Source of the DNA: an uncultured Merdimonas sp.
GTDB lineage: Bacteria > Bacillota > Clostridia > Lachnospirales > Lachnospiraceae
Length of the DNA stretch: 40,255 bases
Assembly: GCA_944378225.1 (NCBI GenBank)
Contig: CALWGE010000023.1
Coordinates: forward strand, 1 to 40,255
Reading direction: 5' to 3'
Part shown: piece by piece, positions 1 to 40,255 of the stretch
Numbering within the stretch: position 1 is the stretch's first letter
How the letters are laid out: the number at the start of each line of letters is the position of its first letter
Translations under genes and position numbers: made by a program
The notes under the pieces: model-generated
The model's input: the letters and a program-made list of their open reading frames with translations, nothing else
Told to the model about the DNA's origin: nothing
Databases searched by the model: none

Positions 1-17
1 TCAGACGCAACTCTGAT

Positions 18-46
18 ATCTTATCACATTCATTCTCGCTTGTCAA
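18..46 (-). promoter_or_regulatory. Strong sigma-A promoter reading left out of window (distal tandem copy)
   Basis: On the minus strand a perfect -35 TTGACA (41-46) is followed after 17 nt by the -10 TAAGAT (18-23). It lies downstream of a second promoter of the same type at 122-150, and both -35 boxes sit in the shared context TTGTTGACAAGC. Tandem near-consensus promoters right behind a tRNA are typical of rRNA operons, so the off-window transcript is probably an rRNA operon. That target is inference; the promoter boxes are seen directly. Confidence 0.75.
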
Positions 47-121
47 CAACTTTTTTAACTTTTTTCAAAGTTTTTGTCGTCTCTTTCGAGAACTTTCCAT
101 CTGCTCTCGCAGTGGAGTTTT

Positions 122-150
122 ATTATATCATTCTCCAACCAGCTTGTCAA
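122..150 (-). promoter_or_regulatory. Strong sigma-A promoter reading left (proximal tandem copy)
   Basis: A perfect -35 TTGACA (145-150) and perfect -10 TATAAT (122-127) are separated by 17 nt on the minus strand. This is the full consensus. It is the upstream partner of the 18-46 promoter and lies between tRNA-Ser and the window edge. Confidence 0.8.
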
Positions 151-191
151 CAACTTTTTGGAGTAAAAAAAATATCTTTTGAAAAGAAAAC

Positions 192-279
192 GGAGAAAGA
201 GGGATTTGAACCCTCGCGCCGGTATTCCCGACCTACACCCTTAGCAGGGGCGCCTCTTCAGCCTCTTGAGTATTTCTCC
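192..279 (-). tRNA. tRNA-Ser (anticodon GCT)
   Basis: The 88-nt minus-strand gene folds as a class II tRNA. The acceptor arms GGAGAAA and TTTCTCC pair. The anticodon loop is CTGCTAA, giving anticodon GCT for AGC/AGU serine codons. A long variable arm and a TTCAAAT T-loop are present. No CCA is encoded. It has its own consensus promoter at 336-364. Transcription continues toward the tandem promoters at the left edge, with only a weak T-rich stretch between. Confidence 0.95.
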
Positions 280-335
280 TGAAGTTCGTTTTCCAAACGA
301 TATTCTTTTTTCACGTCACCAGCGACGCATAGGTT

Positions 336-364
336 ATTATACTAAAGGGTTTTTTGTTTGTCAA
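336..364 (-). promoter_or_regulatory. tRNA-Ser promoter
   Basis: A perfect -35 TTGACA (359-364), 17-nt spacer and perfect -10 TATAAT (336-341) on the minus strand lie 57 nt upstream of the tRNA-Ser 5' end. With the two promoters at the left edge, this makes three near-consensus stable-RNA promoters within 350 bp. Confidence 0.85.
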
Positions 365-371
365 CTACTTT

Positions 372-1019
372 TCATACAGAATTTTCTTTTTCTGACTGTA
401 TTTTTTTAATTTTCTCTGCTATCCCCTGTGAAAGCCTTCTGTGATTTTCTGAATCCAGATGAATTCCATCTGTTTCTGATACTTTCGCATAATCGGATGC
501 ATTCAGAAACTCTGCCTGGTATTCCCGACAGACTTTCTCAATTTCTGCAGCCAGCAGACGGGACTGCTCCACACTGTAGCGATCAAAATTACCTGCAGTT
601 CCTTCTTTTTCTACAATACACTCACTCAGTTCCGCCGGAGAAACAATCAGGATCTCAGGAACCAGGAACCTTTTCCACAAATAAGGATTTTTTATGACTT
701 TAATATATTCCTCAAGTCCATCCGAAATATACCTGGCATTGGCATGAAATACCGTCTTTAAATCATTGGTTCCAAGCATGATTATAACCAGATCTATCGG
801 GGCATGACTCAGCAGAATTCCTTTCAGACTCTCTATACCGCAAAGTTCTTTCCATCCGGCTTCCATACAGATGACTGTACGGCCGCACAAGCCTTCTTCA
901 ATAATCTCATCATCCGGAAATGCTTCTCTAAGCAACTGTGTCCATCTTTTTTCATGACGCAGTCCGACTCCCGGAATATAACCCCAGGTGTTACTGTCGC
1001 CAATACACAAAATCCGCAT
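372..1019 (-). CDS. SGNH/GDSL-type hydrolase (esterase-like)
   Basis: This 215-aa protein belongs to the SGNH hydrolase superfamily. Block I appears as GDSN (residues 7-10, nucleophile Ser9), block III as LGTND in the middle, and block V as DGIHLD near the C terminus, which supplies the Asp-His pair. Family members deacylate small esters, acyl-CoAs or acetylated sugars; the substrate here cannot be told. There is no signal peptide, so it is probably cytoplasmic. The start at 1019 has a GGAGGA ribosome site 7 nt upstream; a longer reading from 1073 has none. It lies about 100 nt downstream of the AICAR transformylase gene, beyond a hairpin at 1042-1079, so it may be read through from the purine operon or be expressed separately. 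Confidence 0.85.
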   Translation of the reverse strand: MRILCIGDSNTWGYIPGVGLRHEKRWTQLLREAFPDDEIIEEGLCGRTVICMEAGWKELCGIESLKGILLSHAPIDLVIIMLGTNDLKTVFHANARYISDGLEEYIKVIKNPYLWKRFLVPEILIVSPAELSECIVEKEGTAGNFDRYSVEQSRLLAAEIEKVCREYQAEFLNASDYAKVSETDGIHLDSENHRRLSQGIAEKIKKIQSEKENSV

Positions 1020-1041
1020 AAGCAGTCCTCCTGATATTTCA

Positions 1042-1079
1042 AAACGGATGACACCAGTTAATCCTGCTGCCATCCGTTT
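1042..1079 (-). terminator. Hairpin downstream of the AICAR transformylase gene
   Basis: Inverted arms AAACGGATG (1042-1050) and CATCCGTTT (1071-1079) form a perfect 9-bp stem with a 20-nt loop. On the minus strand the stem is followed by a short TTTT tract inside and just after the arm. The U-run is weak, so this may terminate only partly and let some transcription reach the SGNH hydrolase gene. Confidence 0.5.
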
Positions 1080-1126
1080 CTGCGTACAACACTGTTTACA
1101 TTTCTGTATCTTTTCCGTTTTGAAAT

Positions 1127-2305
1127 TTAGTGATGGAAGAGACGGATTCCTGTAAACGCCATCACCATACCATATTTATTACATGTTTCAATCACCAGAT
1201 CATCACGAACAGATCCGCCGGGCTCTGCGATATATTTTACACCGCTTTTCTTTGCACGTTCAATATTATCACTGAAGGGGAAGAAAGCATCTGATCCCAA
1301 GGTGACATTTTCCATCTTATCCAGCCAGGCGCGTTTTTCTGCTTCTGTGAAAACTTCCGGTTTTACTTTGAAAATTTTCTGCCATGCGCCGTCAGCCAGA
1401 ACATCCATATATTCTGCTCCGATATATACATCGATAGCATTATCACGATCTGCACGTCCTATTCCATCTACAAACTGAAGACCCAGAACCTGCGGACTCT
1501 GACGCAGGAACCAATTGTCTGCTTTCTGTCCGGCCAGACGGGTACAGTGTACTCTGGACTGCTGACCGGCGCCCACGCCGATAGCCTGTCCGTCTTTTAC
1601 AAAGCATACAGAGTTTGACTGTGTGTATTTCAGAGTAATCAGAGCTACCTTCATATCACGCTTTGCAGATTCCGGAATTTCTGTATTTTCTGTTACAATA
1701 TTGGAAATCAGTTCATCATTAATCGCAAGTTCCTGACGTCCCTGCTCAAAGGTAACACCATAAACTTCTTTGTGCTCAAGAGGAGCGGGGCGGTAATTCT
1801 CATCAATTTGAATTACCACATAATTTCCTTTTTTCTTCTGTTTAAGAATTTCCAGCGCCTCGTCTGTAAAGCCCGGAGCGATGACTCCGTCAGAAACCTC
1901 TCGTTTAATAATAGAAGCGGTATCTTTGTCGCAGATATCGGAAAGGGCAATAAAATCGCCAAAAGAAGACATTCTGTCAGCTCCCCTTGCTCTCGCGTAA
2001 GCGCAGGCCAGCGGAGAAAGCTCTCCCATATCATCTACCCAGTAAATCTTTTTCAGAGTGTCATCAAGGGGAAGTCCTACAGCTGCTCCTGCCGGAGATA
2101 CATGCTTAAAAGAAGTGGCTGCCGGAAGCCCTGTTGCCTCTTTCAGTTCTTTTACCAACTGCCATCCGTTAAATGCATCCAGAAAGTTAATATAGCCGGG
2201 ACGTCCGGAAAGAACGGTAATCGGCAGTTCAGATCCATCTGCCACATAGATTCTGGAAGGCTTCTGATTGGGATTGCATCCATACTTAAGCTGAAGTTCT
2301 TTCAT
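1127..2305 (-). CDS. Stand-alone AICAR transformylase (phosphoribosylaminoimidazolecarboxamide formyltransferase)
   Basis: This 392-aa protein matches the AICARFT half of PurH without the N-terminal IMP cyclohydrolase domain. It transfers a formyl group from 10-formyl-THF to AICAR ribonucleotide, giving FAICAR, the penultimate step of IMP synthesis. The Lys-His motif KHVSPAG (67-73) corresponds to the catalytic KH pair of PurH. The C-terminal part carries the conserved LGSDAFFPF and PGGS stretches of the family. The start is 5 nt after the purO stop, and its GGAGGA ribosome site overlaps the purO 3' end, so the two are cotranscribed and probably coupled. The partner enzyme for ring closure is the upstream PurO. 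Both lie downstream of a ZTP riboswitch, which senses this enzyme's substrate. Confidence 0.93.
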   Translation of the reverse strand: MKELQLKYGCNPNQKPSRIYVADGSELPITVLSGRPGYINFLDAFNGWQLVKELKEATGLPAATSFKHVSPAGAAVGLPLDDTLKKIYWVDDMGELSPLACAYARARGADRMSSFGDFIALSDICDKDTASIIKREVSDGVIAPGFTDEALEILKQKKKGNYVVIQIDENYRPAPLEHKEVYGVTFEQGRQELAINDELISNIVTENTEIPESAKRDMKVALITLKYTQSNSVCFVKDGQAIGVGAGQQSRVHCTRLAGQKADNWFLRQSPQVLGLQFVDGIGRADRDNAIDVYIGAEYMDVLADGAWQKIFKVKPEVFTEAEKRAWLDKMENVTLGSDAFFPFSDNIERAKKSGVKYIAEPGGSVRDDLVIETCNKYGMVMAFTGIRLFHH

Positions 2306-2310
2306 TGCTT

Positions 2311-3033
2311 TTACTCCTCCTGACCATTTTTGTTTTTAATGATTGTGCGGGTTACACCAGTGGCAATATCAATATAGCGGACAAACAGGGAAACTTTGTT
2401 GTCCTCGTTCAGATTGTTCCAGAGCATGTTCGTAAACTTTTCCATATCATTCGGAATTGCTACAAGCTTGGGTTCTCCTTCAAAGCTTGGAAGCGGATTT
2501 CCGTCACATTTGTAAGTATGAATGAAATGACCTTCACCTGCAGCGCATTCATTATATGCGAAGGTAAAGCGCAGGCAGGAGGATGGATCTCCGTTATTGC
2601 TTTTTAAGATAGAAAGGGCATAACTGTATTTTCCGCCCTCCACATGCATGATACCGGAAATCCGGGGAGTATAATTGGGAGCGTCCGGTTCAAATTCTCT
2701 GGAACGCAGGGCCTGCTCAAAAGTCAGCTGTCTGTCCATTCCTTCATAAATCGTGTCTGTCTGATCACCATTTGTAACAATGGTCTTATTTCCCAGTACC
2801 CGGACGGGTGCGTAGATAATCAGACTGGGATCAGTCAGCTTTGAGGGATCGTAAGCCTGGGTGCGGATTCCGTCTCCATCTTCCACAAAAATTCTGTTTC
2901 TGCTGTTCTCGCTTCTGCCCATGATAAAATAAGCAGCTACAGCACTGGTTCCGTCCTCTGAACGTCCGAGAATAATACCTCTGCCAGGGTAAGAATTCTC
3001 CCTCAGCTCCTGTGCCAGTGAAATCATTTCCAT
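2311..3033 (-). CDS. purO: IMP cyclohydrolase, PurO family
   Basis: This 240-aa protein resembles the archaeal-type IMP cyclohydrolase (PurO, IMP_cyclohyd family). It closes FAICAR to IMP, the final step of purine synthesis. Near the N terminus it has YPGRGIILG, then AAYFIMGRS and NRIF, and later SNGDQTD-like and TFEQALR segments typical of the family. Start 3033 is preceded by GGAGGA at a 7-nt spacing; an upstream in-frame Met at 3117 would run into the riboswitch expression platform and is rejected. It replaces the missing cyclohydrolase half of PurH for the adjacent AICAR transformylase. It is the first gene behind the ZTP riboswitch, so its expression should rise when ZMP/ZTP accumulates. 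Confidence 0.9.
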   Translation of the reverse strand: MEMISLAQELRENSYPGRGIILGRSEDGTSAVAAYFIMGRSENSRNRIFVEDGDGIRTQAYDPSKLTDPSLIIYAPVRVLGNKTIVTNGDQTDTIYEGMDRQLTFEQALRSREFEPDAPNYTPRISGIMHVEGGKYSYALSILKSNNGDPSSCLRFTFAYNECAAGEGHFIHTYKCDGNPLPSFEGEPKLVAIPNDMEKFTNMLWNNLNEDNKVSLFVRYIDIATGVTRTIIKNKNGQEE

Positions 3034-3089
3034 TGCGTTCTCCTCCTTATTTTCCTGAAAGCCTGAGCCGGAAGGCTCATTTTTAAAAT

Positions 3090-3183
3090 AAAAAAAGCTA
3101 ACCTCCAAGCATGTCATGCCCAGACGGTCGGCTCCTCATCCCTTATACTCCCTGTGGTTTCTTCCACTTCCGTCAGTCGTATA
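3090..3183 (-). ncRNA. ZTP (pfl) riboswitch with overlapping intrinsic terminator
   Basis: The minus-strand leader shows the pfl/ZTP pattern. A 5' half (about 3180-3149) has CGACTGACGG, then GTGG and CCAC arms, then AGGGAG. The 3' half contains CCGTCTGGGC (3118-3127), the hallmark pseudoknot strand. Directly after it a terminator hairpin can form: AGCCGACC (3126-3133) pairs with GGTTAGCT (3096-3103) with one mismatch. The inner CTGGGCAT region pairs with ATGCTTGG, and seven Us follow (3090-3096). The pseudoknot strand lies in the 5' arm of the terminator, so ligand binding should block termination, an ON switch. It precedes purO and the AICAR transformylase gene, whose substrate ZMP is the ligand. 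Family recognition is by motif; folding was done by eye. Confidence 0.88.
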
Positions 3184-3192
3184 ATTGATTTT

Positions 3193-3221
3193 AAAATAGC
3201 ATTTTGGGCGGAACTTGTCAA
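3193..3221 (-). promoter_or_regulatory. Promoter of the purO-AICAR transformylase operon
   Basis: The minus-strand -35 TTGACA (3216-3221) and -10 TATTTT (3193-3198) are separated by 17 nt. Transcription would begin near 3186, just ahead of the riboswitch aptamer. The -35 box is at the centre of the palindrome at 3204-3232. Confidence 0.75.
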
Positions 3222-3232
3222 GTCCCGCCCAA
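3204..3232. repeat. 29-bp near-perfect palindrome over the purine promoter -35
   Basis: Arms TTGGGCGG and CCGCCCAA flank a core containing ACTTG and CAAGT, with only the centre and one outer pair mismatched. The palindrome covers the -35 hexamer completely. This fits a repressor operator. It could alternatively be the terminator stem of the lipoprotein gene upstream, but no clear U-run follows it on either strand. Confidence 0.7.
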
Positions 3233-3279
3233 TTAACTTTTTGTTTCTGTATGTATTTTCTGTATAGAAATCATCTTTG

Positions 3280-3643
3280 CTAGCTCTTCTGCTGTAATGG
3301 ATACATCTGATCGCCATGATAGAAATACTCGTCATCTACCTGATTAATTCTCCCGTATTCTGTTTCTCTCAGTACTTCTCCTTCTGCTACAATGTCAATA
3401 GACCAATCTTTCATATCCACCCTTAAAATCCGGGGAATTTCAGATTCACCAAAGTTCTGATAAAAATAAAATGCATTTTCATCCCAGGTCATGTATACAG
3501 AAGACAGTCCAAGTTCTTCCAGATCCGGACTTTGCGGATCCTCTATTTTCTTACTGATCTTTTCCTATGCTCTGTCCACAGGCGCTGACAGGCAGAATTA
3601 GAACAATTGAAACAAAAATCAGATATTTATCCACCTTACTCAA
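3280..3643 (-). pseudogene. Small lipoprotein gene with a frameshift
   Basis: A TTG start at 3641-3643 has a GGGAGG ribosome site 7 nt upstream. It opens a frame coding for a lysine-containing N terminus, a hydrophobic stretch and the lipobox LPVSAC (lipidated Cys22). That frame hits TAA at 3551-3553. The continuation lies in another frame, open from 3564 and running to 3280, with about 94 further residues rich in Tyr, Asp and Glu. Removing one A from the AAAA run at about 3556-3560 joins the two into one lipoprotein of about 120 aa. No family is recognised. It may be a recent pseudogene or a sequencing error in the homopolymer; the downstream part alone has no convincing ribosome site. Confidence 0.7.
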
Positions 3644-3657
3644 AATATAACCTCCCG

Positions 3658-3666
3658 TTATCCACA
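3658..3666 (+). promoter_or_regulatory. Isolated perfect DnaA box
   Basis: TTATCCACA lies just upstream of the ribosome site of the frameshifted lipoprotein gene. A single perfect 9-mer can occur by chance in 40 kb, so function is doubtful. Confidence 0.3.
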
Positions 3667-3716
3667 AAACAGTACCATGGCATGTCATGCAATGTGTATT
3701 TTTTACCTATACTGCT

Positions 3717-5024
3717 CTACTGGATGCAGATTTCTGTGCCGATGCGCGCTGCCTTCACGTTTTTCGCATGTCCGATTTCCTGCGTCTTTGCTACTGGCAG
3801 TTTATCTTTCACATATTCCATAATCAGCTCTTCCACTGTGGGAGTGCAGTTCTTCGTTTCCATTTCCGTAAAGGTTCCAAGAAGAAGTCCGCTGATTTGA
3901 TCGAAGACATGAAGCTGGTTCAGCTGGTTTAAATATGTGGTTATTTTGGGCACATCTCCCCCCATGGCTTCCAGAAGCAATACCTTTCCTGTCATATCCG
4001 GCCAGTATTCTGTACCTGCAAGTTTCAGAAGACAACGGATATTCCCGCCAATCAGAATTCCCTTCAGACATTCACCCTGAAGAAACCGGTATGAAATATC
4101 ATACAAATCCTGTGTCCCCCTCAGTATGGTACTTTCAAAGTCTTCCCGGCGTTCTGTGCCTTCCCGGCTTATCAGATTTCTGACCTGATACAGAACTGAA
4201 CTTTTTCCTGTTTTGGCGTAAATTGCGTTTATAACTGTAGTCAGGTCACTGTATCCCCAGAATTCTTTTTCGTTTCCGCCTATCAAATCAAAATCCAGGT
4301 AAGGAAGAATTCCATTTGCCAGATCGCCTCCTGAAACATCAAAAATCATCCCGATTTCCGGATCTCTGTAAAATTTCATCAGTTCTTCGGCCCGCTGACA
4401 GTCTGTTCCGCTAAATACAGTTTTCCCACGATAAATATACTTTCCAAACAAAGGATTGAGGCCAACAGAGGTAAGATAATCTTTCAGTCTTTCCAGCGTT
4501 TCTTTCGATTCAGCATTCTGTCCATTGGAGCAACAGACAATCCCTGCTTTTCTGCTTAAATTTTCCGTTTCTGTTCTTCTCCATTCCATCCTGTACTCCA
4601 TGTTTCCTGTATCCTCATTTTTCTGTTCCTGCCGGATACAAAATCCTTCCCGCATATAAAAACGGACAGCACCCGCATTCTCCGCAAAAACATGCAGAGA
4701 CAGGCTGTCCGTGTTCTTTTTTATATAATCTGTTAAAGCCTTTCCAATCCCCTGTGATTGCCATTTTTCCGCCACAAACAAACCGGCGATATAATTTCCG
4801 CTCAGCCCGGCAAAGCCTAGTATCTGATGTTTCTCATTTTCTGCAGCATAAATTTCCGCTTCCGGAATCTCCGCCTTTACTCCTTCGTAATGCTCTTTCC
4901 AGTAATCCGCAGAAACAAAGCTATGAGAAATCATATTTGTCTGAAGCCAGATCTCCATAATCTGATCAAGCTTCTTTTGATCGATATTTTTGATCCTGTA
5001 TATCTTCATAACATCGTCATTCAT
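3717..5024 (-). CDS. GNAT acetyltransferase fused to peptidase S66 (LD-carboxypeptidase/MccF-like) domain
   Basis: This 435-aa protein has two domains. Residues about 6-148 are a GNAT N-acyltransferase with the acetyl-CoA loop QSQGIGKA (89-96) and a VRFYMREGF segment typical of the fold. Residues about 157-435 are a peptidase S66 domain related to LD-carboxypeptidases and MccF. It has SGGDLAN (231-237), WGYSDLT, IGGNIRCLL, LLLEAMG (Glu352) and IGHA (His419). S66 enzymes use Ser-Glu-His; here the serine elbow reads GGDLAN, with Ala236 near the expected nucleophile, while Glu and His look kept. The domain may therefore be inactive or variant. Family roles are trimming murein tetrapeptides or self-immunity to peptide antibiotics. 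Its ATG overlaps the plsC stop as TAATG, so it is translationally coupled. Confidence 0.82.
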   Translation of the reverse strand: MNDDVMKIYRIKNIDQKKLDQIMEIWLQTNMISHSFVSADYWKEHYEGVKAEIPEAEIYAAENEKHQILGFAGLSGNYIAGLFVAEKWQSQGIGKALTDYIKKNTDSLSLHVFAENAGAVRFYMREGFCIRQEQKNEDTGNMEYRMEWRRTETENLSRKAGIVCCSNGQNAESKETLERLKDYLTSVGLNPLFGKYIYRGKTVFSGTDCQRAEELMKFYRDPEIGMIFDVSGGDLANGILPYLDFDLIGGNEKEFWGYSDLTTVINAIYAKTGKSSVLYQVRNLISREGTERREDFESTILRGTQDLYDISYRFLQGECLKGILIGGNIRCLLKLAGTEYWPDMTGKVLLLEAMGGDVPKITTYLNQLNQLHVFDQISGLLLGTFTEMETKNCTPTVEELIMEYVKDKLPVAKTQEIGHAKNVKAARIGTEICIQ

Positions 5025-5746
5025 TACCTCACTTCTCTTTCTGATGCTTCCACCTTCTCTACGATCCTGCTTCGTACCAGTCGGGCAATCTCTGTGGACT
5101 TCATATCTTTATAATCCTCATAATATAAAGGCTCCAGAAAATGAACCTGTACTGTTACCGGACGAATACTGTTTGTATCAAAAGCCTTATAAGAATCCAG
5201 CATGGCCACCGGAACTATGGGACATTGCGCCTTTATGGCACACTTGAAGCTGCCTCCTTTAAATTCTCCCGGATGATTTCTTTCTTTTGATCGTGTACCC
5301 TCCGGAAAGATCAGAAAGTTCCGTCCTCCTTTTACTTCTTCCGTTACTTCCTGAATAATTCGAAGAGACTGGCGGACATCGTCACGATCCATAAATTTTG
5401 CTTTGAGAATCGCAAAAACCTGTTTCAGGAAAGGAATATCCTTTACTTCAATTTTAGCCACTACGGAAAAAGGTCTGTCGCAGGCTTCTATGATAGAAAG
5501 TACATCGAAAAGTCCCTGATGATTGGGAAAAAACACAAAATTCTCCTCCCGGGGAATATTTTCTTTTCCGTGTACATCTATTTTTACCCTTCCTCCCCGG
5601 TTTGCTCTCATCGTTACCGTTTTCAGCAAAGCGTATTTTTGTTCTTCAGGAATTTCATCCGTATGCTTTGCGTAGGAACAGAGTTTATACCAGTAGTATG
5701 GCACAACCGGAAGATTATAAAGCACCATCAAAAGTATCCGCCACAT
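5024..5746 (-). CDS. plsC: 1-acyl-sn-glycerol-3-phosphate acyltransferase (PlsC)
   Basis: This 240-aa membrane-associated acyltransferase makes phosphatidic acid from lysophosphatidic acid. It starts with a hydrophobic helix (residues 1-20). The catalytic HX4D motif appears as NHQGLFD (His76, Asp81), and the substrate-binding motif FPEGTRS is further along. The ATG at 5746 is preceded by AAGG at an 8-nt spacing and lies 4 nt after the upstream stop; an in-frame GTG at 5761 would overlap the upstream gene and has poorer spacing. The gene sits between a large membrane protein and the GNAT-S66 fusion with almost no gaps, suggesting one operon of envelope functions. Confidence 0.92.
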   Translation of the reverse strand: MWRILLMVLYNLPVVPYYWYKLCSYAKHTDEIPEEQKYALLKTVTMRANRGGRVKIDVHGKENIPREENFVFFPNHQGLFDVLSIIEACDRPFSVVAKIEVKDIPFLKQVFAILKAKFMDRDDVRQSLRIIQEVTEEVKGGRNFLIFPEGTRSKERNHPGEFKGGSFKCAIKAQCPIVPVAMLDSYKAFDTNSIRPVTVQVHFLEPLYYEDYKDMKSTEIARLVRSRIVEKVEASEREVR

Positions 5747-5750
5747 AATT

Positions 5751-8501
5751 TTAACCTTCACTTTCCTTCAATGTTTCAAACTCCAGATTCAGAGATATCT
5801 GTTTTCCTGGCAGACTGCTGCTGATAAAATCAATCATAATACTCTGAATCTGATCGGAATAACTCCACCAGGGGCTTGTTGTAAGAGGAATGAAGAAAGT
5901 TCCTTCTCCGCCTTCAAAAATAAACCGATGGCTTTCCTTAATTCCTTTTCCCTCATCCATGAAATATACAACGCCTTCAAAGTCGAGTTTTTCCTCTGAT
6001 CCGCTCTGATCCTCTACAGTAATCCGAAGGAACGGAATTTCCATTCCTGACTGAGTTTCATCAAAAGAATACAGGAAATAGCTTTCCTCCGCTGAAAGAA
6101 GGTAGGAATCTCCTCCCAGATTTTCTGAATTCGCGTCTACCAGAGTGAGCTCGAGATCAAGATCTTCTGTCTCCTCTTCTTCCAGATAAGAGTTTCCCCA
6201 GACGAAAGGAAGGCTTCCGAGACGCTCCACATGCATAATCTCTCCCAGTTCTTCATATGCCGGTTCAAACTGTTCCCGGACTTCGTCACTGTTTGTCAGA
6301 AAAATAATATTTTCATATTTGCAGGGCGTATAGTTTGCCGCCAGATACTGATACAGATAATAGTTCCGTGTACTTAAAGATCCCGAATCATGAATCCAGG
6401 ATGGATAAACAGCAATGATCTCCGGCTGCTCCTCTTTCAGCACTTCTATGGCCCGTGTCTGCATAACCTTGTTATTTGTATTATAGGTACTGCTGAATGG
6501 CATCAGATTTTTCTTATCCAGAATATTATAGTGGGAAAGCTGATTTGTCATATCCACAAACTTCAAATCTGCACAGAGCTCATTTACCAGCTCGTTCAGA
6601 TTCATCAGTTCTTCTTTCTGTGCCTCCGTGATATAAATATCACCCAGTGCCTCTATTCCTGTCTCTTCCACGGGTGCATAGACATATTCCTCTGAAATCT
6701 CCCCCACAGCGGACAGATTCGACGGCATCGTCAGAAGATTCGCACCTTTTGACAGAACCGTGCATACAAACAGAAATCCTGTTATGAGAGCCGTAGTGAT
6801 CGATGGTTTTCTTCGAAGATATGGAAGAAAGATCATTAATATCAGAAACAGGCTGCATATCGTAGTAACAATAATTCCACGTTCGCCAAACTGGGTACGC
6901 ACAAATGTATAACGGACTATAATAAGATTAAAGATCACCAGAAACAAAAATGCATACACAGCCAGTTTTCTGTCTTCATCTTTCTTTTCTGCAATAAAAA
7001 TCATAGATGCCAGAAGAGAAAACACAAATCCGAAAGTAGCATACCAGATAAATGGACTGGTCAGCTCCTCCTTTAAAATATCCCCCGTAGTCTCAAGAAT
7101 TGCCTGGGAGTTTTCCACAATATAACGCAAAATTGCAAAAAACATGGGGATAAAACACACACCCAGGATAAGAAGGGGCAGATACCAGGGCAGAATTTTC
7201 TTTCTTACCTCTTTCTCATTCAGACGCAGAAATATTTTCCATCCCTTTTCATGAATTCCTTCCCAGAGTACCATCGGCAAAGCTGCCAGAGCACAGGCTC
7301 CTCCGATAGAGGAATTCCATGCAATAGACAAAATGGAAATAAAAGTCCAGCACCACAGCAGACGCGGAAAATCTTTCCGTACCTTTTCCGAAAATACGAT
7401 CAAAATAAAGGGAAGAGCAAAGGCCCAGCGGACATAATAATATTTATCTCCAAAAAGTGAAAAGAGCAGAATGCAGAGCAGTGCTGCAAGCTTGTTTTCC
7501 ACAAAATAATAGTAAACTACAGCTGTAACCAGTGCAATTACTACGCAGCCAATAATCATGGCCGGTTCAAAACTTGCATATGTTCCGTCAAAAAGTACAT
7601 ACCAGACTGCCGCCTGAAAATAGTCACAGACTCCATGAATGGGCATTGTATCCAGATAAGGAATCGTACCAAAATTCAGAAGCTGGTGCAAAGGCTCTGA
7701 AAGCTCTCCGTAATGATACATTTCCAGAGGGGTTCCGGAAATGGTCCCTCTTGGCAAGGTATAGGAAGCAAACACTGCCAGAGACAGAAAACTGGAAAGA
7801 AGAATAAAAGGTTTTTCCTCTTTTCTTCTCTTTACAGTCTGAAACAGATTCCACAGAATCAATACAGCTGCAGACAGACTGCAGACCAGAATCATTTTCC
7901 CTGAGTGATACAGACTGATAATTTCACCCTGATATTCATAGCGGTAAGTGCAGATCAGCAGAAAACTCAAAGGAAGAAGAATCTGACTTAAAGTCAGAGC
8001 CTGTTTCATGAGCCCGATTTTTCCGTGCCTCGCGTACAGCCAGGAATAAATCCCCACAGGGATCACCAGAAGAATCTGCAGGAACGGAAGTATTTCCCGC
8101 AGATCGAGCAGACCGCAGATCGCTCCCAGTGTAAACTGAGAAAAGATAAGCAGAAAGATTATGTATTCTGCTTTTTTACAGTTTATTCTGAATTTCTCTC
8201 CATACTCCTGTTTTCTGTCAATACTTCCTGACAGCCAGGTTATTTTTCCGGAAAGCATTCTCAGGAAGAATGCAAACAGAAGAAAAAAGATCAAAACTGA
8301 GATCGTGACCAGATTTCCCAGAGTCATATCTCCCTGTTTATAATATCCCGTCCAGGTAGTGTACCCTGTCACAAATTCTTCATATTCCGGCGTCTTCTGA
8401 TACAGAATCTGCATAATAAACCAGGAAGAAAGCGTCGTAGCCAAAAGCGAAAGCAACGCTGAAAGCACACAGATTCTCTGTGAAAATTTTTTCTTTGTCA
8501 T
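5751..8501 (-). CDS. Large polytopic membrane protein, possibly GT-C type glycosyltransferase
   Basis: This protein of about 916 aa has about a dozen hydrophobic segments in the N-terminal two thirds and a hydrophilic, Glu-rich C-terminal part of about 300 residues that is probably extracytoplasmic. Between the early membrane helices is the loop with FGTIPYLDTMPIHGVCDYF, like the first outer loop of GT-C enzymes, where acidic residues act in lipid-linked sugar transfer. The family is not firmly recognised. The start at 8501 has GGAGGA 8 nt upstream; an earlier in-frame Met at 8573 lies inside the preceding gene. It begins 1 nt after the stop of the next membrane protein, so the two are probably made together. 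A role in cell-surface glycan assembly is inference. Confidence 0.65.
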   Translation of the reverse strand: MTKKKFSQRICVLSALLSLLATTLSSWFIMQILYQKTPEYEEFVTGYTTWTGYYKQGDMTLGNLVTISVLIFFLLFAFFLRMLSGKITWLSGSIDRKQEYGEKFRINCKKAEYIIFLLIFSQFTLGAICGLLDLREILPFLQILLVIPVGIYSWLYARHGKIGLMKQALTLSQILLPLSFLLICTYRYEYQGEIISLYHSGKMILVCSLSAAVLILWNLFQTVKRRKEEKPFILLSSFLSLAVFASYTLPRGTISGTPLEMYHYGELSEPLHQLLNFGTIPYLDTMPIHGVCDYFQAAVWYVLFDGTYASFEPAMIIGCVVIALVTAVVYYYFVENKLAALLCILLFSLFGDKYYYVRWAFALPFILIVFSEKVRKDFPRLLWCWTFISILSIAWNSSIGGACALAALPMVLWEGIHEKGWKIFLRLNEKEVRKKILPWYLPLLILGVCFIPMFFAILRYIVENSQAILETTGDILKEELTSPFIWYATFGFVFSLLASMIFIAEKKDEDRKLAVYAFLFLVIFNLIIVRYTFVRTQFGERGIIVTTICSLFLILMIFLPYLRRKPSITTALITGFLFVCTVLSKGANLLTMPSNLSAVGEISEEYVYAPVEETGIEALGDIYITEAQKEELMNLNELVNELCADLKFVDMTNQLSHYNILDKKNLMPFSSTYNTNNKVMQTRAIEVLKEEQPEIIAVYPSWIHDSGSLSTRNYYLYQYLAANYTPCKYENIIFLTNSDEVREQFEPAYEELGEIMHVERLGSLPFVWGNSYLEEEETEDLDLELTLVDANSENLGGDSYLLSAEESYFLYSFDETQSGMEIPFLRITVEDQSGSEEKLDFEGVVYFMDEGKGIKESHRFIFEGGEGTFFIPLTTSPWWSYSDQIQSIMIDFISSSLPGKQISLNLEFETLKESEG

Positions 8502-8502
8502 T

Positions 8503-10059
8503 CTACTGTTCCTCCGTATGTTCTCCGATTTTATACTCCCGCTTTTCTTTTCTCTGAGAGACAATTCTGTCAAGCAGCCTCATAATCTCTGAAAGTCCTG
8601 CAGCTGCCCAGGGAAGAAAACATACAAAATAAGGGAAGATATACTGAGATTTGGCTTCCCAGATTGTGTGAAAGAAAAAGCCTCCCAGAATCACCAGAGG
8701 AAGAAATAACTGTTCCATAGTCCATATTTTTCTTCCCTTCCACAAAGCCGCCAGTACTGCCGCGTATACCAGACTCTGAAACAGATTCATATATTCTTCC
8801 AGAACGGTATAAAGCTTTCCTTCGTAAATACTCTGTACAATCCTTGAAAAATCGCCGCTGTGAAACTGATTAACCCAGAGTGCTTCACAGGTAGGCTCAT
8901 TCCACTGAGAAACTGTCTTTTTATAATAAAATTTTGCCGCATAAGCAGGATTTTCAAGAAACTGTTCCATGGAATCTGCAATAGCTTCCCCGGCAATCGC
9001 ACTGCTCTTTTCCGGGTCACAGCCTGTCTCAAGAAAGGTATTATAATTAAATTCATTATACCATCCTTCGGCCCGCTCTCCTTCCTGCATTCCCATGGCA
9101 ACCCAGAGAATTTTAGGCATACCGCTTCCAATTTCCATACCGGATCGGTGTTCATAAAAAGCAGTCAGACCGCGGCCAAGACCGGCACAGATCAGAAGAA
9201 TCATCAATACGCCTGCCAGAACTCTTCCACTCTTTTTATCCAGTGCCTTCCACAGAAGAAGAATCACCATGGCTACCAGAAAGATACTGTAATTATTTTT
9301 GACCAGAATCGAAATTCCTATCAGAATACCTGACAAAACAGCATAACGAAGCTTTTCCTTCTCCAGAAATATAAGCAGCAGATAAAAGGCACCCAGCGCA
9401 AAAGCCAGCCCCAGCATCATTCCATACAGAAAGGTGGTATAAAGAATAATCTGAACACAGCCCACAGCACCCGCCAGAACCAGAAAGTCTGCGCTTCTGC
9501 TCTGAAACAGCCTGTCTGTGATTTTATACAGAAGATATACCACAGCTCCGTTGGACAGTGCAGTCAGATATCGGAAAGCATCCGGATATTCTCCCCCCGC
9601 AATCCGGTAAAGAAATTCCAGAACAGCAGCCAGCCCAAGCTGATTCGGATAAATCTGCATATATTTTTCCGGTTCAAAAAACAGAAAATTATCCTGAGTC
9701 ATCAGATACGCAACCCACGATACTGCCTTCTGATCAGCTTCGGGATAGGTATGGCTGATACGAACCCAGACAATGCTGGCGGCAATGGTACACAGTACCG
9801 CAGCGGCAGCAAAAATTCGGATCGGAATCCGATGAAACATTTTTTTTCTGTATAAAAAGAAAAGAACCGATACAACCAAAATAAGTACGAGCAGAAGAAG
9901 CAGGACCGGATCCATCCGGTATCTGGGATGTTCTCCATAAAAATCAGACTGATTAAAATAAGCAGTGCTGACAAAACTGATGACAGTCAAAAAAGTCATC
10001 AAAATCAGAGACAGCCCAAGAATTGTTCCTCTCGCCCCGCGCAGAATCAGATCTTTCAT
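8503..10059 (-). CDS. Polytopic glycosyltransferase, GT39/ArnT-like
   Basis: This 518-aa membrane protein has about 11-12 hydrophobic helices. After the second helix comes a loop with PEADQKAVSW, then FFEPEKYMQIYPNQLGLAAVLEF. This layout matches GT39/PMT-like sugar transferases that use polyprenyl-phosphate donors. C-terminal motifs such as FFFHTIWEAKSQYIFPYF agree with those families. The start at 10059 has GGAG 6 nt upstream; a longer reading begins at 10116 without a ribosome site. It lies directly upstream of a second large membrane protein and plsC. The acceptor is unknown; modification of teichoic acid, lipid-linked glycan or protein are all possible. Confidence 0.72.
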   Translation of the reverse strand: MKDLILRGARGTILGLSLILMTFLTVISFVSTAYFNQSDFYGEHPRYRMDPVLLLLLVLILVVSVLFFLYRKKMFHRIPIRIFAAAAVLCTIAASIVWVRISHTYPEADQKAVSWVAYLMTQDNFLFFEPEKYMQIYPNQLGLAAVLEFLYRIAGGEYPDAFRYLTALSNGAVVYLLYKITDRLFQSRSADFLVLAGAVGCVQIILYTTFLYGMMLGLAFALGAFYLLLIFLEKEKLRYAVLSGILIGISILVKNNYSIFLVAMVILLLWKALDKKSGRVLAGVLMILLICAGLGRGLTAFYEHRSGMEIGSGMPKILWVAMGMQEGERAEGWYNEFNYNTFLETGCDPEKSSAIAGEAIADSMEQFLENPAYAAKFYYKKTVSQWNEPTCEALWVNQFHSGDFSRIVQSIYEGKLYTVLEEYMNLFQSLVYAAVLAALWKGRKIWTMEQLFLPLVILGGFFFHTIWEAKSQYIFPYFVCFLPWAAAGLSEIMRLLDRIVSQRKEKREYKIGEHTEEQ

Positions 10060-10173
10060 CGAAATCTCCATAAAAAAATACTTTGAATCTCCTGCACAAC
10101 AGAACAGAAAAATCAAAATTCTGCCGCTGCGTACAGAGATTCAAAGTAATTATAGTATAAAGACGCCTGTTTG

Positions 10174-11706
10174 TCACCTCATTTCCTGATCGATGATTTT
10201 CTGGTATTTTTCTGAGGCTTTTACTGCCTGATACTGGGACAGATTAAATTTTCGGATACCTGCAGCTTCATACTTTTTCATATTATCTTCAAAATAATAC
10301 AAAAGAAGTCTTTCCGCAGTCTCGTTCTTAATCTCCCCTTTTTCTGCCGCATCCGCATATACGCCGGCGGCATCTGCTGAAAGCGTCAGCAGATACGTAT
10401 TCTCATACGTAATGTCAAACCCATTCTGTGAAATGTTATATTCCGCAATCCATGCATCCATACGTCCCAGTGAAAGTATTACATAAACTACAGTAACTAC
10501 TGCTGTTCCGAACCGGAACAATGGAAAAGCCTGATTATATATTCTGCAGATCATTCCGCCCAGCAGAACCGCAATCGCGATAAGTGCTGCCAGCACGAGA
10601 ATTCTGAGTCTTGACAATCCGTAAGCCTGAATATACAGATACATTCTGCAGCCGGACGATACAGCCATAATATAAGTGCAACCGGAAATAAAGGTTAAAA
10701 TCAGTTTTAAAATTCTGCTGCTGCGAAACAGCTCTATACAAAGCAGTACCAGAATCAGATTAAGAATACTCACAAACAGCAGCTGAAAAAAACCTTCTCT
10801 GGCAAATCCGCTGTAAGTATAACCAGAAGGGAGAGTCATTCCTCCTGCAAAAAGATAAGAAAACTGTACCATACAGAAAACCAGATAGACAATCCCTATC
10901 ACAGAAAGGAAACTGACCGCAAGTACAGGTTCCATAGTTCTCATATCTTTTTGTTCTTCTTTTATTTTCTTTTTCCGGACAGCAACAAGAAGAGCGAAAA
11001 AGAATATAATTCCCCAGAAAAACATCAGTGCTGTTTTTATCAGATGTTCCGGAATAACAATCTGAAAAAAAATAGCGTCAAATATCTGATCGATCAAATC
11101 TTCAAAAACCTGATCTGCAGAAACCAGAAGAGGAAGAATAAATACCAGAAGAAGAAGACCGATCAAAATGCCGAGAATCACATACACTGTTTTTGATTCC
11201 TTTTTTTTGTGTCCGGAATCTTCTGAAATATTTCTTTTTTCTGTCCACATCTGATTTACTGTCAGAAACGCTCCCGGAAGACTTTCGATCACGGAAATTC
11301 CAAACTTCAGAAGGCTGCCTGTATATTTCAAAACATTCCATTGCTCATCTCTGCAGGCGTTATGAACAAAGAGGATTCCGTACAGAAGAAAACTTCCCGT
11401 TTTGTTAAGCAGGATAATCATCTCATTATCCGTAAGGCAGTTAGAAAGACCCAGAAGAAAAATGGCTGCCATATAAAAGAACGAAGTTTTTTTCAGCTCC
11501 TGTTTTTCCTTTTTAAGAAAATACACATAACTTCCCAGCAGGCCGGCCGTAAAAATCGGATATGTGATTCCTGCGGGATTCTCATAAAGACAAAACACAT
11601 AGAAAATCGAAAATAGTATACAAAGTTTCAGAAAAAAGGATGCACTTTCCCAGACTGCAGGCTTCCCGGCAGTCTCCGTATTTTCCATTATTCTGTTTTG
11701 TTCCAT
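10174..11706 (-). CDS. DUF4173/DUF4153 multi-pass membrane protein
   Basis: This 510-aa protein has about 12 hydrophobic helices. It contains the N-terminal segment LSNCLTDNEMIILLNK, a Lys-rich cytoplasmic loop around residue 165, and the late motif AEYNISQNGFDITYE followed by TLSADAAG. These resemble the conserved tail of DUF4173/DUF4153 proteins, common in Firmicutes and without known function. ATG at 11706 has GGAGGAG 8 nt upstream. It lies 27 nt downstream of a small XRE regulator and a DUF2975 protein, so the three probably form a unit. The family assignment is from remembered motifs and is moderate. Confidence 0.7.
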   Translation of the reverse strand: MEQNRIMENTETAGKPAVWESASFFLKLCILFSIFYVFCLYENPAGITYPIFTAGLLGSYVYFLKKEKQELKKTSFFYMAAIFLLGLSNCLTDNEMIILLNKTGSFLLYGILFVHNACRDEQWNVLKYTGSLLKFGISVIESLPGAFLTVNQMWTEKRNISEDSGHKKKESKTVYVILGILIGLLLLVFILPLLVSADQVFEDLIDQIFDAIFFQIVIPEHLIKTALMFFWGIIFFFALLVAVRKKKIKEEQKDMRTMEPVLAVSFLSVIGIVYLVFCMVQFSYLFAGGMTLPSGYTYSGFAREGFFQLLFVSILNLILVLLCIELFRSSRILKLILTFISGCTYIMAVSSGCRMYLYIQAYGLSRLRILVLAALIAIAVLLGGMICRIYNQAFPLFRFGTAVVTVVYVILSLGRMDAWIAEYNISQNGFDITYENTYLLTLSADAAGVYADAAEKGEIKNETAERLLLYYFEDNMKKYEAAGIRKFNLSQYQAVKASEKYQKIIDQEMR

Positions 11707-11733
11707 TTCTTAATCTCCTCCTATTCTTTTCTG

Positions 11734-11955
11734 TTATTCCGATTCTTTTTCATCATCTATATATTCAAGAATATCTCCAGGCTGGCAGTCGAGAGCTCTG
11801 CAGATTGCATCCAGAGTGGAAAATCTCACTGCCTTTGCCTTATTATTCTTTAATATGGACAAATTAGCCATCGTAATGTCTACTTCTTTCGAAAGCTCTG
11901 TGAGCCCTTTTTTCCGTTTGGCCATCATGACATCCAGATGTATGATAATTGACAT
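11734..11955 (-). CDS. Small XRE-family (YozG-like) transcriptional regulator
   Basis: This 73-aa protein is a single helix-turn-helix of Cro/CI type. Residues 15-60 hold the recognition region, with LTELSKEVDIT, then SILKNNKAKAVRFSTLDAICRALDCQPGDILEY, the usual end of short XRE regulators. The ATG at 11955 has a perfect AGGAGGT 6 nt upstream; a GTG two codons earlier is rejected. It sits between a DUF2975 membrane protein gene and a DUF4173 gene. A short XRE regulator next to DUF2975 is a recurrent pair in Firmicutes, so it probably controls its own operon. Confidence 0.9.
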   Translation of the reverse strand: MSIIIHLDVMMAKRKKGLTELSKEVDITMANLSILKNNKAKAVRFSTLDAICRALDCQPGDILEYIDDEKESE

Positions 11956-11967
11956 CTGCACTACCTC

Positions 11968-12417
11968 CTATATGGTCAGATCATTTTCCAGTTTATATGT
12001 CACAGCCTGATCAAAAACACTGGCAAGTACTTTACTGAAAAGACCTGCTATGATAAAGACCAGTATAATCACAAGCATAGCAATCGTAAGCATAAAAAAC
12101 AGGCGAATAATGCTTACTGCCACAATACAGAAACTGTAATTTCCCATCTTCCGCAGACTTTTCACATTTTCCTCTACAAAACAGTCTTCTTTTAAAACTG
12201 TAGAAAACATTCTTCTGAGCTCCAGAATAAGCAGCACAGCTAAAATTCCGGAAACCAGAAGCAGAAACAGCATGGGAAAATAATAAGTTTTATAATGGGG
12301 GATATATTCTCCGATCATTTTCATGGAAAGAGGCAGGGTCACACAGACCAGAATGCCTGAATAAAACATAAAATCCAGAATTCCTTTCGTAACTTTCGCA
12401 AGCTTCATATTCCTCAT
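11968..12417 (-). CDS. DUF2975 family membrane protein
   Basis: This 149-aa protein has four hydrophobic helices. The first two flank a loop with EYIPHYKTYYFP. A central segment has FSTVLKEDCFVEENVKSLRKMG, characteristic of DUF2975 proteins, where a membrane protein of unknown function pairs with a small XRE regulator. The start at 12417 has AGGAGGT 4 nt upstream; ATG at 12408 is an alternative. It is the first gene of a three-gene unit and begins just left of the gyrA terminator. Confidence 0.8.
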   Translation of the reverse strand: MRNMKLAKVTKGILDFMFYSGILVCVTLPLSMKMIGEYIPHYKTYYFPMLFLLLVSGILAVLLILELRRMFSTVLKEDCFVEENVKSLRKMGNYSFCIVAVSIIRLFFMLTIAMLVIILVFIIAGLFSKVLASVFDQAVTYKLENDLTI

Positions 12418-12456
12418 AATACCTCCTGACACAGAATCTGTTTTCGCTGATCAAAA

Positions 12457-12493
12457 GATGCAGTTATCCCTGTTTCCAGCTGATAACTGCATC
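12457..12493 (-). terminator. Terminator downstream of gyrA
   Basis: Perfect 12-bp arms GATGCAGTTATC (12457-12468) and GATAACTGCATC (12482-12493) enclose a 13-nt loop. On the minus strand the stem is followed by TTTTGA. It closes the dnaA-to-gyrA transcription block ahead of the DUF2975 gene. Confidence 0.8.
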
Positions 12494-12543
12494 ATAGCAC
12501 AATTATTATCGAAATTCAATATATTTTTATCGTTTTTCAATAA

Positions 12544-15048
12544 TTATTCGGTTTTTGATTCTGTTTCTTCCTCTTCCGTCTCATCGGATTCATCCTCTTT
12601 GGATTCCTCCTCCCGGACTTTGGCAATACCGGCAATGCTTACATTTTCAGAATCCACATCCATCAGTTTTACGCCGGATGCAATTCTTCCTACCACAGAA
12701 ATACCGCTGCAGGGAATCCGGATAATGATGCCTTCGGTCGTGATTAGCATTACTTCGTTGTCCTCGTTTACTGCCTTGGCTCCGACTACATTTCCCGTTT
12801 TTTCTGTGATCTTATAACATTTCACACCCTTGCCGCCGCGGTTCTGAACTGTGAATTCATCCATTTTCGTAAGCTTTCCAAGACCATTTTCAGAAACCGC
12901 GAGCAGATACTCGCCCTGTGTGTGTACCTGCATTCCTACTATCTCATCCTGATCAGTAAGATTCATACCGATTACGCCCATGGATGCACGTCCCGTAGCT
13001 CTTACATCTGTCTCATGGAATCGGATACACATACCAAATTTGGTAATCAGGAATACATCCTGTTCATTATCTGTATATTTTACTTCGATCAATTCATCAT
13101 TTTCACGCAGATTGATCGCCAGAAGTCCTGTCTTCTTTACATTCGCATATTCCTGAATGGATGTTTTCTTTACCAGTCCATTCCGGGTCGCCATAAAGAG
13201 ATATTTGCCTTCACTGTAATCCCGGATGGGAATTACGGCTGAAATCTTTTCTCCCGGCTGCAGTGACAGCAGATTGATAATGGCAGTTCCCCTTGATGTT
13301 CTGCTGGCTTCAGGAATTTCATAAGCCTTCATACGATATACCTTTCCGGTATTGGTAAAGAAGAGCAGATAATGATGGGTCGAAGTCATCATCAGATCCT
13401 CGATATAATCATCACTGATAGTCTGCATTCCCTTAATTCCCTTGCCGCCGCGATTCTGACTGCGGAAATTATCTGTGGTCATCCGCTTGATATACCCCAG
13501 ATTTGTCATGGTAATGACTACATTTTCTTCCGGGATCAGATCCTCCATGGAAATGTCAAATTCATCATAACCGATATGAGTCCGGCGTTCATCGCCGTAT
13601 TTATCAGCGATCACCTGAATCTCTTCTTTAATTACTCCAAGAAGTTTTTTCTCATCAGCGAGAATTCCTTTTAAGTAATCAATCTGTTCCATGAGATCCC
13701 TGTATTCTGCCTCCAGCTTTTCCCGTTCCAGACCTGTCAGAGTACGCAGACGCATGTCTACAATCGCCTGCGCCTGAACCTCATCCAGGGCAAACCGCTC
13801 CATCAGAGCCTGTTTTGCTTCCTGTGTGGATCGGGAACCACGGATAATCCGGATTACCTCGTCAATATTATCCAGAGCGATCAGCAGACCCTTTAAGATA
13901 TGAGCCCGTTCCTCTGCCTTGTTCAGATCATATTTGGTACGGCGGGTAACTACATCCTCCTGATGAAGCAGATAATACTTCAGCATATCCAGAAGATTGA
14001 GTACTTTGGGCTCATTATTTACAAGAGCCAGCATAATAACGCCATAGGTATCCTGCAGCTGTGTATGTTTATAGAGCTGATTCAGAATCACATTTGCATT
14101 GGCATCTTTACGGAGTTCAATATTGATCCGCATTCCTTCACGGCTGGATTCATCGCCAATATAGGTGATGCCGTCAATCCTCTTTTCCTTTACCAGGTCT
14201 GCAATTTTTTCAATCAGCCTTGCCTTATTCACCATATAGGGAAGCTCTGTCACAATGATGCGGCTCTTTCCGTTGCTCATGGATTCAATATTCGTCACAG
14301 CACGCACACGAATCTTGCCGCGGCCTGTACGGTATGCTTCCTCGATTCCTCTGGTTCCCAGAATCTCAGCTCCCGTCGGAAAATCAGGGCCTTTTACAAT
14401 TTTCAGAATTTCTTCTATGGTTGTATCCCTGTCTTCTTCCACACGGTTATCGATCAGTTTTATAACAGCCTTTACTACTTCCCGGAGATTGTGCGGCGGA
14501 ATATTTGTCGCCATTCCTACGGCAATACCCGTAGTACCGTTCACCAGAAGGTTAGGATAGCGGGAAGGAAGCACACAGGGCTCTTTTTCCGTCTCGTCAA
14601 AGTTCGGCACAAAGTCTACGGTATTTTTATTAATATCAGCCAGCATCTCCATGGAGATCTTACTCAGGCGGGCTTCTGTATAACGCATGGCCGCTGCGCC
14701 GTCTCCATCCTCAGAGCCGAAATTTCCATGTCCGTCTACCAGAGGATAACGGGTAGACCAATCCTGAGCCATATTTACCAGAGCTCCGTAGATAGAGCTG
14801 TCTCCATGGGGATGATATTTACCCATGGTATCGCCGACAATACGGGCACATTTTCTGTGCGGCTTATCCGGACCGTTGTTCAGCTCAATCATAGAATAGA
14901 GAACTCTTCTCTGCACCGGCTTGAGTCCATCCCGGACATCCGGAAGAGCACGGGCTGCGATAACGCTCATGGCGTAATCAATATAAGAATCCTCCATGGT
15001 CTTTTTCAGATCCACGTCATGGATTTTATCAAAAATATTGTCTTCCAT
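12544..15048 (-). CDS. gyrA: DNA gyrase subunit A
   Basis: This 834-aa subunit breaks and rejoins DNA in the A2B2 gyrase. The catalytic tyrosine is Tyr123 in [10 protein letters not shown]. The quinolone region reads [12 protein letters not shown] (79-90): the serine equivalent to E. coli Ser83 is kept (Ser84), while the position of Asp87 is Gly88. The C-terminal half holds the six-bladed DNA-wrapping domain with repeated NRGGKG-type boxes ([10 protein letters not shown] and [10 protein letters not shown]), then a very acidic tail of Glu, Asp and Ser. ATG at 15048 is preceded by GAGAGGA. It lies 19 nt downstream of gyrB. Confidence 0.98.
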
Positions 15049-15067
15049 TAGTTTTCCTCTCCTCTGA

Positions 15068-16999
<1,932 letters not shown>

Positions 17000-18085
17000 C
17001 TAGTTTTCACCGCTTACAGATCCTTCAACCACCCTGAAAATCTTATTGATCGAAAATCTGTGTCCTACAAATTCATCCAGACCGGTACAGGTAATCATAG
17101 TCTGGATATCATGAATACTGTTCAATAAATAGTTTTGCCTGTTCTGATCCAGTTCAGACAGCACATCGTCCAGAAGAAGTACAGGGGTATCCTGTATTTC
17201 CTGCTTTACCAGCTCTATCTCTGAAAGCTTCAGAGACAATGCCGCTGTCCGCTGCTGTCCCTGGGAACCGAATTTCCGGATATCAATTCCGTCTGTCATG
17301 AAAAGAAGATCGTCTCTGTGCGGTCCCACAGAGGTTGTCTTCATCCTCACGTCTTTTTCTCTGTTTCTCCTTATATGTTCGTATAATTCTTCCGAAGAAA
17401 CATTTTTTTCATAATTTACCTGAAGGCTTTCCTTTCCGCCGGAAAGATTTTCATGAATCTTATGTACAATTTCACCCAGAGCTTCTATAAATCTCTCTCT
17501 TCCTTCTATGACCTTTTTTCCATACTCTGCAAGCTGCATATCCCAGACATCCAGTGTATCAAGAAGTTCCGGATGAAAAGAAAGATCTTTCAAAAGTTTA
17601 TTTCTCTGGTTCAGAACCCGATGATAGGCAGAAAGATGATGAAGATAGACCTTATCAAGCTGACAAAGCTCCATATCCAGAAAACGTCTCCGTTCTGCAG
17701 GTCCCTGCTTGATAATGCCCAGATCTTCAGGTGAAAAAAATACAAAATTTGCAATTCCAAAAAGCTCGCTTGCTTTCCGGATCGGAACCCCATTGATGGC
17801 AATTCCTTTGGCTCTGTTCTTCTTCAGGTGAATATCAATCTGATATTCCATATCCCCTTTCTGAATCAGAGTCCGCAGATGAGCCTCTTCTTCTCCGAAA
17901 TAAATCATATCCCGATCTCTGCTTCCTTTGTGAGAACGGGTTGTTCCGCTTAAATACACAGCCTCCAGGATATTCGTTTTTCCCTGGGCATTATCTCCGC
18001 AGAATATATTCGTCCTTTCATCAAAGGCCAGATCCAGTTCACGGTAATTTCGGAAGTTCTGGAGCTTTATGCTTTTGACAATCAT
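17000..18085 (-). CDS. recF: DNA replication and repair protein RecF
   Basis: This 361-aa SMC-like ATPase loads RecA at gaps during recombinational repair. Walker A is GDNAQGKTN near residue 31, the signature is FGSQGQQRT, and Walker B is VLLLDDVLSELD near the C terminus. The start overlaps the yaaA stop as ATGA, so the two are coupled. The position between yaaA and gyrB is standard for Firmicutes. Confidence 0.97.
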   Translation of the reverse strand: MIVKSIKLQNFRNYRELDLAFDERTNIFCGDNAQGKTNILEAVYLSGTTRSHKGSRDRDMIYFGEEEAHLRTLIQKGDMEYQIDIHLKKNRAKGIAINGVPIRKASELFGIANFVFFSPEDLGIIKQGPAERRRFLDMELCQLDKVYLHHLSAYHRVLNQRNKLLKDLSFHPELLDTLDVWDMQLAEYGKKVIEGRERFIEALGEIVHKIHENLSGGKESLQVNYEKNVSSEELYEHIRRNREKDVRMKTTSVGPHRDDLLFMTDGIDIRKFGSQGQQRTAALSLKLSEIELVKQEIQDTPVLLLDDVLSELDQNRQNYLLNSIHDIQTMITCTGLDEFVGHRFSINKIFRVVEGSVSGEN

Positions 18086-18294
18086 ACGATTTTGTAGTTT
18101 CTGCCTGCATAGCAGAACACATCATCTTTATACAGTTTACGGCCGCGGCGTTCTTCAACCTGACCGTTCACCTGTACCTTTCCGTCCAGAATCTCGTATT
18201 TAATATCTGATCCGCTGTCCAGAATGCCGGCCAGCTTCATGGCCTGGCCAAGTCTTATATATTCATCCCGGATTGAAACTTCGATATAGTCCAT
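18082..18294 (-). CDS. yaaA: S4-domain RNA-binding protein YaaA
   Basis: This 70-aa protein consists almost entirely of an S4 RNA-binding domain, with LGQAMKLAGI, KVQVNGQVEERRGRKL and a final YAGRNYKIV strand. The family is linked by position to recF and has a proposed role in ribosome assembly. It lies 28 nt downstream of dnaN and overlaps recF by 4 nt. Confidence 0.93.
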   Translation of the reverse strand: MDYIEVSIRDEYIRLGQAMKLAGILDSGSDIKYEILDGKVQVNGQVEERRGRKLYKDDVFCYAGRNYKIV

Positions 18295-18322
18295 CTGTCC
18301 TGCTCCTTATAAATTCCTGATC

Positions 18323-19435
18323 CTATACAGAGGCACTGTTAAAATTAACCGGAAGAATCAGATAAATATAGGACTGCTTTTCATCCCGGATAAAACAGGG
18401 CGCCTTTGGATTTACAAGGTATAAAGTTACCATCTCGTCGTCAATAACCCGAAGGGCATCGATAAGGAATTTAGGATTAAATCCGATCAGAATATCTTTT
18501 CCATCCTTTTCAATGACAATTTCTTCATTCATGGATCCCAGACCGGAAGTCAGTTTCAGTCTCATTTCGCCATCTGTAATCTGAATAATGATCGGTTTTT
18601 TGTCATTTTCGCGAATGAGAAGAGTAGCACGATCAATACAGCTTAAAAACTCTTTCTTATTCACTTTTACTTTCGTCTCATAATCAGTGGAAAGCATCTG
18701 TTCAATGCGGAAATATTCCCCTTCGATCAGACGGGACACAACCGTTGTCTCATCAAATTCGAATACAATATGATTCTTTGTAAAATACAGATTTACCAGA
18801 GACTCCATTTCCCCGGAAAGAATCTTTGCCACTTCGTTCAGAGTTTTTCCAGGAACAATTACCTTACAGGGCTGATATTCCTCTTTAAGCTCCAGATTAC
18901 GGATAGAAACTCTGTGACCATCCAGAGACACTACTTTCAGACGGTTTCCGTTGATTTCAAAGAGCTCTCCCGTCATCATCTTATTATTCTCATTATCAGA
19001 AATAGAGAAGATAGTCTGTTTAATCACTTCTCTGAGACTGAACTGCGAGATGGTTACAGGTTCAGATTTTTCAATATAAGGCAGATAAGAGAAATCCTCA
19101 CCCGATTTTCCGGAAATGGTAAATCTTGCTTTTTCACAGACAATTTTCATCTGGAAATCAGAATCTGTTTCGATGGTAACATCATTATCAGGAAGTTTTC
19201 TTACAATCTCAGAAAAAATCTTTGCATCTATTGCAATAATTCCTCTGTCCAGCACATTTCCTTCAATGATTGTCTCAATACCAAGTTCCATATCATTGGC
19301 AGTCAGTTTGATTTGTCCTGAAGATGCATCGATCAGAATACATTCAAGAATAGACATGGTTGTTTTGGAAGGAACTGCCTTTAGTACAATACTCACACCT
19401 TTTGCTAAATCTGATTTTTTACAGATAAACTTCAT
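18323..19435 (-). CDS. dnaN: DNA polymerase III beta sliding clamp
   Basis: This 370-aa clamp protein encircles DNA and tethers polymerase. It has three clamp domains of about 120 residues, with a start MKFICKKSDL and an end YIYLILPVNF typical of the family (the E. coli equivalent ends in YVVMPMRL). GGAG lies 11 nt before the ATG. It is separated from dnaA by a 287-bp gap holding the probable unwinding site of the origin. Confidence 0.98.
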   Translation of the reverse strand: MKFICKKSDLAKGVSIVLKAVPSKTTMSILECILIDASSGQIKLTANDMELGIETIIEGNVLDRGIIAIDAKIFSEIVRKLPDNDVTIETDSDFQMKIVCEKARFTISGKSGEDFSYLPYIEKSEPVTISQFSLREVIKQTIFSISDNENNKMMTGELFEINGNRLKVVSLDGHRVSIRNLELKEEYQPCKVIVPGKTLNEVAKILSGEMESLVNLYFTKNHIVFEFDETTVVSRLIEGEYFRIEQMLSTDYETKVKVNKKEFLSCIDRATLLIRENDKKPIIIQITDGEMRLKLTSGLGSMNEEIVIEKDGKDILIGFNPKFLIDALRVIDDEMVTLYLVNPKAPCFIRDEKQSYIYLILPVNFNSASV

Positions 19436-19722
19436 AATGTGTATAACTCCTTTCCTCTGCCGGCGGAGGGCACAGATAAATATATAAATAATAAAATCCG
19501 TCGTATTCGTAGTAGGGGCTGTGAATATGTTGATAACCGGTCTGAGACCCTGTAAATACAGGAATTCTCACAGGGATAACTGTGTGAAAAACCCCCGGAT
19601 AACCTTTGGAAAAATATCAGGCTTATCCACAGGGCAAAACGGGGATTTTAGTTTTCCCCACAGGATCAACATTCTATCCACAGAATAATGTTGATAATTG
19701 ATCAGAAGCTTCCCACTCTTTT
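19436..19722. other. Origin of replication, dnaA-dnaN side: unwinding element and DnaA boxes
   Basis: Read on the plus strand, an AT-only stretch (about 19476-19497) is followed by triplets TCG-TAT-TCG-TAG-TAG (19501-19515), a GGGC patch (19516-19519), and DnaA-like boxes. TGTTGATAA is at 19528-19536. Beyond it lie TTATCCACA (19623-19631, perfect), TTCCCCACA (19654-19662), CTATCCACA (19674-19682) and TGTTGATAA (19689-19697), each of the last three with one or two mismatches. The order AT-rich element, DnaA-trio-like triplets, GC patch, boxes is the layout described for the unwinding region of B. subtilis. Together with the boxes upstream of dnaA this makes a bipartite origin. The dnaN promoter probably lies here too but is not clear. 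Confidence 0.82.
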
Positions 19723-21093
19723 TCAGGAGGGGCTCAGTTTCTTTTTGATCGTGTTAATCAGGCGGCTGGCTGAGTCATCAGACTGTATCTCATGTTCAAT
19801 CTTTTCAGCTCCATGCATAATGGTTGTGTGATCACGTCCGCCCAGAATTTCTCCTATTTTCTTATAGGTAGTTCCGTTTTCTTTGCAGAGGTACATTACA
19901 ATCTGCCTTGGATAGACAATATTGGCGGTGCGTTTATTGCCGCGAATATCATCGGGACTGATATGAAAATGTTCAGCTACAACTTCTATAATCAGCTCAG
20001 GTGTAATCTTTCTGCTTTCTCCCGGAGAGATGATATCTTTGATCGCTTCTTCTGCCAGAAGCATATCAATAGGTCTCTTTTCCAGAGTAGACAGCGCTAT
20101 GAGACGGTTGAAAGCCCCCTCCAGCTCTCGGATGTTTGATTTGATATTGGTTGCGATATAAGTGATGATCGTATCGTCGATCTGGTAACCTTCCAGTTCC
20201 TCTTTTTTACGCAGAATAGCCATTCTCGTTTCGAAGTCAGGAGAGGATACGTCTGCGATCAGACCGCATTCGAAACGGGTACGCAGGCGTTCTTCCAGAG
20301 TTTCAATATCCTTGGGAGGACGATCACTGGAAATAATAATCTGCTTGTTGGCGCTGTGAAGAGCGTTAAAGGTATGGAAAAACTCTTCCTGTGTACTTTC
20401 TTTTCCGATGATAAACTGTACGTCGTCGATCAGAAGCACGTCAATATTCCGGTACTTTTCGCGAAAACGAGTCATACCGGATGGATCACCGATTCGAAGA
20501 GTTTCGATCAGTTCATTTGTAAAATACTCACTGGTTACGTACAGAACCTTCATGGAAGGATTTTCTTTCAGTATGTAATTGGCAATGGCGTGCATCAGAT
20601 GGGTTTTTCCCAGTCCTACGCCTCCGTGCAGAAACAGAGGATTATATACATTACCGGGTGTTTCTGCCACAGCCAGTGAAGCAGCATGAGCAAACTTGTT
20701 ATTGCTTCCCACTACGAAGGTATCAAAGGTATATTTCGGATTAATATTTGATTTTTCGTAGTCAATGCTTGCAGAATTCTGTTTTCCGCTGTTGTCTGCA
20801 GGATGAATTTCCTGCGGAGTGCCTGTTTCAGCAGCTTCTTTTTCCGTAATAAATTCTACTTCATACTTTTCGCCGGTAAACTCAGCAATAGCAACGAAGA
20901 TAGGTGTTTTGAACTTTGAGTTCAGATAGGTAATCATCTGTTCGCCCATGGGAACAATGATTTTTACCACATGATTTTCAGCGCTGTGTACCTTCAGAGG
21001 CAGAAGCCAGGTCTCAAAGGATACATCTGACAATTCATGCTCTTTCCGGACATGTTCCAGAATTTCGCTCCAGTTTTTTTCTATAAGGTTCAT
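19723..21093 (-). CDS. dnaA: Chromosomal replication initiator DnaA
   Basis: This 456-aa AAA+ initiator binds DnaA boxes and opens the origin. The N-terminal domain spans about 1-80, followed by a variable linker to about 115. The AAA+ domain has Walker A GGVGLGKTH and Walker B LLIDDVQF. The C-terminal DNA-binding domain has the helix-turn-helix signature GGRDHTTIMHG. The ATG at 21093 has GAGGAG 8 nt upstream. Boxes on both sides of the gene suggest it regulates its own expression. Confidence 0.98.
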   Translation of the reverse strand: MNLIEKNWSEILEHVRKEHELSDVSFETWLLPLKVHSAENHVVKIIVPMGEQMITYLNSKFKTPIFVAIAEFTGEKYEVEFITEKEAAETGTPQEIHPADNSGKQNSASIDYEKSNINPKYTFDTFVVGSNNKFAHAASLAVAETPGNVYNPLFLHGGVGLGKTHLMHAIANYILKENPSMKVLYVTSEYFTNELIETLRIGDPSGMTRFREKYRNIDVLLIDDVQFIIGKESTQEEFFHTFNALHSANKQIIISSDRPPKDIETLEERLRTRFECGLIADVSSPDFETRMAILRKKEELEGYQIDDTIITYIATNIKSNIRELEGAFNRLIALSTLEKRPIDMLLAEEAIKDIISPGESRKITPELIIEVVAEHFHISPDDIRGNKRTANIVYPRQIVMYLCKENGTTYKKIGEILGGRDHTTIMHGAEKIEHEIQSDDSASRLINTIKKKLSPS

Positions 21094-21142
21094 TCTAATA
21101 TCTCCTCAATGCCCGTTAAAAGAGCAATTTATCCTATGGTTA

Positions 21143-21171
21143 ATAATATACCAAATTTCAGGTGCGATCAA
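21143..21171 (-). promoter_or_regulatory. dnaA: Probable dnaA promoter
   Basis: On the minus strand -35 TTGATC (21166-21171) and -10 TATTAT (21143-21148) are 17 nt apart, and the start codon is about 50 nt downstream. The DnaA boxes at 21199-21241 lie just upstream of the -35, consistent with autoregulation. Confidence 0.6.
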
Positions 21172-21198
21172 GTGGAAACTGATGTCCGGTTTTGGAGT

Positions 21199-21241
21199 TG
21201 TCCACTTTTTATCCACATTTTATCCACATCTTGTGGATAAG
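21199..21241. other. Origin of replication, dnaA-rpmH side: DnaA box cluster
   Basis: There are three perfect DnaA boxes: TTATCCACA at 21210-21218 and 21221-21229, and its complement TGTGGATAA at 21233-21241. A degenerate copy, TTGTCCACT, is at 21199-21207. The second and third form an inverted pair with a 3-nt spacer. An A-rich, TAG/AAG-like run at 21272-21292 follows. This is the upstream half of the bipartite origin. Confidence 0.92.
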
Positions 21242-21302
21242 TTTTTATGTTCCACAAGATATAAGGGAAAGTAGAAGAAAAAGAAAAATAAGCCCAAATT
21301 GC

Positions 21303-21331
21303 TTGACTTTACGCTGTTTTATGAATATAAT
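21303..21331 (+). promoter_or_regulatory. rpmH: rpmH promoter
   Basis: -35 TTGACT (21303-21308), 17-nt spacer and perfect -10 TATAAT (21326-21331) lie 37 nt before the rpmH start. It probably drives rpmH, rnpA and downstream genes. Confidence 0.85.
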
Positions 21332-21368
21332 TGAAATGATGTTTTTTAGATAGGAGGTGCCTTAGACT

Positions 21369-21503
21369 ATGAAAATGACATTTCAGCCGAAGAAAAGATC
21401 CCGGTCCAAAGTTCATGGATTCAGAGCAAGAATGAGCACGGCAGGCGGCAGAAAAGTGTTAGCAGCCAGAAGATTAAAAGGAAGAAAGAAGTTATCCGCG
21501 TAG
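21369..21503 (+). CDS. rpmH: 50S ribosomal protein L34
   Basis: This 44-aa basic protein has the L34 pattern: [10 protein letters not shown] at the start, [10 protein letters not shown] in the middle and a run of Arg and Lys to the C-terminal LSA. AGGAGGT is 10 nt before the ATG. It is the first gene of the rightward block from the origin and precedes rnpA, as in nearly all bacteria. Confidence 0.98.
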
Positions 21504-21520
21504 GCCGCATATATGTGGCC
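21503..21520 (+). terminator. Hairpin between rpmH and rnpA
   Basis: GGCCGCAT and ATGTGGCC form an 8-bp stem with one G-U pair and a minimal loop, starting at the last base of the rpmH stop, followed by TATTTTCC. With a weak U-run it is more likely an attenuator or RNA-processing site that lowers rnpA relative to rpmH than a full stop. Confidence 0.5.
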
Positions 21521-21575
21521 TATTTTCCTATGTACCTCATTATGTGCCGTATGACGGTGTAAAATGGGAGGATAC

Positions 21576-21920
21576 ATGAAATATCCGCATTCACAGTCTT
21601 TAAAAAAAAATCGGGATTTTCAGCTTTTATATAAGGAAGGAAAATCCTGTGCCAACCGTTACCTCGTACTTTATGTCAAAGAGAACGGATTGAAGGAGAA
21701 TCGTTTTGGTGTTTCTGTCAGTAAGAAGGTCGGCAACAGTGTCGTACGTCACAGAATCACCAGACTGATTCGGGAAAGTTACAGACTGCATGAAGACAGG
21801 TTCAATAGTGGTTTGGACATGGCAGTCATCGCAAGGGTTAGCGCTAAAGGAAGAAGTATGGCAGAGATTGAAAGTGCTCTGCTTCACCTTGCAAAGATTC
21901 AGGGAGTCTTCAAAAAATGA
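21576..21920 (+). CDS. rnpA: Ribonuclease P protein component
   Basis: This 114-aa basic protein supports the RNase P RNA in tRNA 5' maturation. The N-terminal region has [16 protein letters not shown] and the RNR-type motif appears as [14 protein letters not shown], the family's central basic helix. Start 21576 follows GGGAGG by 4 nt; an ATG at 21564 has no ribosome site. The stop overlaps the yidD start. Confidence 0.97.
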
Positions 21921-22126
21921 AAATCGTATTGATTAGATTGATTCAATTTTATCAGAAATATCTATCGCCGATGAAACGTACAAAATGTCCTTATTTTCCA
22001 AGCTGTTCTCAGTATGGTCTGGAAGCTGTCCAGAAATACGGGGCCTTAAAAGGGGGGCTTTTGGCCGCCTGGAGGATTTTAAGATGCAATCCGTTTTCCA
22101 GTGGTGGATATGATCCCGTACCATAA
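21917..22126 (+). CDS. yidD: Membrane protein insertion efficiency factor YidD
   Basis: This 69-aa protein has an N-terminal amphipathic helix, then [14 protein letters not shown] with two of the conserved cysteines, then [19 protein letters not shown], the family hallmark. It is thought to aid YidC-dependent insertion at the membrane face. It overlaps rnpA by 4 nt and precedes yidC. Confidence 0.97.
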
Positions 22127-22151
22127 GGAAAGTTGAAGGAGGATTTTTTCA

Positions 22152-23429
22152 TTGACAGGTTTGTTTTTGACTAAGAACGCTACGCCGATTCTGAGCCAGT
22201 TTGCTGCGGTGTTGGGCTGGATCATTAATGGTATTTTTAATTTTCTCGATTCTATCGGTATTCCGAATGTAGGACTCACAGTAGTTCTTTTTACTATCAT
22301 TATTTATACACTGATGATTCCGCTTACTTACAAGCAGCAGAAGTTTTCCCGTATGTCTGTGCGGATGAATCCGGAACTGCAGGCGATTCAGAAGAAGTAT
22401 AAGGGAAAACAGGATCAGGTATCTATGATGAAGATGCAGGATGAGATGAAGGCTGTCTATGCAAAGTACGGCACATCTCAGACAGGAAGCTGTCTGCCGC
22501 TTCTGATTCAGCTGCCTTTCCTTCTGGCAGTATATAGGGTGGTATATGCGATTCCGGCTTATGTGGACAAGGTAAAGGCTGCTTATATGCCTCTTGTGAC
22601 TCAGCTTGTGAATAATGAAAAGGCACAGGAAGTTTTAACGGGTCTTTCCAGTGCGGCTCAGTTTAAAAAACAGCCCTTTAATGAAAATACAATCATTGAT
22701 ATTCTGAATAAAGCATCTACGGCAGAATGGGATACGGTTGCTTCCAGCTTTCCGGATCTGGGAAATGTGATCGATCAGACCAGAAATACTCTGGAAGGGT
22801 TTAACAGTTTCCTGGGACTGAATATTTCCAATTCTCCGTGGTTCAGCATGAAGCAGTTCTGGTCAGAGGGAGCTTATCTTCTGCTGATCGTTGCTCTTCT
22901 GATTCCTGTTCTGGCAGGTCTTACTCAGTGGATTAGTATTCGTCTGATGCCTACTGCGGCAGCAGCAGCGTCCACAGGGGACGGAAACGGCGAGGATATG
23001 ATGAAATCCATGCAGATGATGAATAATTTTATGCCTCTGATGTCTGTATGGTTCTGTTTTATTCTTCCGGTCGGTGTAGGTATTTACTGGGTAATGAGTG
23101 CGGTAGTCCGTACAATCCAGCAGTTAATCATCAATAAATATCTTGCAAAGATGGATATTGATGAAGAGATTAAGAAGAATATAGAAAAGTATAACAGAAA
23201 ACGTGAAAAAGATGGTCTTCCGCCTGAGCGTCTGAACAATGTAGCCAGAACAAATACGAAGACCGTTGAGACAAAGAAAACCAATAAGCGTGAGATTACT
23301 TCCGAGGAGCGTCAGAAGCAGATAAAGGATTCCACGGAATATTATAAGAACAGTGAGGCAAAACCCGGAAGCCTTGCAGCAAAAGCGAGAATGGTAGAAC
23401 AGTATAACGAAAAATCGAAGAAAAAGTGA
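22152..23429 (+). CDS. yidC: Membrane protein insertase YidC/Oxa1
   Basis: This 425-aa insertase has about five membrane helices. The first is at residues about 15-40. The cytoplasmic coiled segment has MSVRMNPELQAIQKKYKGK, and the second core helix has GSCLPLLIQLPFLLAVYRVVY. Between the core helices is an enlarged outer loop of about 100 residues. The C-terminal tail is strongly basic, for ribosome contact. There is no lipobox, unlike bacillar SpoIIIJ. The likely start is TTG 9 nt after AGGAGG at 22137-22142; no ATG is well placed. Confidence 0.95.
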   Translation: MTGLFLTKNATPILSQFAAVLGWIINGIFNFLDSIGIPNVGLTVVLFTIIIYTLMIPLTYKQQKFSRMSVRMNPELQAIQKKYKGKQDQVSMMKMQDEMKAVYAKYGTSQTGSCLPLLIQLPFLLAVYRVVYAIPAYVDKVKAAYMPLVTQLVNNEKAQEVLTGLSSAAQFKKQPFNENTIIDILNKASTAEWDTVASSFPDLGNVIDQTRNTLEGFNSFLGLNISNSPWFSMKQFWSEGAYLLLIVALLIPVLAGLTQWISIRLMPTAAAAASTGDGNGEDMMKSMQMMNNFMPLMSVWFCFILPVGVGIYWVMSAVVRTIQQLIINKYLAKMDIDEEIKKNIEKYNRKREKDGLPPERLNNVARTNTKTVETKKTNKREITSEERQKQIKDSTEYYKNSEAKPGSLAAKARMVEQYNEKSKKK

Positions 23430-23451
23430 TAGACGGGGGGTTTTCGTGTAT

Positions 23452-24432
23452 ATGGAAAGTATTGAGGTTTCCGCAAAAACAGTGGAAGATGCGGTTCTCG
23501 AAGCGGCAATTCGGCTTGGAACCACAAGAGATAAAGTAGATTATGAAGTAATCACTGCAGGAAGTTCCGGATTTCTGGGAATTGGAAGTAAAAAGGCTGT
23601 TATCAGGGCCAGACAGAAAACGGATGAAGAAATTGAGACTGCAGCAAAGGCGGATCAGGAACTGGGAAAGATTCTTGATCGTGTAAATGAAAAGAGTGTC
23701 AATGCATCTGCAGAGACAAAGAATGAAGCAAAGCAGGAAGCCAAGAAAGAAAAACCTGTAAAGGAACGTCCGCAGCCGGAAAAGACAAAGAAGGCGCAGG
23801 AAAAGTCTCAGGATACTGAAAAAAAAGCAGCTCCTGCCAGCGAGAAGAAAGAGGAAGCAGAGAAGCCTGCAGAAGAAGCAAAGAAGGTTTCCGCACCTGC
23901 AAAACCCATTAATACAGAAGAAGTCAGAGAGTTTCTGAATAAAGTATTCGATGCAATGAATATGAAAGTTCAGATTGAAATCGAGCAGAAGCCTGAAGAT
24001 CATGAGGTTATCATTGATCTGGAAGGTGATGATATGGGTATTTTGATCGGGAAGCGCGGACAGACTCTGGACTCTCTTCAGTATCTGACAAGTCTGGTAG
24101 TAAATAAAGGCAGTGACGACTACATAAGAGTTAAGGTGGATACGGAAAATTACCGGGAACGCCGTAAAGCGACTCTGGAAAATCTGGCGAGAAATATTGC
24201 CCAGAAGGTTAAGAGAACAAGAAAGCCGGTTTCACTCGAGCCTATGAATCCTTATGAGCGCAGAGTTATTCATTCAGCACTGCAGAATGATAAATTTGTA
24301 AGCACACACAGCGAGGGAGAGGAACCTTACCGGCGTGTGGTTGTAGCATTGAAGGAAGGCGTCCGCCTGGATAATTACAACGGACGGGGAAGAAATCGTT
24401 ATAATCGTAATTACAGGAAAAAGGAACGCTGA
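23452..24432 (+). CDS. jag: RNA-binding protein Jag/KhpB (SpoIIIJ-associated)
   Basis: This 326-aa protein has an N-terminal Jag domain (residues 1-50, ESIEVSAKTVEDAV), then a long linker of Lys, Glu and Ala (about 60-155). A KH domain with GILIGKRGQTLDSLQYL follows, then a C-terminal R3H domain with NPYERRVIH and PYRRVVV. Jag/KhpB binds RNA, often with KhpA, and affects cell elongation and division. The linker is longer than usual. A GTG at 23446 is an alternative start with closer spacing to the GGGGGG site. A terminator hairpin overlaps its stop codon. Confidence 0.94.
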   Translation: MESIEVSAKTVEDAVLEAAIRLGTTRDKVDYEVITAGSSGFLGIGSKKAVIRARQKTDEEIETAAKADQELGKILDRVNEKSVNASAETKNEAKQEAKKEKPVKERPQPEKTKKAQEKSQDTEKKAAPASEKKEEAEKPAEEAKKVSAPAKPINTEEVREFLNKVFDAMNMKVQIEIEQKPEDHEVIIDLEGDDMGILIGKRGQTLDSLQYLTSLVVNKGSDDYIRVKVDTENYRERRKATLENLARNIAQKVKRTRKPVSLEPMNPYERRVIHSALQNDKFVSTHSEGEEPYRRVVVALKEGVRLDNYNGRGRNRYNRNYRKKER

Positions 24433-24446
24433 TGCGTTCCTTTTTT
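24421..24446 (+). terminator. Terminator overlapping the end of jag
   Basis: AAGGAACGC (24421-24429) and GCGTTCCTT (24434-24442) form a perfect 9-bp stem around the loop TGAT, which contains the stop codon. Ts follow to 24446. It separates the rpmH-jag unit from mnmE. Confidence 0.85.
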
Positions 24447-24470
24447 GCCTGAAAAGAAAAGGCATAAAAT

Positions 24471-25850
24471 ATGAAAGAATTTGATACCATAGCGGCTGCA
24501 GCGACAGCCATGTCAAGCTCAGGAATTGGAATTATACGTATCAGTGGGGATGAGGCCTATTCTGTAATGCAAAAAATTTTCAGACCTCATAATCCGGAGA
24601 AAAAAATGAACGAACAGCCAGCCTATACTGTTCATTATGGGACGATCGCAGATGGAGAAGAAATTCTGGATGAAGTTCTGGTCATGCTCATGAAGGCGCC
24701 TCACAGTTATACTGCGGAAGATACAGTGGAAATTGACTGCCATGGCGGAAGGCTTGTTATGCAGAGAATTTTGGATCTGGTTTTGAGAAACGGAGCCCGT
24801 CCCGCACAGCCTGGTGAGTTTACAAAAAGGGCGTTTTTAAATGGAAGAATCGATCTTTCTCAGGCAGAAGCTGTCATGGATCTGATTCAGTCCAGAAATA
24901 AACTGGCGCTCAGATCCTCTGTATCACAGCTGCAGGGTTCAGTAAAGCAGGAAATAGAAAAACTCCGTTCTGCCATTCTTTATGAAACGGCATATCTGGA
25001 AGCCGCTTTGGATGATCCGGAGCATATAAGCCTGGATGGATATTCTGAAAAGCTTTTGAAAAAAGTACAGGATATCTGCAGTGAGACAGAACATCTTGTG
25101 AATTCTTCAGAAAACGGAAGACTTTTGAGAGAAGGAATTAAAACGGTTATTCTGGGAAAGCCAAATGCAGGTAAGTCTTCCCTTCTTAATGTACTTCTGG
25201 GAGAAGAAAGAGCTATTGTAACAGAAATAGAAGGGACAACCAGAGATGTACTGGAAGAACAGCTTCAGTTGGGAGATTTATCACTGTCTCTTCTGGATAC
25301 AGCCGGAATTCGCAGTACTGAAGATGTTGTGGAACAGATTGGCGTGGAAAGAGCTCGAAAACAGGCAGAAGATGCGGATTTAATTCTTTATGTGGCGGAC
25401 AGTTCCCGTCCTCTGGATGAAAGCGATGAAGAAATTTTAGAACTGCTGAAAGGGAAGAATGCCCTTGTGCTTCTAAATAAATCTGATTTAAATCCTGTCC
25501 TTACTTTTGAAATGATGCAGAGTAAGACAGAGCATAAGATACTTATGATTTCCGCAAAAGAAGAGCAGGGAATTCATGAGCTGGAAGAAGAAATTCGCTC
25601 TATGTTTTTCCATGGAGAAATTGATTTTAATGATGAAGTTCTAATTACAAATATGCGTCATAAGGCGGCGCTTCTGGAAGCAAAGAAAAGTCTTGAAATG
25701 GTAATGGAAAGTATTCAGAATGGAATGCCGGAAGATTTTTATACCATTGATTTGACGGATGCATATCTGGCTCTCGGAAGAATTGTAGGAGAAGAGATGG
25801 GAGAAGATCTGATAAATGAAATATTTGGAAAATTCTGTATGGGCAAGTAA
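24471..25850 (+). CDS. mnmE: tRNA modification GTPase MnmE
   Basis: This 459-aa protein works with MnmG to add the (carboxymethyl)aminomethyl group at U34 of tRNAs. It has an N-terminal folate-binding domain, a helical domain, and an inserted G domain with G1 GKPNAGKSS, G3 DTAG and G4 NKSD. The C terminus is FCMGK, the family's C-x-G-K motif with its catalytic Cys. AAGG lies about 10 nt before the ATG. It is adjacent to mnmG, its functional partner. Confidence 0.98.
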   Translation: MKEFDTIAAAATAMSSSGIGIIRISGDEAYSVMQKIFRPHNPEKKMNEQPAYTVHYGTIADGEEILDEVLVMLMKAPHSYTAEDTVEIDCHGGRLVMQRILDLVLRNGARPAQPGEFTKRAFLNGRIDLSQAEAVMDLIQSRNKLALRSSVSQLQGSVKQEIEKLRSAILYETAYLEAALDDPEHISLDGYSEKLLKKVQDICSETEHLVNSSENGRLLREGIKTVILGKPNAGKSSLLNVLLGEERAIVTEIEGTTRDVLEEQLQLGDLSLSLLDTAGIRSTEDVVEQIGVERARKQAEDADLILYVADSSRPLDESDEEILELLKGKNALVLLNKSDLNPVLTFEMMQSKTEHKILMISAKEEQGIHELEEEIRSMFFHGEIDFNDEVLITNMRHKAALLEAKKSLEMVMESIQNGMPEDFYTIDLTDAYLALGRIVGEEMGEDLINEIFGKFCMGK

Positions 25851-25901
25851 GAGGAAATACTTCATTATATATTTCATTATCAGAGAATGACAGGAGAGAT
25901 T

Positions 25902-27803
25902 ATGAATACAGTGTATAGAGAAACCTGCCAGGCGATTGTCATTGGAGCAGGGCATGCAGGGTGTGAAGCTGCCCTTGCATGTGCAAGACTGGGGATAGAA
26001 ACGATTATGTTTACAGTCAGTGTGGACAGCATCGCTTTGATGCCCTGCAATCCGAATATTGGAGGAACGTCTAAAGGACATCTGGTCAGAGAAATAGATG
26101 CCTTGGGCGGAGAAATGGGAAAAAATATAGATAAAACTTTTATCCAGTCCAAGATGCTGAATGTGTCCAAAGGGCCGGCAGTTCATTCTCTGAGAGCTCA
26201 GGCGGATAAGGCGGAATACAGCCGCAGCATGCGAAGAGTTCTGGAAAATACGGAACATCTTTCTATTGTTCAGGCAGAGGCTGCAGAAATACTGACTGAA
26301 GAGAAAAACGGAAAACAGATTGTAACAGGTGTAAGAACTGTTTCAGGAGCAGTATATGAAGCAAAGGCAGTAATTCTCTGTACAGGTACTTATCTGCGGG
26401 CTCGTTGCATTTATGGAGATGTGAGCAGTTATACAGGACCAAATGGACTGCAGGCTGCAAATTATCTTACAGACTCTCTGAAAAAACTTGGAATCTCAAT
26501 GCTCCGTTTTAAGACAGGAACACCTGCCCGCATAGATAAACGTTCCATTGATTTCAGTAAGATGGAAGAGCAGTTTGGTGATGAGAAAATTGTTCCTTTT
26601 TCTTTTACTACAGATCCTGAATCTGTTCAGATTCCGCAGGTATCCTGTTGGCTGACATATACGAGTGAAAAAACACATGAGATTATAAGGAAAAATCTGG
26701 ATCGATCGCCGTTGTATTCTGGTATGATAGAAGGAACAGGACCTCGTTATTGTCCTTCTATTGAGGATAAGGTTGTCAGATTTGCGGATAAAAACCGACA
26801 TCAGGTTTTTATCGAACCGGAAGGACTTTATACGAATGAAATGTATGTAGGGGGAATGTCCAGTTCATTACCGGAGGATGTACAGCATGCCATGTATTCT
26901 TCTGTAGCCGGTCTGGAACATGTTCGTATTGTCCGAAATGCTTATGCTATTGAATATGATTGTATAGACGCAAGACAGCTTTATCCCAGTCTGGAATTTA
27001 AAAATATACATGGACTTTTCAGCGGCGGACAGTTTAATGGAAGTTCCGGTTATGAAGAAGCTGCGGCGCAGGGGTTAATGGCAGGAATCAATGCAGCCCG
27101 CATGATAATGGAGAAGGAACCTTTGATCCTGGATCGTTCACAGGCCTATATAGGAGTTCTGATTGATGATCTGGTTACAAAGGAAAACAGAGAACCTTAT
27201 CGTATGATGACTTCCAGATCAGAATATCGTCTTCTCCTCAGACAGGATAATGCAGATTTGCGTCTGACTAAAATAGGTTATGATATTGGTCTGATTTCAG
27301 AAGAAAGATATCAGCAGCTTCTGGAGAAGGAAAAACAGATACAGGCTGAAATTAAGAGAGTGGAAAAAGTATATGTGGGAACTTCTGAAGAAGTACAGAG
27401 GTTTTTGGAGGAACATGGGAGTACTCCGCTTCATTCCGGAATTTCTCTTGAAGAACTGATAAGAAGACCGGAACTGAATTATGAGATGCTTTCTTCTGTG
27501 GATCCGGACAGACCAGAGCTGATGCGTGGCGTGGCAGAGCAGGTAAATATTCATATAAAATATGATGGCTATATTCGCCGTCAGCAGAAACAAGTGGAGC
27601 AGTTTCAAAAGCTGGAAAATAAGAAACTTCCTGAAAATCTGGATTATGATGAAGTGCCGAGTCTGAGAATAGAGGCGAGACAGAAACTGAAAGAAATAAA
27701 ACCTGTCTCAGTCGGACAGGCATCCCGAATTTCCGGAGTATCGCCGGCTGATATTTCAGTATTGCTTGTATGGCTGGAGCAAAGAAAGGGAAAGAAGGAT
27801 TGA
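25902..27803 (+). CDS. mnmG: tRNA uridine-5-carboxymethylaminomethyl modification enzyme MnmG
   Basis: This 633-aa FAD enzyme pairs with MnmE for wobble-U34 modification. The dinucleotide motif [10 protein letters not shown] is near residue 14, and [23 protein letters not shown]-type and [10 protein letters not shown] segments are the family signatures. The C-terminal helical domain is complete. Start 25902 has GGAGAG 4 nt upstream; the in-frame ATG at 25887 would place this site inside the gene. It is followed directly by rsmG. Confidence 0.97.
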
Positions 27804-28529
27804 ATGGACAATAAGAGAAAAGTCTATATAGAAGAAGCTTTTAAAAAAGCTGATATTTTATTGAATGAAGAACAGATTTACCAGTTTGAACAATACTACG
27901 AAATGCTTATACAGAAAAATGAGGTAATGAATCTTACTGCTATTACAGAATTTGAGGATGTGGTTCAGAAGCATTTTGTAGATAGTGCAATGGTAAGAAG
28001 AGTGCTTATTCCTTCTTCAGGTGAGCATTGGCTGGATCTTGGAACAGGGGCAGGATTTCCGGGTATACCTTTAAAAATTATTTATCCGGAACTTAATATA
28101 TTGCTTCTTGATTCTCTAAATAAGAGAGTGAAGTTTCTTGAGGAAGTTATTGAAAAATTGAATTTGAAAGGGATTACTGCTGTCCATGGAAGGGCAGAGG
28201 AAATGGCGAAAAAGGAAGAATATCGGGAAAAGTTTGACTGTTGTGTGTCAAGAGCTGTAGCAAATCTGGCTTCTCTTTCTGAATATTGTATTCCTTTTGT
28301 TAAAACCGGAGGATATTTTATCCCTTATAAATCTGAAAAGGCACAGGAAGAAATAGAGCAGGCAGAAAAAGCAATTCAGATACTTGGAGGAACAGTAGAA
28401 AAACAGGAAGAATTTATGCTTCCTGAAACAAATATATACAGATGCCTGATCTGTATAAGAAAACAAAAACAAACTCCGAAAAAGTATCCCAGAAAAGCAG
28501 GTACACCTACAAAAGAACCAATAAAATAA
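27804..28529 (+). CDS. rsmG: 16S rRNA (guanine-N7) methyltransferase RsmG
   Basis: This 241-aa class I methyltransferase modifies G527 of 16S rRNA. The SAM-binding motif is LDLGTGAGFPGIPL, preceded by NLTAITEFEDVVQKHFVDS, typical of RsmG. The C-terminal tail is basic and Pro-rich. The ATG follows the mnmG TGA without a gap. Two parS sites and a promoter follow. Confidence 0.97.
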   Translation: MDNKRKVYIEEAFKKADILLNEEQIYQFEQYYEMLIQKNEVMNLTAITEFEDVVQKHFVDSAMVRRVLIPSSGEHWLDLGTGAGFPGIPLKIIYPELNILLLDSLNKRVKFLEEVIEKLNLKGITAVHGRAEEMAKKEEYREKFDCCVSRAVANLASLSEYCIPFVKTGGYFIPYKSEKAQEEIEQAEKAIQILGGTVEKQEEFMLPETNIYRCLICIRKQKQTPKKYPRKAGTPTKEPIK

Positions 28530-28549
28530 TTTTTTGATTTTGTCTGTAA

Positions 28550-28565
28550 TGTTTCACGTGAAACA
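28550..28565. promoter_or_regulatory. parS site 1
   Basis: This is a perfect 16-bp palindrome, TGTTTCACGTGAAACA, identical to the consensus centromere-like ParB site. It lies 21 nt after rsmG and upstream of the parA promoter, so ParB loading here would also affect parA-parB expression. Confidence 0.97.
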
Positions 28566-28574
28566 TTCTTTCTC

Positions 28575-28604
28575 TTGTGATAAAAGTTGTTTTTGTGCTA
28601 TAAT
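28575..28604 (+). promoter_or_regulatory. Probable parA-parB promoter
   Basis: Perfect -10 TATAAT (28599-28604) with -35 TTGTGA (28575-28580) at 18-nt spacing. It lies between the two parS sites. Confidence 0.65.
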
Positions 28605-28639
28605 GTTGAAAAATGAGAGCACTTTAGAAAACAGATAGA

Positions 28640-28655
28640 TGTTTCACGTGAAACA
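28640..28655. promoter_or_regulatory. parS site 2
   Basis: A second perfect copy of the 16-bp parS palindrome begins exactly 90 bp after the first, in the parA leader and 15 nt before its start codon. Confidence 0.97.
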
Positions 28656-28670
28656 TTGAGGAGAATTAAT

Positions 28671-29435
28671 ATGGGAAGAATTATAGCGGTAGCAAATCAA
28701 AAAGGCGGAGTAGGAAAAACAACTACAGCTATCAACCTTTCAGCAGCTTTGGCAGAGAAAGGGAAAAAAGTTCTTTTGATTGATATTGATCCGCAGGGAA
28801 ATGCTACAAGCGGTGTGGGTGTAGAAAAAAATGAGGTAGAAAATACAATTTATCAATTGATTTTAGGAGAAAAATCAATTCAGGATTGTATTGAATATAC
28901 GGAGTTTGAAAATCTTCATTTAATTCCATCTAATGTTGATCTGGCTGCAGCGGAGATAGAATTGATAGGTATACAGGATAAAGAATTTATTCTTCAGAAG
29001 GAAGCAGCAAAAGTCAAGGATAAATACGATTATATGATAATTGACTGCCCGCCGTCTCTTAATCTTCTTACGATCAATGCCATGACTACGGCAGACACGG
29101 TACTTGTTCCAATACAGTGTGAATATTATGCTTTGGAGGGTCTGAGTCAGCTCATTCATACGATTAATCTTGTAAAAGAAAGATTGAATCCATATCTGGA
29201 TATTGAGGGTGTGGTCTTTACTATGTATGATGCAAGAACTAATCTTTCTCTTCAGGTGGTTGAAAATGTACGGGCAAATATAAAGCAAAGAGTGTACAGT
29301 ACAATTATACCAAGAAATGTACGTTTGGCCGAAGCACCCAGTCATGGTTACCCGATTACTATCTATGATCCAAAATCAACGGGTGCGGAAAGTTACAGAG
29401 CGCTTGCTGAAGAAGTGATTAACAGGGAGGATTAA
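28671..29435 (+). CDS. parA: Chromosome partitioning ATPase ParA (Soj)
   Basis: This 254-aa deviant Walker ATPase has [11 protein letters not shown] (residues 8-18), IDIDPQGNATSG, and IDCPPSLNLLT for Walker B. It acts with ParB on parS DNA for origin segregation and, in Firmicutes, regulates DnaA. The start at 28671 has GAGGAG 5 nt upstream; a TTG farther upstream overlaps parS and is rejected. It is followed by parB after 4 nt. Confidence 0.97.
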   Translation: MGRIIAVANQKGGVGKTTTAINLSAALAEKGKKVLLIDIDPQGNATSGVGVEKNEVENTIYQLILGEKSIQDCIEYTEFENLHLIPSNVDLAAAEIELIGIQDKEFILQKEAAKVKDKYDYMIIDCPPSLNLLTINAMTTADTVLVPIQCEYYALEGLSQLIHTINLVKERLNPYLDIEGVVFTMYDARTNLSLQVVENVRANIKQRVYSTIIPRNVRLAEAPSHGYPITIYDPKSTGAESYRALAEEVINRED

Positions 29436-29439
29436 AAAG

Positions 29440-30348
29440 ATGGCTGTAAAACGAGGAGGACTTGGAAAGGGATTAGACAGTCTGATCCCCGATACGATTA
29501 AGGCAACTCCGGAAAAAACCAAGGTTGTAGAAAAAGTCGTAGAAAAAGTTGTGGAAAAGCCAGTTGAAATGAAAGTAAAAATTTCTAAGGTCGGACCTAA
29601 CAGAGAGCAGCCAAGAAAGCAGTTTGATGAGGATGCTTTGGTAGAGCTTGCAGATTCCATTAAACAGTTCGGTATTATTCAGCCACTGATTGTACAGGAA
29701 AAAAATGGATTCTACGAGATTATTGCCGGAGAACGCAGATGGAGAGCAGCTAAACTGGCTGGTCTTAAAGAAGTACCGGTTATTGTGAAAGACTATTCTG
29801 ATCTGGAAGTAGTAGAGATTTCTTTGATCGAAAATATTCAGAGAGAAAATCTGAATCCTATAGAGGAAGCTTTGGCATACAAACGTCTTTTAAACGAATT
29901 CAATTTAAAACAGGATGAGGTAGCAGAGCGTGTATCAAAGAGCCGGACAGCAGTAACAAATTCTATGCGTCTCCTGAAGCTGGATGAGAGAGTTCAGCAG
30001 ATGGTTATTGATGATATGCTGACTACCGGACATGCGAGAGCACTTCTTGGAATAGAAGATCCGGAACTTCAGTTTGCGACTGCGACAAAGGTGTTTGATG
30101 AGAAACTCAGTGTTCGGGAAGTAGAAAAACTCGTCAAGAAATTACAGCAGGAAAAGACAGAAACAGAAAAGAAAAAAGAAAATTCAATCCATGATATTAT
30201 TTATACAGACCTGGAAGAAAAAATGAAAGCTGTCATGGGAACAAAGGTATCAATCCGTCAGAATGCAAAGGGAAAGGGACGAATTGAAATCGAATATTAT
30301 TCCAGAGAAGATCTGGAGAGAATTATTGACATCATTACCATAAAATAA
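29440..30348 (+). CDS. parB: Chromosome partitioning protein ParB (Spo0J)
   Basis: This 302-aa CTP-dependent clamp loads at parS. After a short N-terminal part with repeated EKVVEK comes the NREQPRKQF segment, then the CTP-binding GERRWRAAK motif (box II). The helix-turn-helix (EVAERVSKSRTAVTNSMRLLKL) and the C-terminal dimerisation domain follow. GGGAGG is 9 nt before the ATG. Its two target sites lie just upstream of parA. Confidence 0.97.
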   Translation: MAVKRGGLGKGLDSLIPDTIKATPEKTKVVEKVVEKVVEKPVEMKVKISKVGPNREQPRKQFDEDALVELADSIKQFGIIQPLIVQEKNGFYEIIAGERRWRAAKLAGLKEVPVIVKDYSDLEVVEISLIENIQRENLNPIEEALAYKRLLNEFNLKQDEVAERVSKSRTAVTNSMRLLKLDERVQQMVIDDMLTTGHARALLGIEDPELQFATATKVFDEKLSVREVEKLVKKLQQEKTETEKKKENSIHDIIYTDLEEKMKAVMGTKVSIRQNAKGKGRIEIEYYSREDLERIIDIITIK

Positions 30349-30383
30349 TTGGTAGTCAGAGGATTGCAGGAGGAAAACAAAAG

Positions 30384-30896
30384 ATGAGTCCAATGTTGGA
30401 ATATGTATATCAGACAACAGGTATCGACACGGCATATTTTCTGATCGGAATGCTTGCGTTTATGCTGATACTTTTTATTCTGGTGATTATTACATTATGT
30501 AAACTTAAAAAGCTTCGGCGCAGATATGAACGGTTTATGATGGGAAAGGATGCGGAAAGTATGGAAGAGACTATTCTTTCCTGTATTGAAAAGAATGAAC
30601 TGATCGATCAGACGAATCAGCAGCTGAGGGAAGATATAATCAAACTTCGCAAAAACCAGCGCATTACTTATCAGAAAATGGGAATGGTAAAATATAATGC
30701 GTTTCGTGAGATGAGCGGGGATTTAAGTTATGCTTTGGCTCTTCTGGATCAGGAAAATAATGGATTTATCATAAACTCTGTTTATGCAAAAGAAGGGGGC
30801 TATTCTTATATAAAAGAAATTATCGGAGGAGAAAGTTCAATTCTGCTTTCTGAGGAGGAGAAAGCCGCCCTGGAGAAAGCAAAAAGCCAGTCTTGA
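30384..30896 (+). CDS. DUF4446 family protein
   Basis: This 170-aa protein has one N-terminal membrane helix (about 18-42) with a basic flank KLKKLRRRYER, then a predicted coiled coil, and a C-terminal domain with MVKYNAFREMSGDLSYALALLD, the family's conserved segment. DUF4446 genes often follow parB in Clostridia and have no known function. AGGAGG lies 10 nt before the ATG. A membrane-tethered cytoplasmic role near chromosome segregation is inference from position. Confidence 0.9.
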   Translation: MSPMLEYVYQTTGIDTAYFLIGMLAFMLILFILVIITLCKLKKLRRRYERFMMGKDAESMEETILSCIEKNELIDQTNQQLREDIIKLRKNQRITYQKMGMVKYNAFREMSGDLSYALALLDQENNGFIINSVYAKEGGYSYIKEIIGGESSILLSEEEKAALEKAKSQS

Positions 30897-30994
30897 AAAA
30901 CAGACAGGACTGGTATATGATAAAAAACAAGACAATGCCGGAAATAAAGGATTGTTTTAGCCTCCGGCGCGGATAGGAGAAAAGGAGAATAAAG

Positions 30995-32272
30995 ATGTTA
31001 GACATTAAATTTGTCAGAGAGAACCCGGAAATTGTAAAACAGAATATCCGAAATAAATTTCAGGATCAGAAGATTGGACTGGTAGATGAGGTTATTGAGC
31101 TGGATGCACAGAAGCGCGCTGCACAGCAGGAGGCAGATGGACTGCGTGCAGACAGAAATAAGCTTTCCAAACAGATCGGAGCCTTGATGGGACAGGGAAA
31201 AAAGGAAGAGGCAGAGGAAGTGAAGAAGCAGGTGGCTTCTCAGGCAGATCGTCTGGCAGAGCTTTCTGAAAAAGAAAAAGAACTGGATGAGAAGATCCTG
31301 AAAATCATGATGACAATTCCGAATATCATCGATCCCAGTGTTCCCATTGGAAAGGATGACAGCGAAAATGTAGAAAGAGAGCGTTTTGGCGAGCCGGTTG
31401 TTCCTGATTTTGAAATTCCGTATCATACCGAGATTATGGAAAAGCTCAATGGAATTGATCTGGACAGTGCGCGAAGAGTAGCCGGAAATGGTTTCTATTA
31501 TCTGATGGGAGATATTGCCAGACTTCATTCTGCAGTTCTTTCTTATGCCCGTGACTTTATGATTGATCGTGGATTTACTTACTGTGTTCCTCCTTTTATG
31601 ATTCGAAGCAATGTTGTAACCGGTGTTATGAGCTTTGCAGAGATGGATGCCATGATGTACAAGATCGAGGGAGAAGATCTTTATCTGATCGGTACCAGTG
31701 AGCATTCCATGATCGGAAAATTTATTGATACGATTATTCAGAAGGATGAACTGCCCAAGACGCTGACCAGTTACTCCCCCTGTTTCCGTAAAGAAAAGGG
31801 AGCGCATGGTCTGGAAGAGCGCGGTGTATACCGTATTCATCAGTTCGAGAAGCAGGAAATGATCGTTGTCTGTGAACCGGAAGAGAGTCCCATGTGGTTT
31901 GATCGTTTATGGCAGAATACGGTAGACCTGTTCCGTTCTCTGGACATTCCTGTAAGAACTCTGGAATGCTGCTCCGGTGACCTGGCAGACTTGAAAGTAA
32001 AATCTGTGGATGTAGAGGCATGGTCTCCCCGTCAGAAGAAGTACTTTGAGGTTGGAAGCTGCTCTAATCTGGGAGACGCTCAGGCCCGCCGGTTAAAAAT
32101 CCGTGTTAACGGTGAGAAGGGCAAGTACTTTGCGCATACATTAAATAATACGGTGGTTGCTCCGCCCAGAATGCTCATTGCATTTCTGGAGAATAATCTG
32201 CAGGCAGACGGAAGTGTAAAGATTCCGAAGGTACTGCAGCCGTATATGGGCGGAAAGACCGTCATCAAATAA
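30995..32272 (+). CDS. serS: Seryl-tRNA synthetase
   Basis: This 425-aa class II synthetase charges tRNA-Ser. The N-terminal long-arm coiled coil spans about 30-100. Motif 2 is in PCFRKEKGAHGLEERGVYR and motif 3 is near the C terminus (NNTVVAPPRMLIAFLENN). AAGGAG is 7 nt before the ATG. The 98-bp gap upstream shows no T-box motif. Confidence 0.98.
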   Translation: MLDIKFVRENPEIVKQNIRNKFQDQKIGLVDEVIELDAQKRAAQQEADGLRADRNKLSKQIGALMGQGKKEEAEEVKKQVASQADRLAELSEKEKELDEKILKIMMTIPNIIDPSVPIGKDDSENVERERFGEPVVPDFEIPYHTEIMEKLNGIDLDSARRVAGNGFYYLMGDIARLHSAVLSYARDFMIDRGFTYCVPPFMIRSNVVTGVMSFAEMDAMMYKIEGEDLYLIGTSEHSMIGKFIDTIIQKDELPKTLTSYSPCFRKEKGAHGLEERGVYRIHQFEKQEMIVVCEPEESPMWFDRLWQNTVDLFRSLDIPVRTLECCSGDLADLKVKSVDVEAWSPRQKKYFEVGSCSNLGDAQARRLKIRVNGEKGKYFAHTLNNTVVAPPRMLIAFLENNLQADGSVKIPKVLQPYMGGKTVIK

Positions 32273-32276
32273 TTAT

Positions 32277-32316
32277 TTATCCACATTTGTGGATAAGTGC
32301 GTGGAAATGTGGATAA
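32277..32316. promoter_or_regulatory. Cluster of three perfect DnaA boxes outside the origin
   Basis: TTATCCACA is at 32277-32285, and TGTGGATAA is at 32288-32296 and 32308-32316. The first two form an inverted pair with a 2-nt spacer, similar to the inverted pair at the origin (21221-21241). The cluster fills the gap between serS and the DUF3881 gene, 11 kb from dnaA. It could titrate DnaA, act as a regulatory cluster, or control the downstream gene. No U-run follows the inverted pair, so a terminator is unlikely. Confidence 0.93.
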
Positions 32317-32340
32317 ATAGATCCTGAGGAGGTGAAGTCT

Positions 32341-33225
32341 GTGCATGAATACCTTCGGGCAGTTGGTTTTAGTGATGTAGAGAATAAAGAACAGCTGAAC
32401 CGGCTTCTGGAAATGACGGAAGAGAGTTATCAGACAGAAAAGACAGCGGTCTCCGTAAATGGGAACGATTTTTCTGAGAGAAAAAAGGAATTTGCGCCTC
32501 GGATGGGCCTTATGCTTCGGGGAGAATATAATGAAAAGGGCGATTACCAAAGAGATTATTATTTCCCGTATTTTGCAGGAACTCAGGAAAAATTCTATGA
32601 CAATATCAGTATAGAACGACATGCTGAAAAAGAATCCTATGCAGGCGTCTGTGAAGATTTGTCGATGGGTGTCACGATTATTTTCTATCTGCAGAATATA
32701 GTGGATTATCTCAGTGAGCGCCGCCTGGGTACAGCTCATCTGTCTTCGGATACAGCTACGGTCCGGTTTTCCGGACTTTCCATCGACGGACGGATTCTTC
32801 TTCCTGTGGCAAAACGCATGACAGAAGAGGAAAATTCGGAGGCGATCCTGCAGAGAACCCGACTGCTGAAAGCAGCCAGAGAGGGAGACGAGGAAGCCAT
32901 CGAGAACCTTACTCTGGAGGATATGGATACTTACTCGATGATTTCCAGACGGATCGCAGATGAAGATGTATTTTCCATCGTCTCTACATACTTTATGCCA
33001 TACGGTGTGGAGTGCGATCATTATAACGTTCTGGGTGAGATCCTGAAGATTGACCAGGTTGAAAACAGCCTGACAAAAGAAAAAATATATATCCTGACGA
33101 TAGAAAGCCACGACCTGGTTTTTGAAGTATGCATTAACCAGAAGGATCTTCTTGGAGAACCTGAAGTCGGACGGCGTTTTAAAGGAATTGTCTGGATGCA
33201 GGGAGAAGTTGTTTTTCATAATTAA
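32341..33225 (+). CDS. DUF3881 family protein
   Basis: This 294-aa soluble protein begins (M/V)HEYLRAVGFSD and matches DUF3881, a family I know mainly from Lachnospiraceae. No catalytic motif, membrane helix or signal peptide is visible. The GTG at 32341 has GAGGAGGTG 8 nt upstream; an in-frame GTG at 32332 lies within that site. Three perfect DnaA boxes end 25 nt before the start, so expression may respond to DnaA. Function is unknown. Confidence 0.8.
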   Translation: MHEYLRAVGFSDVENKEQLNRLLEMTEESYQTEKTAVSVNGNDFSERKKEFAPRMGLMLRGEYNEKGDYQRDYYFPYFAGTQEKFYDNISIERHAEKESYAGVCEDLSMGVTIIFYLQNIVDYLSERRLGTAHLSSDTATVRFSGLSIDGRILLPVAKRMTEEENSEAILQRTRLLKAAREGDEEAIENLTLEDMDTYSMISRRIADEDVFSIVSTYFMPYGVECDHYNVLGEILKIDQVENSLTKEKIYILTIESHDLVFEVCINQKDLLGEPEVGRRFKGIVWMQGEVVFHN

Positions 33226-33242
33226 TCAGCAGAGACAGAATC

Positions 33243-34088
33243 ATGAATACGATTATTGAAATTACAGATTTTCAGGCACCGGAACTGGATGTGTATGCCC
33301 GTTTATCGGAAAATCAGCTTCTGAACAGGTGCGAACCGGATAAGGGACTGTTTATCGCAGAGAGTCCCCGGGTGATTGAGCGGGCGCTGGATGCGGGCTG
33401 TAAGCCTGTTTCATGCCTTGTTGAGCGCAGACATATTGAAGGAGAGGCAAAAGAAATCATCAGAAGATGCAGAAAAATCGGAAATGTTCCGATTTATACG
33501 GCAGATTTTGATGTACTAACCCAGATTACAGGGTTTAAGCTGACCCGCGGCATGCTCTGCGCGATGCGCAGACCCGGGCTTCCGGAAATCAGAGAAATCT
33601 GTGAACAAGCCAGTCGTATCGTAATTCTGGAAAATGTGGTAAATCCCACGAATGTAGGTGCAATTTTCCGTTCTGCAGCAGCCCTTGGCATGGATGCGGT
33701 ATTATTGACACCGGATTCCAGCAATCCTCTGTACCGCAGGGCTATCCGGGTAAGTATGGGAACGGTGTTTCAGATACCATGGACTTTTTTTAAAAAAGAC
33801 AGCTGGCCGGAAGAAGGCATAAAATTTTTGAAAGAACTTGGATTTCGGACGGCTGCACTGGCTCTTGAAGAAGATTCCATCGGTATTGATGATCCGTGTC
33901 TTCTTAAAGAGAAAAAGCTGGCTTTGATTCTGGGAACTGAGGGAGAAGGTCTGGCATCTTCCACGATTGCAGATTGTGATTATACAGTCCGGATTCCTAT
34001 GGCTCATGGCGTGGATTCCCTGAATGTAGCCGCGGCAAGTGCTGTGGCCTTCTGGGAAGTGGGAAAAAAACAGAAACATAGCAAATAA
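33243..34088 (+). CDS. TrmH/SpoU family RNA 2'-O-methyltransferase
   Basis: This 281-aa protein is a SPOUT methyltransferase with an N-terminal substrate-binding domain (about 1-110). Motif 1 is NPTNVGAIFRSAAALG, motif 2 is LGTEGEG and motif 3 is IPMAHGVDSLNVAAA, which form the knotted SAM site. Members methylate rRNA or tRNA ribose; the target cannot be read from sequence. It follows the DUF3881 gene after 17 nt and ends the rightward block at a bidirectional terminator. Confidence 0.93.
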   Translation: MNTIIEITDFQAPELDVYARLSENQLLNRCEPDKGLFIAESPRVIERALDAGCKPVSCLVERRHIEGEAKEIIRRCRKIGNVPIYTADFDVLTQITGFKLTRGMLCAMRRPGLPEIREICEQASRIVILENVVNPTNVGAIFRSAAALGMDAVLLTPDSSNPLYRRAIRVSMGTVFQIPWTFFKKDSWPEEGIKFLKELGFRTAALALEEDSIGIDDPCLLKEKKLALILGTEGEGLASSTIADCDYTVRIPMAHGVDSLNVAAASAVAFWEVGKKQKHSK

Positions 34089-34100
34089 AAATCAACAGAA

Positions 34101-34160
34101 AAAGACCCCGTCGATTGAATCTTGTTTTATTATCGGATTCGAATCGACGGGGTTTTATTT
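34101..34160. terminator. Bidirectional terminator between convergent genes
   Basis: ACCCCGTCGATT (34105-34116) and AATCGACGGGGT (34142-34153) form a perfect 12-bp stem. On the plus strand it is followed by TTTTATTT and on the minus strand by CTTTTT. It serves the methyltransferase gene and the leftward ECF operon. Confidence 0.9.
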
Positions 34161-34192
34161 GGCAGAAATTATTTTCCTGATGAAAATATGTA

Positions 34193-34753
34193 TTATTCCT
34201 TTGTCAGGCTGCCTTTCTTGGATCTGCTTCTGCTGTACAGAAGAAGCAGAACAGTTCCGATTACGCCTGCAGAAATTGCGTTGCAGACAGCAGCTACAAT
34301 TCCCTGTGTAAATACATAATTTACAGGCTCGGCATATACTACGATATCCAGAACAGGAGCGACAACTACCCAGGAAATAATGTTAGCCAGAACCTGGTAA
34401 ACATTAAACCGTACAATGTCTGCTTTACCAAACTCGCCTTCCTCAATCTTCATTTTCGGGTATACCAGACCTGTAATAAAGCAGGTAAGAGCACTGGCTA
34501 CAACCCAGCTCCACCAGGGAGAACCATACAGGATTGCATCAGACAGACCGTGCCCGATAAAACCGATCAGCAGTCCGGCAATCGGTCCGAACAGAGCTGA
34601 AAAGAAAGCGCCCACACCGTAAGCAGTCTTGATGTCTGTCTCCGGAATACCGGTGGGAATCTTCACGTACATAAACAGTACGATGAACAGAGCCGCGCCC
34701 AGTCCTGTGGCTACGATCGTTTTGGTATTGAAGTCAAACAGTTTCTTTTTCAT
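34193..34753 (-). CDS. ECF transporter S component (UPF0397-like)
   Basis: This 186-aa membrane protein has about five to six helices. It begins with a basic segment, then ATGLGAALFIVLFMYVKIP, PETDIKTAYGVGAFFSALFGPIAG and GHGLSDAILYGSPWWSWVVAS, which match UPF0397-type substrate-binding S components. These are often annotated as riboflavin-type, but the real substrate is not known. The ATG at 34753 has AGGTG-type site 7 nt upstream. It is the last gene of a minus-strand operon that supplies its own T component and ATPase, so it is likely a dedicated system. The two DUF62 genes in the operon suggest an adenosyl- or SAM-linked substrate, which is inference. Confidence 0.85.
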   Translation of the reverse strand: MKKKLFDFNTKTIVATGLGAALFIVLFMYVKIPTGIPETDIKTAYGVGAFFSALFGPIAGLLIGFIGHGLSDAILYGSPWWSWVVASALTCFITGLVYPKMKIEEGEFGKADIVRFNVYQVLANIISWVVVAPVLDIVVYAEPVNYVFTQGIVAAVCNAISAGVIGTVLLLLYSRSRSKKGSLTKE

Positions 34754-34892
34754 TCAAATACACCTCCGCTTGTGTAAATATATATTTCTGCAGACGGATT
34801 TTCCGGATGCAGAATTAACAGCAGAACGGCTCCTCTGACAGAAGCCTGTTTTCTGCTATTAATCAGAGTAAAGCAGCCTGTCTGCCGCAGGT

Positions 34893-35738
34893 TCAGGCCT
34901 TAGTAAAGGTTACCGTCCATTCGGGACCATAGGAAAGCTGATATTTATCGGAAAAGCTGCCCTGAGATACAGCCATGGCTACCTTGACCAGCTCATTGTT
35001 GTAGATCATGGGAGCGCCTTTTTCTGCAAAGCCAAAACTCTTATGGAAAAGCACATCCTGTTCAAAGACAGGAGTTCCCTCATGTCTGACTACGGTATGA
35101 ACCATATCGCCATAGGAGAAGCCGGCATTCTGGAAGTCTTTCAGCGGAATGTTCGTCCACAGGTTCCCGAAGTTCGGATCATTGATTTCAAAAATTCCTT
35201 CTGCTTTTCCCTCTGAAATAACGGGTTTCAGAATCGGGTGTTCTACAATTTCCTCTACCGGATATTCCGGTCCTACACCTTCAAAATCGATAATTCCGCT
35301 GGCAAGGCGGGCAGCGGTATAGCCAAAGAGATCTCTTCCGTGGAAGATGGCTACTTCTTCTGTGCCCTTTCCTCTGAGACGGTTTACGGTTTCATCAATT
35401 TCACGTACAGCTTCGATACCGATAAAGCGTTTTATATGTGTCAGAGAACCATTATCCGGAGATACTACGTAATGGCCATCCTTAGTTTTTGCAACGCAGG
35501 CTCTGCGGCTTGTTCCCACGCCCGGGTCCACAACAGATACATAAATGGTTCCTTCCGGCCAGAAGGGAAGACTCTGATACAGACGGTAGCTTGCGCTCCA
35601 GGTATCGTACTGAGGCAGCTCATGGGTGCCATCCATAATTTCAAGTTCGCGGTCCACACTCTTTACGACACCGTACATGGAGCTGACAGCACCTTCTTTG
35701 TATGTAAAATCAGTCTGAAAAACAAGAATCGGTTTCAT
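34893..35738 (-). CDS. SAM hydroxide adenosyltransferase family protein (DUF62), copy 1
   Basis: This 281-aa protein belongs to the SAM hydroxide adenosyltransferase/halogenase family, whose usual members hydrolyse SAM to adenosine and methionine. The hydrolase triad Asp-Arg-His appears as Asp71 and Arg78 in VVDPGVGTSR and His133 in FHGRDLFGY. The N-terminal SAM loop is altered: TDFTYKEG (9-16) where copy 2 has SDFGTADG, so a loop glycine and an aspartate (now Glu15) are changed. The N-terminal domain ends near 170 and a beta-barrel C-terminal domain follows. Start 35738 has GGAGA 5 nt upstream. It sits between the T and S genes of the ECF transporter. Confidence 0.88.
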   Translation of the reverse strand: MKPILVFQTDFTYKEGAVSSMYGVVKSVDRELEIMDGTHELPQYDTWSASYRLYQSLPFWPEGTIYVSVVDPGVGTSRRACVAKTKDGHYVVSPDNGSLTHIKRFIGIEAVREIDETVNRLRGKGTEEVAIFHGRDLFGYTAARLASGIIDFEGVGPEYPVEEIVEHPILKPVISEGKAEGIFEINDPNFGNLWTNIPLKDFQNAGFSYGDMVHTVVRHEGTPVFEQDVLFHKSFGFAEKGAPMIYNNELVKVAMAVSQGSFSDKYQLSYGPEWTVTFTKA

Positions 35739-35768
35739 AAAAATCTCCTTTCCTGAATTAAAATTCTA

Positions 35769-36602
35769 TTAAATAAATGGGTTATAGAATCTGGATCCGT
35801 TTACAAAAACGGATACGCAGACAGAACCGGCCAGAATAGCGGCAGAAAACAGCATGGCAATATAGTCATTTCTGCCCAGGGGCTTTCCGGCGTACCAGGT
35901 TCTCTTTTTGTTCTTTCCAAAGCCGCGCAGATCCATGGCATTACTGATAAGTTCAATTCGATCCAGGGTAGTAAAAATCAAAGGAACAAAAATATTCATC
36001 ATATTTTTTACCCGGGTGCTGAGCTTTTCCTTTTTGGACAGATCCAGACCGCGGCTCTGCTGGGCCAGGGAAATATCCTGGTAATCCCGGATCATATCCG
36101 GAAAATAACGCAGAGTCAAGGCAAGTGCATAGGAAGCCTTATAGCTTACGCCGATACGGTTCAGGGATGCGGCAAATTCGCTGGGATTGGTAGTCAGAAG
36201 AAAAATCATACCCAGCGGAATACCGGAAGCATACTTCAGAATTTTTGTAACCTGGTAAAGAAGCTGCTCCAGAGTCACTGTATACCGGCTGTTAAAGCGG
36301 AAAATTTCGTGTGTCGTTCCATAAATCTGCGTTCCGTACTGAGGGCTGAACAGATAAGTCAGCAGAAAATTAATAAGCAGGAAGACAGCTACATAGATAA
36401 CCATGGTACGTACCTGCCGGAACGTAATCTCTGAAATCCGGAAAAAGCAGAAAGAAACTGCCAGTACAAAAAGAATATACCGGATGTCATAGGAAAACAT
36501 TACGGAGAAGGTGAGGCATATAAAGGCCATAAGTTTTGTCAGCCCGGAGAGGTTATAGACAAAATTATCTCTGTCTATATAATCAAACAGCTTCGCTTTC
36601 AT
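35769..36602 (-). CDS. ECF transporter T component (EcfT)
   Basis: This 277-aa membrane protein has about five helices and couples the ATPases to the S component. The two cytoplasmic coupling motifs are QSRG (182-185) and MDLRG (223-227), matching the family's XRG pattern. The start at 36602 is the ATG after AGAGGGGG; an earlier reading from 36680 lies well inside the ATPase gene. It overlaps the ATPase gene end by 20 nt, implying coupled translation. Confidence 0.9.
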   Translation of the reverse strand: MKAKLFDYIDRDNFVYNLSGLTKLMAFICLTFSVMFSYDIRYILFVLAVSFCFFRISEITFRQVRTMVIYVAVFLLINFLLTYLFSPQYGTQIYGTTHEIFRFNSRYTVTLEQLLYQVTKILKYASGIPLGMIFLLTTNPSEFAASLNRIGVSYKASYALALTLRYFPDMIRDYQDISLAQQSRGLDLSKKEKLSTRVKNMMNIFVPLIFTTLDRIELISNAMDLRGFGKNKKRTWYAGKPLGRNDYIAMLFSAAILAGSVCVSVFVNGSRFYNPFI

Positions 36603-38316
36603 TTCGTCTTGTCCCCCTCTCATAATCAATGAAATTCTGTACAAAAGAGGACGGATCCTCAATTCCTGTTTTAAGGGCAAGTTCGTACAGAGAAGTAATC
36701 TTCAGATTTGCCTGGGCCGCAATGTCTTCGCTGGTCAGTATCTCCACAGAATCTGAGTCGCCAATCTTCTGACCGCCGGAAATAACAATTGCGTGAGGTG
36801 TATACTCCAGCATTAGGTGCATGTCATGGGTAATCATGAGAATTGTTACGCCCTGACTGTTCAGGCTCTTTAAAAACTCCATAATTTCCGTGTAATGGTG
36901 ATAGTCCTGTCCTGCTGTGGGTTCATCCAGAATAAGAATCCGGGGTTCAAGAACAAGAACGGAAGCAATGGTGACACGTTTTTTCTGGCCAAAGCTCAGA
37001 GCAGATACAGGCCATTTTTTAAAGGGAGACAGTCCGCATATTTTCAGTGCTTTTTCTACCTTTGGCTCGATTTCTTCCTCAGGTACGCCGCGGATACGCA
37101 GTCCCAGGGCCACTTCGTCATAAATCATGGGCTTACAGATCATCTGATTGGGATTCTGCATAACATAACCTATTTTTTCGGAACGCTCTTTGATCGTCCA
37201 TCCCGACATGTCTTCCTGACCATAGAACAAATGTCCCTGATCTTCTTTTACAAATCCGCAGATCAGCTTGGCCAGGGTGCTCTTTCCGGCTCCGTTTGTT
37301 CCTACAATACTGACCATTTCACCTTCACGTATGGAAAAACTGATGTCCTGCAGAATTTTTCTTTTCTTTGTATATTGAAAATGAATTCCGTCTGCTTTCA
37401 GAAGAACCGGCCGGTCTTCTGTTTTTTTCTGTTTTTTCTGTGCCCGGTTCCAGGCCAGAAGAGGTTCCCGGATCTGTTCTGTGTCCAGGGTCTCCAGTCT
37501 TCCTGCATGAAGTTCCGGTGTTACTTGAATTCCGGCGTATTTCAAAGCTGTAACGTACAGAGGCTCCCGGATTCCAAGACCGGGAAGAATATCGGCAGCC
37601 ATCAGTTCATCCGGTGTCATATCTGCGGCAATCCGTCCGTCACTGACTACGATAATGCGGTCTACATCCCGGTAAAGCACATCCTCCAGACGATGCTCGA
37701 TGATGATTACTGTTTTTTCCTGATCCCGCCATACGCGGTCAATCAGATCAATAGCTGTTTTGCCGGTGGCCGGATCCAGGTTTGCCAGGGGCTCGTCGAA
37801 GAGAAGAATATCCACATTATCGACCATGACGCCTGCAAAGGAAACACGCTGTTTCTGGCCTCCGGAAAGTTCAAAGGGAGAAGATTTCAAAAGCTGTCCC
37901 ATATCCACAATATCTGTAACAGCCTGTACCGTTTTTTTCATGGTGTTCAGGTCTACACAGTCATTTTCCAGAGCAAAAGCCACATCTTCTCCCACGGTCA
38001 GTCCTACAAACTGACCGTCCGAATCCTGAAGAACTGTTCCAACCATTTTGGAAATCTGAAAAATATCCAGATCTTTTGTCTCATGACCCATGATTTTCAG
38101 ACTTCCCTTTATCTCTCCTTTATAGGAAAAAGGAATCAGGCCGTTCAGACAATGTCCAAGCGTACTTTTTCCGCTTCCGCTGGGACCTACAAGCAGGATT
38201 TTTTCTCCCTTGTGGATTGTCAGGTTAATATCATGGAGAGTAGGTTCTGCCTGGCTGAAATATTGAAACTGAAAGTCCTTAAATTCTATGACTGGTGTTT
38301 TATTCTGATCACCCAT
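36583..38316 (-). CDS. ECF transporter ATPase, two ABC domains fused
   Basis: This 577-aa protein contains two ABC ATPases in one chain instead of separate EcfA1 and EcfA2. Domain 1 has Walker A GPSGSGKS (44-51), signature LSGGQ (150-154) and Walker B LLFDEP (170-175). Domain 2 has Walker A GTNGAGKS (339-346), an altered signature LSFGQ (440-444) and Walker B LILDEPTAGQ (461-470). A linker rich in Lys and Gln (about 290-305) joins them. It starts after GGGGGA. It is the second gene of the operon, 26 nt after DUF62 copy 2. Fused ATPases are typical of dedicated YkoD-like ECF systems. Confidence 0.93.
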   Translation of the reverse strand: MGDQNKTPVIEFKDFQFQYFSQAEPTLHDINLTIHKGEKILLVGPSGSGKSTLGHCLNGLIPFSYKGEIKGSLKIMGHETKDLDIFQISKMVGTVLQDSDGQFVGLTVGEDVAFALENDCVDLNTMKKTVQAVTDIVDMGQLLKSSPFELSGGQKQRVSFAGVMVDNVDILLFDEPLANLDPATGKTAIDLIDRVWRDQEKTVIIIEHRLEDVLYRDVDRIIVVSDGRIAADMTPDELMAADILPGLGIREPLYVTALKYAGIQVTPELHAGRLETLDTEQIREPLLAWNRAQKKQKKTEDRPVLLKADGIHFQYTKKRKILQDISFSIREGEMVSIVGTNGAGKSTLAKLICGFVKEDQGHLFYGQEDMSGWTIKERSEKIGYVMQNPNQMICKPMIYDEVALGLRIRGVPEEEIEPKVEKALKICGLSPFKKWPVSALSFGQKKRVTIASVLVLEPRILILDEPTAGQDYHHYTEIMEFLKSLNSQGVTILMITHDMHLMLEYTPHAIVISGGQKIGDSDSVEILTSEDIAAQANLKITSLYELALKTGIEDPSSFVQNFIDYERGTRRNESEAV

Positions 38317-38342
38317 GTTTAAATCCCCCGTACGGCAGTTTA

Positions 38343-39209
38343 TTAATCTTCGTAAATCAGGCGCGGCGCTTTTCGAATGGTGATTCGCCAGTTGGTGCCG
38401 GTTCCGATATTGTATGCTCTTGCAAAGCTTCCCTGGTTAATCGCCACTGCCATACAATCCAGACTGTTTACGTAGACAAGCGGTTCTCCCACGTAGACAT
38501 CGGCAAAGCTTTTTGCATAAACAAGAATATTTTTGTAAAGAGTTCTTGTCTCGTTTTCAATGCTGATTTCGACTCTTCCTCCGTGCTTTACGCCCAGCTT
38601 CAGGAACATTTCTCTGGTGATATTTGTCCAGAGGCTTCCGAAGCGTACGTCGAGTACGTCAATGGTGCCGCTTACTTTGTCGCCGTCACAGACAGGCTCC
38701 ACGATAGGAAGCTCAATTACACTGTCCGGATCCACTTCAGGACCTGTCTGGTCAAAGGAAATGATACCGGAAGCAAGCCGGGCGCCTGTATAGGCGTAAA
38801 TGTCTCTTCCATGGAAAGTATAGCTTTCACCCGAATTAGGCAGACGGTTTATAGTCTCATCAATAATTCTGGCTTCTTCAATACCGATGATTCGTTTTAC
38901 GTGAGTAAGGGTGCCATTGTCCGGCGTGACAATATACTGTCCTGTTTTTGTCTTTACAGCGATGCTTCTTCTCGTAGAGCCTACGCCCGGGTCCACGACA
39001 CTCACAAAGACAGAACCTTCCGGCCAGTAGCTTACAGTCTGAATCAGGCGATAAGAAGCCTCCCAGATATCATACTGAGGAATCTCATGTGTCAGATCTG
39101 AAATTTTCAGATCCGGATGAACTCCGTAAGCAACTCCGTACATGGCGCTGACTGCCCCGTCTGCTGTTCCGAAATCTGACTGCAGAATAAGTGGTTTCAT
39201 CATTTTCAT
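38343..39209 (-). CDS. SAM hydroxide adenosyltransferase family protein (DUF62), copy 2
   Basis: This 288-aa protein is a paralogue of copy 1 and keeps the full family pattern. The SAM loop is SDFGTADG (11-18), as in halogenase-fold enzymes. Asp73 and Arg80 lie in VVDPGVGSTR, and His133 in FHGRDIYAY, the triad of SAM hydrolases. It probably converts SAM and water to adenosine and methionine. Start 39209 has AAAGGA 5 nt upstream; another Met follows at 39203. It is the first gene of the ECF operon, directly behind the promoter at 39264-39292. Confidence 0.9.
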   Translation of the reverse strand: MKMMKPLILQSDFGTADGAVSAMYGVAYGVHPDLKISDLTHEIPQYDIWEASYRLIQTVSYWPEGSVFVSVVDPGVGSTRRSIAVKTKTGQYIVTPDNGTLTHVKRIIGIEEARIIDETINRLPNSGESYTFHGRDIYAYTGARLASGIISFDQTGPEVDPDSVIELPIVEPVCDGDKVSGTIDVLDVRFGSLWTNITREMFLKLGVKHGGRVEISIENETRTLYKNILVYAKSFADVYVGEPLVYVNSLDCMAVAINQGSFARAYNIGTGTNWRITIRKAPRLIYED

Positions 39210-39263
39210 CTCAATCCTTTTCGCGCTAAGGATCCGCACTTACACGAATCCTTGCATCTTTCA

Positions 39264-39292
39264 AGTATAATGATTTGTCGGGATAGTGTCAA
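39264..39292 (-). promoter_or_regulatory. Promoter of the ECF-DUF62 operon
   Basis: Perfect -35 TTGACA (39287-39292), 17-nt spacer and -10 TATACT (39264-39269) on the minus strand. About 55 nt separate it from the start codon. I see no riboswitch motif in the short leader, so the operon seems strongly and perhaps constitutively expressed. Confidence 0.85.
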
Positions 39293-39405
39293 GAAATATC
39301 CAGAATAGACAGAAAAATTGCAGGGCATTGACAGGCCGGTTTTTCCGGAGCCGGTTACAGAGTCAGTTTTTCTGGGAATGATTGTTTATGGAGTATAAAA
39401 CGGAT

Positions 39406-39454
39406 CAGAAAAGCCGGAAACCCTGTACTGTAATTCAGGATCTCCGGCTTTCTG
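39406..39454 (-). terminator. Terminator downstream of the tRNA-Arg fragment
   Basis: CAGAAA-GCCGGA arms (39406-39418 and 39443-39454) form a stem with one bulged A, with an inner CCTG/CAGG pair. On the minus strand it is followed by CTTTTCTG. This is the native terminator of the tRNA-Arg gene that once stood here. Confidence 0.65.
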
Positions 39455-39463
39455 CAGTATTCA

Positions 39464-39505
39464 CGTTCCCGAGGTGATTCGAACACCCGACCTACCGCTT
39501 AGGAG
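39464..39505 (-). tRNA. 3' fragment of tRNA-Arg (CCT), probable attachment-site repeat
   Basis: The minus strand reads from the anticodon loop CTCCTAA to the discriminator base: it contains AGCGGTAGGTC, then the T-arm GGGTGTTCGAATCACC, then CGGGAACG. This is 42 nt, tRNA positions 32-73. The upstream sequence (GGCCAT) does not complete the anticodon stem and no GTTCCCG acceptor arm lies upstream. It is therefore a fragment that marks the left junction of an element integrated in a tRNA-Arg gene. An intact tRNA copy is expected at the far end of the element. Confidence 0.88.
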
Positions 39506-39556
39506 ATGGCCCCAAGCGACATAAGCACTATCAAGCGAGTATAAAAAAACCAAGAG

Positions 39557-39667
39557 AAATCAAGGCTTTTCTCCAAGTCAGGTGTAAATCTGGTACAAGC
39601 AAAATCAAGCCAAAATAAAGGGGTTTTACCCCCTCTTGTTGGCAGGATGTTAGCAAAATCAAGGCTT
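39557..39667 (+). repeat. Direct repeats near the element end
   Basis: GCAAAATCAAG occurs exactly at 39599-39609 and 39653-39663. The related AAATCAAGGCTT is at 39557-39568 and the last copy reads on as AAATCAAGGCTT to 39667. A further TATCAAGCGAG is at 39529-39539. Short direct repeats just inside an attachment site are usually arm sites for the integrase or excisionase. That role is inference. Confidence 0.7.
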
Positions 39668-39770
39668 AATAGCGTGTGCTTTGAGTTCGATTTCTCTCGG
39701 AGCAAACTCAAATTATGCTGCGTGAGTATCTACTTGGTCTGTCACTTATTGAGTATACTATCATACATAG

Positions 39771-39798
39771 TGCCCCATTACAAGAGATGTGTGGGGCA
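39771..39798 (+). other. Hairpin upstream of the element parA
   Basis: TGCCCCA (39771-39777) and TGGGGCA (39792-39798) form a perfect 7-bp stem with a 14-nt loop. It lies 6 nt before a strong terminator. Together they may form an attenuator for parA. Confidence 0.65.
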
Positions 39799-39804
39799 AG
39801 AAAA

Positions 39805-39851
39805 GTGCCTGTTTTATCTCTCAGTCGAGAGGTAAAGCAGGCGCTTTTTTT
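39805..39851 (+). terminator. Strong terminator in the leader of the element parA
   Basis: GTGCCTGTTTTATCTCTC (39805-39822) pairs with GAGAGGTAAAGCAGGCGC (39827-39844), an 18-bp stem with few wobbles around the loop AGTC. Seven Ts follow. It lies just before parA on the same strand, so it either insulates the element from the chromosome or attenuates parA. Confidence 0.88.
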
Positions 39852-39887
39852 CATATCTAAAACTCAGAGTGAAACGAGGTGAAAATG

Positions 39888-40255
39888 ATGAATACGCAAA
39901 TCATCGCCATCGCCAATCAGAAAGGCGGTGTGGGCAAAACAACGACCTGTGCGAATCTGGGCATTGGGCTTGCACAGGCCGGAAGAAAAGTGCTGCTGAT
40001 CGACGGAGATCCGCAAGGCAGCTTGACCATCAGCCTGGGCCACCCTCAGCCGGATAAGCTGCCCTTTACTCTCTCTGATGCTATGGGCCGTATCCTGATG
40101 GACGAACCGCTGCGCCCCGGCGAGGGTATCCTGCATCACCCGGAAGGCGTTGACCTGATGCCCGCTGACATCCAGCTTTCCGGCATGGAGGTTTCTCTGG
40201 TGAACGCTATGAGCCGAGAGACTATCCTGCGGCAATATCTGGACACGCTCAAGGG
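39888..40255 (+). CDS. ParA-family ATPase of the integrated element (C-terminally cut by window end)
   Basis: The first 122 residues are present. They contain the deviant Walker [12 protein letters not shown] (residues 10-20), then [10 protein letters not shown], characteristic of ParA/Soj partition ATPases. The chromosomal ParA at 28671 reads IDIDPQGNAT in the same place, so the two are related but distinct. ATG at 39888 is 7 nt after GAGGT; an ATG one codon earlier is possible. Codons such as CTG, GGC and CGC dominate, unlike the chromosomal genes in this window, which suggests transfer. Plasmid-like partition genes are common in Firmicute conjugative elements. Confidence 0.9.

Follow-up and report, generated by a model that had tools for sequence, protein, structure and literature searches.

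One close counterpart of the transporter described here is MtsABC, which carries the annotation name 'methionine-regulated ECF transporter' (PMC9423846, PMC5066943, PMC5408102). Its S and T components are tied to methionine by this name and resemble those of our operon, but the passages of the three papers that name the system mention neither DUF62 nor a cargo. In the part of PMC9423846 that lists it, the locus tag of S. suis MtsA is the next one after a 'DNA-directed RNA polymerase subunit delta'. The PDB gives the same name to 7ccg, a DUF62-fold chlorinase; we rejected this entry as a streptococcal DUF62 beside MtsA, as it is the chlorinase ClA1 from soil bacteria. MtsB is a fused ('duplicated') ATPase. 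From this comparison, which was made by description, we infer that the S component reported here may be MtsA. The sequence-only reading of this DNA made no link between the transporter and the annotated methionine-regulated system.

Two further systems are relevant. In queuosine salvage by QrtT-QueK-QueL, an ECF S component likewise stands next to dedicated enzymes that degrade the imported nucleoside, but that system differs in its shared ECF core, its cargo, its preQ1 riboswitch control and its unrelated enzymes, according to the passages of PMC11477304 that describe it. The DUF62 proteins PH0463 of P. horikoshii, MJ1651 of M. jannaschii and StDUF62 of S. tropica have both domains, the fold and the catalytic residues in common with the DUF62 enzymes studied here. 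As stated in the passages of PMC12120602 on the enzyme, the (R,S) epimer of S-adenosylmethionine (SAM), which few enzymes use, is reportedly the one epimer that StDUF62 hydrolyses, and the enzyme loses much of its activity at physiological salt. The authors question whether hydrolysis of (R,S)-SAM is its physiological function; removal of (R,S)-SAM by DUF62 has been proposed. Our literature search, which left most subscription papers outside its reach, found no paper on UPF0397 and none that combines 'ECF transporter' with 'S-adenosyl-L-methionine hydrolase'.

The locus lies in a stretch of 40,255 nucleotides, referred to as the window, from an uncultured Merdimonas sp. (Lachnospiraceae) that probably lives in the gut. 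Five genes on the minus strand form one operon, which encodes two DUF62 proteins (SAM hydroxide adenosyltransferases, HAT1 and HAT2) and an ECF transporter of the vitamin type (Table 1). The order from the promoter, HAT2, fused ATPase, T, HAT1 and S, is confirmed, and all five genes proposed in the sequence-only reading are present as stated. The ECF core is complete, since the operon that holds S also encodes two ATPase domains and a T component. A promoter scan returned 11 sites against a shuffle mean of 8.1, and the site immediately 5' of the operon is joint best. A GTG at 39239 opens the HAT2 frame, and a start at the ATG at 39203 agrees with relatives. Downstream, the inverted repeat between the convergent S and methyltransferase genes is probably a two-way terminator; the promoter and stem scanner did not itself report this stem as such. 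The S component scores 160.9 bits against PF07155 (cut-off 26.7) and 231.5 bits against NF010182, the PRK13661 model (cut-off 99), a family that we take to be UPF0397. Both HAT1 and HAT2 exceed the Pfam cut-offs for SAM_HAT_N and SAM_HAT_C, and they are the only DUF62 genes found in the source draft genome (138 contigs, 94% complete).

Table 1. Features of the operon and its flanks, in window coordinates.
Feature	Position	Strand	Evidence
Sigma-70-type promoter TTGACA-17-TATACT	39264..39292	-	11/12 consensus positions
HAT2, DUF62 / SAM hydroxide adenosyltransferase, subfamily 2	38343..39203	-	SAM_HAT_N + SAM_HAT_C; D71, R78, H131
Fused (duplicated) ECF ATPase with DUF3744	36583..38316	-	577 aa, two ABC_tran domains (Pfam)
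ECF T component, CbiQ family (PF02361)	35769..36605	-	Pfam match; 23-base overlap with ATPase
HAT1, DUF62 / SAM hydroxide adenosyltransferase, subfamily 1	34893..35738	-	SAM_HAT_N + SAM_HAT_C; D71, R78, H133
ECF S component, PF07155 / NF010182, MtsA-like, labelled riboflavin	34193..34753	-	HMM matches; AF2 fold
Inverted repeat, arms 34106-34116 and 34142-34152, A-rich and T-rich flanks	34106..34152	.	Arm positions located

The catalytic Asp, Arg and His of DUF62 are present as D71, R78 and H133 (H131 in HAT2), and a comparison of three groups found each of them conserved at no less than 85% in every group. An R89A mutant of MJ1651 has been deposited. The HAT2 of G114, which lies outside the window, has a Tyr at the position of the His. 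The AF2 model of HAT1 matches DUF62 structures; this model (14 alignment rows, pLDDT 80) and alignment A1 are usable for the fold only. In a tree whose ordinary members came from the phylum draw and which did not include the characterised enzymes, the importer-linked DUF62s separate from nine ordinary DUF62s (support 100/100) and form two subfamilies. These are told apart by nearly fixed residue differences, among them F138/Y136, A142/G140 and G236/A234. Unlike the ordinary DUF62s of that draw, the HATs are thus two importer-tied subfamilies, for which we propose a role in methionine supply. Both score below the NCBIfam (R)-SAM hydrolase equivalogs NF058624 (118 and 145 against 350 bits) and NF053629 (93 and 110 against 470) and are not classed with them by sequence. 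Homology to DUF62 suggests that HAT1 and HAT2 are hydrolases that probably split SAM.

The association of DUF62 with the S component is conserved; the sequence-only reading had made conservation of the arrangement a test of its proposal. Among 200 genomes of the window's family, DUF62 occurs in 17 and S in 36, and all 17 DUF62 genomes fall within the S set. In a second family of 117 genomes, 46 of 46 DUF62 genes lie directly upstream of S on the same strand. Across three draws, HAT-type DUF62s accompany S in 17/17, 46/46 and 6/7 genomes; the hypergeometric values for co-occurrence (5e-15 and 2e-22) ignore kinship and are not usable as probabilities. Additionally, S, A or T lies within the fetched stretch at 64 of the 80 HAT2 loci retained from the genome collection, one S being cut by a contig end, and a stricter S length limit leaves 63 linked (60 with S). 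The 16 named loci with none of the three within the fetched stretch include five from Eisenbergiella, and two genomes (G198 and G400) carry a HAT2-like gene and no strong S.

The S component also occurs without DUF62, in 19 of the 36 S genomes of the window's family and in 11 of 57 in the second family, and S proteins with and without a HAT are intermixed on the S tree. Because S often lacks DUF62 and the two states mix, its cargo must be useful without a HAT, which fits SAM and also methionine. We considered the absence of metK as a sign of SAM dependence and rejected it, since metK is present in nearly all S genomes: in 57/57 of the second family and, above the cut-off, in 32/36 of the window's family. 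Of the remainder, G023, G033 and G170 gave no metK hit and G114 a weak one; these genomes are 60, 90, 79 and 98% complete, respectively, and we draw nothing from the gap. Therefore, S does not replace SAM synthesis.

There is strong evidence for a methionine role in relatives. T-box leaders precede HAT2 in 13 HAT2-S-A-T operons, 11 of which are from named Bacillaceae, and the specifier codon is AUG (methionine) in all 13 T-box leaders read. The search with the T-box core pattern gave 15 matches; those at L054, L067, L183 and L213, with two mismatches each, were taken as chance. No SAM riboswitch was found near the S-only loci scanned (10 of the 19 in the window's family and seven others). S-A-T genes without DUF62 precede metF-metH in one genome (G041) and follow NlpA/MetQ, MetN and MetI-type genes in two (G504 and G520). 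In contrast to this methionine regulation in relatives, the window operon has neither a T-box nor a riboswitch, and so the methionine role reaches the window only via those relatives. Adenosine-type neighbours are confined to a few loci: genes for IunH, a nucleoside hydrolase, and PfkB in the operon at L183, PnrA-type binding-protein genes at L220 and L193, and a PNP family gene in G490 and G589. Finally, HAT2 follows an unrelated ABC importer at five spirochaete loci, as expected if HAT2 acts on imported cargo.

We narrowly favor the explanation that the operon is a methionine-salvage system, in which the ECF transporter imports SAM and the two DUF62 hydrolases split it to methionine and adenosine. 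The S component would bind extracellular SAM, most usefully the mixed sulfonium epimers into which free SAM turns, and the dedicated transporter would bring it into the cell, where HAT1 and HAT2 would hydrolyse it with water. By analogy with StDUF62, as described in part of PMC12120602, specificity for the (R,S) epimer could spare the cell's own SAM pool. The basis for this explanation is gene content, conservation, intact catalytic residues and, in relatives, AUG T-boxes and methionine-gene neighbours. From these we infer that the cargo is SAM or a close relative and that the role is the same in the window's species. The suggestion in the sequence-only reading that a compound is taken up and its adenosyl group processed, or that released adenosine and methionine are used, is thus partly supported: the methionine side gains independent support from the T-boxes and the met-gene neighbours in relatives, and the adenosine side finds some backing at the few loci with nucleoside-handling genes. 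More speculatively, and with rather low probability, the two paralogues may share the sulfonium epimers, one taking (R,S)-SAM and the other (S,S)-SAM or a broader range, such that racemised extracellular SAM is fully used.

The foremost alternative, which we consider unlikely, is that the importer carries methionine or a precursor (methionine sulfoxide, S-methylmethionine or homocysteine) while the DUF62s regain methionine from (R,S)-SAM that arises as damage inside the cell, the two sharing a regulon and not a substrate. The T-boxes report methionine need only, S without DUF62 stands beside metF-metH and MetQ-MetN-MetI-type genes, S proteins with and without a HAT are closely mixed on the tree, and removal of (R,S)-SAM is the proposed function in the passages of PMC12120602 noted above. 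However, the G504 and G520 operons would then contain two methionine importers. Additionally, this alternative leaves unexplained the company that HAT-type DUF62s keep with S in the three draws, the related HAT2s beside two unrelated types of importer and the presence of two DUF62 copies.

It is improbable that the importer carries a different adenosyl compound or a thionucleoside, such as methylthioadenosine, S-adenosylhomocysteine or decarboxylated SAM, and that the DUF62 copies have drifted to that substrate. The nucleoside-handling neighbours and the nearly fixed differences between the two subfamilies would suit such a drift, but the core residues are the same as in ordinary DUF62s, DUF62 chemistry requires a good sulfonium leaving group, and methionine regulation suits SAM best.

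The 'riboflavin' label attached to S is not supported, and we give very little credence to a riboflavin importer with the DUF62 genes as mere bystanders. Besides the PF07155 and NF010182 names, this alternative draws on structure: the AF2 model of S (mean pLDDT 95) has the S-component fold that RibU shares, and T. maritima RibU is its best Foldseek match and the only one with E < 0.001 (E 2e-4, TM 0.63). However, FolT, ThiT and BioY structures have similar TM-scores, and sequence similarity to RibU is weak. The single S sequence matched 3p5n, a protein for riboflavin uptake, at E 0.0048; the S profile search of the PDB did not recover 3p5n or find any RibU chain up to E 1, and we set this match aside. 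Firmicutes ribU is under FMN riboswitch control, according to the relevant passage of PMC4418817, but scans of the window and of 53 related stretches (some centred on HAT2 and not S, some overlapping) found no FMN riboswitch, and relatives have methionine T-boxes. The flavin option of the sequence-only reading is therefore not supported. Lastly, it is scarcely credible that the DUF62 copies are halogenases producing 5'-halo-adenosines, for despite their family kinship with SalL and the fluorinases both keep hydrolase and not halogenase residues (VVDPGVGxxRR and H131/H133, where the aligned chlorinases read VYPETGT) and score 56 and 108 bits against the TIGR04507 fluorinase model, far under its cut-off of 400.

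The transporter resembles MtsABC, which was already named, and its link to DUF62 gives an orphan enzyme family a testable role. One group of DUF62 enzymes goes with an importer, and 13 of the operons connect it with methionine shortage. If SAM import and cleavage is correct, an orphan ECF transporter would be assigned its cargo and the 'riboflavin' label of automatic annotation would be corrected. If the two paralogues do divide the epimers, this DUF62 clade would have its missing physiological role in methionine salvage, and SAM would be a nutrient shared among gut bacteria. Such bacteria may take up SAM to obtain methionine, and extracellular SAM would then supply methionine to Lachnospiraceae and bacilli, probably also to streptococci, and to others.

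All five genes named by the sequence-only reading were found in the window, on the minus strand and in the order that it gave from the promoter: a DUF62 gene, a fused ATPase (A), a T component, the second DUF62 gene and an S component. HAT1 and HAT2, the two DUF62 proteins, each carry both SAM_HAT domains; the ATPase has two fused ABC domains plus DUF3744, and the T component is of the CbiQ family. S is a PF07155 member that also exceeds the NF010182 cut-off; NCBI's name for NF010182 is 'ECF-type riboflavin transporter substrate-binding protein'. No further DUF62 genes were found in the draft genome, where metK is located elsewhere, and neither a riboswitch nor a T-box was found at the operon. 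Among named genomes, HAT2 has its closest relatives (94-90% identity; loci L152-L157) in Mediterraneibacter and Candidatus Mediterraneibacter, in a scan that possibly omitted the window's own genome and those very near it; the host is therefore probably a gut member of the Lachnospiraceae. A ParA-like ORF and adjoining tRNA-like letters possibly mark a mobile-element edge beside the operon, and a ZMP/ZTP riboswitch lies elsewhere in the window. Coordinates are collected in the table.

Features of the window and of related loci
Feature	Locus	Positions	Strand	Remark
Five-gene operon	window	34193-39203	minus	
Near-consensus promoter	window	39292-39264	minus	upstream of operon
ZMP/ZTP riboswitch	window	3111-3190	minus	58.8 bits, over Rfam threshold
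tRNA-like letters	window	~39465-39520		no ARAGORN call
ORF like ParA-type ATPase	window	39887-40255	plus	likeness by eye; continues past window end
Importer and HAT2	L217	1157-4549		spirochaete
Importer and HAT2	L225	1505-4052		spirochaete
GNAT-GntR/UTRA fusion	L075	8567-10093		between HAT2 and ATPase
GNAT-GntR/UTRA fusion	L081	10869-12395		between HAT2 and ATPase
GNAT-GntR/UTRA fusion	L088	9705-11273		between HAT2 and ATPase
M20-type peptidase/deacylase	L066	9733-11139		divergent-S-clade operon
M20-type peptidase/deacylase	L067	5826-7274		divergent-S-clade operon
M20-type peptidase/deacylase	L181	6728-8089		divergent-S-clade operon
T-box with UAC	L215	16656-16876		

One set of 200 genomes from the window's family, including the window's own, was searched for both DUF62 and S. 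S was above the cut-off in 36 genomes and DUF62 was present in 17, all 17 of them among the 36. For 15 of these 17, a DUF62 gene and S are clustered together; in genome G077 DUF62 lies beside A and T with S on a different contig, and in G198 it is isolated. In the family of genome G490, probably Streptococcaceae, 57 of 117 genomes have S and 46 have DUF62, all 46 within the 57, and in each of the 46 S lies on the same strand downstream of DUF62, 387-692 bases past the end of the N-domain match. A draw of 299 genomes from the phylum gave 16 with DUF62, 10 with S above the cut-off and 6 with both. Nine of the remaining ten DUF62 genomes carry an 'ordinary' DUF62, 26-37% identical to its closest HAT reference and with no S beside it; in one of these, G267, a different contig gave an S-like match below the threshold. 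The tenth, G400, has a HAT2-like gene (51%) but no strong S. Additionally, a scan of named genomes with the HAT2 alignment gave at least 577 relatives among at least 589 candidate stretches, and in 64 of the 80 best, which lie closest to the window's HAT2, the fetched stretch contains S, A or T (63 by a stricter count, 60 of those with S). The 16 fetched stretches in which S, A and T are absent include several short contigs, five Eisenbergiella and five spirochaetes.

The two DUF62 copies represent distinct subfamilies. In an unrooted tree of 85 sequences (161 before removal of near-copies; no characterised enzyme included), 9 ordinary DUF62s separate from 76 HAT-type sequences with support of 100/100, and HAT1 (99/99) lies apart from HAT2 (100/96), with G400 outside both; treekit flagged the length of row L178 and a meeting of long branches, between three ordinary rows and the HAT-type ones. 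Comparison of 20 HAT1, 54 HAT2 and 9 ordinary sequences, with L178 and L117 kept out of the groups, showed seven positions separating HAT1 from HAT2; each group conserves D10, D71, R78, the HGRD histidine and further residues of the core. Because these residues are kept, because the VVDPGVG motif is missing in the chlorinases of PDB alignments, and because the modelled HAT1 (AF2) has structural matches among DUF62 proteins, chlorinases and fluorinases, HAT1 and HAT2 both look, from their sequences, like working hydrolases. In the HAT2 of G114 (locus L067), tyrosine replaces the HGRD histidine. DUF62-fold proteins are certainly misnamed 'DNA-directed RNA polymerase subunit delta' in one case, PDB 7ccg, and, judged by position only, the S. 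suis gene at the locus described in PMC9423846 is probably likewise a misnamed DUF62-fold protein.

Gene order differs between groups: the window's relatives have HAT2-A-T-HAT1-S; bacilli, Gemmiger/Fournierella and several members of G490's family have HAT2-S-A-T; and G332, G387 and G412 have S-A-T-HAT1-(GNAT)-HAT2. The operons of some relatives also contain GNAT and GntR, either fused (GNAT acetyltransferase-GntR/UTRA, between HAT2 and the ATPase in L075, L079, L081, L088 and others) or as separate genes (G015, G387); the GNAT part has no match in the window's genome. M20-type peptidase/deacylase genes occur in operons of the divergent S clade, and in L066 an aminotransferase-fold PLP enzyme follows HAT2.

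Neighbouring genes were checked against Pfam selectively, so the following cases are examples, not rates. In L183, an Oscillibacter MAG and one of the 80 named loci, an uninterrupted series of genes encodes LacI-PfkB, HAT2, HAT1, nucleoside hydrolase (PF01156), PfkB kinase, S, A and T; the hydrolase matched nothing in NCBIfam at 1e-20. Genes for a PnrA-type (PF02608) binding protein, ATPase and permease lie immediately 5' of HAT2-S-A-T in L220, a Treponema MAG, and a PnrA-type binding protein gene lies downstream of S in L193. A PNP-family gene immediately precedes A and T in G490 and G589 (2 of 12 genomes examined in that family). In five spirochaete loci (L199, L216, L217, L225 and L228) HAT2 directly follows genes for a binding-protein ABC importer of another type. 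Pfam identified binding proteins of family 3 at L216 and L225 and permease and ATPase at L217; the other assignments come from BLAST label or position. No ECF genes were found in the five fetched stretches, so that at these loci HAT2 is joined to a second transporter type.

Of 13 named Bacillaceae loci, 11 have a T-box no further than ~350 bases ahead of HAT2, as do G338 and G551; seven of these T-boxes were found via Rfam at the curated threshold and six via pattern only. None was found at L224 (Rfam and pattern) or L218 (pattern alone). In 13 of 13 T-boxes, the codon ending ten bases before the end of the conserved GAGC/GAGT, which we take to be the specifier codon, is AUG, with one extra base between it and the preceding GAA in most. 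The sole other T-box seen at these loci, in L215, has UAC at this position. Since T-boxes sense uncharged tRNA, operons with AUG T-boxes should be induced when methionine is short. Some S-A-T clusters that have no DUF62 also point to methionine. In G041, metF, a methionine-synthase activation-domain protein and metH follow S-A-T; in G504 and G520, S begins ~50 bases after a MetI-type permease, preceded by a MetN-type ATPase (with NIL domain in G520) and NlpA/MetQ lipoproteins; and in G142, S-A-T belongs to a same-strand run whose first genes encode a NIL-domain MetN-type ATPase, a MetI-type permease and an NlpA lipoprotein. For those MetN, MetI and MetQ proteins that were searched against NCBIfam, the top matches are methionine models, all under curated cut-offs.

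The S model (pLDDT 95) has an S-component fold, with similar TM-scores (0.56-0.67) to the nearest solved structures, RibU, FolT, BioY and ThiT, and E <0.001 for one RibU chain only. Scans of the window and of 53 stretches, some HAT2-centred rather than S-centred and some overlapping, detected no FMN riboswitch. Asp72, Trp80 and Trp83 are invariant across 34 S sequences, and an Asp in the membrane part of S would suit a cation. On a tree of the window's S and 58 of 77 non-redundant sequences, S with and without HAT are intermixed: well-supported branches require no fewer than 7 changes, and the best tree has 9; shuffles gave 18.9. This mixing indicates that the cargo must be of use without HAT.

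In the simplest account, SAM would be imported via S, driven by the A-A-T motor, and then cut by DUF62 to methionine and adenosine. This would account for control by methionine, for neighbours that handle adenosine, and for the linkage of this DUF62 group to importers. Directly usable SAM fits a cargo that is useful without HAT; methionine, the main rival as cargo, suits it too. An enzyme destroying the cell's working (S,S)-SAM during methionine shortage would be harmful. According to PMC12120602, the studied S. tropica enzyme, StDUF62, strongly loses activity at physiological salt, and its hydrolytic role is in doubt. The S system is no substitute for SAM synthesis, since metK is retained in S genomes (57 of 57 in G490's family, and strong in 32 of 36 in the window's family). 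G114, 98% complete with S and DUF62, has only a weak metK match (E 1.5e-6), which may reflect an assembly gap or a SAM-dependent organism.

The transporter itself is of a known kind. An existing annotation, used in PMC9423846, PMC5066943 and PMC5408102, reads 'Substrate-specific component MtsA of methionine-regulated ECF transporter'. This name reportedly originated in comparative-genomic work of Rodionov and colleagues. No literature joining ECF transporters with DUF62 or SAM hydrolase was found in a search that covered few subscription journals. Within the literature searched, three points are added here: the pair of dedicated DUF62 genes, T-boxes of the AUG type ahead of DUF62, and the proposal that these systems would salvage SAM.
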